Of a stretch of DNA of 64,000 nucleotides, positions 1 to 64,000 are shown one piece after another (the first letter of the stretch is position 1; each line of letters opens with the position of its first letter). Under the pieces are notes generated by a model. The model saw nothing but the letters and a program-made list of their open reading frames with translations. It made no database searches and had not been told where the DNA came from. The translations under genes and the position numbers were made by a program. Source of the stretch: Chthoniobacteraceae bacterium (GTDB taxonomy: Bacteria; Verrucomicrobiota; Verrucomicrobiia; Chthoniobacterales; Chthoniobacteraceae); contig JAQGOL010000030.1 of the NCBI GenBank assembly GCA_028293625.1, positions 124,001 to 188,000 of the forward strand, in the 5' to 3' direction.

Positions 1-1688
1 GGGGCCGCGATCATTCCGCCGTAGTTCTGCTCCGGTTTGGTTTGGGGCTCATCGAGCATGACGAGGGCGACAAATTCGGGCGCTTCAGCGGGCATGAATC
101 CAACAAAAGAGACGACATGTTTGCCGCGCTCATAGCCGCCTTCCGGGCTCGCTTTTTGCGCGGTGCCGGTCTTGCCGGCGACATTGTAACCAACCACATG
201 CGCGAGCGGGGCAGTCCCCTTTTTGCTCACGACCTGGACCAGCGCGTCGCGCACGATGGCAATGGCTTCCGGGGTCGCCACGCGTCGCACCTCCGTTTTT
301 TGCATGCTCTGGACGACATTCCCGTCTTCATCGGTGATGGAGTGGACAATCTGCGGCATCATGAGGCTGCCACCGTTGGCGATGGCACCCATTGCGGTGA
401 CCACCTGAAGGGGCGTTGCCGCGACTTCCTGGCCCATTGGCACATGGGTAATGGAGACCTGGCTCCAAACGTTGACCGGATGCACGATACCGGAAATTTC
501 ACCCGGAAGATTCACTCCGGTGCGTTCGCCAAAACCAAACTTGCGAACCGCATCGTAAAGCCGCTGGGGCCCAAGCTGGATGCCGAGTTTGGCCACGCCG
601 ATGTTGCTGGAATGCACCAGGAGTTCCTCCACGGAAAGATCTCCATAGGCGCGATGATCATGGAGTGTTTTGCCACCCCAAAGAAACGCGCCGTTTTCAC
701 AAAAAATGTAGCTGTTGCGGTTGACCAGGTTCTGGCTCAGTGCCGCGGCCGTCGTCACGATTTTGAAGGTCGACCCGGGCTCAACCATATCGGTGATGGC
801 ACGGTTACGACGCGCCGCTTCCGGACTATCCTCGATCACGTTCGGGTCAAAGTTCGGACGATTGGCAAGTGCAAGGATTTCGCCCGTCTGTGGACGCATC
901 AGGATGACGCAGGCCATTTTCGGCCGGAATTGTTTGCAGGCGGCATCAAGCTCGGCTTCCACGATTTGCTGGAGGCCCATATCGATGGTCAGGCGCACGG
1001 TGAACCCATTGCGGGGCGCTCTTTCCTGGCCGCGGAAAGCCACCAATTCCTTGCCGGTCCGGTCCCGTTCCACTGAACGGAATCCCGCATGCCCACGCAG
1101 GTAGGCATCGAGATTGCGCTCAATTCCTTCGACCCCGGTATTGTAGTTGTTTACGTAACCCACCACATGACAGAGCATCTCGCCATTGGGATAGCGACGC
1201 TCCGAATCGGGCTCAAAATGGATCCCGCGCAGTTTATTTTCGGACAGCGCCAGCGTGATCTCACTGGCAACACTCTCGGGAACTTTCTTTTTTAATACAA
1301 TGTAACGTGACGGCGCCGTCTTTTTCTCGGCGCCATCTTTGACTTCACGCTCGGTGGAAAGTTTCTCGAGAAGAAGAGCCTCGCTCAGGCCAAGCGGCTT
1401 GGCGAGAAGCGCTGCCATCCCGGCCCGATCGGCCACGTCGATGAGCGACCCATCGGCAATGACCGTCCGGATCGGTTCATTCTGAGCCAGGGGCTCGCCG
1501 TGGACATCCTCGATGACGCCGCGCCGCGCGCTGATCGCTTCCTTATTGGTATGTTTTTCAGCGGCTTTCGCCGTGTATTCGTCGCGTTTGGTGACCTGCA
1601 AATGCACCAGCCGCGCTGAAAAGAGCGTAAAGCAAAAAACAAATCCGCAGCAGGCCACCAGCGCCCGCGTTTTGGCGGGGTCTCTCAC
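1..1688 (-). CDS. ftsI: Peptidoglycan transpeptidase FtsI (PBP3-type), 3' end cut by window edge
   Basis: Class B penicillin-binding protein that cross-links septal peptidoglycan; it acts in the periplasm, anchored by one N-terminal membrane helix (about residues 9-25). The visible 562 codons contain the PBP dimerisation region (about 50-220) and most of the transpeptidase domain. All three active-site motifs are present: STFK with the nucleophile Ser306, SSN at 360-362 and KTG at 506-508. The start is a GTG whose bases overlap the ftsL stop as GTGA, which implies translational coupling. It follows mraZ-rsmH-ftsL in the usual dcw order. The C-terminus lies beyond the left edge, so a C-terminal PASTA domain (SpoVD-like) cannot be excluded. 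Confidence 0.95.
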   Translation of the reverse strand, partial: MRDPAKTRALVACCGFVFCFTLFSARLVHLQVTKRDEYTAKAAEKHTNKEAISARRGVIEDVHGEPLAQNEPIRTVIADGSLIDVADRAGMAALLAKPLGLSEALLLEKLSTEREVKDGAEKKTAPSRYIVLKKKVPESVASEITLALSENKLRGIHFEPDSERRYPNGEMLCHVVGYVNNYNTGVEGIERNLDAYLRGHAGFRSVERDRTGKELVAFRGQERAPRNGFTVRLTIDMGLQQIVEAELDAACKQFRPKMACVILMRPQTGEILALANRPNFDPNVIEDSPEAARRNRAITDMVEPGSTFKIVTTAAALSQNLVNRNSYIFCENGAFLWGGKTLHDHRAYGDLSVEELLVHSSNIGVAKLGIQLGPQRLYDAVRKFGFGERTGVNLPGEISGIVHPVNVWSQVSITHVPMGQEVAATPLQVVTAMGAIANGGSLMMPQIVHSITDEDGNVVQSMQKTEVRRVATPEAIAIVRDALVQVVSKKGTAPLAHVVGYNVAGKTGTAQKASPEGGYERGKHVVSFVGFMPAEAPEFVALVMLDEPQTKPEQNYGGMIAA

Positions 1689-2050
1689 TCGGCAAGCCTT
1701 TCATTGGAAACAGCGCGCAGCTCGCTGACCTCCTTGCGCGAGGAAACATCGACGCGCACCAGCCGATCATCGGAAACGGGCACAAGCTTAATGAAGCCTT
1801 CACTGAGACGGCGCTTCATGGCGTCGTGCGAGGAAAGCACGGCGATCTTGGCGCGCATGACTTCATCCTGGGTGTTCAGTTTGGCGAGCTCGTTTTCAAG
1901 CGACTTGATCTTGGCGCCTGTCACGTGGATCTCATTCTTAAGGTAAACATATCCGAGTCCAGCGACGCCCACGGCACCAAGGACCAAAATCCAGGTGGCG
2001 ATCAGGGCAAGCGGTACGGCATTGGCATGACGACGACGATTGGAAGCCAT
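1685..2050 (-). CDS. ftsL: FtsL-like divisome protein
   Basis: Small bitopic protein of 121 residues: a basic N-terminus, one hydrophobic helix at about residues 13-35, then a heptad-like coiled coil at about 40-68 and a short periplasmic tail. FtsL proteins diverge strongly in sequence, so the call rests on size, topology and position between rsmH and ftsI. The family works with FtsB and FtsQ to activate the FtsW/FtsI septal synthase. The start lies 9 nt after the rsmH stop and the stop overlaps the ftsI GTG, so the four genes probably form one transcript. Confidence 0.8.
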   Translation of the reverse strand: MASNRRRHANAVPLALIATWILVLGAVGVAGLGYVYLKNEIHVTGAKIKSLENELAKLNTQDEVMRAKIAVLSSHDAMKRRLSEGFIKLVPVSDDRLVRVDVSSRKEVSELRAVSNERLAE

Positions 2051-2059
2051 AAAAAATTA

Positions 2060-3061
2060 TTAGAGTTTCTCGACCACACGCAGTTTCGCGCTGCGTGAAC
2101 GGGGATTTGCGCGCTGCTCAGCCTCACTGGCCACCAGCGCTTTGCGTGTGATCCTTTTGAAAGTAAAATCCGGATTTCGCCGCGGGGCCGGCCATTCCGG
2201 CCGATCGAGCCACTCGGCGCTGCGATTGGAAAAAAACGCTTTTACAATGCGGTCTTCGAGCGAGTGGAACGTGATCACGGCAAACCGGCCGCCCGGCGCC
2301 AGCACGGACGAGAACGCCAAAAGCGCCTGCTCAAGCACTTCAAGCTCGCGATTGACCGCGATCCGCAGTGCCTGGAACACCCGCGTAGCCGGATGCGTTT
2401 TGCCATGGCGCGGCACGACGCTCTCAATTGACTCGGCCAGTTGCAGCGTTGTCGTAAAAGGACGCACCATCCGATCGCGCACCAGCCGCAAGGCGATTTT
2501 ACGCGCGGCAGGCTCTTCACCGTGGCTGCGGAAAATCCGCTCCAATTGCTCGGAGCTCATCGTATTGACAAGATCTGCCGCGCTGAGCGGGCTGCCCGGA
2601 TCCATGCGCATGTCGAGCGGCCCATCCTGCATGAAAGAAAAGCCGCGTTCGGCAACGTCAATCTGATGTGAGGAGACCCCAAGATCGAGCAAAGCGCCGT
2701 TGATTGAGGCAATCTGCAAGGAGTCGAGCACCTCGCGCACGTTGACAAAGCTGGAATGAACAGGCGTGAAGTTGGAGCCAAACGCCGCGAGCCGCCCCGA
2801 GGCATAAGCAATCGCATCGGGATCCTGATCGAGGCCAATCACCCGCGCGCCGGCCGCCAGCAATGCCGCGGAGTGACCACCTCCTCCCAGGGTGCCATCG
2901 ACAATAAGCTTGCCCGCTCCCGGCTCTAACAAGCCGACGGTCTCGGTCAGCAATACGGATTCGTGATATTCGTGCCTGGGCGTTTTCACAGCAAATGGGG
3001 CACGCCGCGAAGTGCGCGACGGTGTCGTTTTTTGAGCTTCCGGTTCGGCAATGGCGTTCAT
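2060..3061 (-). CDS. rsmH: 16S rRNA (cytosine-1402-N4)-methyltransferase RsmH (MraW)
   Basis: SAM-dependent enzyme that methylates N4 of C1402 in the 16S rRNA decoding centre. The 333-residue product has the family N-terminus HESVLLTE, the SAM loop GTLGGGGHS (about 56-64), the acidic LDQDPDA strand and the C-terminal FHSLEDRIVK and RNPRSRSAKLR signatures. The start chosen, ATG at 3061, overlaps the mraZ stop as ATGA; an upstream in-frame ATG at 3124 would lie inside mraZ and add a non-homologous extension. About 28 residues precede the conserved core, slightly more than in most homologues. Confidence 0.95.
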   Translation of the reverse strand: MNAIAEPEAQKTTPSRTSRRAPFAVKTPRHEYHESVLLTETVGLLEPGAGKLIVDGTLGGGGHSAALLAAGARVIGLDQDPDAIAYASGRLAAFGSNFTPVHSSFVNVREVLDSLQIASINGALLDLGVSSHQIDVAERGFSFMQDGPLDMRMDPGSPLSAADLVNTMSSEQLERIFRSHGEEPAARKIALRLVRDRMVRPFTTTLQLAESIESVVPRHGKTHPATRVFQALRIAVNRELEVLEQALLAFSSVLAPGGRFAVITFHSLEDRIVKAFFSNRSAEWLDRPEWPAPRRNPDFTFKRITRKALVASEAEQRANPRSRSAKLRVVEKL

Positions 3062-3510
3062 AAACCAAACTCCGCTAAATGCGGGGTGGCAATCGCCGCG
3101 GTCTTCGCGCGGGCGGCGTCCCAAATCTCAGTGTTCCAAATCTCAAAAGTCTCCATCGCTCCCACCATCGTCACTTCGCCGGCCAGACTCTGGGATTTAC
3201 AAAATTCTTCAGGCACCACGATGCGGCCCGCCTTATCGAGTTTGCACTGCCGGGAATTGGCACCAATCGAACGCAATACCTCGAGCCGCTGAGGCCCGGG
3301 CAACGCGGCCGCCAATCCGCGGATCCGCTCAAGCTCCGCGCGCAGCATCACTTTGACACATGCTCCGCTGCTGCTTGGGATGAGAAAAAACTCGCCCTCT
3401 TCCTCCACGCGCCATGCGGAAGGGACTGTCAAGCGACTCTTGCCATCCAGCGCATGACGGAACTCGCCCATAAAAAAAGGCGGTGCGGAGTTCGTGTCGA
3501 TAGAGGCCAT
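3058..3510 (-). CDS. mraZ: Transcriptional regulator MraZ
   Basis: DNA-binding repressor of the dcw cluster, built from two AbrB/SpoVT-like swapped-hairpin half domains. The first contains DGKSRLTVPSAWR (about residues 22-34) and the second DKAGRIVVPEEF near residue 107, which is the expected tandem arrangement; MraZ proteins assemble as large rings. The start at 3510 gives 150 residues; the frame is open upstream to 3627, but that extension would run through the operator and promoter described separately. It is the first gene of the operon and its own boxes lie immediately upstream, consistent with autoregulation. Confidence 0.95.
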   Translation of the reverse strand: MASIDTNSAPPFFMGEFRHALDGKSRLTVPSAWRVEEEGEFFLIPSSSGACVKVMLRAELERIRGLAAALPGPQRLEVLRSIGANSRQCKLDKAGRIVVPEEFCKSQSLAGEVTMVGAMETFEIWNTEIWDAARAKTAAIATPHLAEFGL

Positions 3511-3533
3511 GAAAGGTGTGTTTTGGGAAGTTG

Positions 3534-3579
3534 TCCCATTTCCTCCCAAAACGCCCCGTGTTATCCCGTGAACACCCCA
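3534..3579 (-). promoter_or_regulatory. MraZ operator: five GGG-centred boxes at exact 10-nt period
   Basis: Read on the minus strand there are five boxes of type (T/C)GGG(A/G). Their CCC complements lie at 3535-3537, 3545-3547, 3555-3557, 3565-3567 and 3575-3577 on the plus strand. Known MraZ sites are TGGGN direct repeats separated by 5 nt, so the phasing matches. The boxes span the -10 element and the -10/-35 spacer of the predicted promoter and end 24 nt before the mraZ start codon. Confidence 0.8.
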
Positions 3580-3588
3580 AAAGGTCAA
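3560..3588 (-). promoter_or_regulatory. Predicted sigma70-type promoter of mraZ operon
   Basis: Minus-strand TTGACC (3583-3588, 5 of 6 to consensus) and GATAAC (3560-3565, 4 of 6) are separated by exactly 17 nt. The distance to the mraZ ATG is about 50 nt. Overlap with the MraZ boxes supports its use. The rest of the 3589-3786 gap before the exporter gene shows nothing convincing. Confidence 0.6.
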
Positions 3589-3786
3589 CGCGATTTGCTG
3601 CGTTTTTAAAACGTTCGCCCTTGGCAAGCACCCGTCTGCATGCGTGATGCTATTTCACGCGGAATACACTGTAAATATCAGGGTTAGAGACATCCAGATG
3701 ACTTTCAAATCCGATGCCAATCCCCTCATTTCCTCTCACGATAATGGCTTTTACGAGAACAAGACGGCACGCTCCGTGCTTGATCG

Positions 3787-5529
3787 TTAGCTTTCAACCT
3801 CCACAAGCCCAGTTTCAATCAGGCTGCTCTCGCAAAGCCGCGCATATAATCCGCCCTGCCCGATGAGCTCCTCGTGCCGTCCGCGCTCCACAATACGCCC
3901 GTGATCCATCACCAGAATCTGATGCGCGTTCCTGACCGTCGAGAGCCGGTGCGCGATGACAAAACTCGTCCGATTGGCCATCAGTTCGTCCAGCGCCCCC
4001 TGAATCAGGCGCTCGGTCTGCGTATCCACGCTCGCGGTTGCCTCATCCAAAATCAAAATCGGCGGGTCTTTTAACAAGGCGCGTGCGATCGAGATCCGCT
4101 GCTTTTCGCCGACACTCAGTTTCACCCCGCGTTCGCCCACCAGCGCATCGAGCTTTTCGGGAAGCCGCTCCACAAAATCGCGCGCATTGGCCGATTCAAG
4201 TGCCGCCCATAAGGTCTCCTCGTCCGCGTTCGGATTTCCCAGACGCAAGTTGTCGCGGACCGAGCCGTTAAAAAGAAAGCTCTCCTGGGTCACCAAACCG
4301 ATCGCATTGCGAAGAGCGCTTTTTGGGATCTCTCGCAAAGCGCGTCCGTCGATGAGAATTTCGCCTGAATCGAACTCGTAAAACCGGGTGATCAGGTTAA
4401 CCAGAGTCGACTTTCCCGCGCCGGTGTGCCCGACCAGAGCCACCGTTTCACCCGGGCGCGCGTGAAGATTGAGTTCATGCAATACCGGCATCGCTTCGTC
4501 ATACGCAAAGCTAACGTTTTTAAAACGCACATCGCCCTCTATTTGTATCGCCTCTTTCAAGTCGTTAACGCGGCCGGGCTCCGCTTTTTCATCCATGATT
4601 TCAAAAACGCGTTCACCGGCGGCGCGTCCGGATTGGATGAGCTGGTTGAGGCTATGCAACCGGCCGATTGGTTCATAAAGGAACCCGGCCAAAAGGAGAA
4701 ACCCAACCAGATCGCCAACACTCATCCGGCCATCGATAACGGCTTGCCCGCCAAATCCGATGACGAGCACGAGGCCAAGCGAATTAAAAAACGCCATTGA
4801 GGGACTGTAAAGCGCCCAAACCCGCATCACGGTCAGCGTGGCGTCGCGCAACTTCTGACTCACCGCATTGAAGCGCGCATGTTCCTCCGCTTCACGGACA
4901 TACGTTTTGATCTGGCGAATTCCGGCCAGATTATCGTGAAGCAACGAGTTCATGGCAGAAGAAGCCTTGCTTCGGGTCCGGTACCGGCCGTGCGCTGTCG
5001 TGGTGTAAAGCAGCGCGCCGGCCACCAGAAAAGGGATCGGCACAAGGCAAAGCAGAGCCAGCTTCGCGCTGTAAAAGAAGAGGATCGTGCCGACCGCGGC
5101 AATCTGGAGCACGGAAACCACCCCCTGCTCGATGCCATCGATCAGGACGCGTTCCACCGAGTTCACATCTTCCAGAACTCTTGTCATGATGTCGCCCGTC
5201 GCCCAGTTATCAAACCAGGTGAGCGGTAGCTGCTGGATATGGCTGTAAAGGTCGCTTCGCAGATCGAAAATCACCTTTTGTTCAAAGGTGTTGTTCAAAA
5301 TAATCCGAAGCCCATTAAGCAGATCCCGCAGGAAAAATGCCGTCAGCGCGATCCCGGAATAAAGCATCAGATTCTCGCGCCGCCCCGCCCTGACTTCATC
5401 AATCAGCAACTGGGTAACCTTTGGGAACACGGTCACCATCAGGGTGGAAAGCACCGCGCATAAGAGAGTGCCCGCGGCCATCCAGGGATAGCTGCGAACA
5501 TAGGCAAACACGCGAAAAAGGGTCTTCAT
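3787..5529 (-). CDS. ABC exporter, MsbA/multidrug type, fused TMD-NBD
   Basis: A 580-residue half-transporter expected to dimerise in the inner membrane. Six hydrophobic helices occupy about residues 15-290 (ABC transporter type-1 fold). The nucleotide-binding domain follows: Walker A GHTGAGKST (367-375), Q-loop near TQESFLF, signature LSVGEKQ (471-477), Walker B ILILDE (491-496), D-loop SVD and H-loop His527. Substrate cannot be read from sequence; lipid A-core or drug export are the usual roles of this class. It follows the release-factor-like gene on the same strand after about 70 nt and precedes the mraZ promoter. Confidence 0.9.
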   Translation of the reverse strand: MKTLFRVFAYVRSYPWMAAGTLLCAVLSTLMVTVFPKVTQLLIDEVRAGRRENLMLYSGIALTAFFLRDLLNGLRIILNNTFEQKVIFDLRSDLYSHIQQLPLTWFDNWATGDIMTRVLEDVNSVERVLIDGIEQGVVSVLQIAAVGTILFFYSAKLALLCLVPIPFLVAGALLYTTTAHGRYRTRSKASSAMNSLLHDNLAGIRQIKTYVREAEEHARFNAVSQKLRDATLTVMRVWALYSPSMAFFNSLGLVLVIGFGGQAVIDGRMSVGDLVGFLLLAGFLYEPIGRLHSLNQLIQSGRAAGERVFEIMDEKAEPGRVNDLKEAIQIEGDVRFKNVSFAYDEAMPVLHELNLHARPGETVALVGHTGAGKSTLVNLITRFYEFDSGEILIDGRALREIPKSALRNAIGLVTQESFLFNGSVRDNLRLGNPNADEETLWAALESANARDFVERLPEKLDALVGERGVKLSVGEKQRISIARALLKDPPILILDEATASVDTQTERLIQGALDELMANRTSFVIAHRLSTVRNAHQILVMDHGRIVERGRHEELIGQGGLYARLCESSLIETGLVEVES

Positions 5530-5599
5530 GGGCCGCTACAGAAGCGCCCCGCGCCAGCTTTGACAAGGAGACGCAAGGAAGAAGCCCTCCACGCCCTCC

Positions 5600-6001
5600 T
5601 TACCCGGCAACCCGGCCGCGAGCGCGCTTGGTATCGCCCCGGCGCCGTTTGTTATCCAGAATCCGCTGCTTTACTCCCCACGGACGCTTGGCGTTCTGGC
5701 GCCGTATTTTCTCCGCGGCGGAGCGCTCGGCGGCGCGCGCCTCCCGGCGATGCCGCTCAATGCTATCGAGCAGCCGCTCCCAGGCAAGCTGGCGGTTCAT
5801 CGACTGGGAACGCGAATCCTGCACGGTCACGGCGGCGCCCGATGGGGCGTGTTTCAGGGTGACTGAAGTGGAGACCTTATTTACGTGCTGCCCGCCAGGA
5901 CCGGAGGAGCGGGCAAATTTTTCTTCGAAATCGCCCACCTCCAGCCCAAGTCTGGCCAGCCGGGCCATCTTTCTTGATTGGAAATCAGCGGGCGAATTCA
6001 T
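5600..6001 (-). CDS. Release-factor-like peptidyl-tRNA hydrolase (GGQ domain)
   Basis: A 133-residue protein with the class I release-factor catalytic domain only. SSGPGGQHVNK places the GGQ at about residues 36-38, and the C-terminus is strongly basic, as in proteins that insert a tail into the mRNA channel of stalled ribosomes. It lacks codon-recognition domains, so a rescue role (ArfB/YaeJ or related RF-like hydrolase) is more likely than termination. The start at 6001 leaves only 10 nt to the divergent nagB start; a later ATG at 5968 is possible. The exact subfamily is not resolved. Confidence 0.85.
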   Translation of the reverse strand: MNSPADFQSRKMARLARLGLEVGDFEEKFARSSGPGGQHVNKVSTSVTLKHAPSGAAVTVQDSRSQSMNRQLAWERLLDSIERHRREARAAERSAAEKIRRQNAKRPWGVKQRILDNKRRRGDTKRARGRVAG

Positions 6002-6011
6002 ACTCAAAACC

Positions 6012-6794
6012 ATGGAAGTCATTATCAGATCTGACGCGGGAGCGGTCAGCAAGGGAGCAGCACAATACTTTAAGCAACAGCTGGAAGCCAAGCCTGCGTC
6101 TGTTTTAGGTTTGGCAACCGGCTCAACGCCGGTCGGTCTTTACCGGGAACTGATCGCTTTGTATCAGGCCCGGCTCCTGGATTTTTCCCGCGCGGCCTCT
6201 TTCAACCTCGATGAATACCTCGGGCTGCCGGCCGCGCATCCCGGTTCCTACCACAGTTTCATGAAGGAGAACCTGTTTTCGCATATCAATCTCCCCCTGG
6301 AAAATCAGCATCTCCCTGACGGCACCTCCTCCGATGTGCCCGCCCACTGCATCAGTTATGAGGAGTCGATTAAATCGGCGGGCGGCATCGATCTGCAACT
6401 CCTTGGCCTTGGCTCCGATGGCCATATTGGATTTAATGAGCCGAGTTCCTCCCTGAGCTCCCGCACCCGGATCAAAACGCTTACCCCGCGCACCATCTCC
6501 GATAACGCCCAATATTTTGGCGGGGAAGAAAACGTGCCCCACCACGTCATCACGATGGGGGTTGGCACCATCATGGAAGCGCGCCAATGCGTGGTGCTGG
6601 CGTTGGGGGCGAAAAAAGCAGCCGCCGTCGCCGCCATGGTCGAAGGTCCGATCACCGCCAGCTGTCCCGCCTCGATTCTGCAAATGCACCCCCGCTGCAC
6701 GCTCATCATTGATGAAGCCGCCGCCTCCGCCCTGCTCCGTGGCGACTATTACCGCTGGGTCTACGACAACAAACCGCTCTGGCAAAAAATCTAA
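6012..6794 (+). CDS. nagB: Glucosamine-6-phosphate deaminase NagB
   Basis: Converts glucosamine-6-phosphate to fructose-6-phosphate and ammonia. The 260-residue product matches the family length and retains the active-site set: ATGSTP phosphate loop (35-40), Asp67 in FNLDEY, and Asp136, His138 and Glu143 in GSDGHIGFNEP. The frame stays open far upstream, but homology begins at MEVIIRSDAG, so ATG 6012 is the start. nagA follows after 6 nt, giving a two-step GlcNAc-6-P catabolic pair. No permease, kinase or NagC-like regulator is adjacent. Confidence 0.96.
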   Translation: MEVIIRSDAGAVSKGAAQYFKQQLEAKPASVLGLATGSTPVGLYRELIALYQARLLDFSRAASFNLDEYLGLPAAHPGSYHSFMKENLFSHINLPLENQHLPDGTSSDVPAHCISYEESIKSAGGIDLQLLGLGSDGHIGFNEPSSSLSSRTRIKTLTPRTISDNAQYFGGEENVPHHVITMGVGTIMEARQCVVLALGAKKAAAVAAMVEGPITASCPASILQMHPRCTLIIDEAAASALLRGDYYRWVYDNKPLWQKI

Positions 6795-6800
6795 CCCTCC

Positions 6801-7964
6801 ATGCTCCTCTCCAACGCGCGCCTTCTTTATACCGACCGCATCGCACCGCACGGTCACCTTCGGATCCTTGATGGAAAAATCGCCGCAATCAGCGATCGGC
6901 CCATTGAAATAATGCCCGGCGAAACGGTCGTCGATGTCGGCGGACAATTTCTCTCGCCGGGCTTTATCGACATGCATATCCACGGCGCGATGCGGCGGGA
7001 TACGATGGAGGCAGACGCTGTGGCATTTGAAACCATTTGCCGGCATCACGCCCGCGGCGGCACCACTTCACTGACTTTAACCACGGTCACGGCGCCTTTT
7101 GATGAGATCAAACGCGTCATCCAGGCCGTTGAAGCGTACCGCCTCGCCGCCGTGCCAAACAAAGGCGCTCAAGTGCTGGGAGTCCATGTGGAAGGGCCTT
7201 ATTTCTCTCCCCAAAAACCGGGCGCCCACCGGCCTGAACTACTCCGCAATCCGAGCCGCGAAAATTGGGAGCCGCTGCTTGCCGCCGGCAACGTCACCCA
7301 GATGACCATCGCCCCGGAACTGCCCGGCGCGCTGGAGCTGATCGAAGCGCTCGCCACGGCCGGTATCCGGGCCAGCGGCGGCCACAGCGATGCCTGGGAA
7401 GAAGAAGCCGCGGCCGGATTCGCTCATGGAATGCGGCAGGCGACGCATACCTTTAATTGCATGTCGAGCGCCCGAAAACGCGGCGCTTACCGGGTCGCGG
7501 GCCTGCTTGAGTTTGCCCTGAGCGAGCCGGAAATGATTTGCGAACTGATCGCTGACGGACGGCATGTCTGCCCGACCCTGATGCGGATGCTTTATCTGGC
7601 AAAAGGGCCCGATGGGATCGTGCTCATTACCGACGCCACGGCCGGAGCGGGCCTTGATGAAGAGCAACCCTTTAACCTTTCCGGCATCGACTGTGTAGTC
7701 CGCGATGGCGTCGGCTTAACCGCGGACGGCCTGGCGCTTGCCGGCAGCACAAGCACTATGATTCGTGGAATCAAAAACATGGTCCAGCTCGTCGGCGTTC
7801 AGCTCGTGGAAGCGGTGCAAATGGCGACGCTTAACCCCGCACGCGCTCTGGGCATTGAGAAGCACAAAGGCATTCTTGAAATCGGCGTCGATGCCGATCT
7901 GGTCACTTTTAACGACCAATTCGAAGTGAGCCGCACCTGGATTGCCGGCCGGGCGCAGGATTAA
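6801..7964 (+). CDS. nagA: N-acetylglucosamine-6-phosphate deacetylase NagA
   Basis: Amidohydrolase-superfamily enzyme that removes acetate from GlcNAc-6-P, supplying the NagB substrate or feeding amino-sugar recycling. The 387 residues show the metal motif FIDMHIHG (His59, His61), the metal-binding Glu in GVHVEGPYF (131), ASGGHSDA, the THTFN histidine and the catalytic Asp in LITDATAGAG. It follows nagB with 6 nt spacing. The next gene begins 10 nt after the stop and may be cotranscribed. Confidence 0.95.
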   Translation: MLLSNARLLYTDRIAPHGHLRILDGKIAAISDRPIEIMPGETVVDVGGQFLSPGFIDMHIHGAMRRDTMEADAVAFETICRHHARGGTTSLTLTTVTAPFDEIKRVIQAVEAYRLAAVPNKGAQVLGVHVEGPYFSPQKPGAHRPELLRNPSRENWEPLLAAGNVTQMTIAPELPGALELIEALATAGIRASGGHSDAWEEEAAAGFAHGMRQATHTFNCMSSARKRGAYRVAGLLEFALSEPEMICELIADGRHVCPTLMRMLYLAKGPDGIVLITDATAGAGLDEEQPFNLSGIDCVVRDGVGLTADGLALAGSTSTMIRGIKNMVQLVGVQLVEAVQMATLNPARALGIEKHKGILEIGVDADLVTFNDQFEVSRTWIAGRAQD

Positions 7965-7974
7965 ACCTCCGTCC

Positions 7975-9063
7975 ATGTCCGAAGCACCCGCCCTCAAGGA
8001 ACTGTTCAACGCCGCGCGGTTTCAACATATCGCGCATGAGCTCGCGGCGCTGCATCCGGGCTTCGATGCCGCGCGCTTTCTTGAACTTTCCCTCGCGGAA
8101 ATGGAGGAGCTCAGCCTCATGCAAAGACTGCGCCGCATGACGGAAAGCCTTCACGCCACGCTTCCCGCCGATTACCGCAAAACAGTCGCGATCCTGCGCC
8201 AGTTGGCTCCGCGCATTAACCGCGGATTTGTCACGCTCGTGCTTCCCGATTATACAGCGCTTTACGGCCTCGACGATTTCCAGGCTTCCATGGACGCCCT
8301 GAAATTCTTCACCCCATTCGGCTCCTCGGAATTCGCCATCCGCGAGTTTTTACGGCGCGACCTCTCCCGCACCCTGGCGGTGATGGAAACCTGGTCGCGC
8401 GACCCGGATGAAGCAGTCCGCCGCCTGGCGAGCGAGGGAAGCCGCCCGCGTCTGCCGTGGTCGTTTCGGATTGAAGCGCTCGTGGCGGATCCTACGCCGG
8501 TCGTTGTCATCCTGGAAAATCTCAAAGCCGATCCGAGCCTGTATGTGCGCAAATCGGTGGCCAATCATCTGAACGATATCACCAAGGATCATCCGGATTG
8601 GGTCCTCGATCGCCTGGAAAAATGGCCGCTTAACAACCCGCATACCGCGTGGATCGTCAAACACGCCTTGCGCACCCTGATTAAAAAAGGGAATCAACGC
8701 GCCCTGGCAATCATCGGCGCCGGAGAGGAACCAGAAGTGCTCATCCACGGCTTTAAAGTTAAGCCGCGCGAGATCAGACTGGGCGACCGGATCACCCTTT
8801 CTTTTTGCCTGGAATCAACGTCGCAAAAACCGCAGCGGCTCGTTGTCGATTACGTCGTCCATTACGTTAAAAAATCGGGCATTACCTCGGGCAAAGTCTT
8901 CAAGCTCAAAGAGTTCACACTCGGCGCCGGGGAATCACTCTCCATCGCGCGCAGCCAGAGCATTCGCGATTTTACCACGCGCCTGCACCACCCGGGACGC
9001 CATGAGGTGGACGTGGTTATTAATGGCAAAAGCGTGGCCCGGGATTTCTTTCAGCTCGGTTAA
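7975..9063 (+). CDS. AlkC-like DNA alkylation repair protein (HEAT-like repeats plus beta-rich C-terminus)
   Basis: A 362-residue protein resembling the AlkC branch of HEAT-like-repeat DNA glycosylases, which excise 3-methyl-purines without base flipping. Helical repeats fill about residues 1-255, with the family-like stretches LYVRKSVANHLND, PHTAWIVKHALRTL and the aromatic/acidic PWSFRIEAL. The last ~110 residues switch to alternating beta-strand patterns, matching the Ig-like C-terminal domain known in one AlkC subset. ATG 7975 is preferred over an upstream ATG inside nagA. Its position behind nagBA has no clear functional reason. Substrate range is not predictable here. Confidence 0.75.
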   Translation: MSEAPALKELFNAARFQHIAHELAALHPGFDAARFLELSLAEMEELSLMQRLRRMTESLHATLPADYRKTVAILRQLAPRINRGFVTLVLPDYTALYGLDDFQASMDALKFFTPFGSSEFAIREFLRRDLSRTLAVMETWSRDPDEAVRRLASEGSRPRLPWSFRIEALVADPTPVVVILENLKADPSLYVRKSVANHLNDITKDHPDWVLDRLEKWPLNNPHTAWIVKHALRTLIKKGNQRALAIIGAGEEPEVLIHGFKVKPREIRLGDRITLSFCLESTSQKPQRLVVDYVVHYVKKSGITSGKVFKLKEFTLGAGESLSIARSQSIRDFTTRLHHPGRHEVDVVINGKSVARDFFQLG

Positions 9064-9199
9064 GATCGGGTTTGCTGAAAAATTGACAGGCTTGGACGTC
9101 GTGCTGGCGCCCAATTGCGCTTCCCCGTTTGTACACGCCTTGTTTGCACTTGCCTCGCCAAAGAAGGGTGCGCGATAGTCCGCCTCTTTTTTCTTACAC

Positions 9200-10492
9200 A
9201 TGCAGCAATTCCGAATAGGAATCGAGGGAATGGGGAATTTCGGGGCGGGTGTTTTTAAGCACCTGACGCAAAATCGTGCCCTTCTGCGGGAACGACTCGG
9301 CTACGAAATGTCGATCGGCAAAATCGCCGTGCGCGATCTCGGGCGCGACCGCGGGGTCGATGTGCCGCCGCAATTGCTCACCACCAACTGGCGTGAACTC
9401 CTGGATGATTCGTCCACGCAGATCATCGTCGAGTTGATGGGCCAAAAAGAAGAGAGCCTCGAGCTCATTCTCGGCGCGATCGAACGCAAAAAAATCGTCG
9501 TGACCGGCAACAAGGCGCTCCTGGCCGAGCACGGCAAAGAGATCTTCGAATCCGCGTTTGCGCATAAGGTGCCCGTCTTTTTCGAGGCGGCGGTTGGCGG
9601 TGGAATCCCGATCATCAAATCGATCCGGGAAGCGTTTATTGCCAATCATATCCAATCCGTGCACGGCATCGTGAACGGGACCAGCAATTACATTCTCACC
9701 CGGATGACGGAGGCGGGACTTGGCTTTAAAGAAGCGCTGGCTGAAGCGCAGGCCGCCGGTTACGCCGAGGCCGATCCGGCTCTTGACGTCAATGGCGGCG
9801 ATGCGGCCCATAAAGCGATCATCCTTGCCTCGCTCGCGTACGGCTTCTGGGTGCCGCCCGAGAAGGTTTTCGTTGAAGGCATCGAAAACATCAGCGCGAG
9901 CGACATCTGTTTTGCCCGCCAATTCGGCTACCGGATCAAATTGCTCGCGATCTTAAAAGCTAATGAAGGCGAGATTGAAGTGCGCGTGCATCCGACCCTG
10001 ATTCCCGAATCGCATGTGCTCGCGAGCGTCAACGGCGTCTTTAATGCGATGGCGGTCAAAGGCGACGTTGTCGGTGAATCGCTCTTTTACGGACGCGGCG
10101 CCGGCCAGGATGCCACTTCGAGCGCGGTCATCAGCGACATCGTGGAAGCGGCCGACGCATTGCAATCGCCGCGGCGCAATCTTGGGTTCATGCCGCACGG
10201 GCTCTATGGGACCTGCAAGCCGATCGATCAGATCGTTTCGGAATATTATTTGCGGCTCACCGTGGACGATCGGCCCGGCGTCATCGCACAGGTTGCAGGC
10301 ATCCTGGGAGCGCTTAACATTGGCATCTCCTCCATTCTTCAACCCGAAGCAGCCGAGGGCGAAATCGTCTCCCTTGTGCTGATGATCCATCGGGCCACCA
10401 ACTCACAAATGACCGCCGCGCTCGCCCAGATGGAAGCGCTTGAGTGCGTCAAAAAGCAGCCGCGAATGATTCGCGTCGAACATTTCTCATGA
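9200..10492 (+). CDS. hom: Homoserine dehydrogenase with C-terminal ACT domain
   Basis: Reduces aspartate semialdehyde to homoserine, the branch point to threonine and methionine. The 430-residue product has the nucleotide-binding GIEGMGNFG loop (7-15), the catalytic-domain signature VNGTSNYIL, the [20 protein letters not shown] region and an ACT domain from about residue 348 ([15 protein letters not shown]), the usual site of threonine feedback control. Its stop overlaps the thrC start as ATGA, so the two are coupled. Confidence 0.96.
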
Positions 10493-11580
10493 TTTTCCGC
10501 CCGCTCAATGACCGTGGCGTCATCGCCCGCTGGCAGCAATACCTGCCAGTCAGTGACGCCACTCCCTTTGTTTCCCTCAATGAAGGAAGCACGCCGCTTA
10601 TTCATTCCCCCAAGCTCAGCGCCAAGGTCGGCCGCGGCTGCGAGTTCTATATCAAATACGAGGGATTAAATCCCACCGGCTCCTTTAAGGATCGCGGAAT
10701 GACGGTTGCCATTTCAAAAGCGATTGAAGAAGGCGCCGAAGCCGTCATTTGCGCTTCCACCGGGAACACCTCCGCAGCGGCGGCTGCTTATGCCGCCCGC
10801 GCCGGCATTACCTGCGTGGTCCTCTTGCCCGCCGGCAAGATCGCGTTTGGCAAATTGGCCCAGGCCTTTATGTATGGAGCCAAGGTCGTCGCCATCGACG
10901 GCAATTTCGACGACGCGCTCCGGCTGGTCCGTGAAATTGGCGAGACCGAACCAATCGCCATCGTCAACTCCATCAACCCATACCGGCTTCAAGGTCAGAA
11001 AACCGCCGCGTTCGAAATTATTGAAGAACTGGGCGACGCGCCTGACTTCCACGTCCTGCCGGTGGGCAACGCCGGCAACATCAGCGCCTATTGGATGGGC
11101 TACCAGGAGTTTCATCAGCTTGGAAAAGCGAGCCGCGCACCGCGCATGATCGGTTTCCAGGCCTCCGGTTCAGCGCCGATCTTCCACAATAAGGTGATTG
11201 AAAATCCCGACACGATTGCCACCGCGATCCGCATCGGCAATCCGGCGAGTTGGGAATACGCGACCGCGGCCGTGACCAACAGCAACGGCGCCATCGACAT
11301 CGTCACCGACGAGGAAATTCTCTCCGCGCAGATGTGGCTGGCTTCCAACGAAGGGATCTACGTCGAGCCCGCCAGCGCCGCGGGGATCGCCGGCATCTTC
11401 AAGTCGCTCGATCCGGCGCGTGCCGCCGAGCGGCGTTTTCCCGAGATCCCCGAAGGGAGCCGTATTGTCTGCACCGTCACCGGCCATGGATTAAAAGATC
11501 CCGATGTCGCCAAGGAACAGTGCGGCAGCGTTATTCCGGCCCCCGCGGAAAAAAATGAGATCCTTCGCCGCCTGACATAA
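10489..11580 (+). CDS. thrC: Threonine synthase ThrC
   Basis: PLP enzyme converting O-phosphohomoserine to threonine. The 363-residue, short bacterial form carries the PLP lysine in [11 protein letters not shown] (Lys67), the [10 protein letters not shown] phosphate loop and a second glycine-rich loop [13 protein letters not shown] 10489 overlaps the hom TGA (ATGA). A frame extension upstream lies inside hom and is not conserved. The next gene begins 89 nt downstream. Confidence 0.96.
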
Positions 11581-11669
11581 CACGGGCCACCTCCTTCCGT
11601 CTCCCCCACCCTCAACCTCCGCATCGTTGACATCGCCCAACGCGGCTACGATGCTCCGCCCCTTTCGCC

Positions 11670-13451
11670 ATGAATTTGCCCTATAGCTGGATTGACTGCG
11701 CCTCTTGGGAACTCGATTTCTTTTCCCTGCCACACCGGATTCCGTGGCCAAACGACGTGGCTCCCGAGGTTGCCACAAACGATCCGTTTGAACTCGAACA
11801 TCTGGTGACCGCCATTGAACTGATGGGACCGGAAGCCGAACAGCCATGGAAAGGATTCGCGGAAGCCTCCCATTTTTTCGAACCGCTCAGTGAAGCGCTC
11901 GAAGACTCCGAGATCGCCAATGCGCGCAACCTGCTCAACCAGATTGAAGCGGTTCATCCGGGCACTTCGTTCCGGCTTTTTCACGAAGCGTATATTGCCC
12001 GCCACGAAGGACGTCTTGAGGACGCGATTGGCCTTTACAAACAAGCCGTCGAGAAAACGCCCGGCGTGCTCGATATCTGGAAAAACCTCGGGGTGCTTCT
12101 CGGAATGACAGGACATCGCGATGAAGCGGTCGCCGCATTCCGCAAAATTCTCGCCACGGCGCCCAGCGATCATACCGCCCTTGAAGGGCTTGCCCAATTG
12201 CGCGAGCTCGTAAAACTGATCCGCGATCCAAACGATCCGAAATCAGCCATGTATGTCGAGATCCCGACATTCCGCCAGATGGCCACCAATCAGATCACCA
12301 ATCTCGCGCAGGATCCCGATCAGCTGCTGGCTTACGGCGAGGAACTGTTCCGCGGTGGAATCGTGCCCGACGTCGGATTGGCAGCTCTTGAAGCGGCCCG
12401 CACAGCCCGCCCGGATCATCCGCGCACCATTTTTGCGGTCGCTTCGGCCTACCGCACAATGGGCCGTTTGGAAGAGGCGCACGCCTCCATCACACAGCTT
12501 ACTCAACTTCTTCCGGACAACGCCGAAGCCTATTTCCATCTCGCGCAGGTCAACAACGCGATGGGCAATCCGGAAGCCGAACGCGCCGCGCTGACCCGCA
12601 CCCTGGAGTTAAATCCAAACGTGCAATCGGCCCTGGGCATCTGGTTTGAACTCAAGCCAGGCGAACACGATCCCAAAAAGGAACAGCAACTCGTAGAGTT
12701 CGCCGAGGAACGCAAATCGTGGATGGCGTTTGTGCTCGCCAGCGCGCTTTGCCGCGAGCGCGGCGATTTCCCACGGGCCGTGCGGTGGGCCGAACGCGCT
12801 GTTGAAATTGAACCTGAATCCGAGGAAGCGCTCCTCCATTTGACGGCCATCATTGGCGATGCGCGGGACATCCAGAAGCTGGCGAGCGCGGTCAAACCGA
12901 AAGTCGATAGCGGCAAGTTCTCCAAACGCCTCGACTGGAATTACGCCCATGTGCTTCGCCAGCTGGGCCTCACTAACGACGCTGTTCACGTGCTGCGCAA
13001 AGCGGCGGCCACCGAAGGCGCCCCTGAAGATTTCAAAGCCGCCTGTTCGACTTCCCTTGAAGCCTGGGGCGGCCTGCTCGCCGGCACCAATGTGCCGCTT
13101 GAAGTCCATGAATCCGGCGTGCTCCTGCGCGATGTGCTCCTGAGACTCGAAGACGATGACGGCGGCGTGATCCTCAATGCCGGTTCGCAAACCCCGGCCC
13201 AAGGCGTCTTCCCGTGGCGCGCCAATGCTTCGGAAACGAGCGTCACGTTGCAGCAGGGTCAGACCGGCAGCGCGGTTGCACCCCGCAGCCTTGGCGAATT
13301 TAAAGTTGGCAGTATCCAGATCACCCCGGGCGAACCGGCCACGATCGAGTGCCACCTCACGGCCCTGCCAGATGGTGCGTTGCATTTCCGCGCGGCACAA
13401 AACGGCAAACGCCTGCAAGTGGGATGGGCGCCTCCGCGCCTGGTGGCTTAA
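11670..13451 (+). CDS. TPR protein with C-terminal Hsp70 substrate-binding-like beta domain
   Basis: A 593-residue protein with no signal peptide or membrane helix. TPR-type helix pairs are clear at about residues 106-175 (e.g. EGRLEDAIGLYKQAVEKTPG) and about 245-320, with weaker ones between and after. From about residue 484 the character changes to beta strands: LLRDVLL, a GG turn, SLGEF at 540-544 and PDGALHFRA align in order and spacing with the DnaK substrate-binding beta domain (LLLLDV, SLGQF, DGILHVSA). No Hsp70 ATPase domain is present. It sits between thrC and lysC, 15 nt before lysC, so it is probably cotranscribed with threonine biosynthesis. The TPR call is secure; the Hsp70-like domain is inferred by eye. 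Confidence 0.75.
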   Translation: MNLPYSWIDCASWELDFFSLPHRIPWPNDVAPEVATNDPFELEHLVTAIELMGPEAEQPWKGFAEASHFFEPLSEALEDSEIANARNLLNQIEAVHPGTSFRLFHEAYIARHEGRLEDAIGLYKQAVEKTPGVLDIWKNLGVLLGMTGHRDEAVAAFRKILATAPSDHTALEGLAQLRELVKLIRDPNDPKSAMYVEIPTFRQMATNQITNLAQDPDQLLAYGEELFRGGIVPDVGLAALEAARTARPDHPRTIFAVASAYRTMGRLEEAHASITQLTQLLPDNAEAYFHLAQVNNAMGNPEAERAALTRTLELNPNVQSALGIWFELKPGEHDPKKEQQLVEFAEERKSWMAFVLASALCRERGDFPRAVRWAERAVEIEPESEEALLHLTAIIGDARDIQKLASAVKPKVDSGKFSKRLDWNYAHVLRQLGLTNDAVHVLRKAAATEGAPEDFKAACSTSLEAWGGLLAGTNVPLEVHESGVLLRDVLLRLEDDDGGVILNAGSQTPAQGVFPWRANASETSVTLQQGQTGSAVAPRSLGEFKVGSIQITPGEPATIECHLTALPDGALHFRAAQNGKRLQVGWAPPRLVA

Positions 13452-13466
13452 TCAGCCGATTTTTCA

Positions 13467-14684
13467 ATGGCACTCATTGTCCAAAAATACGGCGGCACCT
13501 CGGTTGGCACCCCGGAACGCATCTTAAACGTCGCGCGCCGGGTCATTGCCACCAAGGATGCCGGCAACCAGGTCGTTGTCGTCGTCTCAGCCATGAGCGG
13601 CGCAACCGATTCGCTCATCAAGCTTGCGAAAGAAATCTCCCCCAATCCAAGCGAACGCGAGCTGGATGTTCTGCTCTCCACGGGCGAACAGACCACGATT
13701 GCGCTTACGGCCATGGCGATGAATTCTTTGGGCTGCAAAGCGGTTTCCATGACCGGCGCCCAGGCCGGCATCGTCACGGACGGTTTTCATACCAAAGCCA
13801 AGATCGCCAATATCGAGCCGAGGCAGATCCACAGTCATCTTGATGATGGCAATGTGGTGATCGTGGCCGGATTCCAGGGCGAGACCAGCGAAGGCCACAT
13901 CACCACGCTTGGACGCGGCGGCAGCGACCTGACCGCCATCGCCATTGCCTCGGCGATCGAAGCCGATCTCTGCCAGATCTTTACCGATGTCGATGGCGTC
14001 TACACTTGCGACCCGCGCATTGTGCCGACCGCCAGGAAGATCGACGAAATCTGCTACGACGAGATGCTTGAGATGGCCTCCAGCGGCTCCAAAGTCATGC
14101 AATCGCGTTCCGTCGAGTTCGCCAAAAAATACGGCGTGCTCTTTGAAGTGCGCAGCAGCTTCAATCAGAACCCAGGAACCCTCGTTCAGGAAGAGACTAA
14201 AGATATGGAACACGTCGTCGTCCGCGGACTCAGCGTCGAAAAAAATCAGGCAAAAGTGACCATCACCAACGTGCCCGATCGTCCCGGCACGGCGGCCCGG
14301 ATTTTCACGACCCTGGCGACCACCGGTGTGATCATCGACATGATCGTGCAGAATGTGAGCACTGCCGGAACGACCGACATTTCATTTACGCTCAACAAAG
14401 ATGAGCTGCCCAAAGTGGAAGCAAGCCTTGCCAGCGTGATCATCGAGATCGGCGCCGCGGCATTGATTGCCACGCAAGGGGTTGCCAAGCTCAGCGTGGT
14501 TGGAATCGGCATGCGCTCGCATAGCGGTGTCGCAGCCAAGCTTTTTGAAGCGTTGAGCAATGCCGGAATCAATATCCAGATGATTTCCACCAGCGAAATC
14601 AAGACCGCCGTGATCCTGGATGAATCCAAGATCACCGAGGCCGCCAACGTCGTCCACGCCGCATTCGGCCTGGATAAAAGCTAA
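13467..14684 (+). CDS. lysC: Aspartate kinase (LysC type)
   Basis: Phosphorylates aspartate, the first step of the Lys/Thr/Met pathway. The 405-residue monofunctional enzyme starts with the kinase signature VQKYGGTSVG, carries TLGRGGSDLTA and the TDVDGVYTCDPR nucleotide loop, and ends in two ACT domains (about 265-405) of the feedback-regulated class; NVPDRPGTAARIF marks the first. It ends the hom-thrC-TPR-lysC array. No internal start for a beta subunit was examined in detail. Confidence 0.96.
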   Translation: MALIVQKYGGTSVGTPERILNVARRVIATKDAGNQVVVVVSAMSGATDSLIKLAKEISPNPSERELDVLLSTGEQTTIALTAMAMNSLGCKAVSMTGAQAGIVTDGFHTKAKIANIEPRQIHSHLDDGNVVIVAGFQGETSEGHITTLGRGGSDLTAIAIASAIEADLCQIFTDVDGVYTCDPRIVPTARKIDEICYDEMLEMASSGSKVMQSRSVEFAKKYGVLFEVRSSFNQNPGTLVQEETKDMEHVVVRGLSVEKNQAKVTITNVPDRPGTAARIFTTLATTGVIIDMIVQNVSTAGTTDISFTLNKDELPKVEASLASVIIEIGAAALIATQGVAKLSVVGIGMRSHSGVAAKLFEALSNAGINIQMISTSEIKTAVILDESKITEAANVVHAAFGLDKS

Positions 14685-14729
14685 TCCGGCGCGCGCTCTT
14701 GCCAGCTCCAGATGGTTCAGCAGGCCAAA

Positions 14730-15983
14730 CTAAAGCTGGCCTTCAACCGGAGTCTGGACTGCCTGGATTGGTTTTTCAATAAGCGAGCCGTGCTTGAGGT
14801 TTTCCTCTGTCATTGGTTCGGCCAATGCGCGGTCACGCCTGAATAACACGGCTTGTTCCGCGGCGAAGTTCCTGTCGAGCACGTCGAAGTTCGCTTCGTC
14901 ATTCAGATGCAGCGAGCGCGAGTCGAAATTGGCTGATCCCACGGAAACAAAGAGTCCGTCCGCGATGAGCAGCTTGCAGTGGATCATCGTCGGCTTGTAT
15001 TCGTAAATCCTGATGCCGGCCGAAAGCAGCTTTGCCCACCGTTTGTGCGAAGCGCGCCGAACCGCTTTCTGATCGATGTGTTCGCCCGGCACGATGATTT
15101 CAATCTTCACCCCCCGGTTGGCGGCCGCGATTAGCGCGTTGAGCAGGCGCTCTGAAGGAACAAAGTAGGCGTTTTCTATCAGCAACGATTCACGGGCCGA
15201 TGCAATGGCCAGCTCATACATGAGCGGCACGGAATAGCGGCCCTTATGCGGGGCGCTGTAAAAGACATTCCCTGCTATGGTTCCCGCGGAAGGAAGCGGC
15301 GGGAAATAGTCCGGCCCGAATAACAATTCGTGGCGTGACGCCATCCAGTTCTCAATAAACGCTCCCTGGATTTGAGCGACAGCGGGGCCTTCAATACGGT
15401 AATGCGAATCCCGCCAATGTTCGGGTGACTGCGCATTGCCGCTCCACTGATCCGCGATGCCAACGCCACCTATAAAGGCAACTTTGCCATCAATCACAAG
15501 CAGCTTGCGATGGGTCCGGTTATTGTAACGGCGGACATCGAGCGCGAAGATAGGATGATACTTCACGATCTGCACCCCGGCCGTTTCCATCATTGAATGG
15601 TAAACGCGTGATTTCTTTGCGCCATGCGCATCGAGGATCAGATGAACCTTCACCCCCGCGCGCGCTCTTTCGGCAAAGGCCTCGGCGAAAGCTTTGGGCA
15701 CATCGCCCTTTTCAAAGACAAACGTCTCAAAGGTGATCGTCTTTTTTGCCCCGCGGATCGCGGCAAGCATGGATGGAAAGATCTGGTCGCCGTTTACAAG
15801 GGTCGTTACACGATTGCCACCGACCACGCCGCTTCCAATAATACTTCCAATCGCCTGCCGGAAATCAGGATCCCTGATGCGCGAGTTGGGCGGCAGCGGA
15901 TCTTCGAGAAGCTTGGGCGTTGTGCACGCCGGAAAAATGGAGCTGATTGCAATCAACGCGATTGCTGCCGTCCGGATGTCCAT
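14730..15983 (-). CDS. Phospholipase D-family protein (cardiolipin synthase-like), probable lipoprotein
   Basis: A 417-residue protein with two HKD motifs, HRKLLVIDG (His158, Lys160) and HCKLLIADG (His335, Lys337), the latter followed by GSANFDSRS. This arrangement is typical of bacterial cardiolipin synthases and related phosphatidyltransferases or phosphodiesterases. The N-terminus is hydrophobic and ends in FPAC at residue 20, a plausible though imperfect lipobox; classical ClsA has two membrane helices instead. It is convergent with lysC (45 nt apart) and 24 nt downstream of the DUF5329 gene on the same strand. Confidence 0.85.
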   Translation of the reverse strand: MDIRTAAIALIAISSIFPACTTPKLLEDPLPPNSRIRDPDFRQAIGSIIGSGVVGGNRVTTLVNGDQIFPSMLAAIRGAKKTITFETFVFEKGDVPKAFAEAFAERARAGVKVHLILDAHGAKKSRVYHSMMETAGVQIVKYHPIFALDVRRYNNRTHRKLLVIDGKVAFIGGVGIADQWSGNAQSPEHWRDSHYRIEGPAVAQIQGAFIENWMASRHELLFGPDYFPPLPSAGTIAGNVFYSAPHKGRYSVPLMYELAIASARESLLIENAYFVPSERLLNALIAAANRGVKIEIIVPGEHIDQKAVRRASHKRWAKLLSAGIRIYEYKPTMIHCKLLIADGLFVSVGSANFDSRSLHLNDEANFDVLDRNFAAEQAVLFRRDRALAEPMTEENLKHGSLIEKPIQAVQTPVEGQL

Positions 15984-16007
15984 AAGGGGGAAGATGAAGA
16001 AACTGGC

Positions 16008-16376
16008 CTACTTCGCGTCGTTCTCTTTCAGGCGCGCCGTAAGGTATGCCCCCGCCTCGACTACTTTTCCGTCAGACATCTTGATCTGATACTTCTTCCC
16101 CGACAAATACGATTGCGAAGCGCAAAGCTGAATGAAATCCTCCGCGGTTTTTACCTTGTCGCCGGCTTTAGCCAATTTCATCCGCAGATGGGATCCCGCT
16201 TCCGAGGCGCCGTATTCACTGCCGTTTCTGATGAACTTGGCGCCCTTCAAGCCTTCGAGCGTTTTAACCAATGATTCAATGCGGACGTTTTCCTTTTGGT
16301 CGCGCGCCTGCACGGGAAGTGCGAAGGCGAATAGGATGACGGTAAAAATACAAAGTCGTAAGAGGCGCATGATCAT
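16008..16376 (-). CDS. Secreted DUF5329-family protein
   Basis: About 122 residues: a cleavable-looking signal peptide (LLRLCIFTVILFAFALPVQA) followed by a small helical domain containing FIRNGSEYGASEAGSHLRMKL and KTAEDFIQLCASQSYLSGK, which are the hallmarks of DUF5329. The function of the family is not known. Starts at 16376 and 16370 both suit the signal peptide; the upstream extension to 16481 does not look coding. It is probably cotranscribed with the PLD-family gene downstream. Confidence 0.75.
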   Translation of the reverse strand: MIMRLLRLCIFTVILFAFALPVQARDQKENVRIESLVKTLEGLKGAKFIRNGSEYGASEAGSHLRMKLAKAGDKVKTAEDFIQLCASQSYLSGKKYQIKMSDGKVVEAGAYLTARLKENDAK

Positions 16377-16440
16377 AGGAAAAAGAGGCGGCGCATTGCG
16401 CTGATCGGCTAAGCAGGGTCCGGAAAAACGAATTTGGAAA

Positions 16441-16641
16441 TCAGGGATTTGCCTCTTCGTTGATCGCGAAGACAACAGCACCGATGATTGCGGATCCGAA
16501 GAAGAGAAGGAAGCCTAGAGGTAACATAGTACGGGGATCTTTAGCAGGGTCAGTGCCATCCGCTGCTTCCCCCCCGAAAAACGGCCTCAGTGTCCATTCC
16601 CGTGTCCGCATCCACGACACAGGCGTCTCGGATCGTATCAT
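16441..16641 (-). CDS. Possible small single-pass membrane protein
   Basis: A 66-codon ORF whose last third forms one clean hydrophobic helix (LGFLLFFGSAIIGAVVFAI) followed by NEEANP; the N-terminal half is polar with PFFGGEAADGTDP. The frame continues upstream to 16908, but that part overlaps cysI on the other strand and looks non-coding. It ends 64 nt before the DUF5329 start on the same strand. I do not recognise it; support is only the helix and its fit in the gap. Confidence 0.35.
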   Translation of the reverse strand: MIRSETPVSWMRTREWTLRPFFGGEAADGTDPAKDPRTMLPLGFLLFFGSAIIGAVVFAINEEANP

Positions 16642-16774
16642 TTCAAACACGCGTAGTGCGCGTAGTGGGAGGAAAAACGACCGGATCCCGAGTGAACTCG
16701 GCGCCTCTGCATGAACCTCTTGTGAAGACGGGCTTGTCGAGTGGCCGGATTCAATCCAAAACCTTCGCCTTCCA

Positions 16775-18478
16775 ATGAGTTCCAATTCCGAAGCCGTCAA
16801 ACCACTCAGTGCCAACGAGATCATCAAAGCCGACTCCCATCTGCTGCGCGGATCGATCGCCGCGGACCTGATTGATTCTTCCACGGGCAACATTTCCGAC
16901 AACAGCAATCAACTCACCAAATTCCACGGGCTCTACATGCAGGACGATCGCGACCTGCGCAACGCGCTCAAGAAAGCCGGCAAGGAGAAGGCATTCGCGT
17001 TCATGCTGCGGGCGCGTCTTCCCGGCGGAGTGGCCACCCCGCAACAATGGCTGGTGCTCGATCAGCTCGCCGGGGAAATGGCTTCCCCTTCGCTGCGGCT
17101 GACCACGCGTCAAACCTTTCAATTTCACGGGATCCTCAAGGGGAACATCAAAGCGCTCGTCAAGCGGATGCACAAGGTCCTCCTCGATTCCATTGCGGCG
17201 TGCGGCGACGTCAACCGCAACGTGATGGCGCCGCCCAACCCGGAACGCAGCCCGTTGCTTCAACAGGTTTACGATCAAGCCCGGGCATGGAGCGAATACG
17301 CGCTCCCCAAGACGCACGCTTATCACGAGATCTGGCTCGATGAAGAACTCGTGGCCGGCGGCGAGGTGGAACCGATGTATGGCCCCACTTATCTGCCACG
17401 CAAGTTCAAGACCGGCTTCGCATTGCCGCCTTCCAACGACATCGATGTCTTTTCACAGGACCTCGGTTTTATCGCGATCGTGGAAAATGATCAGCTCGCC
17501 GGCTACAACGTCACGGTTGGCGGCGGCCTTGGGATGAGCCACGGCAATGCGGAAACCTTCCCGCGCCTGGCCGATGTGCTCGGTTTTATTTCCCCGGACA
17601 AGGTCAACACGATCGGCCAAGCGGTGCTGATGACGCAACGCGATTACGGCGACCGGACCAACCGCAAACATGCGCGGCTTAAATACACGATCGAAGATCG
17701 CGGGGTTGAATGGTTTAAAGCCGAGGTTGAGAAGCGTGCTGGCATCACGTTTGAAGCGGCGCGTCCGTTCCATTTCACCACGATCGAAGATCCGCACGGC
17801 TGGCAGGAGTGCGCCGATGGGAATTGGTTCTACGGGCTGCATATTCTCAGCGGGCGCATCAAGGATCTGCCAGGCTGGCCGATGAAAACCGCCTTGCGCG
17901 AGATCGCTCAGATCCACACCGGCGATTTCCGGCTCACTCCCTCGCAAAACCTCACCATCTCCGGCGTTACCCCGGCCCAGAAGCCGCTTATTGATGAGAT
18001 CCTCACGCGCCACGGGCTTTCCGGCGAGAACAACCAGTCCCGGCTCCGCCTCAACGCGCTTTCCTGCGTAGCGCTGCCGACCTGCGGACTGGCGCTCGCC
18101 GAGAGTGAACGCGTGCTTCCCGAGATGCTTGAAAAATTCGAGACAGTTCTGGAGGAAGCCGGCCTGCGCGACGACGCCATCAGCTTGCGGGTGACTGGTT
18201 GCCCCAATGGATGCGCTCGTCCTTACCTTGCGGAGATCGGATTTGTTGGACGCGCCCCGAACAAATACGCGCTCTACCTTGGTGCCAGCTACAACGGGAC
18301 GCGCCTCAACCGGCTTTACACCCCCAGCACCAACATCGACGATGCCGTCACGATGCTCACGCCAATCATCAAACGCTATGCGCTTGAGCGGAACGACGGA
18401 GAAGGCTTCGGCGATTACTGCGACCGGGTGATTCTGCCAAAAGACGCCACCTTCCACAGCATCGGCACCCGCGAATAA
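16775..18478 (+). CDS. cysI: Assimilatory sulfite reductase hemoprotein subunit CysI
   Basis: Reduces sulfite to sulfide with a siroheme coupled to a 4Fe-4S cluster. The 567-residue length and two nitrite/sulfite reductase halves match CysI. The four cluster ligands are present: Cys431 and Cys437 in CVALPTC, Cys476 and Cys480 in CPNGC; LRLTTRQTFQFHG in the first half is the substrate-side motif. No CysJ flavoprotein, ferredoxin-binding partner or other cys gene is adjacent, so the electron donor is unknown. Expression probably ends at the weak hairpin just downstream. Confidence 0.93.
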   Translation: MSSNSEAVKPLSANEIIKADSHLLRGSIAADLIDSSTGNISDNSNQLTKFHGLYMQDDRDLRNALKKAGKEKAFAFMLRARLPGGVATPQQWLVLDQLAGEMASPSLRLTTRQTFQFHGILKGNIKALVKRMHKVLLDSIAACGDVNRNVMAPPNPERSPLLQQVYDQARAWSEYALPKTHAYHEIWLDEELVAGGEVEPMYGPTYLPRKFKTGFALPPSNDIDVFSQDLGFIAIVENDQLAGYNVTVGGGLGMSHGNAETFPRLADVLGFISPDKVNTIGQAVLMTQRDYGDRTNRKHARLKYTIEDRGVEWFKAEVEKRAGITFEAARPFHFTTIEDPHGWQECADGNWFYGLHILSGRIKDLPGWPMKTALREIAQIHTGDFRLTPSQNLTISGVTPAQKPLIDEILTRHGLSGENNQSRLRLNALSCVALPTCGLALAESERVLPEMLEKFETVLEEAGLRDDAISLRVTGCPNGCARPYLAEIGFVGRAPNKYALYLGASYNGTRLNRLYTPSTNIDDAVTMLTPIIKRYALERNDGEGFGDYCDRVILPKDATFHSIGTRE

Positions 18479-18482
18479 AAGA

Positions 18483-18502
18483 GCCGCCTGCGGATTGGCG
18501 GC
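18483..18502 (+). terminator. Weak terminator-like hairpin after cysI
   Basis: GCCGCC (18483-18488) pairs with GGCGGC (18497-18502) around an 8-nt loop, 5 nt after the cysI stop, and is followed by CCCTTTCT. The stem is short and the T-tract interrupted, so efficiency is uncertain. Confidence 0.45.
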
Positions 18503-18549
18503 CCCTTTCTGTTCCCGGCAATTTGGAAATCGGCGCTCCTTGGGGGAAC

Positions 18550-19143
18550 TCAGATGCCTTCGCCGATGTTCGTGCTGGTGCCTGAATGGCCGCCGTTGGT
18601 GGAATCCGGCCCGGATTCCCTGCCCGCGATACGGCGCCCGATTGAATCAATCCGGCGCGCGTTAAACCAGCTCTCCACGAGTTCGTCTCCGGCCACGCTT
18701 CCACGGAAATGCACGATGAGTTTATCGAGCGATTTAAGCAGCACGCTCAGCTCCGCGGACGCATCGGCGACTTGGCTGGGTTGCGTTTTTTTGGTGGCAC
18801 GCGCCTGCTTTGGTTTGCTGACCACTTCATCGTAGTTGGTCAGATCGGTTTGCAGTGCGCGCAGCAGTTCGGCGTCGATTCCATGCGCCGCGCCAGGTGG
18901 TTTTTCCCCCAGCGTCAATGGCAGCGCCAGATCGTAAACCACCTGCGCGCGCTGGATCAGTTGCTGATCGCGCAACCGCTGAAATTCGCTCAGCGACAAA
19001 TCGACTTCATCCACAAAGCTTGTCGGCACCCTTCGGCACCGATTCAAGTATCGCGCAAAATCGAGCTTAGGCGTTGAACCCTCCGTCAATGGTAAGGCTT
19101 GCGCCAGTGACGTAACCGGCGTCCGGACCCGCCAGGTAAGCAA
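18550..19143 (-). CDS. Hypothetical protein, start uncertain, possible 5'-truncated remnant
   Basis: The frame has one long ORF of up to 197 codons, but its only ATG (19143) lies inside the 3' end of the upstream SDR gene (stop at 19067). Downstream of that stop the plausible coding part runs from about residue 27, with no ATG until far inside. It is a helical, charged sequence (SLSEFQRLRDQQLIQRAQVVYDLAL; a Lys-rich linker KPKQARATKKTQPSQ; then ELSVLLKSLDKLIVHFRG) ending in a Ser/Gly/Thr-rich tail. I do not recognise the family. It may be real with an overlapping or rare start, or the stump of a gene cut when the SDR arrived. Confidence 0.4.
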   Translation of the reverse strand: MLTWRVRTPVTSLAQALPLTEGSTPKLDFARYLNRCRRVPTSFVDEVDLSLSEFQRLRDQQLIQRAQVVYDLALPLTLGEKPPGAAHGIDAELLRALQTDLTNYDEVVSKPKQARATKKTQPSQVADASAELSVLLKSLDKLIVHFRGSVAGDELVESWFNARRIDSIGRRIAGRESGPDSTNGGHSGTSTNIGEGI

Positions 19144-19813
19144 CCATCGCCGCCACCTCTTCCACTGTGCCGTAGCGGGGCACTGCCATGAACTGCTTCT
19201 TGAGCATCTCGGCGAACTCGCCCTGCTCGGGGTTCATCTCTGTATTGATCGGGCCCGGCTGCACATTGTTGATGGTGATCCCACGCGCACCGAGATCGCG
19301 AGCGAAACCCTGGACAAGTCCTTGAAGGGCAGACTTGCTCATCGCGTAAACGCCTCCGCCTTGAAATGGCATCCGTTCAGCGTTGCAACTCCCAATGTTG
19401 ATAATCCGTCCGCCCTCTTTCATGTGCCTTACGGCAGCCTGGGTGGCCACGAACACGGCTCGCACATTGATTGCGATCGTCCGGTCAAAGTCTTCGAGTT
19501 TGAAATCATCGATCGGACCGAGAGCCAGCACGCCCGCGTTATTGATGAGAATATCAATCCCGCCCAGCTCGCTCACGGTGCGCTCGACGGCTGCGACGAC
19601 GGCATTCGCATCGGCGCTGTCGGACTGAATGGCAATGGCTTTGACTCCGAACGCCTGCGCGGCCTGGGCCGTTTCGCTGGCCCTCCCGGGCGAGCTGGCA
19701 TAGGTGAACGCCACATCGGCGCCGTCGGCAGCCAGGCGTTTGACGATGGCGGCGCCAATGCCGCGGCTGCCTCCGGTGACCAGTGCGCGTTTATTCTTGA
19801 GTGGGTGGTTCAT
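19067..19813 (-). CDS. Short-chain dehydrogenase/reductase, FabG-like
   Basis: Classical SDR of 248 residues: cofactor loop TGGSRGIG (13-20), NNAG (91-94), catalytic Ser142, Tyr156 and Lys160 (YAMSK), and the C-terminal VTGASLTIDGG typical of 3-oxoacyl-reductase-like members. Arg17 in the glycine loop favours NADPH. The substrate cannot be predicted, and the gene stands outside any fatty-acid cluster. The 269 nt upstream (19814-20082), before the histidine kinase, hold no feature I can support. Confidence 0.9.
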   Translation of the reverse strand: MNHPLKNKRALVTGGSRGIGAAIVKRLAADGADVAFTYASSPGRASETAQAAQAFGVKAIAIQSDSADANAVVAAVERTVSELGGIDILINNAGVLALGPIDDFKLEDFDRTIAINVRAVFVATQAAVRHMKEGGRIINIGSCNAERMPFQGGGVYAMSKSALQGLVQGFARDLGARGITINNVQPGPINTEMNPEQGEFAEMLKKQFMAVPRYGTVEEVAAMVAYLAGPDAGYVTGASLTIDGGFNA

Positions 19814-20082
19814 CGATTTGTTTTGGTGATTAGGAAGGTGCCAGGGAGCTGCGATCAGACTGAAGCGAGGAATTCGCTACGAGCCTGGCCTCCTTGCCTC
19901 ACAGATTAGCCAGCCGCGTCGAGAACTCCAGAATGTTGCACGAAAGGTTACATAAAGGGCCGGGACGATATCGTCACTTCCGCCCGCCGTGATCCCGGCG
20001 CGACCGTGGCGGATTACGCGGTGCACGGCTGCGCGTCCCTGCGACCATCACCACCGCGACGATAAGTGAGTTGGAAAAAAAC

Positions 20083-22044
20083 TCAGCGCCTGGCGAGCCG
20101 GGGATGGCTGGCGAGCCATTCGCGCAGGACGGCCAGGTCAACCGGCTTGATGAGATGTTCGTCGAAGCCGGCTACGCGGCATTGATCGCGATCCTGCACG
20201 CTGGCGTAGCCGGTCATGGCGATAAGCAGGATATCCGAGAGAGCGGGCATGGCGCGGATTTGACGCGCGACTTCAAAGCCGTCCATGCCCGGCAGCCCGA
20301 TGTCGAGGAGAACCACTTCAGGAAGGAAATCGGCGGCGGCGCTGAGACCTTCAGGCCCGGTAAAAGCGGTGCGGGTTGTGTGACCGCGCCGGGTCTGGAG
20401 TGTCGCCATGCTCCGCGCGGAGTCGGTGTTGTCGTCGACGATGAGCAGGCGGCGCGGGATCGCACCCGCGACAGGCGGTGTTGGCAACGGCACGCAAGGC
20501 GGGGCTTTGGCCAGGGTGGGAAGGCGGACCATGAATTCCGCGCCTTTGCCCAGCCCCTCGCTGAGCGCCGTGACGCTGCCACCGTGCAGCTCCACCAGCC
20601 GCTGGACAAGGGTGAGACCGATGCCCAGCCCGCCGTGCGAACGGTCGAGCGTGCGGCTCGACTGGACAAAAAGATCGAAGATGCGCGGCAGCAACTCGGG
20701 CGCAATCCCCACCCCATTGTCACGCACGCTCACTGTTACTTCCTGGCCGTTGGTCCGTGCGCTCAAAGTGATGTGGCAGCCGTCACCGGCGTATTTGCTG
20801 GCATTGCCAAGCAGGTTGCTAAAAATCTGTTCAAGCCGCGTCGCGTCAGCTTCCAGAAAAACCGGCTCGTCGGGCAGCGAAAGAGTCAGCTCCTGCCTAT
20901 GCGCAGCGCAGCCCGAACGGGCAAGGCTGGTGGCGGCGGCAAGGATCGCCTCGAGTGACACGGGCTCTTTTCGCAGCTCGATTTTGCCCTCCGTGATGCG
21001 CGAGACATCGAGCAAATCGTCGATCATTCGCCCCATGTTTTCGATCTGCCGGCTGATGATGCGCTGGGCCTGGAGGCGCTCCTCGGCGCTGACGTTCTCG
21101 GCGTTCAAAAGCTCCGAGGCGTTGCGCAACGGGGCGAGCGGGTTGCGCAGCTCATGCGCGAGCATGGCAAGGAACTCATCCTTGCTGCGGTCCGCCTGTG
21201 CCAGCTCTTCGGCTCGCGCAATCAGCACCGCTTCGAGTCCGCGCCGTTGAGTCACGTCGCGCGACACTGCCAGCAGACGCTCGGGCTGGTTGCTGCCATT
21301 GAGGATCGGTGTGATGGCCACTTCCCACCACTTGTCCTCCCCATGGAGCGTGCGAAAAAAACCGGTAAACCTCCCTTCCCCGCCCGCAGCGGCCGCTTCC
21401 ACGGCTTTGCGCGCCGCGGCCCGGTCCTCGTCCCGCGCCCAAAAATCGAGCCACAAGGTATTCAGATAAGGGGCGATATCCTTGATGCCCAGCAGCTGTT
21501 GCCCGGCCTCGAGGGAAAGCAGGCGGCTTTCAAGGTCGAGCACTTTGATGCAATCCGGGCTGCTGGCGACAATGCTGCGCATGAACTCCGCGCTCGCCCG
21601 CAGCGTGGCCTCGGTGCGCTTGAGTTCATCCACATCCGTATTCGTGCCAAGCCACTGTATCACCTCGCCCGCCGCGTTTTTAAGCGGGATGCCGCGGGTC
21701 AGGAAAAGCCGGAATATGCCGTCCGCTCCGCGAAGGGGGAACGTCATGTCAAACGGCTCGCCGGTGGCGATGGCGGCCTTCCAGCGTTCCAAGACGTTTG
21801 GCAGTTCCTTTGGGTCGTGCACGCATTGCCAGCCCCAGCCCTCCATCGTCTCCGGCGTGGTGCCAGTGTATTCATACCAGCGCTGGTTATACCAATCCAG
21901 GTGGCCATCGGCCCGGGCCGTCCACGCCAGCTGCGACATGGCATTGGCCATCAGCCGGAAGCGTTCCTCGCTCTCGTGCAGCGGAGTCAAAGAAACCGCG
22001 GCCGCGGAGGACGAAAGTGGAGTTGGGTGGTGCGAGCCCGGCAT
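20083..22044 (-). CDS. Soluble PAS-PAS hybrid histidine kinase with receiver domain
   Basis: A 653-residue cytoplasmic sensor kinase with no membrane helix. Order: PAS/PAC about 25-140 (PAC end GTNTDVDELKR), second PAS about 150-268 (SRDVTQRR), HisKA with phospho-acceptor His297 in MLAHELRNPLAPL, HATPase_c about 395-510 with N box NLLGNASKYA, G1 DNGVGI and G2 GGLGIGL, then a receiver with Asp537/Asp538, phospho-acceptor Asp581 (LLDIGLPGMDG) and Lys633. No partner regulator or output gene is adjacent, so it probably acts through a distant phosphotransfer partner. The signal is unknown. Confidence 0.93.
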   Translation of the reverse strand: MPGSHHPTPLSSSAAAVSLTPLHESEERFRLMANAMSQLAWTARADGHLDWYNQRWYEYTGTTPETMEGWGWQCVHDPKELPNVLERWKAAIATGEPFDMTFPLRGADGIFRLFLTRGIPLKNAAGEVIQWLGTNTDVDELKRTEATLRASAEFMRSIVASSPDCIKVLDLESRLLSLEAGQQLLGIKDIAPYLNTLWLDFWARDEDRAAARKAVEAAAAGGEGRFTGFFRTLHGEDKWWEVAITPILNGSNQPERLLAVSRDVTQRRGLEAVLIARAEELAQADRSKDEFLAMLAHELRNPLAPLRNASELLNAENVSAEERLQAQRIISRQIENMGRMIDDLLDVSRITEGKIELRKEPVSLEAILAAATSLARSGCAAHRQELTLSLPDEPVFLEADATRLEQIFSNLLGNASKYAGDGCHITLSARTNGQEVTVSVRDNGVGIAPELLPRIFDLFVQSSRTLDRSHGGLGIGLTLVQRLVELHGGSVTALSEGLGKGAEFMVRLPTLAKAPPCVPLPTPPVAGAIPRRLLIVDDNTDSARSMATLQTRRGHTTRTAFTGPEGLSAAADFLPEVVLLDIGLPGMDGFEVARQIRAMPALSDILLIAMTGYASVQDRDQCRVAGFDEHLIKPVDLAVLREWLASHPRLARR

Positions 22045-22564
22045 GAGACAAAGCGGACGTTCGTCGGATCAATGCAAAAAATACAGTGGTAACTTTGGCG
22101 CCGTCGCTTTGTTCCATTGTATCGGCTGCGGGCGAAAAACGTCTGCATTTTGAAAGCCGGGCTAAAGCTTGAATCAGATTCACCCGGCATTAACCATACC
22201 AACATAGTACGCACATTTTGTTAATGACAGAAGGCGTCATTGAAGTTCCCGCTCATGTCCCGCCCATCCGCGGCTAAGTTCAATTCCTTGCGGCCACACT
22301 TCGCAGGCAGCCGTGGTGCGGGAGTTCCTCGCGAAATTTGGTCAACGCCAGGATCAGGTGAAGGTGTCAGCGGTTATCACGCGGCATGTCGAAGCGGCTG
22401 ACGGCATTCCGGCGCACGAGAAAGTCATCGCCCGGCCCACGACCTTTCGCGCGCAGGCCGGCCAATTAATCTGAGTGTACCGGGCGGGTATGGCCCAACG
22501 AATATCGAATTGCAGATCACATCGATTCCGGCGGCAACAAAGTAAAGCACCCGCTAAGGAAGCA
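22045..22564. other. 520-nt gap with little recognisable content
   Basis: Between the kinase start (minus) and the end of the secreted-protein gene (minus). Apart from the possible short ORF at 22313-22474 I see no RNA gene, repeat or mobile-element end. The part next to the kinase presumably holds its promoter, but no clear -35/-10 pair was found. Confidence 0.5.
22313..22474 (+). pseudogene. Possible short ORF or gene remnant
   Basis: GTG-initiated 53-residue frame on the plus strand in an otherwise empty gap. It reads like the tail of a protein (VREFLAKFGQRQDQVKV ... HEKVIARPTTFRAQAGQLI) and has no ribosome-binding site. The frame continues upstream without an ATG, fitting a degraded 3' end. 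No family was recognised. Confidence 0.2.
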
Positions 22565-25006
22565 CTACTGATAACGGAACTGCGCGGTGGCTTTGCACTC
22601 TGTGTTGCTGATCAGGCGCAACCAGCGGGCCGGCAACGCCATGGGAAATTGGAGCTTAAGCGCTTCACCCGGGCCGACTTTGAGTTCGGTGTAGGAAGAC
22701 CAGTCGCCGGTGCCCGTGTAGTCGGCTTCCACCTTGAAAGTAACCGCGGACTTTGCGTTGTGGGAAAGCGTCAGCGACTTTTGTTCAAATCCATTGGAGA
22801 AATACGGGTCGCTTGGTTCGCCCGCTTTGATTGCGGTCTCTTTCCAGGGACCGCCGTGACCGGTGGCTCGGCCAAGTTTCCAGAGATCGTCCACCGCGCC
22901 GAGCCAAAGGGCGCATTGCCCATCGTCAGAGCGGACAATATGCTCGCCGGCAAGGGCTTCCGTTTTCATTCCACTCAGGACCAGCAAGCCGCGCCACGAG
23001 CAGTAGTCGGCGATATGAAAAGGATGCGTCGCGATAGGCCGGAGCTTTGGGAAGCCGCCAGCGTTGGCAGCGGGCACTTCATAAAACGTGTTCCCTGCGT
23101 GGAAGAGATCGCGTTCGGTACAAACTTCGCGACAGACTCGCACGGGGAGAGCGTTGTTAGATTCATCAGTGGGTGACGGATCAGGGCCGCCACGGGGAAG
23201 CCGGTAGCGGGTTCCTTTTTCATCCAAAAAAATGAGCGATGCCGAATCGCTTTTGAGCACGCCAAGGGGAATGGCGGTCAGCGTCCTGGAGCGCTCATGG
23301 GCTTGAACATTGTCGACTCGACGCAACCTGGCATCCTCGCCCATGTGATAGAACGCTTCACCGATGGTTTTGCCGCCACGGACGAACGTTGCCGCCACAG
23401 CCAGGGTTGGCACATCGTCACCACCGGATCGGAGCAAAGCGGTGGAATAATCGAGCGTATTTGCGGCGGCGATTCCATCGAAGATTGAATCGGGCATTTC
23501 GGGACGGGTCTCTTTGTTGCTGGAGGAAAATAAGACAGTCGCCTTGCCGCAGTCGCGGTTCGCTCTCATCCGGACCCATTCACCTGTTTCCTGGGGGGCA
23601 AACTCGACCCAGGTGGAACCGTGCGGTGGGACGATGATGTCGCGCAGTTTTTGCCACTGATTGTTGCCGAGACGATCGACTTCCAATGTGAAAACCAGAG
23701 GGTCCCCATCCTCTTGAGCCAGCAGCACGCCGCGCTGGGAGAACCCGCTAAAAAGATACGGGTCAGAAACCACGGCTGCCTTGATCGGTTCCTCCATCCA
23801 GACCGCCCCGCTGCAGATAACGGGGCCGAGCTGATCGAGCGTTTCGGGCTTTATAAACCACAAATTCGAGTTGCTCATCGAAGGAGCCGCGAGCGCCCCT
23901 TTGGCTTTGCTTTTATTAAGAAACTCGGACTGCGCGGAATCGTCGCATCCAAGGACGATTCGATCGTTCCAACGGCAGAAATCGCCAATCACCTTGAGAT
24001 AGGTGCTCCGAGGCACGATGCCGGCACTCTGATTAAGGGAGAATGTTTTTGGAAATTTCCAGAACATGCCGTGCATGGTCATCAGCAGCGATTCTTCGCC
24101 GATGTCGCGAATGCGCGGCCACTCGGTATTCCAGCCGTGGGCGCCATCGTAGCAATGACTGGCTTTTGGGAGACGAAAGGCGTGCCATTTGCCGGCGTCG
24201 AGAACTGTGAGGATGAGCGAACGATGATCCCAGCCAATGCTCCAGACCGGATCGGTTTCAGGACGGGCATTCCCCTCGATTCCCCCAGGCCCGGTGACAT
24301 CGGTAAACTGGTTGCGCCGCACAACGCTCCACGCATCCGCTTTGCCGTCCCATTCCGCGAGCGCGCCCGACGGAACCCCCGGATTGGAGAGTGCTTCTTT
24401 CGCATGATCGCCGTTGTTGGCGTAAATGACGCGGCCTTGTCCGCTGTAAAGCCCTTTGCCGTGATAGCCGGGCAGATCGGCATGGCGGCCTTGTTTGATC
24501 TGTTCGTCGGCCCAAAGCACGGTGACGGCGAGTGTCTTCACATCGACCTCGTAAAGGCCTTCCTCCATCGTCGCGTAATAGATTTTCCCAACCGGATCGC
24601 TGAGATGCCGCGCGTTGCCGGTCAGCCTGCCGAACATGACGGCCGGCGGGATGACGCGGACGTTGCGCAGGCTGTCGATGGCATACGGCCCGATGAAGAG
24701 CTGGCCCGACTCGCGGTGGATCATCCGGTTGGCCGGTGTGCCACCGACGCTCTCAGGCCGCGTGGTTTTTAAAAGCGCCTCGTCGATTTCATAAAGTTTG
24801 TCAGTCGAACCCGATGGTTTGTGCGGCGCATACGTGATGACCCAGAGTTTCCCGGCCCATGGAACTACCGCGCCCGTGCCGCACTCCCCTTCCCGATTCC
24901 AATAGGCAAGATGCGGATAGATCCCGCTGAAGTTCACAGGCGCTTCGGCAAATGCGGAGCCGACAAAGCAGAGCGGAAGGATCGCGGCAAAAATTCGGCT
25001 CATCAT
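22565..25006 (-). CDS. Secreted hypothetical protein with beta-propeller-like N-half and a duplicated C-terminal module
   Basis: About 813 residues after the preferred start (an ATG pair at 25006/25003; an upstream ATG at 25027 is possible). A signal peptide ending in GSAFA precedes the mature protein. The first ~320 residues have recurrent W/Y/G strand patterns like a beta-propeller (KLWVITYAP, KIYYATMEEGLYEVDVKT, SIGWDHRSLIL). About residues 340-503 and 660-820, numbered from 25027, are two copies of one module: each has a GDFCRW/ADYCSW strand, then IKA..SDPY...GF and a final W-R-(8)-C-(K)AT. Family not recognised; an extracytoplasmic binding or structural role is inferred. Confidence 0.65.
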   Translation of the reverse strand: MMSRIFAAILPLCFVGSAFAEAPVNFSGIYPHLAYWNREGECGTGAVVPWAGKLWVITYAPHKPSGSTDKLYEIDEALLKTTRPESVGGTPANRMIHRESGQLFIGPYAIDSLRNVRVIPPAVMFGRLTGNARHLSDPVGKIYYATMEEGLYEVDVKTLAVTVLWADEQIKQGRHADLPGYHGKGLYSGQGRVIYANNGDHAKEALSNPGVPSGALAEWDGKADAWSVVRRNQFTDVTGPGGIEGNARPETDPVWSIGWDHRSLILTVLDAGKWHAFRLPKASHCYDGAHGWNTEWPRIRDIGEESLLMTMHGMFWKFPKTFSLNQSAGIVPRSTYLKVIGDFCRWNDRIVLGCDDSAQSEFLNKSKAKGALAAPSMSNSNLWFIKPETLDQLGPVICSGAVWMEEPIKAAVVSDPYLFSGFSQRGVLLAQEDGDPLVFTLEVDRLGNNQWQKLRDIIVPPHGSTWVEFAPQETGEWVRMRANRDCGKATVLFSSSNKETRPEMPDSIFDGIAAANTLDYSTALLRSGGDDVPTLAVAATFVRGGKTIGEAFYHMGEDARLRRVDNVQAHERSRTLTAIPLGVLKSDSASLIFLDEKGTRYRLPRGGPDPSPTDESNNALPVRVCREVCTERDLFHAGNTFYEVPAANAGGFPKLRPIATHPFHIADYCSWRGLLVLSGMKTEALAGEHIVRSDDGQCALWLGAVDDLWKLGRATGHGGPWKETAIKAGEPSDPYFSNGFEQKSLTLSHNAKSAVTFKVEADYTGTGDWSSYTELKVGPGEALKLQFPMALPARWLRLISNTECKATAQFRYQ

Positions 25007-25159
25007 AAGAGGGGTGAGGCGAGGCAAATTGCCGTCGCGGCTTCGCAGGTTTGCACAGAACCCAGGCGTAGCGGAAGCATGCGCATTCCAAAAAAGCCCG
25101 CCTAGCCGCGGCTCTCCTTGACTAATGTTGGCTATGCCCCCAGCTCTGAGCCTTCTTTC

Positions 25160-25876
25160 GTGAAGCGTCCAACATTGCGCCCCATTTTATTTGTTTTGGC
25201 GGTGTGCGGCATTGCGCTCCGGCTCTGGCTGGCACGGCCGGGCTCAGTAGAAACGGGAAGCCTTCCATTGCCAGCCGGGAACATTTCGCGGGAGGAAGTG
25301 ATCGCCATTGCGCAATCGTACGTGGAGCACCGCTGGCAGGGATCGAATGCGAATATCAAGCATGGACCCGATAGCCAGGGAGTCGAGGTGCAGACGCCGG
25401 AGAGCGTTGAGAAAGCCGGCGAGAAGATCGGGATTCCTTATAAATGGGGCGGCTTCGATACTCCCGAGAGTTTTGACCAGGGAATCCGGGAGCAGAAAGC
25501 GGCAGGCGACATTTATTCGAGCGACAAACGCAAAAAAGGCGACTCAGCGGTGAGCTCAGACGCGGTGGGAATCGATTGTTCCGGCTTTGTTTCACGATGC
25601 TGGAAGCTGCCGGACAAATACGGAACGGCAAGCCTGCCGGGGCTCTGCGAAGCGCTCGGCTCATGCGATGAATTGAAGCCGGGCGATATCATGGACCAAC
25701 CGCGCGGGCACGTTTTGCTGTTTGCCAAGTGGCTCGATGATTCCAAATCGAGCGCGCTTTTTTACGACGCCGATGGAGGCGCACAGGCGCGGGTCGTGGC
25801 CGGTGTTCATCGCCTGGCGCTCTTGCGGTTGATGGGTGCCAAGCCGTTTCGTTATAAGCGGATCCGGGACAAATAA
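25160..25876 (+). CDS. Membrane-anchored NlpC/P60-like cysteine peptidase or amidase
   Basis: About 238 residues: an N-terminal signal anchor (LRPILFVLAVCGIALRLWL), a spacer, then a papain-like NlpC/P60 fold. GIPYKWGG, the catalytic Cys in GIDCSGFVSRCW and the catalytic His in GHVLLFAKW have family order and spacing. An insertion between YKWGG and the Cys motif (about 45 residues, SSDKRKKGDSAVSS) is longer than usual. Peptidoglycan peptide cleavage is the common role but is not shown here. GTG 25160 places the hydrophobic segment at the N-terminus; a TTG at 25118 is the alternative. Confidence 0.75.
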   Translation: MKRPTLRPILFVLAVCGIALRLWLARPGSVETGSLPLPAGNISREEVIAIAQSYVEHRWQGSNANIKHGPDSQGVEVQTPESVEKAGEKIGIPYKWGGFDTPESFDQGIREQKAAGDIYSSDKRKKGDSAVSSDAVGIDCSGFVSRCWKLPDKYGTASLPGLCEALGSCDELKPGDIMDQPRGHVLLFAKWLDDSKSSALFYDADGGAQARVVAGVHRLALLRLMGAKPFRYKRIRDK

Positions 25877-25909
25877 CGGGCCGATTCCGCCGTCCGCGGT
25901 TCCAGCCGG

Positions 25910-27631
25910 CTAGTGCAGGAGTAACGCGGCTGGATTGCAACGATCAATGAGCAGGAGTCCAGGGCCGGCCGGCTTGCTGGTTGTGCTGAAGAGCTCTTTT
26001 GACTTCGTGATCGTGACTTCGCCGCCCGCTCCAACCGAGGCGCCACCGGCACTTCCGAGGTATAGAGTCTGTTCATCGCTTGCAATGACCCCGTTATTGC
26101 CGGGCAGCACCGAAAGCGTGCCATCGGCAGTGACTGTCGGCGCAAGAAGTCGAATCAACCCTCCGCCGCCGCCTCCTGAACTCTGTTTGATGATCTTGTT
26201 CGTATTTACAAAATAGAGGATGCCGGCTCCCCCCGCCCCGCCTGCCGCGCTGATCAGACCAGTGGAATGGATCGCCATATTGGAAGCCAGAAGCACGCCG
26301 CCCCCGCCTCCGCCTCCCATCGATTGGCTGGTATATTGATTAAGAGGCGGAACCGACGAATCACTTACCAGCGCGGAAACCCCTGTTTCTCCGTTGGCGA
26401 AAATGCTTCCGCTATTGATAAGCACGTCCCGGCTGATCACTCGCAAGCTTCCCCCTCCACGCGCCACATCGCCACGAGCCCACGAAAAGGGGGAGGAGGA
26501 AGGTCCGCCGCTCCCTCCAAAGTAGGTGGGGAATGAAAATAAGGTTTTGATTTCAGCAAGCGTGCGTGCTTCTCCGTGGGAGTAAATCGCCAGGTCCGCG
26601 GGAACGGAATAGCCGATAGTCGATACGGAATAGGAAGCACTGGTCCGGGCGATGCCGCGCTCGGACTCTTTGGTTTGTATGGAATAACTCCCAGCCGCCT
26701 CAACCAGAAGGGTGCCTGCGTTGATGAATTTGCCGCGGCAACGGATGCTCATGCCACTGGGGACGCGAAGCGTTGCGCCAGTGGGAACGGTGAAGTCAGT
26801 AAACTGCGGGTTGCTGACATCGAGCATGGAATCATTGGGAGCGACAAATGCACCCGCCGAACCGTCTCCATAAACAAAATCGGTGCCATCCGTGCCGGGC
26901 GCTCCAGTTAGGCCGATCGGGCCAACCGGCCCGGGATTTCCTTGGACGCCGCTCTCGCCCTGGATTCCTGGCAATCCCATATCCCCTTTATCGCCCTTCA
27001 AACCGGCCGGCCCTGTATCGCCTTGGGGTCCGCGTTCCCCTTGCGGTCCCTGCACGCCCTGCAGCGGTTTTAAAGCGACATCAAGTTGCGGATAATGCCC
27101 CCCGGCGCTGTTTTCCTTGCTGTCAAAACCAATGGTCGCGGCACCCGCCGGAGCGCTGAGAACAAAACCATGATTGGTGGCGGGCGCTTCGAGCCAGCCT
27201 TTCACGATCTCAGTTACATCGAGATTGATAAAAGCGCCCTTCATCCCTTTTGGGAGCGGAACGGCAATCAACTCAGGCTCAAGCACGGAAGGCGCATTTG
27301 CTTCCGTCAGCGTTTCCTGCGTCCAGTCTCCCGCCGCCAGGGAAATATGAAAGGAGCTGTCGGTGGAGAGCACGGAAGGATAAAGCCGCAAAATCACCCT
27401 CGATATCTGAGCGCCGGAAATGCCCGGAGGGATTTGGCCAAGGTCGAATTTCAACCATGCGCGCAGCTTCGAACCCGTCTGGAGCGTTCCGGTGCGGCCC
27501 GCATTTTTGGCGGGTTTGAGAGCACTGGTCGTCGCATCGTCACTGGGAGGAAGAAGAACGGCGGGAGCGGATGCGGCACAGAAGAAGAGCGCTGTGGCAA
27601 CGGCCATGCGCAGTTTGCGGGGTGAAACCAT
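25910..27631 (-). CDS. Secreted collagen-like protein with N-terminal DNRLRE-type domain
   Basis: About 573 residues. A signal peptide (MAVATALFFCAASAPA) is followed by a DNRLRE-like carbohydrate-binding beta domain (about 30-190: LRAWLKFDLGQIPPG, VTEIVKGWL, GFVLSAP, AATIGFDSKE). About 19 Gly-X-Y triplets follow, mostly GPQG/GERG/GDTG/GPAG types, then a C-terminal region with Gly-rich runs (GGGGGGGVLL, SSGGGGGGLIRLLAP) and repeated beta-strand character. Such architecture suggests a trimeric surface fibre with binding domains at both ends. No LPXTG or PEP-CTERM anchor is visible. ATG 27637 two codons upstream is equally possible. Confidence 0.8.
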   Translation of the reverse strand: MVSPRKLRMAVATALFFCAASAPAVLLPPSDDATTSALKPAKNAGRTGTLQTGSKLRAWLKFDLGQIPPGISGAQISRVILRLYPSVLSTDSSFHISLAAGDWTQETLTEANAPSVLEPELIAVPLPKGMKGAFINLDVTEIVKGWLEAPATNHGFVLSAPAGAATIGFDSKENSAGGHYPQLDVALKPLQGVQGPQGERGPQGDTGPAGLKGDKGDMGLPGIQGESGVQGNPGPVGPIGLTGAPGTDGTDFVYGDGSAGAFVAPNDSMLDVSNPQFTDFTVPTGATLRVPSGMSIRCRGKFINAGTLLVEAAGSYSIQTKESERGIARTSASYSVSTIGYSVPADLAIYSHGEARTLAEIKTLFSFPTYFGGSGGPSSSPFSWARGDVARGGGSLRVISRDVLINSGSIFANGETGVSALVSDSSVPPLNQYTSQSMGGGGGGGVLLASNMAIHSTGLISAAGGAGGAGILYFVNTNKIIKQSSGGGGGGLIRLLAPTVTADGTLSVLPGNNGVIASDEQTLYLGSAGGASVGAGGEVTITKSKELFSTTSKPAGPGLLLIDRCNPAALLLH

Positions 27632-27853
27632 GATCAAATGCTTGGGGGAGAGCTGGCGACGCTATCGACAGTCCATCCTGAGGCAATCCAAATTGTATGA
27701 TAAACAGCGAACAGGAGCGCTGTTTTCTGAAAGCAGCCATTCAGCGCTTTTCTGAGAAAGACATTTTAAATCCCGCACGCGACGATCGATGGAAGAGGGA
27801 AAGGATCGGCTGTAATGAGTCCCGTTGAATGCATTTTTTCCCGGTCGGGAAAC

Positions 27854-27860
27854 AGGAGGT
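27854..27860 (+). promoter_or_regulatory. Near-perfect Shine-Dalgarno AGGAGGT
   Basis: AGGAGGT lies 4 nt before ATG 27865 and fixes the start of the DUF5335 gene. Most other starts in this window have weak or no Shine-Dalgarno sequence, so this one stands out. Confidence 0.85.
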
Positions 27861-27864
27861 AATT

Positions 27865-28224
27865 ATGAGCACACAAGAGATTCCCAAGGCAGAATGGAGC
27901 TCGTTTTTTGAAGACTTCACCAGACGGCACCAGGGCTGGATGGTCACGGTTGAAGAAATTGGCGCTGAATTCGGGGCGCAGGAGGAAGTAAACGAAATCC
28001 CGCTGGTCGGCATCGCGGCGGATGTGAAAGATCACGAGAGCCGGCTGACATTGATGCTGGGAGGGCGTCCCGAGTTGAACGTCAACCGCATCATTGAGAA
28101 TCCAACGCGTGTCTGGTCCCGGCAGGGTGAAGACGAGGAATACGATGCGATTGAGATTGAAGCAGGAGCAAAGCTGATCCTGCGCTTCAACTCAGTTCCC
28201 CGACATTCGAGCCAACCCGCGTGA
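27865..28224 (+). CDS. DUF5335-family protein
   Basis: A 119-residue cytoplasmic protein: IPKAEWSSFFEDFTRRHQGWMVTVEEIG is the conserved DUF5335 N-terminus, followed by a beta-rich half (PLVGIAADVKDHESRLTLMLG) and an acidic C-terminal segment. The molecular function is unknown; the family is often seen near stress or general-response genes. The start is set by a strong Shine-Dalgarno sequence. It is divergent from the collagen-like gene, with about 230 nt between them. Confidence 0.75.
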   Translation: MSTQEIPKAEWSSFFEDFTRRHQGWMVTVEEIGAEFGAQEEVNEIPLVGIAADVKDHESRLTLMLGGRPELNVNRIIENPTRVWSRQGEDEEYDAIEIEAGAKLILRFNSVPRHSSQPA

Positions 28225-28328
28225 GGCGGCGCGAGGAGAATTTTTTAACCGCGTCATAACCGCATGCGGCTTTTGCGGGAGTTGAACGCTTGCGAATCGC
28301 GGCGCGCTCCCCCACCGTTTGCGGCCTG

Positions 28329-29351
28329 ATGCACGAGCTTATCTCCCATCTCACCGCGCAAGAAGAACTCTCCACCGTTCACGTTGAACAGGCGGTGACC
28401 CATTTGCTTTCCGATGAAATCACCGATGAATCCAAGGCGGCGTTTCTCCTAGCCTTGCGGGCAAAAGGCGAGACGGCCGCCGAGATCGCCGCGTTTGTGC
28501 AGGCGCTCCTGCGCCGGGCGATCGATCCCGGACTCGACGCGGCGCAACTCCCCGGTCCGATGATCGATGTGTGCGGCACCGGCGGAGACAAGATGGAGCT
28601 CTTTAACATCTCGACCGCGAGCATGTTCGTGCTCGCTGCGGGAGGGGCGATCGTGGTCAAGCACGGCAACCGGGCCATTACCTCGCAATGCGGCGGCGCG
28701 GATGTGCTCGAAGCGCTCGGGGTCCGGATCGATCTTGCGCCGGCGGATTTAAAGCGCTGCGTGGAAAGCCTCGGGTTGGGATTTGTTTTTGCGCCAAGTT
28801 ATCATCCCGCTTTCAAGACAATCGCCCCGGTGCGCCGGCAGCTCGCGGCCCAGGGAATCCCGACGATTTTTAATATGCTGGGACCGTTGCTCAACCCGGC
28901 CCGGCCCGCGTTCCAGATGGTCGGCGTATTTTCGAGCGCGCTGCTTGGAAAATATGCGCACAGCCTGAGTGCGCTTGGCCGGAAACGGGCGTGGGCATTG
29001 AACGGCGATGGCACTGACGAGCTGACGATCACGGGTCCGAGCGATGTCCATGAGGTAACCGAGGGCGCGCTCCGCGAATTTGTGGTTTCACCCGCGGAGC
29101 TGGGGATTAACCCATGTGAACTGGCCGAGCTTCGCGGCGGTGATAAAACAACGAATGCCGCGATTCTTGTCGGGATCCTCGATGGAACTGAGCGCGGAGC
29201 CAAATCGGACATTGTCGCGTTGAATGCCGCCGCCGGGTTTGTGATCACCGGTTTGGTGCCGGACCTCGGCTCGGGTCTGGCAATGGCGCGCGAGCGGATT
29301 GCCAATGGCAGCGCGTTGGCCAGGTTGCGTGCATTGCAGCAGTTCGCCTGA
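28329..29351 (+). CDS. trpD: Anthranilate phosphoribosyltransferase TrpD
   Basis: Second step of tryptophan synthesis: anthranilate plus PRPP to phosphoribosyl-anthranilate. The 340-residue product has the helical N-domain, the PRPP loop VCGTGGDKMELFNIST (81-96), KHGNRAITSQCGGADVLEALG region and NMLGPLLNP. ATG 28329 is preferred to an upstream in-frame start at 28290 because homology starts at HELISHL. No other trp gene is nearby; dapF follows after 77 nt. Confidence 0.96.
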   Translation: MHELISHLTAQEELSTVHVEQAVTHLLSDEITDESKAAFLLALRAKGETAAEIAAFVQALLRRAIDPGLDAAQLPGPMIDVCGTGGDKMELFNISTASMFVLAAGGAIVVKHGNRAITSQCGGADVLEALGVRIDLAPADLKRCVESLGLGFVFAPSYHPAFKTIAPVRRQLAAQGIPTIFNMLGPLLNPARPAFQMVGVFSSALLGKYAHSLSALGRKRAWALNGDGTDELTITGPSDVHEVTEGALREFVVSPAELGINPCELAELRGGDKTTNAAILVGILDGTERGAKSDIVALNAAAGFVITGLVPDLGSGLAMARERIANGSALARLRALQQFA

Positions 29352-29428
29352 AGCAAGGCAGGCGCCGATTTTTCCGAAGCGTGCGCCGATGGACGCCTCG
29401 GAATCGTTGTGCTTAGATCAGCGTCCCT

Positions 29429-30238
29429 ATGTTGCATTTTACGAAGATGAACGGCGCCGGAAACGATTTTGTGATGGTCGATAATCGACACGGCGCGCTG
29501 CTGCTCGACAAGGCGTCCATCGCGCGGATTTGCGACCGGCACCGGGGAGTGGGCGGCGACGGATTGATTGCCGTTGAACCCGCCCAGAACGGCGCCGATT
29601 TCCGGATGCGTTACTACAACGCGGATGGCGGCGAGGCGGAGATGTGCGGAAATGGGGCGCGTTGTTTTGGCCGATTCGCGGCTCGTCTTAGCGGACGGAC
29701 CGATCTGGTGAGTTTTGAGACGATGGCCGGTGTGATCACGGCGCGGCTTTTCGGCGACAATGTGCAGATCGAGATGAGCGTCCCGCATTCCTTTCAGCTG
29801 AATGAAACGCTCGATCTCGCCGGAGACACGCACACGGTTCATGCGGTCAATACAGGCGTGCCGCATGCGATTGTTTTTGTTGAAGAGCTCGAAGCTGTCG
29901 ATATTCGCAAGGCCGGCTCGGCGCTTCGGTATCATCCGCACTTTGCGCCCAAGGGAACCAATGCCAATTTCGCCGCCCAGGTCGGCCCGCAAGCGCTTGC
30001 AATCCGCACTTACGAGCGGGGCGTTGAGGATGAAACGCTTGCCTGCGGCACCGGCATGGTTGCCTGCGCGCTTATCTTTCATTCGCTCACCGGAGCCGCT
30101 TCCCCGATCGCGGTGCAGGTCAGGGGCGGCGACACATTGCAAATCTCTTTTGAGCACGACGGCGCCAATTATTCGAATGTGAAACTAACCGGACCCGCCG
30201 ATTTTGTGTTCGAAGGCGAGACGGCGCTGATTAGCTGA
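29429..30238 (+). CDS. dapF: Diaminopimelate epimerase DapF
   Basis: Interconverts LL- and meso-diaminopimelate for lysine and peptidoglycan. The 269-residue product begins HFTKMNGAGNDFV and has both catalytic cysteines: Cys73 in EMCGNGARC and Cys206 in ETLACGTGM, with GTNANF between them. It lies 17 nt ahead of the EamA transporter gene and may be cotranscribed. Confidence 0.96.
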   Translation: MLHFTKMNGAGNDFVMVDNRHGALLLDKASIARICDRHRGVGGDGLIAVEPAQNGADFRMRYYNADGGEAEMCGNGARCFGRFAARLSGRTDLVSFETMAGVITARLFGDNVQIEMSVPHSFQLNETLDLAGDTHTVHAVNTGVPHAIVFVEELEAVDIRKAGSALRYHPHFAPKGTNANFAAQVGPQALAIRTYERGVEDETLACGTGMVACALIFHSLTGAASPIAVQVRGGDTLQISFEHDGANYSNVKLTGPADFVFEGETALIS

Positions 30239-30255
30239 TTTGGTCCCACCCTTGG

Positions 30256-31158
30256 ATGAGCGAGCCGATTCTCTCCATCCGCAAGCCGCTCGATAATCTC
30301 GCGGCGACGGTCATGGTGGGGCTCTGTCTCTGCTGGGGGCTCCAGCAGGTGGCCATCAAGGCGGCGGCCTCGAGCATGGAACCGGTGTTGCAGGTCGGAT
30401 TGCGCTCGTTATTTGCCGCTTTGCTCGTGGCCGGATTGATGATCGCGCGGAGGGAGAACCTCTCGCTCCGGGATGGAACCTTTCGCCCCGGATTACTCGT
30501 TGGGATCCTGTTCGGCGGCGAATTTCTGGCCGTGTCCCTGGGGCTGAATTTTACCACCGCCGGGCACATGGCGGTTTTCCTCTACACCGCGCCCATTTTT
30601 ACCGCGCTCGGGCTCCATTGGCTGGTCCGGGAGGAACAGATGAGACGCCGCCAATGGACGGGGTTGGGCATGGCGTTCGCCGGGATTGCCCTGGCGTTTT
30701 CAGGAAGTCTGTTTACTCCCGGCGGCACGCGGCTCCTTGTCGGCGATATGCTCGGCGTCCTCGGCGGCATTCTGTGGGCAGCCACCACGCTGACGATCCG
30801 CGTGAGCCGGCTTTCAGAAACTTCGGCGGCCAAGACACTCCTTTATCAGCTTTCAGGAGCGGCGATTCTTCTCCTGCCGATTGCGTGGTGCAACAATGAC
30901 AGCGGCACGGTGGTTCCTTCGCCGATACTATGGGCGAGCCTCGTTTTTCAAACCGTCGTGGTCGCTTTCACGAGTTTCCTTTTGTGGTTCTGGCTCCTGC
31001 GGAAGTACCTCGCATCGCGGCTCTCGATTTTTTCGTTTCTAACTCCCCTCTTCGGAGTGCTCTTCGGTGTGCTGTTCCTCAAGGAGCCACTCGATCCACG
31101 CTTCGTACTGGGTGCCATGCTCGTTCTGGCCGGCATTACGATCGTAAACCGGAAATAA
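30256..31158 (+). CDS. EamA/DMT-superfamily transporter, ten predicted membrane helices
   Basis: A 300-residue integral membrane protein with two EamA repeats, about residues 18-145 and 160-298. Typical features are GLCLCWGLQQVAIK at the first helix, the GGEFLAVSLGLNFT helix and the terminal FLKEPLDPRFVLGAMLVLAGI. Substrate is unknown; amino-acid or metabolite efflux is the usual role, and the position after dapF hints at amino acids but does not show it. Confidence 0.88.
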   Translation: MSEPILSIRKPLDNLAATVMVGLCLCWGLQQVAIKAAASSMEPVLQVGLRSLFAALLVAGLMIARRENLSLRDGTFRPGLLVGILFGGEFLAVSLGLNFTTAGHMAVFLYTAPIFTALGLHWLVREEQMRRRQWTGLGMAFAGIALAFSGSLFTPGGTRLLVGDMLGVLGGILWAATTLTIRVSRLSETSAAKTLLYQLSGAAILLLPIAWCNNDSGTVVPSPILWASLVFQTVVVAFTSFLLWFWLLRKYLASRLSIFSFLTPLFGVLFGVLFLKEPLDPRFVLGAMLVLAGITIVNRK

Positions 31159-31261
31159 GCCTCTGTTGGTCAATGCCGCGGCTGTTTTGCGGAGTTTCGT
31201 TTCAGGACATTGAAATCGCTCGGCAGGAAGCTCTTCGAGGATATGTTTTTAACATGCCGCA

Positions 31262-32932
31262 ATCGCCGACCGCGGTTTGATTGAACCGGTTGGGGGTGCT
31301 GTCACCCTCGGCGGGCGCCTCTCGATCACGGCCAATGCTTTCGCAGGCGGCCATTTTCCGCGCCTGCGGGAACAAGGCTCATTGTTGCCGGCCCCATCAT
31401 CGCGCCGCATCTGATTACTGTCACGACACGGCTGGGCAACATCACCTTTTCGGGCGGCGGCATATACGATACCCTCCAGGTTCAGGCAGGTGCGGTGAAC
31501 ATCGGAGCCAGCAACGGGATTTCCACGTCTGCGATCCTCGATCTGGCTTCCATTGAGTCCGCCAGCTTTGATCTCAACGGATTTAACCAAACCATGGCCG
31601 GGCTTGCGCGCACGTCGAGCGTAGACGGCCGCGACGCCACGATGACTAACTCAGGCGCCGCGGCAACCCTTACACTTAATGTTACAACCTACGTCGGATA
31701 CGGCGGAACCGTGTCGTCGGCCAACACCACGGGTAACGCAATCATCAGTGGCTCCACCTCGCTTGTAAAAGAAGGGAATGGCACCCAAGCGCTCAGCGGC
31801 GGCGGCGCAAACCTTTATACAGGTCCTACGGTCATCAACGGCGGCTCTCTCAAGCTCCAAAAAGCCGCAAATACCGACGCTATTCCCGCCGGAAACAGCG
31901 TTACCATCATAACGGGACGCTGCAATTGGGCCAGAGCGGCATGATTAACGATGGAGTGACTGCGGTTACGATCAATGGCGGCACCTTTGATCTTGTTTCA
32001 TTCGCCGAAGAGGTCACTCCGGCCGTGAATCTCACCAATGCCGCCATCATCGGATGGAGCGCTGGTTTTCTGCTGAGCCGCGGCGGTTTTGAGGCTGCCG
32101 GCACCAACACCATCAGCAAGGGAATCAGTGTCCGCGCGGAAGGTCCAAACAGTGGACGGTTTGCCATTACCAACGAAGTGACCACTGTTAGCGGCAGGAT
32201 CCAGACCGATAACGGCTCTGTGCAAGGCATCAGCAAAACAGGTGCTGGCACGCTCATTCTCGCAGGCGCAAATTCGTATACTGGTCCGACCGTCTTAAAA
32301 TCAGGCACGACAATCGTGAGCGGTTCGATCGCGAGCGGCAGCGTCGTCAGAGTCGGGGACTCCGCGAATCCCGGAGCCACCGCGATCCTTGGGGCTCCGG
32401 TTTTATTGGCGAAGTCAACGCGGCGGGCAGCGGCGCCACCGTTTCCCCGGGCAATTCGGTGAACGTTGCCGGGATTCTCCACACCGGCGCATTTTCACTG
32501 AGCGAGGGCGCACACCTCGTCATTGGAGTCGGCGGCGAGAGCGCGGGCGGTGAATGGATATTCGGTTATGACCAAATCACAGCCAGCGGCGCCATCACGC
32601 TCACCGGTGGCGATTTAAAACTCACCTTGCTAGGCTTTCCTGAGTTTTCCGCGACCGCCACTTTCTTCCTGATCGCCAATAACAGCCATGGCGCGCCAAC
32701 CGGCACCTTTGCGACTCTCAACGGCAGCGCATTTGATCCTTCCAATATCATTCTCAACGGCCGCTCATTCCAACTCACTTACACCGCGAACTTTACCGGC
32801 AGCGACTCGGATGGCGTCGCCAACGATGTAGCTCTTGTCGCGGTTCCCGAGCCCGGCGTCTGGGGCTCGATCTTCACCGGGTTTGGCCTCCTGGCCATCC
32901 GCCGCCCTCGCACCGGCCGCCGTTGGTCGTGA
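31262..32932 (+). pseudogene. Frameshifted autotransporter-repeat protein with PEP-CTERM tail
   Basis: Relic or miscalled sequence of a surface protein. One protein can be followed through three frames: from 31262 (LGGRLSITANAFAGG), then from about 31345 (APAGTRLIVAGPI), from about 31910 (NGTLQLGQSGMINDG), and from about 32390 (GFIGEVNAAGSGATVSPG) to 32932. Each change is explained by one missing base. The body has autotransporter-associated beta-strand repeats (KTGAGTLILAGANSYTG; EGNGTQALSGGGANLYTG), and the end is PEP-CTERM: VPEPGVWG, a hydrophobic helix and RRPRTGRR. No signal peptide or convincing start was found, so the 5' end may be missing as well. Confidence 0.8.
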
Positions 32933-32951
32933 GAACCGATTCATAAACGAA

Positions 32952-32985
32952 AAAAGGCCCGAGCACCTAGATGCTCGGGCCTTTT
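32952..32985. terminator. Bidirectional terminator between pseudogene and ssb
   Basis: A perfect 14-bp inverted repeat, AAAAGGCCCGAGCA (32952-32965) and its complement (32972-32985), with 6-nt loop CCTAGA. It has T-tracts on both strands, so it can serve the plus-strand pseudogene and the minus-strand ssb operon. Confidence 0.88.
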
Positions 32986-33011
32986 AGTTTACATTTCGGC
33001 AAAGGTGACGG

Positions 33012-33500
33012 TCAGAACGGAATGTCGTCCTCGGCCGCGTCCAGATCGGGATCGACCGGAGGGCGCGCCGGCGGCGAGGCGGGACGGGATGGAGGGCGAG
33101 CGGCGGGACGGGCACTGCTGTATTCCCCACCTTCTCCGGAACCCCCAGCACCCCCAGAACCTCCTTCGCGGCCGCCCAAAAATTCGAGGCTTTCGCCAAC
33201 GACCTTGAGCTTGCTGCGCTTCTGGCCGGACGCTTTATCGTCCCAGCTATCAAGCTTGAGACGGCCTTCAATGAAGACGGGGCGCCCCTTTTTCAAATAC
33301 TCAGCGGCGACTTCGGCTTTGCGGCCGAACATTTCGACGTCGATGAAGGTGACTTCTTCCTGCTTTTCACCGGCTTCATTGGACCAGACGCGATTGACCG
33401 CCAGGGCCAGCTGCGTGATGGCCATACCCTTGGGCGTGTATTTGATTTCGGGGTCTCGGGTGAGATTCCCCATCAACATCACTTTATTGAGATTAGGCAT
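33012..33500 (-). CDS. ssb: Single-stranded DNA-binding protein SSB
   Basis: A 162-residue SSB: OB fold over about residues 1-105 (LNKVMLMGNLTRDPEIKYT, GRPVFIEGRLKLDSW), then a Gly-rich and Pro/Arg-rich flexible linker and the acidic tip DDIPF that recruits partner proteins. It is last in the minus-strand array prs-rplY-pth-rpsF-ssb; the rpsF-ssb pairing is common in bacteria, though rpsR is not adjacent here. Confidence 0.96.
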   Translation of the reverse strand: MPNLNKVMLMGNLTRDPEIKYTPKGMAITQLALAVNRVWSNEAGEKQEEVTFIDVEMFGRKAEVAAEYLKKGRPVFIEGRLKLDSWDDKASGQKRSKLKVVGESLEFLGGREGGSGGAGGSGEGGEYSSARPAARPPSRPASPPARPPVDPDLDAAEDDIPF

Positions 33501-33535
33501 AAGCGCGCGTGGATCCGGTAGGAAGAAGCGAGGCC

Positions 33536-33856
33536 TTACTTGGCTGCGACGGCAGTCTGAACCTTCCTGGGGCGAAGCTTCTGAAAGTGCTGACGATAGA
33601 CGTCCTGATCAAGCTTGAGCTTGCCTTTGAGGCGGGCGATCAGAGCCGGTTCGGCGCTGAAGATGAAGTTGACGAAATAGCCGCTCTCCAAGGGACCCGC
33701 CACGTAGCTGAACGCACGACGGTCGAGCCGTTGCACGGTCTCCACTTGCGCACCTTCCTTGGTGAAGTCTTTTTCGAGGCGATCGATGATTTCTTTCGCG
33801 CCTTCTTCGTTGCCTTTGACGTTGAGGACGAGAAGTCCTTCGTATCGATTTTTCAT
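33536..33856 (-). CDS. rpsF: 30S ribosomal protein S6
   Basis: A 106-residue S6: YEGLLVLNVKGNEEGAKEIIDRLEK at the N-terminus and the RAFSYVAGPLESGYFVNFIF core are typical. It binds 16S rRNA in the platform, usually with S18. No rpsR follows; ssb comes next, 35 nt downstream. Confidence 0.95.
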   Translation of the reverse strand: MKNRYEGLLVLNVKGNEEGAKEIIDRLEKDFTKEGAQVETVQRLDRRAFSYVAGPLESGYFVNFIFSAEPALIARLKGKLKLDQDVYRQHFQKLRPRKVQTAVAAK

Positions 33857-33878
33857 GATTTGAGTTGGGTTGGGTTGA

Positions 33879-34430
33879 TTAGTTGTAAGCGTTCATCGCT
33901 GCGTCAAAGCTGTGGGCCTGCGCAAATTCAATCGCCGCCACCGCGCGATCAATACTTTCCTTCACTGCCTCTTTTTCCTCCGGTGCAAACCGTCCAAGCA
34001 CATGCCCGACGGCTTCCCCGGCATTGGCGGCACCGATGCCAACGCGCAGCCTCGGCACTTCCTGGGTGCCAAGATGCGCGATCACCGACTTGAGTCCGTT
34101 ATGGCCGCCGGCAGATCCGCCCGGACGGAGTCGAAGCCGGCCAATTGGAAGCGCCATGTCATCGAGTACGACAAGCACCTGGTCCGGAGTGATCTTATAG
34201 AAATCGCTCATGGCCCGGACGGCTTCGCCGCTAAGGTTCATGTAGGCGAGCGGTTTGCAGAGATAGACGCCGCCGACCTGGACCACATCGGCGCGCCATC
34301 CTTTTTGCTTGCGAAATTGACCGCCTGCGAGCAGCGCCAGTTGGTCAACAATCATAAAGCCCACGTTATGCCTGGTATCGCGATACTCGGCGCCGGGATT
34401 GCCCAAGCCGACGATGAGACGAAAATGCAC
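33879..34430 (-). CDS. pth: Peptidyl-tRNA hydrolase Pth
   Basis: Releases peptides from dropped-off peptidyl-tRNA. The 183-residue product has FRLIVGLGNPG, catalytic His21 in DTRHNVGF, LVVLDDMALPIGRLRLR and the GGSAGGHNGLKS loop. The start is taken as GTG 34430 because homology begins there; an in-frame ATG at 34499 would add 23 unrelated residues. It lies between rplY and rpsF. Confidence 0.94.
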   Translation of the reverse strand: MHFRLIVGLGNPGAEYRDTRHNVGFMIVDQLALLAGGQFRKQKGWRADVVQVGGVYLCKPLAYMNLSGEAVRAMSDFYKITPDQVLVVLDDMALPIGRLRLRPGGSAGGHNGLKSVIAHLGTQEVPRLRVGIGAANAGEAVGHVLGRFAPEEKEAVKESIDRAVAAIEFAQAHSFDAAMNAYN

Positions 34431-34544
34431 GCGGAGTAATTCTGACTTCGGGATTGGGAAATAAGCAAAGCAGCGTGAGGCAACGCTTTGAACAGGCAAT
34501 CCTTCATCCGATCATCATCATCATCTCCTCAAACGCGGCAATGC

Positions 34545-35195
34545 CTACTTCTTGTCGCCTTCGGGTTTCTTTTCCTTGAGAACCTCAGGAGCGGCAGCGC
34601 TTCCGGCAGCAGGTTCAACTTCCACTTTCGGCGCAGCGATATGGATGACAGTCAGTTCGCCATTGCCGCGCGCGGTCACGCCGGCAGGAAGAACGATGTC
34701 TTTAATATGGATGGCGTCGCCAACCTGAAGTGCGGAAACATCAACCGAAATGAATTCCGGGAGATCCTGCGGCAGACATTCCACCTCAAGAGAATGGAGG
34801 TTCAGTTCCAGAATTCCGCCGTGGCTCTTGACGCCGATCGGTTCACCGACGGGTTCAATGGTCACTTCCGAGTGAAGCTTCTTGCCGGCATCAACGGAGA
34901 GAAAATCGACGTGCAGCACATTGCGGGTCACTGCGTGATGTTGCACTTCCTGAATCAGCGCGAGCCGGTTGCTGGTATTGCCGCCATCGACGATCTCCAG
35001 GTCGACAAGAAGATGCTCGCCCACCGCGTGGCTCAGCAGCTTGTTGATATCGCGGGCGCCAATTTGAAGATTGGCAGGCGTTCCGGTGGTGCCGTAAATC
35101 ACTGCCGGGACCAGACCCTGGCTCTTGATCTTTTTAACTGCGTTACGTCCCAATTGCGTGCGCGTTTGCGCAGTGAGTTTGATTTGCTTGGCCAT
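34545..35195 (-). CDS. rplY: 50S ribosomal protein L25, general stress (CTC) type
   Basis: A 216-residue two-domain L25: an N-terminal 5S rRNA-binding domain (about 1-95; TRTQLGRNAVKKIKSQGLVPAVIYG) and a C-terminal TL5/CTC beta domain (about 100-195), then an Ala/Pro/Lys-rich tail ending EKKPEGDKK. It starts 2 nt after the prs stop and so is almost certainly cotranslated with it. Confidence 0.94.
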   Translation of the reverse strand: MAKQIKLTAQTRTQLGRNAVKKIKSQGLVPAVIYGTTGTPANLQIGARDINKLLSHAVGEHLLVDLEIVDGGNTSNRLALIQEVQHHAVTRNVLHVDFLSVDAGKKLHSEVTIEPVGEPIGVKSHGGILELNLHSLEVECLPQDLPEFISVDVSALQVGDAIHIKDIVLPAGVTARGNGELTVIHIAAPKVEVEPAAGSAAAPEVLKEKKPEGDKK

Positions 35196-35197
35196 AT

Positions 35198-36163
35198 TTA
35201 GACTTTTTCGTTTTCGCTGATTTTGAAGAGAGAAGAGACTGACTCGTCGCAGTGGATGCGCTTGATGCCTTCGCCGAGCAACTCAGCAATGCAGAGTTCG
35301 GTTAAAGGAAACCCCTCCGTCGAACGCACCGGCACGCTGTTGGTGGTGATCAGCTCGCTAAGCTGCGACCCTTTAAGCCGCTCAATGGCCAGATCCGAAA
35401 GGACGGCATGCGACACCGCGGCAATAATTTTGCCCGCGCCGCGCTCGGTAAGAATTCGCGCCGCGCTGGTGAGAGTTCCGGCCGTTTCGGTCAAATCATC
35501 CACCAAAAGGACTGATTTGCCTTCCACGTCGCCAATGACATTCATTGCTTCCGTTTCGGTTGGACTCTTGCGACGCTTCGCCACGATCGCCAGACCGCAT
35601 CCAAGCGCCTGGGAATAAGCAGATGCCATTTTTAACCCGCCTACGTCGGGTGATACCACAATAAGATCCTTCAAATGCCGCTCCCGGATATGACGAATCA
35701 ACACCGGCGCCGCGTAAAGATGATCAACAGGGATATCAAAAAAGCCGGCGACCTGCTGCGCATGCAGATCCATCGTCAGCACGCGGCTGACACCGGCGGC
35801 AGTTAACAGGTTGGCCACCAGCTTGGCGGTGATCGGCACCCGGGGTTGATCTTTGCGGTCCTGCCGCGCATATCCAAAGAATGGAAGCACAGCCGTGATC
35901 CGGGCCGCGCTTGCCCGTCGTGCCGCATCAACCATGATGAGCAGCTCCATCAGGTTCTGATTGGTGGGGGGCGAGGTCGGCTGGACGATGAAAACATCGC
36001 GACCGCGTATGTTTTCGTTAAACTTTACGTAGGTTTCTCCGTCGGGAAACGAAGTCACCGTCGCGTCTCCAAGAGGCACGCCGACAAAGGCGCAAATCCG
36101 GCGCGCCAACTCCAGGTGAGCGGAGCCGGTAAAGATCTTCAGTTCGAGACGTTCACGGAGCAT
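35198..36163 (-). CDS. prs: Ribose-phosphate pyrophosphokinase
   Basis: Makes PRPP from ribose-5-phosphate and ATP for nucleotide, histidine and tryptophan synthesis. The 321-residue product has FPDGETYVKFNENIRGRDV, the flexible-loop region YARQDRKDQPR, TMDLHAQQVAGFFDIP and the PRPP-binding VDDLTETAGTL. ATG 36163 is chosen; an in-frame extension to 36211 is not conserved. It is the first gene of the translation-related minus-strand operon. Confidence 0.95.
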   Translation of the reverse strand: MLRERLELKIFTGSAHLELARRICAFVGVPLGDATVTSFPDGETYVKFNENIRGRDVFIVQPTSPPTNQNLMELLIMVDAARRASAARITAVLPFFGYARQDRKDQPRVPITAKLVANLLTAAGVSRVLTMDLHAQQVAGFFDIPVDHLYAAPVLIRHIRERHLKDLIVVSPDVGGLKMASAYSQALGCGLAIVAKRRKSPTETEAMNVIGDVEGKSVLLVDDLTETAGTLTSAARILTERGAGKIIAAVSHAVLSDLAIERLKGSQLSELITTNSVPVRSTEGFPLTELCIAELLGEGIKRIHCDESVSSLFKISENEKV

Positions 36164-36489
36164 GGGAAAAAAACGGGAGGGCGACTTTAGAACGCAAGTT
36201 GAGAAAGACAAACGGAAAATGAGATGGGAAACACGCGCGTCGCGGGGATCGGGGCCGTCCCCGATTCGGGGCTAATCGAGGCGCTTGCGCGCAATTGAAA
36301 AAGGCCACGCAGCGCATGTGAAGCGAATCGCGAATCCGGCTCTTCGGAAATGATGCAACTAATTCATCTTGAGGCAATTACACAAAACTATTTAATTGAC
36401 ATCGATACGGCGTCCCACCATTCGCCTGTCCTCCAAAGCGATTGCAGATCGAAAACAAAGACCAACACTCAATTTTATCCATCTCGGAG
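36164..36489. other. Intergenic gap upstream of prs (minus) and the barrel pseudogene (plus)
   Basis: About 326 nt with both divergent promoters expected. A perfect TTGACA is seen on the plus strand near 36397, but no acceptable -10 follows at 16-18 nt. No RNA gene or repeat is seen. Confidence 0.4.
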
Positions 36490-36965
36490 ATGAAAAAACT
36501 CCTTACCGGCGCTCTTTTCACCGGCGTCATGCTGGTTTCCGGCTTTGCCGAGTCCGAATTAGCCGCCGGCAAAGAGTATGAAACGCCAGTGGAATTGCCG
36601 GCCTGCTTTACCGAGCACGAATTTCAGATCGACGTTTTTGGCGCTTACATTGACGGGAACAGCCGCGAACATGCCGGTGTGGGCAACAACAACGGACGCA
36701 ACTTCGAGAACTTCCCGGGCAGCCTCATATTACGCTTTCCCGACGACGCAGCCTCCCTTGCTCCTTATCTGTTTGCAGGTGGCGGTTTCCATATCGATGG
36801 CGACCACTGAGGGACCGCGCATACGGGCTTCGGAGTTGAATACCGGGTCGTGCCGCACCGGGATGGAATTTTCATCGACAGCCACTGGACATACTTTGGG
36901 GACCGTATGGTCACGGCCACCAAAATAACTTTGGCGGCAGAGCCGGTGTACGCCTCGTGTTTTAG
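36490..36965 (+). pseudogene. Dead paralogue of the adjacent small outer-membrane barrel
   Basis: Starts with a signal peptide (MKKLLTGALFTGVMLVSGFA) and follows the intact gene at 37146: PACFTEHEFQIDVFGAYID against PCFRDTEFQLDLFGTYTD. It lacks about 40 residues of the middle barrel and has an in-frame TGA at 36808-36810. Homology then continues (GTAHTGFGVEYRV...FIDSHWTYFGD), and a further shift near 36900 restores the barrel end NNFGGRAGVRLVF with stop at 36963-36965. Three independent lesions mean it is not an expressed full barrel; a truncated 106-residue product could still be made. Confidence 0.85.
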
Positions 36966-37145
36966 CAAGTATAATTAGAAACACTCCCAAGACGCACCTG
37001 ATCACTTTCAGCCCGCTCCTCTGTAACTAGGACGACGCATGGTGGCGATAAATTACCTTTACAGAACCCCATTGCTTTTTTACAGCTCCCCACAAGCGAG
37101 CTTGAGCTCGCAGACAAACCAAACCAAACCAAGGAATAGACACTG

Positions 37146-37682
37146 ATGAAAAATATCGCACTCAGCCTCGCTGCAGGCCTGGCTCTGGCCAGCTCCGCGT
37201 TTGCCGGCACTGAAGTTTCCCATAAAGATTTCAAAGGGACACCTCCGATGGCGGAGCCTTGCTTCCGCGACACTGAATTCCAGCTCGACCTGTTCGGCAC
37301 CTACACCGACAGCCGTCACTCCAGCCGTTACAGCGACGGTTTCGGTGGTGGACTCGCAGTCAACTACTTCTTCATGCGCTACATCGGTATCGGCGTTGAT
37401 GGCAATGTCTTTGATGGCAATGCAAATGGCGTCTGGGACGTGACCAGCCATCTGATCGCCCGTTACCCGATTGAAGGCGGCAGCTTCTGCTTTGCTCCTT
37501 ACGCCTTTGCAGGCGGCGGAGTTGAGACCGACGGCACCACTTCCGGCACCTACCATGCAGGTGGCGGCCTTGAATGGCGCGCAACCCATCAGTTCGGCAT
37601 CTTCGCTGAAGGCCGTTACACCTGGGCCGCTCAGAATAACGACGCTGCACAGGCTCGCCTGGGCGTTCGTTTCGCATTCTAA
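37146..37682 (+). CDS. Small outer-membrane beta-barrel protein
   Basis: A 178-residue protein with signal peptide MKNIALSLAAGLALASSAFA and an alternating-strand mature domain compatible with an eight-stranded barrel of the OmpA/OmpW type; it ends ARLGVRFAF, with the terminal Phe typical of Bam substrates. Two cysteines (PCF near residue 38 and SFCF near 116) could form a disulfide. AAGGA at 37131-37135 is a modest ribosome-binding site. A strong terminator follows, so it is probably monocistronic. Function unknown. Confidence 0.8.
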   Translation: MKNIALSLAAGLALASSAFAGTEVSHKDFKGTPPMAEPCFRDTEFQLDLFGTYTDSRHSSRYSDGFGGGLAVNYFFMRYIGIGVDGNVFDGNANGVWDVTSHLIARYPIEGGSFCFAPYAFAGGGVETDGTTSGTYHAGGGLEWRATHQFGIFAEGRYTWAAQNNDAAQARLGVRFAF

Positions 37683-37712
37683 GAAGCGACCTGGTCTTTA
37701 ACAGACTCAATA

Positions 37713-37745
37713 GCGCCGGGGTGGAAACACTCCGGCGCTTTTTTT
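37713..37745 (+). terminator. Intrinsic terminator after the barrel gene
   Basis: AGCGCCGGGGT (37713-37723) pairs with ACTCCGGCGCT (37730-37740), one G-T pair and a 6-nt loop, followed by an uninterrupted T-tract to 37745. Confidence 0.9.
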
Positions 37746-37913
37746 GTACCTGGGACCCTTGGCAGACTCTCTCTCATCAACGTTGAGATTGTGGAGAGGG
37801 TGGAAGGACATTGAGCACAGCGAAAGAGAGACGCTTGACTCTCTTCCACTGCTCGGAACAAATGCGCGTTCGCACTTTCGCGATACCCTCAAACCTTAAA
37901 CGGCTCACTCCCT

Positions 37914-38849
37914 ATGCGTTTCGGCATCAACACCTTCCTCTTCACTTCGCCCTTTCTTACCGAGAGCGTCTCCCTTTTTCCAAAGTTCAAAAAATGGGGG
38001 TTCGATTCGATTGAAATCCCCATCGAGGATCCTTCCCATATCGATCCGGCCAAAGTCCGCACCGCGCTTGAAAAAAACGGACTGGCCTGCGGCAGCATCT
38101 GCGCCGCGATGGGACCGGGACGCGATTTTCGCGGAACCGAAGAGGAACAAAAAACAGCGATGACCTACTGCAAGGCGCTGGTCGATCAGGCTGCCGTTAT
38201 CGGCTGCCCGCGTATCATCGGACCGCTTTACAGCGTAGTCGGACTGACCGGAGCACACGATGACGAGGCAAAAAAAGCGCATTTTGATTCCGTGGTGAAA
38301 AACCTGAAGGAACTGGCTCCCTACGCCGCAAGCAAAGGCATTGAGCTTTGCATTGAACCGCTCAATCGTTTTGAGACCGATTTCCTTAACACGGTCGATC
38401 AGGGGCTTAAGCTCATCAAGGCAGTGGGAGCCAAGAACGTCAAACTGCACCTCGATACGTTCCACATGAACATCGAGGAAAAAAGCCAGCCTGCCGCGAT
38501 TCGCAAAGCCGGCAAACTTCTTGGCCATTTCCATGCCTGCGGCACCGATCGCGGCACGCCCGGAAACGACTCACTCCAGTGGGCGCCGATTGTCGAGGCG
38601 CTCAAAGAGATCGGTTACGATGACGACGTGGTGATTGAATCGTTTACCACCGATGTGAAAGTCATCGCGCGCGCCGCAGCCATCTGGCGCAAGATCGAGC
38701 CCAAACGCGACGACATCGCCGTCAAAGGTCTCGAAAATCTCAAACGCTTTTTCGCCAAGGAAGAAAGCGCCGTCGCCGTCTCCAAGCCAGCGGCTTCAGC
38801 GCCCGCCGCCAAGCCTGCTGCCAAAGCGACTAAGAAAGCAGCTCGCTAA
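37914..38849 (+). CDS. Sugar phosphate isomerase/epimerase (xylose isomerase-like TIM barrel)
   Basis: A 311-residue TIM-barrel enzyme of the D-psicose/D-tagatose 3-epimerase superfamily, cytoplasmic by lack of signal. The metal-site strands are recognisable: Glu in LCIEPLNRFE, Asp and His in LHLDTFHMN, His in GHFHACGTDRGTPG and Glu in VVIESF. The C-terminal ~30 residues are an Ala/Lys/Pro-rich tail (AAKPAAKATKKAAR) not needed for the fold. It is 19 nt ahead of the DUF1080 gene, which suggests one transcript and a sugar-modifying role. Confidence 0.88.
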   Translation: MRFGINTFLFTSPFLTESVSLFPKFKKWGFDSIEIPIEDPSHIDPAKVRTALEKNGLACGSICAAMGPGRDFRGTEEEQKTAMTYCKALVDQAAVIGCPRIIGPLYSVVGLTGAHDDEAKKAHFDSVVKNLKELAPYAASKGIELCIEPLNRFETDFLNTVDQGLKLIKAVGAKNVKLHLDTFHMNIEEKSQPAAIRKAGKLLGHFHACGTDRGTPGNDSLQWAPIVEALKEIGYDDDVVIESFTTDVKVIARAAAIWRKIEPKRDDIAVKGLENLKRFFAKEESAVAVSKPAASAPAAKPAAKATKKAAR

Positions 38850-38868
38850 ACGTTCACACTCCCACAAA

Positions 38869-39582
38869 ATGAAACTTCTCCCCTCCTTCCTCGCCATTAC
38901 CCTGCTCGCCGCGCCGCTGATTCATGCCGGAGAAAAATCCTTGTTTGACGGCAAGGAACTGACCGGCTGGAAAGGCCAGCCTGAATTCTGGAGCGTTCAG
39001 GATGGCGCCATCACTGGCAAGACCACCAAGGACGTTCCCGTTAAGGAAAACACTTTCTTAATCTGGCAAGGCGGCAACGTCTCCGACTTCGAGCTCACCC
39101 TTAAATACAAAATCGTCGATGAAAACGGCGAAGGAAAAGGGTTCGGCAACTCCGGCATCCAATACCGCAGCAAGGTGGTGAAACCCGAGTATTCGGTCGT
39201 GGCCGGTTATCAGGCCGATTTTGAAGTCGGCAAAACCTATAGCGGCATCCTTTACGAGGAGAAAGGTCGCGGAATCCTGGCGCAACGCGGTGAAAAAACC
39301 GTGATCCATGAAGGAGAAGCGCCAAACAAACCGAAGATTGAAAAGACGGGCCAGGTCGGCGTCAGCGATGAGATTCAAGCGGCCATCAAGCCGGGCGACT
39401 GGAACGAATACAAAGTCGTGGCCAAAGGCGGCCATCTCCAACATTTCATCAATGGCAAACAAACCGTCGATGTAACCGATGAAACCGCAGTCGGCGCCAA
39501 GAGCGGCGTGCTTGCGCTTCAGCTCCATGCCGGCCCGCCAATGACGGTCCAGTTCAAGGACCTGATCCTTAAGACCGAATAA
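38869..39582 (+). CDS. Secreted DUF1080 (3-keto-disaccharide hydrolase-like) protein
   Basis: A 237-residue protein with signal peptide (MKLLPSFLAITLLAAPLIHA) and one concanavalin-like DUF1080 domain: SLFDGKELTGWKG, WSVQDGAITGKT, FELTLKYKI, NSGIQYRS, WNEYKVVAKGGHLQHFINGK, SGVLALQLHAGP. Members of this family are associated with cleavage of 3-keto-glycosides. In context, with an epimerase upstream and an oxidoreductase downstream, a periplasmic role in 3-keto-sugar processing is likely but inferred. Confidence 0.9.
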   Translation: MKLLPSFLAITLLAAPLIHAGEKSLFDGKELTGWKGQPEFWSVQDGAITGKTTKDVPVKENTFLIWQGGNVSDFELTLKYKIVDENGEGKGFGNSGIQYRSKVVKPEYSVVAGYQADFEVGKTYSGILYEEKGRGILAQRGEKTVIHEGEAPNKPKIEKTGQVGVSDEIQAAIKPGDWNEYKVVAKGGHLQHFINGKQTVDVTDETAVGAKSGVLALQLHAGPPMTVQFKDLILKTE

Positions 39583-39599
39583 TCGGCAGCTGGTTTAAC

Positions 39600-39631
39600 A
39601 AGGCCACCGGAGCAATCCGGTGGCCTTTTTT
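39600..39631 (+). terminator. Intrinsic terminator after the DUF1080 gene
   Basis: AAGGCCACCGG (39600-39610) and CCGGTGGCCTT (39617-39627) form an 11-bp stem with a 6-nt loop and end in a T-tract. Confidence 0.9.
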
Positions 39632-39739
39632 GGATACTTGCCCGTGACCCACTGGCACGGCTCTTTCGAATCCGGCGTAGTGCAATCCTAAGGATTCACA
39701 CGGCTGTCGGATCAAATCACCAACCCACGCACTCCTCCT

Positions 39740-40666
39740 ATGAAACTTCGTTTTTTAAGCACCCTCATTCTTGCCGGCGCGATGCTGCCGGCCACCCTTG
39801 GCGCCGCGACCGCCGATGGCAAAAAGAGTATCGTAATGATCGCCGGCCGTCCAAGCCACGGTCCCGGAGAGCACGAGCACAATGCCGGCATCCAGCTTCT
39901 GGCCAAGTGCCTTGGCCAGGGTGCAGGCAAGGCCGTTGAAGTCAAAACCCATCTTAATGCCGAATGGCCCTCCCCGGAAGAGTTTGCCGCTGCGGACACC
40001 GTTGTCGTTTATTCTGACGGCGGCGGCGGACATCCCGCTCTTCAAGGAGAACATCTTAAGGAGCTGGCCGCCCAGATGAAGCGCGGCTGTGGTTTTGTCT
40101 GTCTCCATTACGCGGTGGAAGTGCCAACGGCCAAAGGCGGGCCTGAGTTCCGGGACTGGCTGGGCGGCTATTTTGAGGAAAACTGGTCGGTCAATCCCCA
40201 TTGGCAGGCCGATTTCAAAGCGCTTCCCAAGCACGCCATCAGCAATGGAGTAAGTCCATTTTCAACCAGCGATGAATGGTATTTCCATATGCGATTCAAG
40301 GACGGCATGGCCGGTGTCACCCCGATCCTCACCGATATCCCTCCCGAGAGCACAATGAGCCGCAAGGATGATCCGCATGCAGGCAATCCCGCGGTCCGCG
40401 CCGAAGTAGCGGCCAAAGTGCCCCAGCATGTTGCCTGGGCGGTGGAACGTCCCGATGGCGGACGTGGCTTTGGCTTTACCGGCGGTCATTATCACAAAGG
40501 GTGGGGCAATGAAGATCAGCGAAAGCTGGTGCTCAATGCGATCCTCTGGAGCGCGAAAGCCGAGGTGCCCGCCAATGGTCTCATCTCAACCGTCAGCGCT
40601 GAAGAGCTGCTCGCTAATCAGGACGAAAAAGGGCAAAAGCCCAAGCCCGCCACGCCGGTCAAGTAA
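39740..40666 (+). CDS. Secreted ThuA-like domain protein
   Basis: A 308-residue protein with signal peptide (FLSTLILAGAMLPATLGAA) and a ThuA-like, glutamine-amidotransferase-type fold: KSIVMIAGRPSHGPGEHEHNAG, TVVVYSDGGGGHPA, GCGFVCLHYAVE, DEWYFHMRF and GFGFTGGHYHKGW are typical of the PVC members. The role of ThuA is not settled; it is linked to disaccharide utilisation. It lies between two terminators, so it is probably its own unit within the sugar cluster. Confidence 0.87.
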   Translation: MKLRFLSTLILAGAMLPATLGAATADGKKSIVMIAGRPSHGPGEHEHNAGIQLLAKCLGQGAGKAVEVKTHLNAEWPSPEEFAAADTVVVYSDGGGGHPALQGEHLKELAAQMKRGCGFVCLHYAVEVPTAKGGPEFRDWLGGYFEENWSVNPHWQADFKALPKHAISNGVSPFSTSDEWYFHMRFKDGMAGVTPILTDIPPESTMSRKDDPHAGNPAVRAEVAAKVPQHVAWAVERPDGGRGFGFTGGHYHKGWGNEDQRKLVLNAILWSAKAEVPANGLISTVSAEELLANQDEKGQKPKPATPVK

Positions 40667-40692
40667 CCGCGTATTTTAAGAAGTCTGTTTCA

Positions 40693-40724
40693 GGAAAAGG
40701 CGCCGCATCTCCGGCGCCTTTTCC
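40693..40724 (+). terminator. Intrinsic terminator after the ThuA-like gene
   Basis: GGAAAAGGCGCCG (40693-40705) pairs perfectly with 40712-40724 around a 6-nt loop; the GC core is directly followed by TTTT. Confidence 0.8.
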
Positions 40725-40774
40725 ACGACCGCTTTGCCACAAAAACTTGCCCCCCGCCCCACGATCTCCTCCCA

Positions 40775-43700
40775 ATGAATACCCGCCAGACTCTCGCAAT
40801 CCTTTCCACGTCGATTGGTGCCGTGCTGCCGTTATGCGCCGCGCAACCTGCCAAACCCGTATTTACATCACCCCTGGTCCATACCGAACCGGTTGCGATC
40901 AAAGCCGATCTTACCGGAGCCAAAGAGCTGTTCCTGGTGGCAACCGATGGCGCGGACGGTTTTAATGCCGACTGGGCGGATTGGATGGAACCCGTGCTCA
41001 TCAAGGCCGACGGGACCCGGATCAAGCTCACTGAGCTTAAGCCAAAAGCGGCCAATGTCGCCTGGGGGAAAATGGCGCTTAACGGAAGTCCCGATGGAAT
41101 TAATCCGATGCGGGTCAACGGAAAAAATGTCCCTTTTGGATTCGGCGCGCATGCACCGTCTCTGATTGGCTTCGACCTGCCGGCGGGGGTGGTCGGCCTG
41201 GAGGCGAAAGGCGGCATTGATGAAGGAGGCACGGCCCAGGGCACGGGAGCCACCGTCAAGTTCATGGTTTTCACCGAGCAACCGCCGGCGAAAATCCTTG
41301 CAGTCTCCACCGGCGGTGGCGACGCGGGGGACAAACCGTATGGGCTCGAAGCTGCCAAGGAAGCAGTCACCAAAATGGTCACGCCGGAAGGGCTTTCCGT
41401 GAGCCTTTTTGCCGCGGAACCGATGATTCAGAATCCGACCAACATTGACATTGATCATCGTGGCCGGGTCTGGGCAACCGAGGCCGTCAATTACCGGGGC
41501 AAGATGGATTTGCGACCCGCCGGCGACCGGGTGGTGATTCTGGAAGACTCCGATGGCGACGGCATGGCCGACAAGGAGACGACATTTTTTCAGGATGTAA
41601 AACTGACCAATCCGCTCGGCATTTGTGTGATGCCCCAACTGGCCACGGCTGGAACGCAGGTGCTCGTCAGCGCCGCTCCAAACCTCTGGCTTCTCACCGA
41701 TACCGATGGCGACGACAAAGCCGACAAAGCCGAGATTCTTCTGAAAGTGGGCGGAAGCTGGAATCACGATCATCAGCTTCACTCCTTCAATTTTGGAGTG
41801 GATGGAAAATTCTATTTCAACATCGGCAATGAGTCTCAGAAGATCACCAATGCCGATGGTTCGCCTATTGTCGACATGGCCGGAAACGAGATCAACAACA
41901 CCGGCAAACCTTACCGGCAGGGCATGGTCTTTCGCGCTGATCTTGTGAACGGGAAGCTGGCGAACATCGAGACGCTCGGATGGAACTTTCGCAATAACTA
42001 CGAAGTTTGCATCGATTCATTTGGTACGCTTTGGCAGTCCGATAATGATGATGATGGCAATAAAGGTGTCCGCATCAATTATGTGATGGAGTTTGGCAAC
42101 TACGGGTTTACCGACGAGATCACCGGGGCCGGCTGGTCCGCGCCGCGCACCAATCTTGAATCCGAGATTCCCAGGCGGCATTGGCATTTGAATGATCCGG
42201 GGGTTGTGCCGAATCTGCTTCAGACCGGTGCCGGTTCGCCAACAGGCATTCTTTTAAATGAAGGGACGCTTCTTGGGAAAATGTTCACCAATCAGCTTAT
42301 CCATTGCGATGCGGGCCCGCGGACCGTGCGCGCTTATCCGGTTGAAAACGATGGAGCAGGCTATAAAGCGACCATGGTCGATATCCTCACGGCGCCAAAC
42401 GACACGTGGTATCGCCCATCGGATGTGAGTATCGCGCCCGACGGTTCGCTTTTCATTGCCGACTGGTACGATCCAGGCGTTGGCGGTCATGCAATGGGCG
42501 ACAACGACGGGGCAAAAATGCGTGGACGGCTTTACCGGGTTGCACCTGCCGGAGCAAAGCTAAGCGTGCCGAAGGCGGATTTCTCGACCGCAGCCGGTGC
42601 AGCCGCCGCGTTGCAATCGCCAAACCACGGCACACAATATGCCGCCTGGCAAAAACTGCATGCGCTCGGAGCGCAAGCGCAGCCTGACTTGGAAAAGCTC
42701 TGGAAAAACGAGAATCCGCGCATTCGCGCCCGGGCGATCCACCTGCTTGCCCGCATCCCAGGCAATGCCCAAAGCGCACTCGATGCCGCACTTTCCGACC
42801 CGGATCCAAATTTGCGAATTGCCGGAATGCGATTCGCACGGGAACTAAAACTCGACGTGGTTGTCGCGACAAAAAAACTGCTTAAAGATCCCAGTGCCCA
42901 GGTGCGCCGGGAATGCGCCATCGCCCTTCGCGGCATCTCATCACCGGAGGCTCCCGCTCTTTGGGCCTCACTCGCCCAACAGCACGACGGAAATGACCGC
43001 TGGTATCTCGAAGCACTCGGCATCGGCGCTTCCGGCAATGAAGAACGCTTTTTCGATGCATGGCTCGCTGCGGCCGGCACCCAGTGGAATTCCCCGGCCG
43101 GCCGCGACATTGTATGGCGATCGCGCACCCCAAAAGCCGCGGCTTACCTGGCGAAAATCATTGCCGATAACGCAGTGGCGGCACCGGAGAAACTGCGATT
43201 CATCCGTGCATTCGATTTCCTGACGGCGAGCCCTGAAAAAAGCAGTGCGCTCATATCCCTGGCTGGCGGTGCGAATGAGTCAGTCACTATTGAAGCGCTA
43301 AGCCGGCTTGCGAAAACGGGTCTTTCCGACAGTCCGGAAGTAAAGGCCGCGATCAGCAGCGTGCTTGCCGCTTCCAAAGAGACCCCGCGCTTTGTCTCGT
43401 TGGTGCGCGATTTCCGGCTGAAGGGAGAGGGAGCCGCGCTGCTTGATGTAGCGCTAAAAAAACCGACGGATCCTTCCGCGGTAGAAGCCGTGCGCATGGT
43501 GCTGGCGGAGAGCGATGCCTCGAATCTTATCAATACCGCAGCCTCCCAGCCGGGCGGCGCGAAACTGATCGACCTTCTCGGGGCAAACAGCGATCGCGGC
43601 GGATTGAATGTTCTCATGCCCATTCTTACCGATCCGAACCGGGAACCGGCACTCCGCGGGGCGGCAGTCTCGGCCATGGCGCGCACCCCCCAGGGTGTTG

Positions 43701-44305
43701 AAGCGCTCCTGAAACTTGCCAGGGAAGGCAAATTTCCCGAAAGCCTCAAATTGATTGCCACGGGGGCGCTCAACTCCGTGCAGTTGCCCAAATATAAAGA
43801 CCAGATCGCCCAGCTTTTCCCGGCTCCAAACGCGCTGGGAGGCAAACCACTTCCTCCCATTGCAGAACTTGTAAAGGCAAAGGGCGACGCAGCTCGCGGC
43901 AAGATGCTTTTTGAAAAAGCGGAGACCACCTGCGTAAGCTGCCATCGGGCAGGCGCGGCCGGAGTTGATTTCGCCCCTGCCCTGAGCGAAATCGGCAGCA
44001 AGCTCGGCAAAGATGCGCTTTACGAATCGATCATTAATCCCAATGCGGGCATCTCAATGGGATTTGAAACGTGGCTGATTGAAACCAAAAACGGCGGCGC
44101 CGCAATGGGCTTGATTCGCAGTGAAACCGCGGAAGAACTCGTGCTTGCGCTGCCCATGGGCATTACCAACAAGTTTTCGAAAAAAGAGATCGCGAAACGG
44201 GAGAAGTTGCCAAACTCGATCATGCCGAGCGGCCTCAATCAGGCGCTCAGCCAGCAGGATCTCGTTGATATGGTGGAATACCTCGCCTCGCTTAAAAAAC
44301 CGTAA
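40775..44305 (+). CDS. PVC-type secreted dehydrogenase: NPCBM, beta-propeller, HEAT repeats and cytochrome c
   Basis: A 1176-residue exported protein. Order: signal peptide (1-23), NPCBM-like domain (about 30-175; DGINPMRVNGKNVPFGFGAHAPS), soluble glucose/sorbosone dehydrogenase-like propeller (about 200-590) with DSDGDGMADK and DTDGDDKADK calcium-type loops, HEAT-like helical repeats (about 620-1020), and a heme domain of the Planctomycetes type with CVSCH (Cys1053, Cys1056, His1057). These proteins are thought to oxidise carbohydrates and pass electrons to the heme. It is the last plus-strand gene of the sugar cluster and has its own terminator. Confidence 0.9.
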   Translation: MNTRQTLAILSTSIGAVLPLCAAQPAKPVFTSPLVHTEPVAIKADLTGAKELFLVATDGADGFNADWADWMEPVLIKADGTRIKLTELKPKAANVAWGKMALNGSPDGINPMRVNGKNVPFGFGAHAPSLIGFDLPAGVVGLEAKGGIDEGGTAQGTGATVKFMVFTEQPPAKILAVSTGGGDAGDKPYGLEAAKEAVTKMVTPEGLSVSLFAAEPMIQNPTNIDIDHRGRVWATEAVNYRGKMDLRPAGDRVVILEDSDGDGMADKETTFFQDVKLTNPLGICVMPQLATAGTQVLVSAAPNLWLLTDTDGDDKADKAEILLKVGGSWNHDHQLHSFNFGVDGKFYFNIGNESQKITNADGSPIVDMAGNEINNTGKPYRQGMVFRADLVNGKLANIETLGWNFRNNYEVCIDSFGTLWQSDNDDDGNKGVRINYVMEFGNYGFTDEITGAGWSAPRTNLESEIPRRHWHLNDPGVVPNLLQTGAGSPTGILLNEGTLLGKMFTNQLIHCDAGPRTVRAYPVENDGAGYKATMVDILTAPNDTWYRPSDVSIAPDGSLFIADWYDPGVGGHAMGDNDGAKMRGRLYRVAPAGAKLSVPKADFSTAAGAAAALQSPNHGTQYAAWQKLHALGAQAQPDLEKLWKNENPRIRARAIHLLARIPGNAQSALDAALSDPDPNLRIAGMRFARELKLDVVVATKKLLKDPSAQVRRECAIALRGISSPEAPALWASLAQQHDGNDRWYLEALGIGASGNEERFFDAWLAAAGTQWNSPAGRDIVWRSRTPKAAAYLAKIIADNAVAAPEKLRFIRAFDFLTASPEKSSALISLAGGANESVTIEALSRLAKTGLSDSPEVKAAISSVLAASKETPRFVSLVRDFRLKGEGAALLDVALKKPTDPSAVEAVRMVLAESDASNLINTAASQPGGAKLIDLLGANSDRGGLNVLMPILTDPNREPALRGAAVSAMARTPQGVEALLKLAREGKFPESLKLIATGALNSVQLPKYKDQIAQLFPAPNALGGKPLPPIAELVKAKGDAARGKMLFEKAETTCVSCHRAGAAGVDFAPALSEIGSKLGKDALYESIINPNAGISMGFETWLIETKNGGAAMGLIRSETAEELVLALPMGITNKFSKKEIAKREKLPNSIMPSGLNQALSQQDLVDMVEYLASLKKP

Positions 44306-44327
44306 TTGTTACTTCCAATAAATTGAT

Positions 44328-44360
44328 GCGATGGAACGAAATGTTCCATCGCGTCTTTTT
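44328..44360 (+). terminator. Intrinsic terminator after the PVC dehydrogenase
   Basis: GCGATGGAAC (44328-44337) pairs with GTTCCATCGC (44343-44352) around a 5-nt loop, followed by GTCTTTTT. Confidence 0.9.
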
Positions 44361-44392
44361 AGCCGCGTGCTATCCGTCACGCTTCCATAAAA

Positions 44393-44430
44393 AATCGCCG
44401 TTCTTTCGGATAAACGAAAGAACGGCGATT
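44393..44430 (-). terminator. Intrinsic terminator after the pseudopilin gene
   Basis: A perfect 16-bp inverted repeat (44393-44408 and 44415-44430) with loop GATAAA. On the minus strand it runs into a T6 tract, fitting the convergent pseudopilin gene; the plus-strand side has no T-tract. Confidence 0.88.
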
Positions 44431-44469
44431 AGAGCCGCCTTATATTTAAAAAGCGTAAGTCCGGCTTGG

Positions 44470-44877
44470 TTATTTGTAAGGCGACCAATACTCAGCGGGC
44501 GCCACATCGGATAGGTTCTTATAAGTTGTGTCGCTTACAACCGGGATGGTATCGACCTTGAATGTGCCGCCGGCATAATCATTGCCAAACAGGTCTTTTC
44601 CCTTTGAATTGTAGAGCGAGCTGTCTTTTTTGAGGTAGGTCTGGAGATCCGCGAAGGTAGCGGTAAATCCGGCGATTTTATTGGTTTCAATCGCATAGAG
44701 ATCGATTGCTGCATCAAGGATCCGCAAGTCTTCAAGGATCTTGGATGCCTGCGCACGCTTGCGGGCTCTAATAAAGTTCGGCAATGCGATTGCGGCGAGT
44801 AAAGCGATGATCGCCACGACAAACATGATCTCCACGAGGGTGAATGCGCCCCTTTTTTTGTTTAATTTATGCAACAT
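44470..44877 (-). CDS. Type IV pilin-like / type II secretion pseudopilin
   Basis: A 135-residue prepilin: a short basic leader (MLHKLNKKRG), the cleavage motif G/AFTLVE with Glu at +5, and the hydrophobic N-terminal helix (IMFVVAIIALLAAIALPNF), then a short globular domain with KILEDLRILDAAIDLYAIET. Verrucomicrobia encode many such short GspG/Xcp-type pilins. No pilus or secretion ATPase, platform or peptidase gene is adjacent, so this is an orphan. Its 5' leader contains two hairpins (separate entry). Confidence 0.88.
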   Translation of the reverse strand: MLHKLNKKRGAFTLVEIMFVVAIIALLAAIALPNFIRARKRAQASKILEDLRILDAAIDLYAIETNKIAGFTATFADLQTYLKKDSSLYNSKGKDLFGNDYAGGTFKVDTIPVVSDTTYKNLSDVAPAEYWSPYK

Positions 44878-44929
44878 ATCGATTTTGATTTAGGTTTCCT
44901 TTGTTGTTCGACAGGCACGTACTGAAAGG

Positions 44930-44997
44930 CTCCGCAGTCCATCGATAGACTGCGGGGCTTGCAGGCAGTGGGCTTGTTCGAGCGCGAAATTCGAACA
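44930..44997 (-). other. Two inverted repeats in the pseudopilin 5' region
   Basis: CCGCAGTC (44932-44939) with GACTGCGG (44948-44955), extendable by two pairs, and TGTTCGA (44975-44981) with TCGAACA (44991-44997). They lie 55-120 nt upstream of the pseudopilin start. Neither has a good minus-strand T-tract. They may be a structured leader or protein sites. The remaining gap to 45108 shows nothing else. Confidence 0.4.
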
Positions 44998-45108
44998 GGA
45001 ATAATCAGACCGTTCCAGTAGTTGAACACCCCATGCTGGGCTCAAAAATATGGCCGCATCGCGGCTTCCACGAGACTCAATGACCCGGCTTTCCTTTACC
45101 TCAGTGCC

Positions 45109-45909
45109 TCATTCGATCGGCACAAGCTGGCGCAGATAAGGCCATAAGAATGCCGCGAAATTTTCTGTGTTCTCAAGCCACTCCCGTCCAAATGCATGAA
45201 AGGTCACCTCAGGCGCCGCAAAGATCAGGAGTGCGCCAAGGAGCAACAGATTCATGATGTAAATGATGACCAATGAATAAAAAGTGCCAAATTGGGTAAG
45301 GTCACTTTGACCTTTTGGAATCATCCATATTGTAAAGCTCATATGAAAAGCCCACGTCAGGCCGATTAATGCAAATAAGCCGGGCGTGTAAAGCGTGACA
45401 TCATAGAACAGGCTCGCCACCCCATATAGCGCGATTACTACAATACTATAAAGCGGATAGAAATAGGGCGCCAAAGCGATCCAGACATTATGCGTGTCGG
45501 TAAGAATAAAACCGCCATCCCGCCCGACTTCAAATTGACTTACCCGCCCTCCCATTGCCCAGACCCAGATTGCATGCGTTAATTCGTGCCCAAATACATA
45601 AACCCTCAACGGCCGCGGCTCGCCAAACACCCAGATGCTTCCAAAAAAGGCAAGCGTCCACAGAATCGCGCCGAGGGAGAAAAACCAAAACTCTTCGGCA
45701 GCCCAAAACCCATGTTCAACAGCGGCTCGAGAGAAACTCGTAAAGAGAGTTTGCGTGAGCAAGCCGGCAGGCGGCAGTAAAAAAAGACCGATCACCGAGT
45801 TCAACCATCGGGTCGGGATGGCGCGCGCTTCCCAAGCGGTGGCAACGACGCCCAGCTTCAGCTTGCGGAGAGGCTTCCTTGGTTTGCGGCTCACGGGCGA
45901 CCCCGGCAA
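45109..45909 (-). CDS. M50-like integral membrane metalloprotease
   Basis: A 266-residue polytopic membrane protein with about six hydrophobic segments. HELTHAIW (HELTH at 108-112) at the start of a membrane segment is the zinc motif HExxH of site-2-type proteases. The second half lacks an obvious PDZ domain or the usual NPxxDG motif, so activity is uncertain; ALAPYFYPLYSIVVI is the best candidate for the second conserved segment. A basic N-terminus (KPRKPLRKLK) is on the cytoplasmic side. It stands alone between the pilin leader and efp; target unknown. Confidence 0.7.
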   Translation of the reverse strand: MPGSPVSRKPRKPLRKLKLGVVATAWEARAIPTRWLNSVIGLFLLPPAGLLTQTLFTSFSRAAVEHGFWAAEEFWFFSLGAILWTLAFFGSIWVFGEPRPLRVYVFGHELTHAIWVWAMGGRVSQFEVGRDGGFILTDTHNVWIALAPYFYPLYSIVVIALYGVASLFYDVTLYTPGLFALIGLTWAFHMSFTIWMIPKGQSDLTQFGTFYSLVIIYIMNLLLLGALLIFAAPEVTFHAFGREWLENTENFAAFLWPYLRQLVPIE

Positions 45910-45987
45910 GAGCGGATCATGGTCTCATGACCCTCACAAATTCGTGCGCCGGAACGCCAGTAAAAACCACGCTGCGGACCCGAGTCC

Positions 45988-46545
45988 TTAAGCGCGGCCC
46001 ATGTAGGTGCCGTTGCGAGTGTCGATTTTCACCGACTCACCTTCCTTGATGAAGAGTGGGACATTGACCACAAGTCCGGTCTCAAGAGTCGCCGTCTTCA
46101 TAACGTTGTTGGCGCTGTCACCGCGAACACCTTCAGCCGATTCGGTGACTTTCAAAACAACGGAAGCGGGCACTTCAACCTGGGCCGCCTTGCCTTCAAC
46201 ATAAAGGACTTCCACCTTGAGGTTTTCAACAAGGTATTCCTTCACATCGGCCAGTAGTTTCTCATCCAGGGAAACCGTGTCGTAGGTTTCCGGGTCCATG
46301 AAATGAAAGCCCTGGTGATCCTTGTAACTGAATTCCACCGAGGTGCGCTGGATATCGACGCTTTCCACTTTATCGGTGGAACCAAAACGCACGTCGGCGG
46401 ATTTACCGGTGCCGATATAACGGATGATCGCTTGAACAAATGCCCGCAGATTGCCGGGAGTGCGATGCATGACTTCCAGCACAATGGCAACGTTGCCATT
46501 GTAACGGATGCACATGCCTTTGCGGAGATCGTTTGCCTGGGCCAT
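45988..46545 (-). CDS. efp: Elongation factor P with Asn at the usual modification site
   Basis: Relieves ribosome stalling at polyproline. The 185-residue product has the three EF-P domains: KOW-like domain I (LRKGMCIRYNG), the OB domain II and the C-terminal OB domain with TGLVVNVPLFIKEGESVKIDTR. The domain I loop reads TPGNLRAF, so Asn32 aligns with the Lys34 of E. coli that is beta-lysylated and with the rhamnosylated Arg of other bacteria. No epmA, epmB or earP gene is adjacent. It is the last gene of the HPr-kdsD-efp group. Confidence 0.93.
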   Translation of the reverse strand: MAQANDLRKGMCIRYNGNVAIVLEVMHRTPGNLRAFVQAIIRYIGTGKSADVRFGSTDKVESVDIQRTSVEFSYKDHQGFHFMDPETYDTVSLDEKLLADVKEYLVENLKVEVLYVEGKAAQVEVPASVVLKVTESAEGVRGDSANNVMKTATLETGLVVNVPLFIKEGESVKIDTRNGTYMGRA

Positions 46546-46662
46546 AAAAAATCGGAGGTAGTAAAACTTGTTGGGGTTTGCTCTTTAAGAGAAAGGGGCG
46601 GGACTATTGACCATCGCCGAGCGGGTGGCAACTCCACAGTTGAAGGCCTCCGCGATCGGCTT

Positions 46663-47688
46663 TTAAACCAGTCGAAACCGCGCCAGATCCTGGGAATCGA
46701 CCACCCCAACCGGGTGATCGTTTTCATCAAGCACGACCAGATCGTCGATACGATGCTTTTCAAGAATGTTCAGCACTTCGACAGCAAGCTTGTCCGAGCG
46801 CACGGTGACCGGGTTGCGTGTAAGAAATTGTTCCACCGCCACGTCCCCGATTGCAGGATGCAATTCAAAATGCCGAGCGAAATCGCCATGCGTGAAAACG
46901 CCTGCCAGTTTTCCCTCGGAATCAACCGCCACGGCTGCGCCGGCCCGCCGCAGATTCATCTCATGCAGAACCTGGCGCACCGGCATTTCCGGCGGCACCA
47001 ACGCCATCTGCCCAAGCCCCCGCATGATCTGATGCACTTTCAGCAAAAGGGTGCGTCCGATCCGGCCGCCGGGATGAAACCGCGCAAAATCGTCTCTCGA
47101 AAAACCGCGTGCTTCCAGGAGGACCATCGCCAAAGCGTCCCCAAGGACAAGCATGACGGTCGTGCTCGACGTTGGCGCCAGGTTAAGCGGACACGCTTCC
47201 TGCTCCACATTCACATTGAGATGGACCTGGCTGTTAAGGGCGATAAAGGAGCTCGGATTGCCGGTAAGTGAAACAATTTTAACATCAAACCGCGCCAGGG
47301 CCGGCAGCACATTGGCCAGCTCATCGGTCTCCCCGCTGTAGCTCAGCGCGAGGATCACATCGCCGTCGCTCACCACGCCAAGATCGCCATGCAGCGCATT
47401 CAGTGAATTGAGCACCACTGCCGGCGAGCCGGTGCTCGTTAAAGTCGCGGCGATTTTTTCCCCGATATTGCCCGATTTGCCAACCCCGCAGACCACGATT
47501 TTCCCGCCTCTTTCCACGCACGCGAGCATCAATTCGATAGCGCGCTCAAAGGAATCATCGAGCCGCGCCAAAAGCCGCTGCACTTCGCCCAGCTCAAGGG
47601 CAATCACGCGCCGCGCTTTTTCGAGAAAATGAAGTGGGGGAGAATGAAGCGACGCCAAAGCAAAAAAATGTGAGGTGAAAACAACCAA
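46663..47688 (-). CDS. kdsD: Arabinose-5-phosphate isomerase, KdsD/KpsF family
   Basis: Converts ribulose-5-phosphate to arabinose-5-phosphate, the Kdo precursor. A SIS domain (about 40-190; VCGVGKSGNIGEKIAATL, HGDLGVVSDGDVILALSYSGET) is followed by two CBS domains (about 215-341), and FHPGGRIGRTLL is the family linker. The 341-residue length is usual. Its presence suggests a Kdo-containing lipopolysaccharide. HPr lies 40 nt upstream on the same strand. Confidence 0.94.
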   Translation of the reverse strand: MVVFTSHFFALASLHSPPLHFLEKARRVIALELGEVQRLLARLDDSFERAIELMLACVERGGKIVVCGVGKSGNIGEKIAATLTSTGSPAVVLNSLNALHGDLGVVSDGDVILALSYSGETDELANVLPALARFDVKIVSLTGNPSSFIALNSQVHLNVNVEQEACPLNLAPTSSTTVMLVLGDALAMVLLEARGFSRDDFARFHPGGRIGRTLLLKVHQIMRGLGQMALVPPEMPVRQVLHEMNLRRAGAAVAVDSEGKLAGVFTHGDFARHFELHPAIGDVAVEQFLTRNPVTVRSDKLAVEVLNILEKHRIDDLVVLDENDHPVGVVDSQDLARFRLV

Positions 47689-47728
47689 GGCTAAACAACG
47701 TACAGGGACGCCTCAACTTCATTTGGAA

Positions 47729-48010
47729 TCAGCGGTGGCGGGCGTTTTCTTCTTCTTCACGGAAATGAAGGAGCAGCCGCGAAAGCTCATCAAGAGCTTC
47801 CTGCGCATCGGCTCCGATGGCTTCAATCACCATCCGGGCGCCGCAATCAAGATTGGCGCTGAGCACTTCGAGGATGCTTGAAGCCGAAAAATGCTCATCC
47901 CCTTTCCGGATGGTGACCTCGCATTTGAACTTCATCACGCAGCGTACAAACTCCGAAGCCGGCCGCGCGTGCAACCCAAGCTCATTGACAATTTCAACTT
48001 CTCTCCGCAT
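47729..48010 (-). CDS. ptsH: HPr-family phosphocarrier protein
   Basis: A 93-residue HPr: the active-site histidine is His14 in GLHARPASEFV, and Ser45 in SSILEVLS aligns with the HPr-kinase serine Ser46. The C-terminus ends in a charged EEEENARHR tail. No PTS enzyme I or EII gene is nearby; in such organisms HPr often serves an incomplete, regulatory PTS. It precedes kdsD and is divergent from the glycosyltransferase, with 46 nt between the starts. Confidence 0.88.
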   Translation of the reverse strand: MRREVEIVNELGLHARPASEFVRCVMKFKCEVTIRKGDEHFSASSILEVLSANLDCGARMVIEAIGADAQEALDELSRLLLHFREEEENARHR

Positions 48011-48056
48011 TTGAGGGCCAACATAGAGTTGCTCCCGCCAACTTTCGAGTCACGAA

Positions 48057-49277
48057 GTGAAAAACCGCCCTTCTTTTATTCCCGCCCTGCATACGACCAC
48101 CAAATCCGAGGCCGATTCCGCTGAAATCCATCCGGTGGCGGCCTCTTATATCGTTACTTTTCTCAAGCCGGAGATGCTTCATGTTTACCGGCAAATCAAA
48201 GCGCTCCGGGAATTCTGTCCGGTGATCCTCACGCAAAAACGGGAAAACGCGGCCGCATTTCCATTTGAGAACGTACGCATTGTGCGCAAACCGATCACGC
48301 ATCCGCTGCGGCGAATCTGGCAGAAACAGATCTTCGGACGCCCCATCACCATTTATCGATCCGAAGCGCGGCGCCTTTTAAAAGAGCTGCGGCGCATTAA
48401 AGCGAGGGTGCTCCATGTTTATTTTGGCCATATCGGCGTGCATCTGATCCCCCTTTTGGAGATCTGCGGATTGCCTGTCGTCGTCTCTTTCCATGGGGCC
48501 GACGGACAGGTCGGCTTGGAAAAACCAATTCACCTTGAGCGGACCCGCCGAATGATCGAGCTCGCCACGTTGCTCCTGGTGCGTTCCGAATCACTTGCCG
48601 GCCGGTTGGTTGCGATTGGCTGCCCCCGCGAAAAGATCCGTTTACATCGCACCGGCCTCCCGCTGGACACCATCCATTTCCAACAACGCACCATTCCTGA
48701 AGATGGCCAATGGGAATGCCTCCAGGCTTGCCGGCTCATTGAGAAAAAGGGGCTGAAAACCAGTTTGCGCGCATTCGCCGCATTCCTGAAAATCTATCCA
48801 CGAGCCAGGCTCACGATCGCCGGGGAAGGACCTCGAAAGGACGCGCTGCTCTCGTTGGCGGCTGAACTTGGGATAACAGAGAAAGTCTCTTTCACAGGAT
48901 TTCTTTCCCAGAAGGAACTCGGCAAGCTCTTTACCAAATCCCACCTTTTTCTTCATCCAAGCGAACTCGGGCCCGATGGAGACCAGGAAGGGGTTCCAAA
49001 TTCAATGCTCGAAGCAATGGCCAACGGGATTCCTGTCCTTGCCACATTGCACGGCGGCATTCAGGAGGCAGTCGAACACGGAGTCAGTGGCCTGCTTGTG
49101 GCAGAGGGCGATGACGCGGCCTTGGCGCTGGCAATGTCCGCTCTTGCCGCGGACCCGGCCCGATACTTTTCAATGAGCACGGCTGCTGCGCAACGGGTGG
49201 AGGCCGAGTTTAACATCGACGTGCAGGCGCGCACGCTGGAGAAGATCTATCGGGAAGCGATTGCGATGGCCAGCTGA
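48057..49277 (+). CDS. GT4-family glycosyltransferase
   Basis: A 406-residue GT-B enzyme. The donor-binding C-half has IEKKGLKTSLRAFA, the AGEGPRKDALL strand, VSFTGFLSQKEL and the EX7E motif in EGVPNSMLEAMANGIPV. HVYFGHIGVHLIP and VSFHGADGQV in the N-half are acceptor-side loops. Cell-envelope or exopolysaccharide assembly is likely, in line with the neighbouring kdsD, but the sugars are unknown. coaD follows after 59 nt. Confidence 0.88.
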   Translation: MKNRPSFIPALHTTTKSEADSAEIHPVAASYIVTFLKPEMLHVYRQIKALREFCPVILTQKRENAAAFPFENVRIVRKPITHPLRRIWQKQIFGRPITIYRSEARRLLKELRRIKARVLHVYFGHIGVHLIPLLEICGLPVVVSFHGADGQVGLEKPIHLERTRRMIELATLLLVRSESLAGRLVAIGCPREKIRLHRTGLPLDTIHFQQRTIPEDGQWECLQACRLIEKKGLKTSLRAFAAFLKIYPRARLTIAGEGPRKDALLSLAAELGITEKVSFTGFLSQKELGKLFTKSHLFLHPSELGPDGDQEGVPNSMLEAMANGIPVLATLHGGIQEAVEHGVSGLLVAEGDDAALALAMSALAADPARYFSMSTAAAQRVEAEFNIDVQARTLEKIYREAIAMAS

Positions 49278-49336
49278 GCGGCAAGTTGGAAAAACGCGTC
49301 TTCCCTCTGCCGCGCGGCTCGTTCACGCTGAGGATT

Positions 49337-49819
49337 GTGAGACGCGCGATTTATCCTGGAAGCTTCGACCCTGTGACAAACGGGCATCTCGATGTGATTA
49401 CACGAGCAGTAAAACTTTTCGATGAAGTCGTTGTCGCCGTTGCGCATAACGACCAAAAGCAAGGGCTGCTGACCACCGAGGAGCGCGTTGAGCTCCTTAA
49501 AAACACCACCAGCCAGATTCCCAATGTGCGAGTCACGCAATTTGACGGGCTGCTGGTAAATTTCGCGCTCAAACTGGAAGCCACCGCCGTGATCCGCGGA
49601 TTGCGGGCCATCTCGGATTTTGAATTTGAGTTTCAAATGGCGCTCATGAATCGCAAGCTCGAGCAATCGATCGAGACCCTCTTTTTGATGCCAAAAGAAG
49701 AATACACTTATCTGAGCTCCCGGATTGTAAAAGAGATCGCGAGACTTGGCGGCAATGTGGAAGCATTTGTTCCGGGAGTCGTGGCGGAATCGCTGCGCGA
49801 AAAGTTCACTCTCGGTTGA
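49337..49819 (+). CDS. coaD: Phosphopantetheine adenylyltransferase CoaD
   Basis: Penultimate step of coenzyme A synthesis. The 160-residue product starts RRAIYPGSFDPVTNGH, with the TxGH nucleotidyltransferase motif at 14-17, and has VIRGLRAISDFEFEFQMA and YLSSRIVKEIA. The GTG at 49337 is the conserved start; an in-frame ATG at 49286 adds 17 residues without homology. Confidence 0.95.
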   Translation: MRRAIYPGSFDPVTNGHLDVITRAVKLFDEVVVAVAHNDQKQGLLTTEERVELLKNTTSQIPNVRVTQFDGLLVNFALKLEATAVIRGLRAISDFEFEFQMALMNRKLEQSIETLFLMPKEEYTYLSSRIVKEIARLGGNVEAFVPGVVAESLREKFTLG

Positions 49820-49908
49820 GAAAATCAGAGGAAGAGCGAAGATGAAACCCGGCCATTGAAGCGCAAGATTCAGCGTGTTTCCCGACGGCCAAACCACCTA
49901 TTCGAGCT

Positions 49909-50373
49909 ATGAAGGTCTATATCAATCAAATCCCCGACGAGGGAAAACATATCGAAGGCGAGGAACCCAACACGCTCCTCGAATTGCACGAACCGGAAAT
50001 TCTGCGCGCACTCAGCCCGATTCGTTATTCATTGGATGTGGGCCTGAGTGATGGCGGCCTTTTCGCCACGGGCTCAATAGGGATCGATTTTGAGATGCAT
50101 TGCGTAAGCTGTCTTGAAGCTTTTCCTTACACGGCGGAAATCGACGATTTTGCCTGCCAAATTGAATTAACAGGAGTTGAAATGGTGGACTTGACACCGT
50201 TGATCAGGGAAGACATCTTGCTCGCCCTTCCGCCCCATCCGCACTGCGATTGGAATGGCGAAAAGGTGTGTCACCCTGCATTTGTGCTGCCAACCGAGGA
50301 GAGCGAGATGAGCTCCGAGAGCCGCGATGTATGGGAAGCACTTGACCAATTAAAAATTAAAAAGACCAACTGA
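49909..50373 (+). CDS. YceD/DUF177-family protein, rRNA accumulation factor-like
   Basis: A 154-residue acidic protein with the DUF177 features CVSCLEAFPY and DLTPLIREDILLALPPHPHC, plus a second Cys pair (HCDWNGEKVC). DUF177 proteins lie upstream of rpmF in very many bacteria and the E. coli member (YceD) affects 23S rRNA. Here rpmF begins just after the stop, which supports the call. Confidence 0.88.
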   Translation: MKVYINQIPDEGKHIEGEEPNTLLELHEPEILRALSPIRYSLDVGLSDGGLFATGSIGIDFEMHCVSCLEAFPYTAEIDDFACQIELTGVEMVDLTPLIREDILLALPPHPHCDWNGEKVCHPAFVLPTEESEMSSESRDVWEALDQLKIKKTN

Positions 50374-50374
50374 T

Positions 50375-50557
50375 ATGGGAGTTCCAAAACGCAAGATGTC
50401 CAAAATGCGCCTTCGCACGCGCAAAGCCGCCAACCGTTGGCATGCCGCCGTGTTAGGCAAGTGCGGCCAGTGCGGAAGCAGCGTTCCTTCTCATATCGCC
50501 TGCCCTTCGTGCGGATATTACAAGGGCCGCCAGGTGATCACCATCGCCGGCGCTTAA
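50375..50557 (+). CDS. rpmF: 50S ribosomal protein L32
   Basis: A 60-residue L32: VPKRKMSKMRLRTRKAANRW at the start and a four-cysteine zinc ribbon CGQC...CPSC. It follows the DUF177 gene with 1 nt spacing. A strong terminator lies 17 nt downstream, so plsX probably has its own promoter or depends on read-through. Confidence 0.96.
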   Translation: MGVPKRKMSKMRLRTRKAANRWHAAVLGKCGQCGSSVPSHIACPSCGYYKGRQVITIAGA

Positions 50558-50573
50558 TTTCAAATGCCAGTTT

Positions 50574-50618
50574 ATTCAGCCGCCCCGCTCACCGCGCGGG
50601 CGGCTGAATTTTTTTTTA
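50574..50618 (+). terminator. Intrinsic terminator between rpmF and plsX
   Basis: ATTCAGCCGCC (50574-50584) pairs with GGCGGCTGAAT (50599-50609), the loop may pair further (CGCG), and a T9 tract follows. It lies inside the upstream open frame of plsX, which argues for the later plsX start. Confidence 0.9.
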
Positions 50619-51653
50619 CTCTTGATGCCGGGGATTGCAGCGCTCGAAATGCGCCCATGAATATTGCGCTCGATGCCATGGGTCATGATGACGGCCCGGC
50701 TAAACTCATTGAAGGCGCCGCCATGGCCCTTGGCGAGTTCCCGCAAATCTCCCGGCTTTATCTCACCGGCGATACCCCGCTTCTTGAAGCGGAACTCAAA
50801 CGGATAAATTGTAACGATCGCCGCATCGAAATCGTCCACAGCACGCAGGTGGTCGAAATGCACGACAGCGGCATCGATGCAGTCCGAAAGAAAAAAGATT
50901 CCTCGGTCAGCCGCGCCGTCGACCTGGTGAAAGCCGGGAAGGCCGATGCCGTTGTCAGTGCTGGCAACACGGGTGCCGCCGTCACCGCCAGCACCATCAA
51001 ACTGCGCACCCTGCCCGGGATTGAACGCCCAGCCATCGCAGCCCTGATGCCAACCGAGCACGGCGGCCATTTTGTGCTCTGCGATGCCGGCGCAAATCCG
51101 GATCCCACCCCGCAACAGATCCGCGACAACGCGATCATGGGGCTCGCTTATTGCGAGTATGTGCTTGAACGCAAAAATCCGCGCGCCGGACTCATGTCAA
51201 ACGGCAGCGAGCAGTTCAAAGGCAATGAACTCACGCTCAATGCCCACGCATTACTTCGCGCAAGCGGCCTTCACTTTTACGGCAACGTCGAGGGGCACGA
51301 CATTTTTGATGGCGTGGTCGACGTGGTTGTTGCCGACGGATTTACCGGCAATATCGTCTTAAAAACCAGCGAAGCGCTCGCAAAAAGCATGTTCCGCCTG
51401 CTCAAACGCGAACTTCTTTCCACGCCGATCCGCAAGATCGGCGCCATGCTTTGCAAGCCGGCATTCAAGGCCGTGCATACCGTCACCAACGCCGATGAAT
51501 ACGGCGGCATGCCATTGCTTGGCCTCAATGGCATTACCATCATCGCCCACGGCGGTTCCTCTCCGTATGCGATCAAAAACGCCCTCCGCATGGCGTGCGA
51601 AACCATCGGCCACAAGCTCAACCCTCATCTAATCGAGGAAGTGAAGCGCTACC

Positions 51654-52673
<1,020 letters not shown>

Positions 52674-52734
52674 GGGCGGCTATTCACTTGCGCGCGCTGG
52701 CTCATAAAGCTTGCCGTCAACCCAGCTCCGCGCG

Positions 52735-53112
52735 ATGGGAACAAGAAGAAATCCACCGGTTTTGACTTCCTTGAAAAGATCCCGCAATCGCAGCAGGAGC
52801 GCCGTCGTCGCGTTGGTTTGGGCATTGCTTACCACGCCTGCCACTACGTTGCCCCTGCTCTATTGGGCCGAGAGCAATCAAACCCTCAAGCGATTTGCCG
52901 AATCGCTCCATCCCGCCGGCGCCGCCGCCCTTATTGGCCTCATTTTAATCGGCCTGCCTGTAACCGCGATTCTGATCGCCAGCGCCTCCGTGAGCCGGAT
53001 CAACTCTTCGTGGAGTCCGGTCGGCGGAGGGAGTCTGGCCCGATACGCGCTCGGCATCGGCATCTTGTCGGCGCTGGCGGCGGTCGTAATTTTTGTAGTC
53101 GATTTGTTATAA
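52735..53112 (+). CDS. Small hypothetical membrane protein
   Basis: About 125 residues with a basic N-terminus (RNPPVLTSLKRSRNRSR) and three hydrophobic segments at about 24-46, 62-82 and 102-123. Not recognised. ATG 52735 is preferred; a TTG lies at 52711. The low complexity of the helices means coding status rests on the three well-spaced segments and an otherwise empty gap of more than 600 nt. The 190 nt to zwf show nothing clear. Confidence 0.5.
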   Translation: MGTRRNPPVLTSLKRSRNRSRSAVVALVWALLTTPATTLPLLYWAESNQTLKRFAESLHPAGAAALIGLILIGLPVTAILIASASVSRINSSWSPVGGGSLARYALGIGILSALAAVVIFVVDLL

Positions 53113-53302
53113 GGCCAGGGCGTTTCTTTTCCGGCTTGCCCGCTCTCTGCTGCCAGAGGTGTAAATGCCTTGGCGTGTAGTAATTGAAGAACATTCCGGC
53201 AATCGCCGCTTTTGGAGAAGCAGCAGGCGTCCCTCAAATCGCAACTCTCGTAAAACGCGTCCTTGAAATGCGCGGCGTATCTCCCCACTCTCAGCGCTCG
53301 CT

Positions 53303-54856
53303 TTGAATACGACCCCTACCCCATCTGAACGGTCCGCCAATCCTCTGCGACAGGGGCTTTCCAGTCGGCCGATGCCACAACCTTGCAACGTGGTGATTTT
53401 TGGCGCCTCGGGCGACCTCACCTATCGCAAGCTCATTCCCGCCCTCTACAATCTTGCCGCAGACGGCGATCTGCCCGCGGCTCTTTCCGTGGTCGGGTTT
53501 GCCCGGCGCGAAAAGTCTGATGAGAGCTTCCGCAAGGAACTTCAGGAAGCCGTCGGGAAGTTTTCCCGCCAAGGTCTCAACGATGAACTCTGGAAGAGTT
53601 TCGGTGAGCGCATTTTTTATCACCAAAGCGAGTTTGGCGATCTCGAGGGCTACAAACGCCTTGCCGAACGGCTTAATCAACTCGATGCCGACCACAACAC
53701 GGGCGGCAACCGTCTTTTTTATCTCTCTGTCGCGCCGAGTGAATTCGGCGGAATTCTTGAGAAACTTGCCGCCGTCGGCCTGAATAAGGCGCGCGAAGGG
53801 GCCTGGTCCCGAGTGATTGTGGAAAAGCCGTTCGGAACCGATCTTCCAAGCGCACAAAAGCTAAACGGTATCGTTAACACCGTGTTTCGGGAAAAAGAGA
53901 CGTATCGAATCGATCACTTTTTAGGAAAAGAAACCGCGCAGAACATCATGGTGCTGCGGTTCGCGAACTCGATTTTTGAGCCGCTTTGGAATCATCGTTA
54001 CATCGATCACATCCAGATCACAGCCGCGGAGCCACTCGGTGTGGAAGCGCGTGGTCCTTATTACGAGAGCTCCGGAGCATTGCGCGACATGGTGCAAAAC
54101 CATCTGCTCCAGTTGCTTTGCCTGGTTGCCATGGAACCGCCAACGGACCTGACGGCCGATAGCGTACGCGATGAAAAAGTAAAAGTGGTGCGCGCCCTGC
54201 GTCCCATGTCGACAGAGGATGTTGCCAGCAATGTGGTGCGCGGCCAATACGCGGCGGGCGCAATCAATGGCAAAGAGGTCATCGGTTACCGCGCGGAAGA
54301 ACGTGTCAGCACTGAGTCGATGACCGAAACTTATGTGGCCCTCAAACTCCACGTTGATAACTGGCGCTGGGCCGACGTCCCCTTCTATGTGCGTGTCGGA
54401 AAACGGCTTCCAAAAGGCGGCACCGAAATCGCCATTCAATTTAAAAATGCCCCCGGAGTCCTTTTCAACAAAGACGCCGCGGCAGTGGGTCCCAACGTCC
54501 TTGTTATCCGTATTCAGCCCGATGAAGGGATCTCGCTGCGAATCCAGGCAAAACGCCCCGGCGCAGCAGTCCGCGTTGAGCCGGTCAAAATGGATTTCCA
54601 TTACGGCACCAGTTTCGGAAAGGCTTCGCCGGAAGCGTATGAGCGTCTGCTTCTCGACGCGATGAGCGGCGACGCCACGCTTTTTGCACGGCGCGATGAA
54701 GTGGAAGGGGCTTGGAAATTCATCGATCTGATCGAGGAAGCCTGGCACCAGAATCCGACACCGCCCGCGCTTTGTGAATATCCCGCTGGCTCCTGGGGAC
54801 CGGCGGAAGCCGATGCGCTCCTTGAACGGGACGGCCGAGCCTGGCGCAGAATGTAG
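53303..54856 (+). CDS. zwf: Glucose-6-phosphate 1-dehydrogenase Zwf
   Basis: Oxidises glucose-6-phosphate to 6-phosphogluconolactone. The product has the NADP loop VIFGASGDLTYRKL, the active-site signature RIDHFLGKE (about 202-210) and IQFKNAPGVLF. The start is taken as TTG 53303 because the N-terminal ANPLRQGL segment matches the NPLRxGL start of the cyanobacterial-type enzymes; an ATG at 53372 would remove it. opcA, a partner in redox activation in that type, follows 91 nt downstream. Confidence 0.94.
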   Translation: MNTTPTPSERSANPLRQGLSSRPMPQPCNVVIFGASGDLTYRKLIPALYNLAADGDLPAALSVVGFARREKSDESFRKELQEAVGKFSRQGLNDELWKSFGERIFYHQSEFGDLEGYKRLAERLNQLDADHNTGGNRLFYLSVAPSEFGGILEKLAAVGLNKAREGAWSRVIVEKPFGTDLPSAQKLNGIVNTVFREKETYRIDHFLGKETAQNIMVLRFANSIFEPLWNHRYIDHIQITAAEPLGVEARGPYYESSGALRDMVQNHLLQLLCLVAMEPPTDLTADSVRDEKVKVVRALRPMSTEDVASNVVRGQYAAGAINGKEVIGYRAEERVSTESMTETYVALKLHVDNWRWADVPFYVRVGKRLPKGGTEIAIQFKNAPGVLFNKDAAAVGPNVLVIRIQPDEGISLRIQAKRPGAAVRVEPVKMDFHYGTSFGKASPEAYERLLLDAMSGDATLFARRDEVEGAWKFIDLIEEAWHQNPTPPALCEYPAGSWGPAEADALLERDGRAWRRM

Positions 54857-54947
54857 CAAACTCACCGGGGAATAAACGGTTTTTCCCGGTTCCATCAGCC
54901 TCCCACGTGTTCATCCACTGAGTTTTTAATTTACCTCCCATTTCCTC

Positions 54948-56000
54948 ATGCCTGTCACTATTGACCCCACCGCTTTGGGAATGCCCGTTGAACTCGGGCA
55001 GATCAGCCGTGAATTAAAAAAACTTTGGGAACAGGACGGCGGCGTGAGCACGCGCGCCTCGCTTATCAACCTGGCGGTTTACTGCGAAGGCGTTGAGTCG
55101 ATGCGCGCCAACACGGAGCTCATCATGGAGTTCACGCACGAGCATGCCTGCCGTGCCATCCTGATCGGATACGAACCCGGCAGCGAAAACCAGATCCACG
55201 CCTGGATCAACGCCCACTGCCATCTGAGCCGGGCTGGTGCAAAACAGGTCTGTTGCGAGCAGATCTCGTTTCTTTTTGAAGGCGACACCAAGAAACGGAT
55301 CGCCAATATTCTTTTCTCAAACCTCGACAGCGATCTCCCGCTCTATCTGTTGTGGCGTGGTGAATTTCACGATCCGGTCGATGAACAGCTCTGGGCGTGG
55401 GTTGACCGCCTTATCTTCGACAGCCAATCGTGGCGTGACCCAAAAAGCCAGTTCGCGCTTCTCAAAGACTCGCTGGTTCGTTCCAAATCGCGTCTCACAT
55501 TGTGCGACCTGAACTGGACACGCTCCCTTCATCTGCGCCAGGCGCTCGCGCAGATGTTCGATCACGCCGAAAATCTCTCGGTGCTCGACAACCTCAAAAC
55601 AGTCGCAATTGCCCACGCGCCCAATTTCCGCTCCACGGCGCTGTTGCTCGTTGGATGGTTTGCCGCGCAACTGAAACTTGTCTTTGTAAAAAATGAGGGC
55701 AGTGCGTTCGTTTACCTCAATCCTCACGGTAACGAAGTCCTTTTTTCTCTGACCGCCGAAGAGGGTCGTTCGATCAGCCGTTGTGAACTCACTTCCGATA
55801 CCGGTTCCATCCGGTTGCAACGTGATGGCGCGGGTGACTTCTTCCGAGTCGAAGTCCGGCTCACCGACAACCGCGTCTACAATCATCTCCTTCCCGCCGG
55901 GATCAACGCGACTGCCACGCTCATCCTCGAGGAAATCGGCGGTGGCGGCCAGCACAAGGTCTATCTCAACGCCTTGGCAGCCAGCGAAGTGCTGCTCTGA
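54948..56000 (+). CDS. opcA: Glucose-6-phosphate dehydrogenase assembly protein OpcA
   Basis: A 350-residue OpcA homologue: TRASLINLAVYCEG, SDLPLYLLWRGEF, WRDPKSQFALL and LCDLNWTRSLHLRQALAQMFD are characteristic. In cyanobacteria and actinobacteria OpcA assembles or activates Zwf, and here it directly follows zwf. It ends 55 nt before the convergent smpB stop. Neighbouring pgl, tal or gnd genes are absent. Confidence 0.9.
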   Translation: MPVTIDPTALGMPVELGQISRELKKLWEQDGGVSTRASLINLAVYCEGVESMRANTELIMEFTHEHACRAILIGYEPGSENQIHAWINAHCHLSRAGAKQVCCEQISFLFEGDTKKRIANILFSNLDSDLPLYLLWRGEFHDPVDEQLWAWVDRLIFDSQSWRDPKSQFALLKDSLVRSKSRLTLCDLNWTRSLHLRQALAQMFDHAENLSVLDNLKTVAIAHAPNFRSTALLLVGWFAAQLKLVFVKNEGSAFVYLNPHGNEVLFSLTAEEGRSISRCELTSDTGSIRLQRDGAGDFFRVEVRLTDNRVYNHLLPAGINATATLILEEIGGGGQHKVYLNALAASEVLL

Positions 56001-56055
56001 AAAAGCGCAGTACCGGCGGAAGCCCTGAACCGGCACGGGCGCCACGAGCGGCCGC

Positions 56056-56517
56056 TTAGGAGTTGCGGCGGTTGAAGGTAAGCCGCTCGCGATCCATTTC
56101 GCGTTTGCTTACCCGCTCCTTGAGATCGGCACGCTGATCGCGGTGATCTTTTCCCTTAGCCACTCCGAGTTCCACTTTAACCCGCGAGTTCTTCCAATAA
56201 AGCCGCAACGCAACCAGCGTGTGGCCTTTAATCTGCGTCTGCACCGAAATACGCTCGATTTCCTTGCGATTGAGCAGCAGCCGCCTTGGCGACTTTGGAA
56301 GATGCTGCTCGAAGCTCGCCCTCGCATACGGCTGAATATCCATGTCGTGCACAAACACCTGGCCACCATCAACCCGCGCAAAGGCGTTGTTGAGGTTGGC
56401 CAATCCGTCACGAATCGACTTCACTTCCGTCCCCTTTAACTCAATCCCCGCCTCGAACCGTTCAAGGACTTGAAAATCGTGGAGCGCTTTGCGGTTGTGA
56501 GTGATGTCGCCGTCCAT
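56056..56517 (-). CDS. smpB: tmRNA-binding protein SmpB
   Basis: A 153-residue SmpB: the oligonucleotide-binding core with ELKGTEVKSIRDGLANL, NNAFARVDGGQVFVHDMDIQPY and KVELGVAKGKDHRDQR; the C-terminal tail (LKERVSKREMDRE) is the helix that enters the empty mRNA channel. It ends the yidC-khpB-rpoZ-smpB row. No ssrA gene was recognised in the window. Confidence 0.96.
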   Translation of the reverse strand: MDGDITHNRKALHDFQVLERFEAGIELKGTEVKSIRDGLANLNNAFARVDGGQVFVHDMDIQPYARASFEQHLPKSPRRLLLNRKEIERISVQTQIKGHTLVALRLYWKNSRVKVELGVAKGKDHRDQRADLKERVSKREMDRERLTFNRRNS

Positions 56518-56560
56518 GCCTTAATAGCGGACTTAAACCCGCTGAAATCCAGCTTCGATT

Positions 56561-56779
56561 TTATTCAGGATCGTGGGTCGTGGAGGGAATTGACTCGAAA
56601 TGAATCTTCCCCTCGACAATCTCTTTGAGCGCAATGTCGGAAAAGCCCATGCGCGGCCCGGTCTCCACCAAAGGACGATGCCCGGAGGTCAATTGACGCA
56701 CACGCCGTGAAACAATATTCACGAGGAGCTGCTGGTTCGGAATCACTTTGAGGGCTTCGTCGATAAAAGAACTGGTCAT
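56561..56779 (-). CDS. rpoZ: RNA polymerase omega subunit
   Basis: A 72-residue RpoZ-like protein: FIDEALKVIPNQQLLVNIVSRRVRQLTSG is the conserved helix pair, and GFSDIALKEIVEGKIHF forms the C-terminal part that normally reads ALxEI..GKI. The frame extends upstream to 57028 but that part has no homology; ATG 56779 gives the normal size. Omega helps RNA polymerase assembly. A minus-strand TTGACA lies near 56845, though without a good -10. Confidence 0.85.
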   Translation of the reverse strand: MTSSFIDEALKVIPNQQLLVNIVSRRVRQLTSGHRPLVETGPRMGFSDIALKEIVEGKIHFESIPSTTHDPE

Positions 56780-56915
56780 AAAACGGAAAAAAGGGCGCCG
56801 CCGGAAAAATGGGATTGTTAGGATGAAGGTGCCGTGGCGGCTTGTCAACGTACCTTTGAAAACGAAAGTCGAAGCGGAGAAAGGGTGATCCGCTTTTTGA
56901 TTTCGCGCGTTAAGC

Positions 56916-57365
56916 TCACCCCTGCCGTCTGCGCAGCGTAATCCGCTTGAGACGCGCATCATCGGGAGGACTCCAGGTAATGATTTCGGGGTCATCCTTG
57001 AACGCATTATGAACGATGCGGCGCTCATAAGCGTTCATTGGCTCCAGCTGAAAAGGGCGTCCGGTCTTGCGCACCGTGTCGGACAACTGGCGAACGCGAT
57101 GGGCGAGGCTGTCGTCTTTCATTTCGCGCCAATGCTCAATATCGACCTGCACGCGCGCCGCATCCTTTTCCCTGGCCTGAAGGATACGGTTTAGCAGCAG
57201 TTGAATATCGTCAAGCAAGGCGCCATTGCGTCCGATGAGCCGATCTTTTTCCGCCGTATAAATCTGCAAAGTCAGCCCGTGCTCGCTCTCGAACTCTTTG
57301 ATTTCGCAAACAAAGCCCAGAAGCCCGAGCATTGTATCGAGGGTCTCTTTCGGGATTGAGCTCAT
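56916..57365 (-). CDS. khpB: KH/R3H RNA-binding protein KhpB (Jag/SpoIIIJ-associated)
   Basis: A 149-residue protein with a KH-like domain (GRNGALLDDIQLLLNRI) and an R3H domain (FQLEPMNAYERRIVHNAF) followed by a basic tail ending KRITLRRRQG. This is the short form without the Jag-N domain. ATG 57365 begins 6 nt after the yidC stop; longer starts lie inside yidC. Gene order yidC-khpB is widely conserved. It probably binds small or messenger RNAs. Confidence 0.9.
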   Translation of the reverse strand: MSSIPKETLDTMLGLLGFVCEIKEFESEHGLTLQIYTAEKDRLIGRNGALLDDIQLLLNRILQAREKDAARVQVDIEHWREMKDDSLAHRVRQLSDTVRKTGRPFQLEPMNAYERRIVHNAFKDDPEIITWSPPDDARLKRITLRRRQG

Positions 57366-57373
57366 AAGGGGGA

Positions 57374-59197
57374 TCAGCTGCGCGTCTTTTTCTTGGGCGG
57401 CGGAGTCGCTTTTACAAGCACTGGCGCCGATTGATTGCGAGTCATATAGAGTTGCACGATCGAGAACAAGTTCTGCACGGTCCAATAAAGCGCCAGGGCC
57501 GACGCAAAGTTATAGCAGAAATAGACGAAGATCAGCGGCATAAACATGAAGATCTTCTGCTGAGCCGGATCGCCGGTCTTAGGCTGGATCGCCATCTGAA
57601 TGAACATGGTCACCGCCATGCAGAGCGGGAGCACATTGATTGGGAAATTGAGGATATGCGCCACGGTATCGGGCTGGGAAAGATCGTGGACCCAAAGAAA
57701 GCTGCTGTTTCGCAGTTCTACCGCGACGCCCAGCATGCTGTAGAAACCGAGGAAGATCGGAATCTGAATGAGCATTGGCAGGCAGCCCGACAACGGGTTG
57801 ATTTTGTAATCCTTGTAGAGCTTCATCAGCTCCGTGTTCATGCGCGTCGGATCGTCCTTGTACTTCTCGCGCAGCTCGGTCATTTTGGGCTGAAGCAGTT
57901 GCATCCGCTTCATCGACTGGGTCGCCTTGTTTTGAAGCGGCCACATGAGGCTCTTGATACAAAGAGTGAGGACTACGATCGCCCACGCATAATTGCCAAG
58001 CTTGGAGCGCAGCCAATTCATTGAGGTCAGCAACACTTTGCTAACCGGGCTTGCCACGCCGAAATTCATGATCTCGTCCTCGCGCTGCCCGAGCGCCTTG
58101 AGCCTGCCGTATTCTCTGGGTCCGGTGTAGACGTTGAAGGATTGGGCGAAGGTTTCACCCGGCTGCAGCGTGAATCCCGGCATCCCGAGTGCGCCATCGA
58201 TCCCGAAACGTTCGGCGGCCGTTTTCCCTTCTGTCGAAAACCCGGCCGCCTTCCACGCTTCATCCTGGATCACAAACCGGCGGGCCCATACCTGGGAACC
58301 CTGATGTTTGGCAAGGACATCGCTGCTCGCTTTTTCATCCACGAGCGCTGTGACAAGCGAGGTGAAATATTGGCTGGTCACGCCGGCCCAGCGGATCAGC
58401 GGGGTGCTGTCGGTATACGTGGCGCTTGCCTGACGGCGGCTCAGGAAGTTGCCACCGCCAAACCAGTTGACGTCAATGAGCTTGTTGCTGCCGTCTTTGT
58501 AATAGTTGAATCCCGTGTAAATCGGCTGATCGCGCTGATGGATGGGCGCGGATGAACCGGAGTAAACAAAATATGCCGGAATCTGCAGCGGCTGCGCGCC
58601 GCGATTGGCAAATGTCACGTCGAGCCGGAGCAGGTATTCCTCGCGCAACAGCGTCTTCTCGTCAGCGCCGGCCAGCTTGGGCAAAATAAAGTTTTTGGTC
58701 AGCTGCAACCCGCGCGCATCGGTGCGCTCATATTTGATCTCACCGGCCGCCGCATTGGGAGCCGCCGTGAATGGCATTCCGATGCCCTCCCCCGCCACTT
58801 CGCTGATCGCTCCGATTGGCAATGTGCCAAACAGATTAAGCGTCACATTTTGCGACTCTGAAGTGTGCCTGATCAGCTTTGCTTTGGAAATACCACCACC
58901 CAGATTGGTGAACGAATATTCCACCGCGGAATTGGCCAAAGTATCGATCTGCGCCGGTGCCGCGATAGGTGCGGCTGGAACGGCCGGGGCTTCCGGAGAC
59001 GCGCCGGATGCGACGGCTGGAGCCGGCGTGGCAGGCGCTTGTTCCACGGGAACAGCCGGAGCTGCCAATGCCGCGGCTGCCGCAGCCTCGGAGGCCTCCC
59101 GCTGCGCTTTCTGCGTCGCGGGGATGTAATAGAAAAATTCAAACGCGAGAAGCGCGAATACGGAGAGAACGATGCCGAGAATTCCTTTGCGATCCAT
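57374..59197 (-). CDS. yidC: Membrane protein insertase YidC
   Basis: A 607-residue long-type (Gram-negative) insertase. An N-terminal membrane helix (about 5-25) is followed by an Ala/Pro-rich linker (about 30-80), a large periplasmic beta-sandwich (about 85-375) and five C-terminal helices (about 385-590) with the conserved KYKDDPTRMNTELMKLY and NPLSGCLPMLIQIPIFLGFY. The unusual feature is the A/P-rich linker of about 50 residues. It lies between yidD and khpB. Confidence 0.96.
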   Translation of the reverse strand: MDRKGILGIVLSVFALLAFEFFYYIPATQKAQREASEAAAAAALAAPAVPVEQAPATPAPAVASGASPEAPAVPAAPIAAPAQIDTLANSAVEYSFTNLGGGISKAKLIRHTSESQNVTLNLFGTLPIGAISEVAGEGIGMPFTAAPNAAAGEIKYERTDARGLQLTKNFILPKLAGADEKTLLREEYLLRLDVTFANRGAQPLQIPAYFVYSGSSAPIHQRDQPIYTGFNYYKDGSNKLIDVNWFGGGNFLSRRQASATYTDSTPLIRWAGVTSQYFTSLVTALVDEKASSDVLAKHQGSQVWARRFVIQDEAWKAAGFSTEGKTAAERFGIDGALGMPGFTLQPGETFAQSFNVYTGPREYGRLKALGQREDEIMNFGVASPVSKVLLTSMNWLRSKLGNYAWAIVVLTLCIKSLMWPLQNKATQSMKRMQLLQPKMTELREKYKDDPTRMNTELMKLYKDYKINPLSGCLPMLIQIPIFLGFYSMLGVAVELRNSSFLWVHDLSQPDTVAHILNFPINVLPLCMAVTMFIQMAIQPKTGDPAQQKIFMFMPLIFVYFCYNFASALALYWTVQNLFSIVQLYMTRNQSAPVLVKATPPPKKKTRS

Positions 59198-59261
59198 AGC
59201 CCTAGAGAAAATTGCGAAGCTCCCGGCGCGAGGCCTGAAGCGAGTCTGAGTTATTCATTAT

Positions 59262-59537
59262 TTAAAATTTGTCCCGGCCGCCGGAGCGCGCACCGGGAAT
59301 TCTGATCGCGGGCGGCACCGGATCGTATCCGAGCCCGCCCCAGGGATTGCAGCGCGCGAGACGCTTCAGACCCATCCACAACCCGCGGAATGCTCCGTGA
59401 GTTTCCACCGCTTGAAGACAATATCGCGAACAGCTCGGCTCAAAACGGCACCCCGAGCCCGGGCCGCCAAGCCACGAAAGGATCGGCGAAACAAGCAGTT
59501 GATATCCGCGGATTAAGAGGCGGATCAAAAATTTCAC
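59262..59537 (-). CDS. yidD: Membrane protein insertion efficiency factor YidD
   Basis: A 91-residue Yid[34 protein letters not shown] and [12 protein letters not shown] are the family motifs. It starts with GTG whose bases overlap the rnpA stop as GTGA, so the two are translationally coupled. It sits at the inner membrane near YidC. Confidence 0.95.
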
Positions 59538-59941
59538 GGCTCAAAAAGACCGGCACGCGCAGCTAGCGCCTGCCATTCACGTTGCAATTCTTCGAACTCG
59601 GCTCCGGCGGCTTTCTGCCGGGCAATGAGCACCAGCCAGCAACCCGGTTTAAGCCGGGGGCGGTCAAAGCGCACGATTTCACGCAATCGGCGGCGAACGC
59701 GATTTCGAACCACGGCGCCGCCTACTCGCCGCGAGGTAATAAAACCGGCTTTTGTAGCAGGCGAAGTCTTGAGAACACTCAACACCATGAACCGGCCATG
59801 AAAAGAGGTTCCTTCCCGCTTTAACTTTTGGAAGTCGCCAGTTCGCTTGAGCCGGACGACTTTCGGGAATCGGAGCGATACACGCCCGTCCGCGGGAGAA
59901 GGGACTTCCTTCTCACCGCCACTGTCAGAGCTCGCGCTCAG
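59534..59941 (-). CDS. rnpA: RNase P protein component RnpA, start codon unresolved
   Basis: Protein subunit of RNase P. The conserved part is clear: [40 protein letters not shown] (the RNR signature) and [15 protein letters not shown]. No in-frame ATG, GTG or TTG exists between the rpmH stop and this core. Options are a CTG at 59941 overlapping the rpmH stop as CTGA (135 residues, drawn here), or a start upstream of rpmH (ATG 60169 or TTG 60154) that embeds all of rpmH in another frame as in Thermus. The apparent rpmH promoter overlaps both upstream codons, which favours CTG. Confidence 0.85.
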
Positions 59942-60111
59942 GCCTCCGTGTGGCGGGCGTAATGGATTTCGACACCCTTCGGCAGCAGGCGCACGCGGCC
60001 ACGCGCGCGGCGGCGGGAAAGAATGGCGCGGCCATTCTTGGTCTTCATGCGGGCACGGAAACCGAACTGACGTTTGCGGGTGCGTTTCGAGGGCTGGTAA
60101 GTGCGTTTCAT
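59938..60111 (-). CDS. rpmH: 50S ribosomal protein L34
   Basis: A 57-residue L34, [17 protein letters not shown] ... [17 protein letters not shown], with a C-terminal extension of about a dozen residues ([14 protein letters not shown]) compared with the common 44-46 residues. No Shine-Dalgarno sequence precedes the ATG. It is the first gene of the rpmH-rnpA-yidD-yidC group, and its stop overlaps a candidate rnpA start. Confidence 0.95.
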
Positions 60112-60153
60112 ATGCCGTGGGTGTCTTTAGGTATTTCGGGAAAAAGAGGCGCA

Positions 60154-60181
60154 ACTCTAGCGGCCGCATTCAACCTGTCAA
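60154..60181 (-). promoter_or_regulatory. Predicted sigma70-type promoter of rpmH
   Basis: On the minus strand a perfect TTGACA (60176-60181) and TAGAGT (60154-60159, 4 of 6) are 16 nt apart, about 43 nt before the rpmH ATG. The in-frame ATG 60169 of the long rnpA reading frame lies in the spacer and so would be upstream of the expected transcript start. Confidence 0.6.
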
Positions 60182-60262
60182 TAAGCGCCTTCGTTCGTTT
60201 TTAATCCCTGATTCCACTCGATACTCGCTTCCCTATTTCCTCCGCTTCTTAATGGGAAACCC

Positions 60263-61303
60263 ATGAATTTCGATGTCGCAATTGTCGGTTCGGGGCCTGC
60301 CGGCGCCACTTGTGCGGCATTGTGCGCCCAGGCCGGACTAAAGACCGCGCTGATTGAACGGACTCAATTTCCACGGGAGAAGGTCTGCGGCGATTGCCTG
60401 AATCCCGCCTGCTGGCCAATCTTCAAGCGGCTCGATCTCGAGACGCGCATCCTCGCCCTGCCTCATTCAAGACTTGAAGAAGTTGAGTTCATCGCTCAGC
60501 ACGGCGCCTCCATCCGCGTTCCCCTGGCGCGCCAGGCGCGCGGCGAGATCGCGATTAAACGCAGTCTGCTCGATCAGCTTCTCCTCACCCGCGCGGGCGA
60601 ACTCGGCGCCGCTGTTTTTCAAAATCATACCGTCACAAAAATTGATCCCGGCTGGATTCTTCACACTACGGGCGGCTCGTTTTCGGGCAAAATCGTCGTT
60701 GCCGCCGATGGGCGCAATTCCACTGTAGCCCGCCTGCTTAACCTCCTCCCGGCATCGGCGCGCGATCGCATTGGATTGCAAACGCATCTGAGTGCTCCGG
60801 CCAATTTTGGCAGCCGTGTGGCATTGCATTTTTTAAAAGAAGGTTACTGCGGCGCGGCTTCCATCGGTGATGGCGAACTCAATCTTTGCCTGGTCTCACG
60901 GCCCCGCGATCTCGATGCCCTGAAAACATGGGCTCTGAACCATTTCCAAATCGCCGCAGACCCGCAGTGGCGCACGATTTCCCCACTATCGCGCGCCCCG
61001 ATTGCCGCCCGGAATGGCAATCTGCTTCTGATTGGCGATGCTGCTCGCGTGGTTGAACCGTTTACCGGCGAAGGAATCTATTACGCGCTTTCAACCGGGG
61101 AACTGGCGGCCCGTCATATCGTGGACAACACCCTTGATGCTTATCCAAAAGCGCATGCGGCCCTCTATCGCGGCAGGCTCTGGATCAATGAAATCTCGCG
61201 ATTCGCCGTCACTCATCCACGCGTGGCAACCGCCATCCTCGCGACGGCGCGCGTGACGCCAGGCATCCTTCGTTTTCTTACTCGAAAAGTCATCGGCTCG
61301 TAA
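60263..61303 (+). CDS. FAD-dependent oxidoreductase, geranylgeranyl reductase-like
   Basis: A 346-residue flavoprotein of the PHBH fold: FAD dinucleotide loop VAIVGSGPAGATCA (about 5-18), EKVCGDCLNP, VVAADGRNSTVARLL and the second FAD motif LLIGDAARVVEPFTGEGIYYAL. The CGDCL motif and PFTGEGI point to the geranylgeranyl reductase/halogenase-like branch, seen in isoprenoid saturation. Substrate unknown. It is divergent from rpmH, with 151 nt between. Confidence 0.85.
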   Translation: MNFDVAIVGSGPAGATCAALCAQAGLKTALIERTQFPREKVCGDCLNPACWPIFKRLDLETRILALPHSRLEEVEFIAQHGASIRVPLARQARGEIAIKRSLLDQLLLTRAGELGAAVFQNHTVTKIDPGWILHTTGGSFSGKIVVAADGRNSTVARLLNLLPASARDRIGLQTHLSAPANFGSRVALHFLKEGYCGAASIGDGELNLCLVSRPRDLDALKTWALNHFQIAADPQWRTISPLSRAPIAARNGNLLLIGDAARVVEPFTGEGIYYALSTGELAARHIVDNTLDAYPKAHAALYRGRLWINEISRFAVTHPRVATAILATARVTPGILRFLTRKVIGS

Positions 61304-61320
61304 ACATCCCGTCGGAGCCA

Positions 61321-63387
61321 TCACACCGTGCCCACGGTGGCGAGCAGCGGCTCAAGGCATTCCCGGGTAATGCGGCGCGAACAGGTGACCAGCAGCTTGC
61401 GGCCGGCGCGGGTCATGGACATGTAAATGCGGCGTGTGTTGTCGCGAACCAATTCCGCTCGTTCCTCCGTATCGAGTCCGATGGCCGCTTCTTTTTCCAG
61501 TAACGCATCGAGACCGCAAAGAAACACCACGGGACTTTCCAGTCCGGTCCCGGCGTTGATGGAACTGACGCGCACGCCGGGAGAATAAGCCCGCCGATCG
61601 CCCAGGTCCCGTCCGATCGGGCTGCCCACGATACGGTTTAATGTCTCAATGAAGGGAACAACCATTGCCCCATCGTTTTGCATCACCAGAAAATGCTCCG
61701 GATTCGCCCCCGCGCGCAAAGCTGATGCAATCTCATTGGCCACTCGCGAGATTTCACTTTGCAAGCTGTCGACAGCAAGCAACCGAGGCGCATCCCCCGA
61801 ATTCAAGCGCTCGATCTCCAGTGGACCCGGCAGATTGATCTCCTCTTCCTCCCCCGGAAGCCGGCTCCGATAAAAAGCCGTGGCAAATGCCAGAATTTCA
61901 CGCGTGTTGCGGTAACAGCGAAGCAACCGCGCGCTCTGCCCGCGCACATTGAGACCGCCAGCCAGCCACGATTGACGCCGCTTGAGAAAGCCTTGCGTGG
62001 GATCGGCGGCCAAAAAAAGTTGCCCGACACCGGGCTTCACACTCCGTTTAATAACGCGAAACCAAATGGGGGCAAAAAACTGTGCTTCGTCGATAAAAAC
62101 AAAATCGTAAAGCGGTGGACTTAAATGCCCGCACTCCACCTTTGCCCAAACTGCCGCCGCGGCGCCCGGCCAGTCTTCCAGACCGCGGCGGTCGAGCTCG
62201 GCCCGGTAATTTTCAAGAAGCAAAAAAACGCCGGCGCGTTGTTCATCCTGCAAGGCGCGTTTCCGGCCGAGGCGAGTCACGGCGCAATACGCTTCCCGGG
62301 TTGCCAGGCCGTGATCGCGAATCCAGTCAATTTCCTCGGTCAGAAAGTTGAGCGGCAATTTCGCCAACGCCGAATTTGCGCCAGCCAGATCGCGCAGCAG
62401 TCTCTCCCGATCGTGCAGTTTAATAATTTCCCATCGCGCTCCGCTAAACTCGCGGCACCATTGGTAAAAGGTCGACCATTGCACCGTCGAATTGGGACAG
62501 AGTCTGCGAAACCGTTCCCGCAGTTCTCCATTGAGCGGCCGGTTGTGAGTAAGCACCAGAATGCGCGCCTTTGGATAAAGCTTCGCTTGAATCATTGCCC
62601 GATAAAGCAGGATCAACGATTTGCCACTGCCGGCCACCCCGGTTACCAGGCGCAGCCGCATTTCGCGCAAAACCGTGCCGGCCTCTTCCGATAACGAAAG
62701 ATCTTCTTTGGTCAGAAACTCCTGATCAAGATCAAGAAGAAATCCAGTCAGCCGTGCGCCTACGGTCCGGTCCGGCTTTTCCCGCACTCTCGGTATGAGC
62801 GACTCGGGAATCCCAATCTCGGGGCTGAATTTTTCACGAAGCGCATTGACCATTGCCTCCGGCAGTTTCATTTGGTCAAGCCCATCGTGTTCAATCCGGC
62901 GAATCAATGGTTCGGAGCGAATCGTTTCACGCCCCCAAAATTGGACATCGTGAATTTGCCCGCGATCCCCAATTTCATCGAGCTGCGCTTGCGGAACATT
63001 GGGAAATGCGACAGCCAGGAAGATCGGCAGCCGGTCTCCTCCATACTCAAGGCCGGCTTCCGCCAACGCTTCAGCACGAAAAAACGCGAGCCGCTCGCGA
63101 TCCAAAAGTACAAAGGAGCCCGGAACAAACCCGGTCGTTTCCGGTCCGGCAAACAAATCGACCTGAAGCATGGCTTCCGCCTGCGCTTCGCTCAAATCGG
63201 AGACCGCGATCAAATGGCAGCTTTGCTCCTCCTGCATCACCATCAAAGCCGGACGCCATTGCTCTCCCAATGGAAGAGCGAGCCAGACCCGCAAATTTTC
63301 TCCGGGAATGCGCCGCAATGCATGGAGCACCTTGGCCGTTTCAGGAGAAACGTTGCCGGCAGGTTTATTCGGAAAAAGGCGGGCCAT
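61321..63387 (-). CDS. UvrD/Rep-type SF1 helicase with a degenerate NERD-like N-terminus
   Basis: A 688-residue protein. The C-half (about 240-680) has SF1 helicase motifs: Walker A GVAGSGKSLILLYRA, Walker B VFIDEAQFF, LAADPTQGF, motif IV LLRCYRNTREIL, motif V region VRVSSINAGTGLESPVVFL and motif VI MSMTRAGRKLLV. The first ~200 residues (RRIPGENLRVWLALPLG ... IFLAVAFPNVPQAQLDEIG) resemble the NERD nuclease-like module of some helicases but lack the catalytic acidic and lysine residues I would expect. The next minus-strand helicase gene ends 1 nt upstream, so the two are coupled. Role in DNA repair or RNA metabolism unknown. Confidence 0.8.
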   Translation of the reverse strand: MARLFPNKPAGNVSPETAKVLHALRRIPGENLRVWLALPLGEQWRPALMVMQEEQSCHLIAVSDLSEAQAEAMLQVDLFAGPETTGFVPGSFVLLDRERLAFFRAEALAEAGLEYGGDRLPIFLAVAFPNVPQAQLDEIGDRGQIHDVQFWGRETIRSEPLIRRIEHDGLDQMKLPEAMVNALREKFSPEIGIPESLIPRVREKPDRTVGARLTGFLLDLDQEFLTKEDLSLSEEAGTVLREMRLRLVTGVAGSGKSLILLYRAMIQAKLYPKARILVLTHNRPLNGELRERFRRLCPNSTVQWSTFYQWCREFSGARWEIIKLHDRERLLRDLAGANSALAKLPLNFLTEEIDWIRDHGLATREAYCAVTRLGRKRALQDEQRAGVFLLLENYRAELDRRGLEDWPGAAAAVWAKVECGHLSPPLYDFVFIDEAQFFAPIWFRVIKRSVKPGVGQLFLAADPTQGFLKRRQSWLAGGLNVRGQSARLLRCYRNTREILAFATAFYRSRLPGEEEEINLPGPLEIERLNSGDAPRLLAVDSLQSEISRVANEIASALRAGANPEHFLVMQNDGAMVVPFIETLNRIVGSPIGRDLGDRRAYSPGVRVSSINAGTGLESPVVFLCGLDALLEKEAAIGLDTEERAELVRDNTRRIYMSMTRAGRKLLVTCSRRITRECLEPLLATVGTV

Positions 63388-63388
63388 C

Positions 63389-64000
63389 TTAAAGGCGAAT
63401 GACGTGGCAGGCAGCCCGGAACGTCTTCCAAAGAGCGATCAAATCGAGCGCTTCAGGATCAAAACTTTCGGCCTGCGCAAGTTGTTCACTCGCCAGGACA
63501 ATGACCTTGCTGCGCGCCCGGGTGACCGCAACATTCAAACGCTGCGGCTGCAAAATAAAATCAAGGAGTCGCGTTACATAGTCAGGCTCCGAGGCCGTCA
63601 TCGAGACAATCACCAGCTCCCGCTCCTGCCCTTGCATCCGATCCACGGTATCAATCACACATTCCGAAGCGTCGTGAAGCGCGCTCCGGGTTTTTAAAAA
63701 AAGCCGGATCTGGCGCGCCTGCCGCCGGAACGGAACAACCACCGCCACTTGCCTCATTGAGAATCCGGCGTGCTGCAAATCGACAAGAAGATCGGCCACC
63801 AGGATTGCCTCATCATTTGAAAACCGTTTGGCGTTGCGATGCTCCATTTCCACAAAGACGAGTGGATTTTCCGGAGCGAAAATCTCGCCGAAACTGCGCG
63901 CCACCTGTGGCAACGCCAGCCGGCGCCCCGCGTTCTCCCGCGCAGGATGCAGTTTGCCATTGTAAAACGATTCGGCCGGCCAGCGCGCCAGCTCCGCGTT
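63389..64000 (-). CDS. SF1 DNA2/UPF1-like helicase, C-terminal part only (5' end beyond window)
   Basis: The visible 203 codons are the C-terminal motor lobe of an AAA_12/UPF1-like helicase: FYNGKLHPARENAGRRLALP, then VAVVVPFRRQARQIR, DTVDRMQGQERELVIVSMT (motif V) and LNVAVTRARSKVIVLAS (motif VI). The end (LIALWKTFRAACHVIRL) leads 1 nt into the next helicase gene on the same strand. The N-terminus lies off the right edge; its domain architecture is unknown. Confidence 0.88.
   Translation of the reverse strand, partial: NAELARWPAESFYNGKLHPARENAGRRLALPQVARSFGEIFAPENPLVFVEMEHRNAKRFSNDEAILVADLLVDLQHAGFSMRQVAVVVPFRRQARQIRLFLKTRSALHDASECVIDTVDRMQGQERELVIVSMTASEPDYVTRLLDFILQPQRLNVAVTRARSKVIVLASEQLAQAESFDPEALDLIALWKTFRAACHVIRL

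Follow-up and report, generated by a model that had tools for sequence, protein, structure and literature searches.

A TPR protein of a Verrucomicrobiota family ends in a divergent Hsp70 substrate-binding β-domain without the ATPase

The last ~110 residues of a TPR protein encoded in the genome of a Chthoniobacteraceae bacterium form an Hsp70 substrate-binding β-domain (SBDβ) that is genuine, though divergent. The window analysed, a whole stretch of 64,000 nucleotides, carries the gene for this TPR-SBDβ protein between thrC and lysC, with its start 89 nt past the former and its end 15 nt ahead of the latter (Table 1). The open reading frame coordinates confirm where the first-pass annotation had placed the gene relative to thrC and lysC. 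All the motifs it had quoted as DnaK-like are present: LLRDVLL (residues 485-491), GG (498-499), TSVTLQQGQ (523-531), SLGEF (540-544), IE (559-560) and PDGALHFRA (567-575). Upstream of hom, an open reading frame of 373 aa (7942-9063) matches the Pfam DNA_alkylation family (HEAT-like repeats) with an E-value of 1.5e-6, and a scan for promoters and terminators gave a number of sites not above that in shuffled sequences.

Table 1. Features of the TPR-SBDβ gene and its neighbours (positions in the window).
Feature	Position	Strand	Remarks
TPR-SBDβ gene, CDS	11670..13451	+	593 aa; in order from the N-terminus: Trp/Pro-rich segment, TPR solenoid, Hsp70 SBDβ-like domain
Residues 1-41, conserved N-terminal segment	11670..11792	+	two short strands predicted
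Residues 42-466, TPR-type helical solenoid	11793..13067	+	~12 helix pairs, pLDDT mostly >90
Residues 481-593, Hsp70 SBDβ-like domain	13110..13451	+	profile, profile-profile, AlphaFold, Foldseek
Predicted SBDβ strands			residues 489-492, 497-502, 510-518, 523-529, 539-547, 557-565, 571-577, 583-587
QQGQ, residues 528-531	13251..13262	+	aligned to DnaK L-Q-G-E ending at E444
LGEF, residues 541-544	13290..13301	+	aligned to DnaK LGQF 454-457
PDGALHFRA, residues 567-575	13368..13394	+	aligned to DnaK ADGILHVSA
LQVGW, residues 582-586	13413..13427	+	last strand; family consensus LPVxW, V and W invariant
hom, homoserine dehydrogenase	9200..10492	+	
thrC, PLP-dependent enzyme (threonine synthase by context)	10489..11580	+	4-nt overlap with hom
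lysC, aspartokinase with ACT domains	13467..14684	+	

As a single sequence, the C-terminus ranks DnaK first in the PDB with a non-significant E-value of 0.047, and its sole Pfam match is HSP70 with an E-value of 0.16, short of the curated cut-off; such values would also fit a chance or convergent β-sandwich unrelated to Hsp70. Homologs were gathered across 57 related genomes, and 23 C-termini (the window protein and 22 others) were combined into alignment A1. Searched against 177,635 distinct PDB sequences, the A1 profile gave 63 matches, the best 60 of which are all Hsp70s. The top match is the E. coli DnaK SBD (E-value 1.4e-5), and mitochondrial and cytosolic Hsp70, HscA, BiP of the ER and Ssb are among the matches listed. 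At a loose threshold (E-value up to 10), 11 of the 23 family members match Pfam HSP70 individually, the best with an E-value of 0.0015. The profile-profile comparison by hhalign of A1 with 17 DnaK-type SBDs (E. coli, relatives and paralogs) returned an E-value of 2.6e-7 and a probability of 93%, while the reversed A1 alignment, used as a control, gave zero signal against the same Hsp70 set. The statistically solid part of the sequence match spans β2/β3 to β7; support for the first strands comes from the predicted fold. In the opposite direction, a DnaK-SBD profile searched against the genome of the window detected three Hsp70s only, so that no further SBD-only gene emerged; it missed the TPR-SBDβ protein too, which shows how divergent its domain is.

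The AlphaFold2 model of the domain, built from A1, consists of eight strands with a mean pLDDT of 88.9 and a pTM of 0.81. Foldseek comparison of this model with the PDB (E-value 3e-6) returned Hsp70s by title for all but one of the best 50 matches, the exception being a Chlamydomonas ciliary central-pair chain. Against Hsp70 SBDs the model yields Z scores of 9-13 over ~105 residues. AMPylated BiP leads the comparison (Z 13.4, 104 residues, rmsd 2.1) and, together with the open ATP state of DnaK, fits best (Z 12.6-13.4; DnaK up to 12.9), whereas closed SBDs fit less well (Z 8.5-9.7). This is a hint that the predicted domain is nearest to the open, ATP-state SBDβ, to be read in the light of the many Hsp70 structures in AlphaFold training. 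The family profile, the profile-profile match, the predicted fold compared strand by strand and the reversed control agree in pointing to Hsp70, and on computational grounds they rule out a chance or convergent sandwich, leaving it the very slightest of probabilities. Thus the proposal of the first-pass annotation, a TPR arm bearing an Hsp70 substrate-domain likeness but no ATPase, is borne out by profile search, hhalign, the AlphaFold sandwich and Foldseek; the searches it had suggested, profile-profile and by superposition, yielded an Hsp70 match and a β-sandwich that superimposes on the DnaK SBD.

Several hallmarks of Hsp70 are absent. The protein has no Hsp70 ATPase, positions 1-380 of the HSP70 model are left without a match, and an ATPase hidden in the N-terminal part was ruled out, residues 42-466 being TPR by Pfam and AlphaFold. 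The helical lid (SBDα) is missing as well: all members end a few residues past the last strand, LPVxW, and no helices are predicted. The Hsp70 linker VLLLD is not conserved, most members reading LxRPVLL, and structural alignment places LLRDVLL of the window protein at strand β1. The motif-by-motif likeness to DnaK that had been claimed is statistically solid from β2/β3 to β7, and LLRDVLL is not a conserved copy of the linker.

In DnaK, M404 and A429 form the peptide-backbone arch. By sequence alignment these residues have no hydrophobic counterpart in the family, which has a D/G-rich L1,2 of uncertain alignment; because the alignment of β1 and L1,2 varies between programs, the statement on the arch is tentative. 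The alignment further shows that loop L3,4 has three residues fewer than in DnaK, that S427 is replaced by R or K, and that the pocket residue F426 is replaced by W in 22 of the 23 members. At other pocket positions the family has V or I for I438, A, T or V for V436, I, V or L for I472 and C for V474. Mapped in this way rather than on coordinates, the hydrophobic pocket seems to be retained but remodelled. A remodelled pocket, together with an arch that is not recognisable and the missing lid, would mean that generic binding of unfolded peptides cannot be assumed.

We tentatively favour, at a little below even confidence, a soluble, nucleotide-independent binding adaptor derived from the DnaK SBDβ. 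The TPR solenoid would then be a scaffold and probably a docking arm for a partner protein, and the C-terminal domain an SBDβ, nearest to that of canonical DnaK, detached from the ATPase motor and from the helical lid. A polypeptide segment would most likely be bound in a shallow cleft of the Hsp70 type. The pocket being altered and the lidless site permanently open, exchange would be passive, and it would be sequence, not an ATP cycle, that determines affinity. Judged from the alignment, conservation of the pocket mildly favours binding, whereas the apparent loss of the arch and the loss of the lid argue against it and could equally mean that the groove is disused. In the latter case exaptation may have turned the SBDβ into a structural or docking module: it would cap the TPR arm, make the arm dimerise, or contact a single folded partner through a surface, and its cleft would be dead. 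This second reading, which we regard as possible if doubtful, draws on the apparently absent arch residues, on the missing lid, on the remodelled pocket and on the invariant residues, which belong mostly to the fold signature (QG, LGxF, F-x-A, LPVxW) and not to arch positions. However, the pocket positions are still hydrophobic and conserved, with a near-invariant Trp at the F426 position, and a conserved fold core is expected under either reading. For the binding adaptor that we prefer, we infer a chaperone-like function. It is rather unlikely, but conceivable, that it represents a lineage-specific class of chaperones in which an SBDβ captured from DnaK is fixed open and lacks an ATP cycle, the TPR arm choosing the targets instead of J-proteins.

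The TPR repeats score above the Pfam cut-off (TPR_14, E-value 1.3e-23, plus others; tandem 34-residue helix pairs). In the full-length AlphaFold model (pLDDT 91.5, pTM 0.75) a short N-terminal β segment is followed by the TPR solenoid at ~42-466 and, last, by the sandwich. The N-terminal segment has the invariant residues W7, W13, F17, P21, P25 and W26 and is recognisable in a distant copy (locus L143) too; it has no family match, either in a PHROGs scan of residues 1-80 or in Pfam and NCBIfam, which reported only TPR. TPR arms are common as adaptors of Hsp70 and Hsp90, and the TPR part resembles many PDB superhelices, including P58(IPK), Tom70/71 and the TPR domain of OGT. The protein might accordingly act as a DnaK co-chaperone, its TPR arm holding DnaK or a client and its SBD-like domain receiving clients in trans or competing for them, and a canonical DnaK is encoded in the genome. 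Yet many unrelated TPR proteins match the superhelix equally well as P58(IPK) and Tom70/71, and the loci examined gave no sign of a conserved association with dnaK, dnaJ or grpE; we consider this role improbable.

The gene order hom-thrC-TPR-lysC, whole or partial, is found in the genus of the window (g1) and in its sister genus (g9), and in the protein tree these linked copies group together (support 96/95). In genus g5, thrC lies directly upstream of the gene in two genomes only (G025 and G341). The short gaps between the genes in the window and its g1/g9 relatives, and the two g5 loci, would suit a dedicated chaperone or an assembly or regulatory factor for homoserine dehydrogenase, threonine synthase and aspartokinase. 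Against such a role, neither thrC nor lysC is adjacent in any g4 copy examined, in the g6 copy or in the other g5 copies examined, and the protein is equally conserved there. In genome G003, lysC follows the gene but no thrC or hom is present within 6 kb upstream, and in other families of the order thrC-lysC is present without the TPR-SBDβ gene. A further copy, in G018, is followed by lysC, and thrC lies ~6 kb before it. Outside g1 and g9 no consistent genomic partner was found in the loci examined. Thus the special tie to amino-acid enzymes raised in the first-pass annotation did not hold up beyond adjacency in g1, g9 and two g5 genomes: a tie to the threonine and lysine genes is weak, as is the case for an operon-specific function, because most other genera lack the linkage. 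We give little credence to the dedicated factor, and the linkage to thrC and lysC may be ancestral and decaying.

Within one Verrucomicrobiota family (Chthoniobacter-like; soil and freshwater), 27 out of 40 genomes encode the TPR-SBDβ protein, and the domain is kept there with a mean column identity of 55%; the A1 profile matches 30 genomes of the family, three of them through DnaK alone. Among samples of the order (213 genomes) and the phylum (288 genomes), the only other matches were Hsp70 reading frames. Beyond Verrucomicrobiota, one peptide-pattern scan covered 84,980 genomes, with a reach limited to close relatives. A viral origin was rejected, since no relative turned up in a single pattern scan of viral contigs. 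The A1 profile scores canonical DnaKs at 24 to 15 bits and divergent Hsp70 paralogs at 17 bits to none; because canonical DnaKs score highest, the sequence comparison points to a capture of the SBDβ from a DnaK-like SBD.

Two divergent paralogs of ~25% identity (L143, 4478-6484, and L144, 4755-5567; in G025 and G028) keep the LGxF and LPVxW-like signatures. The former has the whole architecture and the latter comprises the C-terminal half of the TPR arm and the SBDβ ending. Residues invariant also across both are, in domain numbering, P53, P59, Q73, P82, L85, G86, F88, Q121, V128 and W130. In the G018 copy, a frame break near residues 131-136 (L025, 1493-1507) reflects a sequencing error or a pseudogene. 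A short SBD reading frame in G161 (L079) was rejected as an SBD-only gene, being part of a disrupted dnaK frame. Beyond the window but on its contig, at G000:C31:210.7-215.6 kb, lie two adjacent divergent Hsp70-like genes of 636 aa and at least 845 aa (L043 and L044) with recognisable ATPase motifs and a very divergent C-terminal half. Several genomes of the order have similar long reading frames. A split Hsp70 acting in trans with these two genes found no support, as similar frames are present in genomes without the TPR-SBDβ protein and neither gene is matched by the A1 profile.

To our knowledge, every natural SBDβ fold seen so far follows an Hsp70 ATPase, and the TPR-SBD architecture was not found in the open-access literature, the coverage of which was incomplete. 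The parts are known and their combination looks new. A natural SBDβ, motor-free and lid-free across a bacterial family, would open to direct study the action of the clamp without allostery and the re-use of a chaperone part as a plain binding domain. With TPR co-chaperones and adaptors such as P58(IPK), Tom70/71 and the TPR domain of OGT, the protein has the long TPR superhelix in common, and we know of none of these with a peptide-binding domain derived from Hsp70. With the SBDβ of DnaK/Hsp70 (PDB 1dkx, 4b9q; part of PF00012), it shares the eight-strand sandwich, the order of motifs and the signatures QG, LGxF and DG-x-L-x-x-x-A at ~18-20% identity, but it has no NBD, conserved linker or helical lid, and in comparison with DnaK its arch is not recognisable, L3,4 is shorter, F426 is changed to W and V436 to A/T. 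A Mycoplasma genitalium DnaK lacking SBDα (PDB 5obu/5obv), which is among the Foldseek matches, likewise presents an SBDβ without helices; in contrast to the TPR-SBDβ protein, this lid-deleted form is engineered and still attached to its ATPase.

Follow-up and report, generated by a model that had tools for sequence, protein, structure and literature searches.

How can an EF-P act with an asparagine at its tip? EF-P normally reaches the tRNA end by means of a long, modified side chain at this point. The efp gene of a Chthoniobacteraceae bacterium, located at 45988..46545 on the minus strand of the window (the whole 64,000-nucleotide stretch of contig JAQGOL010000030.1 that was analysed), encodes a protein of 185 aa in which a short Asn stands in its place. 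Such a variant, widespread, with no modifying enzyme found and with its loop kept nearly unchanged, is a natural experiment on how the loop can function in the absence of that enzyme.

Identity of the gene and architecture of its loop

The efp open reading frame read in the window is full-length, starts with ATG and includes its stop codon. Its product passes the EF-P model TIGR00038 (210.3 bits, curated cut-off 185.8) and NF001810 (213.1 bits, cut-off 161), carries all three Pfam EF-P domains (KOW-like, OB and C-terminal), and lies below the EfpL cut-off (131.1 bits versus 216). The AlphaFold2 model, built from 41 sequences, has a pLDDT of 89.4 and a pTM of 0.69, and Foldseek gives a TM of 0.87 both to the solved Thermus thermophilus EF-P (1ueb_A) and to the ribosome-bound chain 6enj_w. 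The closest named record, from a Chthoniobacter MAG, is 92% identical across the protein. An EFP_N domain search of the genome, which is 96.4% complete, returned efp as the sole match; the same search yielded matches in 14 of 14 control genomes, 13 of them above the cut-off. The gene is thus a genuine EF-P. The preliminary description of this locus had recognized an EF-P with Asn32, and the intact frame, the AAT codon and the curated scores bear this out; a second, canonical copy carrying the main function, which it had considered, was not found in the genome by the EFP_N search.

EF-P residues 28-36 read R-T-P-G-N-L-R-A-F. In the model, the 7-residue loop T29-P-G-N32-L-R34-A35 (residues 29-35) connects two strands, 18-28 and 36-43. 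In alignment, Asn32 (AAT, 46450..46452, minus strand) corresponds to Lys34 of E. coli EF-P, the residue that is modified there, and it matches without gaps the lysine of the three solved EF-P chains compared (PGKGPAF, PGKGQAF and PGKGAAF). The solved structure closest in sequence is 6s8z, the EF-P of Corynebacterium glutamicum, which retains the tip lysine (PGKGPAF), unlike the Asn-type protein, and which we take to belong to the stiffened-loop actinobacterial EF-Ps. Two arginines flank the tip, Arg28 (CGC, 46462..46464) and Arg34 (CGG, 46444..46446), both on the minus strand and both invariant in PGN-x-R EF-Ps; lysine-type relatives have Gln, Thr or Ala at position 34.

These residues belong to a near-invariant block, HRTPGNLRAFVQ (residues 27-38; 46432..46467, minus strand), every position of which is more than 99% conserved among 180 distinct full-length PGN-x-R sequences. 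Across the whole protein, 30 positions are at least 99% conserved (176 distinct full-length sequences) and 12 of them are residues 27-38, which makes the tip the most strongly constrained region rather than a decaying one. These conservation counts exclude fragments shorter than 165 aa, two of which deviate, with Met33 in one and Ile37 in the other. In the lysine type, residues 27-37 follow the pattern F-[V/C/S]-K-P-G-K-G-[Q/T/A]-A-[L/I/M]-Y, position 38 is Arg or Lys in 57 of 74, and the site of Arg28 is basic in none (0/74), counted over the 74 distinct sequences from other classes among the matches listed. Relative to that type, basic residues are lost at 29, 32 and mostly 38, and gained at 28 and 34. 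With so many positions differing, the whole loop has been rewritten, and not changed by a single substitution.

The architecture differs from each of the known systems. The lysine-type EF-P that is beta-lysylated by EpmA belongs to the same family, with three domains, a 7-residue loop and a Pro two residues before the tip, but the tip here is Asn, followed by Leu and by Arg34 instead of Gln, Thr or Ala, and EpmA was not found in the class. Asn32 likewise departs from the aminopentanolylated Lys of the Bacillus type (YmfI). The arginine-type EF-P, rhamnosylated by EarP, shares the fold, yet it has an Arg tip and mostly lacks Pro at -2, as stated in PMC6544042, whereas Asn32 and Pro30 are present here. 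EfpL (YeiP), which acts with an unmodified tip according to PMC11611912, has a longer loop and an Arg tip; the loop modelled here has 7 residues, and the protein scores far below the EfpL cut-off.

Distribution and history of the loop in Verrucomicrobiota

Within the order (Chthoniobacterales, to judge from its named members), PGN-x-R occurs in 59 of the 59 genomes read, out of 117 drawn. The 80 named loci obtained from close relatives all have it as well; two of them come from a single MAG (L075, L125), and the set does not form an independent sample, since a close-relative search selects near kin. Elsewhere in the class, 68 of the 114 genomes read carry PGN-x-R; the other 46 consist of 26 PPR, 11 QGR, 5 PPN, 2 PGK, 1 PGR and one genome (G436) in which only a paralogue was read. 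Of 77 genomes from other classes, taken from the phylum draw among the matches listed, 76 have PGK and the remaining one (G285) has only an EfpL-like protein. G436 and G285 are kept in the totals; G096, G413 and G433 are tested genomes with no EF-P match and no loop read. Asn32 is therefore a group trait, common to the order and to most of the class. Relatives with Lys at this site, which the preliminary description had weighed against its reading, are not found within the order (59/59 Asn); the alignment across Verrucomicrobiota that it proposed gives Asn in most of the class and Lys in the other classes of the phylum.

EpmA shows a matching distribution. No genome of the class carries it above the curated cut-off (0/103, curated EpmA model), and the class matches listed for this model all lie in open frames of at least 439 aa, as expected for lysyl-tRNA synthetase and its kin. 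In other classes, EpmA is present in 50 of the 56 PGK genomes tested (76 were read), 41 times above the cut-off and nine times just below it, as short proteins of about 290-325 aa; for reference, 2 of 14 control genomes and 41 of 59 relatives score above the cut-off. Among the 159 tested genomes with an EF-P read, all 50 carriers are PGK genomes of other classes, and none of the 81 tested PGN-x-R genomes is among them. The epmA gene is located within 2.5 kb of efp in 38 of the 50 carriers, on a different contig in 11, and at a distance on the same contig in one, so that most tested lysine-type relatives have the enzyme, often beside its substrate gene. The EpmA pattern follows the lysine tip, suggesting that lysine and enzyme vanished together. 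EpmA is lacking in 6 of the 56 tested PGK genomes of other classes, G004 among them, and loss of the enzyme therefore does not always entail loss of the lysine; nor was it found in G237 and G240, the only PGK genomes read within the class. EarP has no match in the 103 class genomes, and none in the control genomes either, so its absence is only provisional. The best EpmA-model match of the genome under study (E 1.4e-12) is below the cut-off. The earlier statement that no known tip modification fits this protein thus stands, with a loop devoid of lysine and with the proposed epmA search negative in this genome and throughout the 103 of the class. That the Asn tip is a class-wide old state tied to EpmA absence had not been foreseen.

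The history of the loop was followed on a quick maximum-likelihood EF-P tree of 103 rows, capped per family, from which the loop columns, paralogues, named loci and fragments were removed. A branch with support 100 parts the class from 18 of the 21 lysine-type rows. PGN-x-R holds the basal branches of the class, while Arg loops, PPN loops and three PGK sequences are nested inside it, the latter from two class genomes and from G004, which is assigned to another class; seven changes account for all loop types on the tree. Deep branches are weakly supported in places and some rows are long, leaving the order of events within the class unsure. The Asn-type subfamily would have originated close to the root of the class, roughly when EpmA was lost; at that point F-[V/C/S]-K-P-G-K-G-[Q/T]-A-[L/I]-Y-[R/K] may have been replaced as a unit by H-R-T-P-G-N-L-R-A-F-V-Q, to remain nearly unchanged in most of the class thereafter.

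Several further sequences accompany these groups. Lysine loops (PGKGNAL, PGKGQAV) are located inside the class part of the tree in L315 and L316 (family f8) and L303 (family f19), whose genomes lack EpmA. In other classes, L413 (G177) and L317 (G285) have EfpL-like, longer-tip loops, PSARGAAT and PTARGGAS; L413 stands beside a PGK EF-P, and L317 just passes the EfpL cut-off. Another type of EF-P paralogue, whose loops (for example GTAQTRHKLH) have Gln at the tip, or Lys in L221, occurs in 7 genomes of the class, which belong to 4 families with f71 predominating; its 9 copies are L217, L228, L219, L223, L226, L227, L213, L218 and L221. Four of these copies were scored and none is EfpL; the paralogues accompany an Asn-type copy except in G436, where the paralogue alone was read. 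Most class genomes match the EpmA model, which also catches class II lysyl-tRNA synthetases, at 1e-50 or better; the genome under study and those of family f71 match it weakly. Given its match of no better than E 1.4e-12, the genome under study could be without a class II lysyl-tRNA synthetase, unless the gene fell in an assembly gap.

Asparagine tips have been recorded before. They account for 2.2% of EF-Ps in organisms without YjeA/YjeK (PMC2821294, 2010) and for 2.23% of 1166 EF-Ps (PMC6544042, 2019), and asparagine is named among natural EF-P tips in PMC11611912. The tabulated proteins share the Asn tip and, in PMC6544042, the Pro at -2; in their available portions these surveys do not name a clade, connect the tip with EpmA loss, mention companion residues or offer a mechanism for the natural members. 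In the open-licence literature, supplements excluded, no paper was found on the Verrucomicrobiota Asn clade, its EpmA link or the invariant block; some of these species may be listed in the 2019 supplementary table.

Function of the Asn-type loop

Taken jointly, the results make it probable on balance that this is a genuine EF-P whose loop was rewritten near the base of the class, around the loss of EpmA, and which most likely acts without a modified tip. The Asn-type EF-P would still bind next to the P-site tRNA and accelerate Pro-Pro bond formation. Pro30 would keep the loop stiff, and Asn32, together with the relocated charges of Arg28 and Arg34, may hold the loop against the CCA end of the tRNA. 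Judging from the sequences, function without the known tip modifications is the most likely state, and there are precedents for it in PMC11611912, namely EfpL and the stiffened-loop actinobacterial EF-P, which is said to act without modification as is proposed here. The K34N variant of E. coli EF-P is inactive (PMC6544042). Asn alone is thus insufficient in the E. coli background, which fits a natural loop that differs at many positions.

Arg34, two residues beyond the tip, had been suggested as a stand-in for the modified residue. Its invariance in 180 distinct full-length Asn-type sequences makes it a good candidate, but five class genomes have Asn32, preceded by Pro-Pro, without Arg34 (loops PPNNAS and PPNLTS). 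Arg34 is therefore not always required. As a strict partner of Asn32 it is rejected, invariant as it is in PGN-x-R, and the PPN loops are a warning against crediting it alone. The PPN loops, in L214, L319 and L321 (family f13) and L318 and L325 (family f14), include N-x-S/T sequences.

It is possible, though we consider it unlikely, that the tip is modified after all, on Asn32, Arg34 or Arg28, in an undescribed way and by an enzyme that has no known connection with EF-P. The near-invariance of the 12-residue block is what the recognition site of an enzyme would show, the inactivity of E. coli K34N points in the same direction, and more than half of bacteria lack a known EF-P modifying enzyme, according to PMC6544042. 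Against this, the modified tips named in the cited papers are Lys or Arg, Asn32 is replaced by Arg or Lys in some lineages of the class, and the two genes neighbouring efp offered no candidate enzyme. A narrower version has a new EF-P modification, placed on Asn32 or Arg34 of the HRTPGNLRAFVQ loop, taking over from EpmA at the base of the class; it is tentative, and we would not expect it to hold.

The gene before efp encodes a KpsF-type isomerase. Directly after efp, at 45112-45909 on the minus strand, lies the gene of a 266-aa hydrophobic protein with a HELTH motif and with no Pfam or NCBIfam match. By tblastn, this protein is found in 71 of 80 named loci and in 27 of 51 loci of the order, and in none of 113 loci from the rest of the class or of 77 from other classes, the flanks searched being short and of unequal length. 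As a modifier of the tip it was set aside, not being found outside the order in these short flanks.

A weakened EF-P, with polyproline stalls resolved by other factors such as ABCF ATPases, is improbable. These ATPases are reportedly linked, in the titles of studies such as PMC11381351, to bacterial stall resolution alongside EF-P, and the inactive K34N variant would agree with such a loss of function. However, no other part of the protein is as conserved as the tip, which is retained even in G036, a member of the order with a genome of 0.9 Mb.

Polyproline usage was compared in one genome per loop type, from ORF-based gene calls covering 200-421 kb, and the samples are small. In 421 kb of the genome under study, from which L355 was left out as it overlaps the window, PP stands at 0.92 and PPP at 1.10 of the shuffled expectation. 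The corresponding values are 1.00 and 0.90 in a lysine-type relative (G083), and 0.95 and 1.50 in an Arg-type relative (G251), which was selected by its family and then found to have a PPR loop. There is no clear sign of polyproline avoidance in these samples, and the idea was rejected.

The DHS homologue and polyamine enzymes

According to PMC6544042, some bacteria whose EF-P tip is Lys or Asn encode a DHS-like protein, which is proposed there as a possible EF-P modifier. A DHS-family enzyme would be one candidate modifier of the HRTPGNLRAFVQ loop where a genome has one, and the genome under study has a single DHS in which the SWGK lysine region is present. The co-occurrence is strong: DHS is found in 69 of 81 PGN-x-R genomes, in only 6 of 55 PGK genomes (a count that includes two from the class, which have none), and in none of the 43 class genomes with PPR, QGR, PPN or PGR loops. 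Nevertheless, modification of the Asn-type EF-P by this homologue is highly improbable. It is dispensable, as 12 of the 81 PGN-x-R genomes do without it, among them every one of the 6 read of family f71. The copy in the genome under study scores as a 'homospermidine biosynthesis protein' (588.7, cut-off 450), and the copies in Asn-type genomes fall into two DHS subfamilies of different names and a third group that fits no named model; 20 further copies divide into 1 of the homospermidine kind, 3 guanidino-polyamine synthases and 16 that pass no named model. Asparagine is, moreover, a chemically poor acceptor. Only 2 independent contrasts fall on supported branches, both of them favourable but too few for a test.

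The DHS pattern is also nearly exclusive with that of another polyamine enzyme, nspC, since nspC is matched in 20 class genomes (above the cut-off in 15) and 19 of these are DHS-negative. Among the 103 class genomes, 69 have DHS only, 19 nspC only, 1 both and 14 neither, which suggests alternative polyamine routes within the class. SpeD, checked as an explanation of the DHS pattern, is present in 6 of the 103. On these grounds DHS was rejected as the modifier of Asn32, and we take it for a polyamine enzyme, its agreement with the clade being a coincidence of history. This bears on the published suggestion, for DHS is dispensable in this class and resembles a polyamine enzyme in the genome under study.

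Finally, a sequencing error, a pseudogene or a contaminating contig, as well as chance, can be dismissed for practical purposes, as the reading frame is intact and the PGN motif recurs in all 80 named loci and all 59 genomes of the order.
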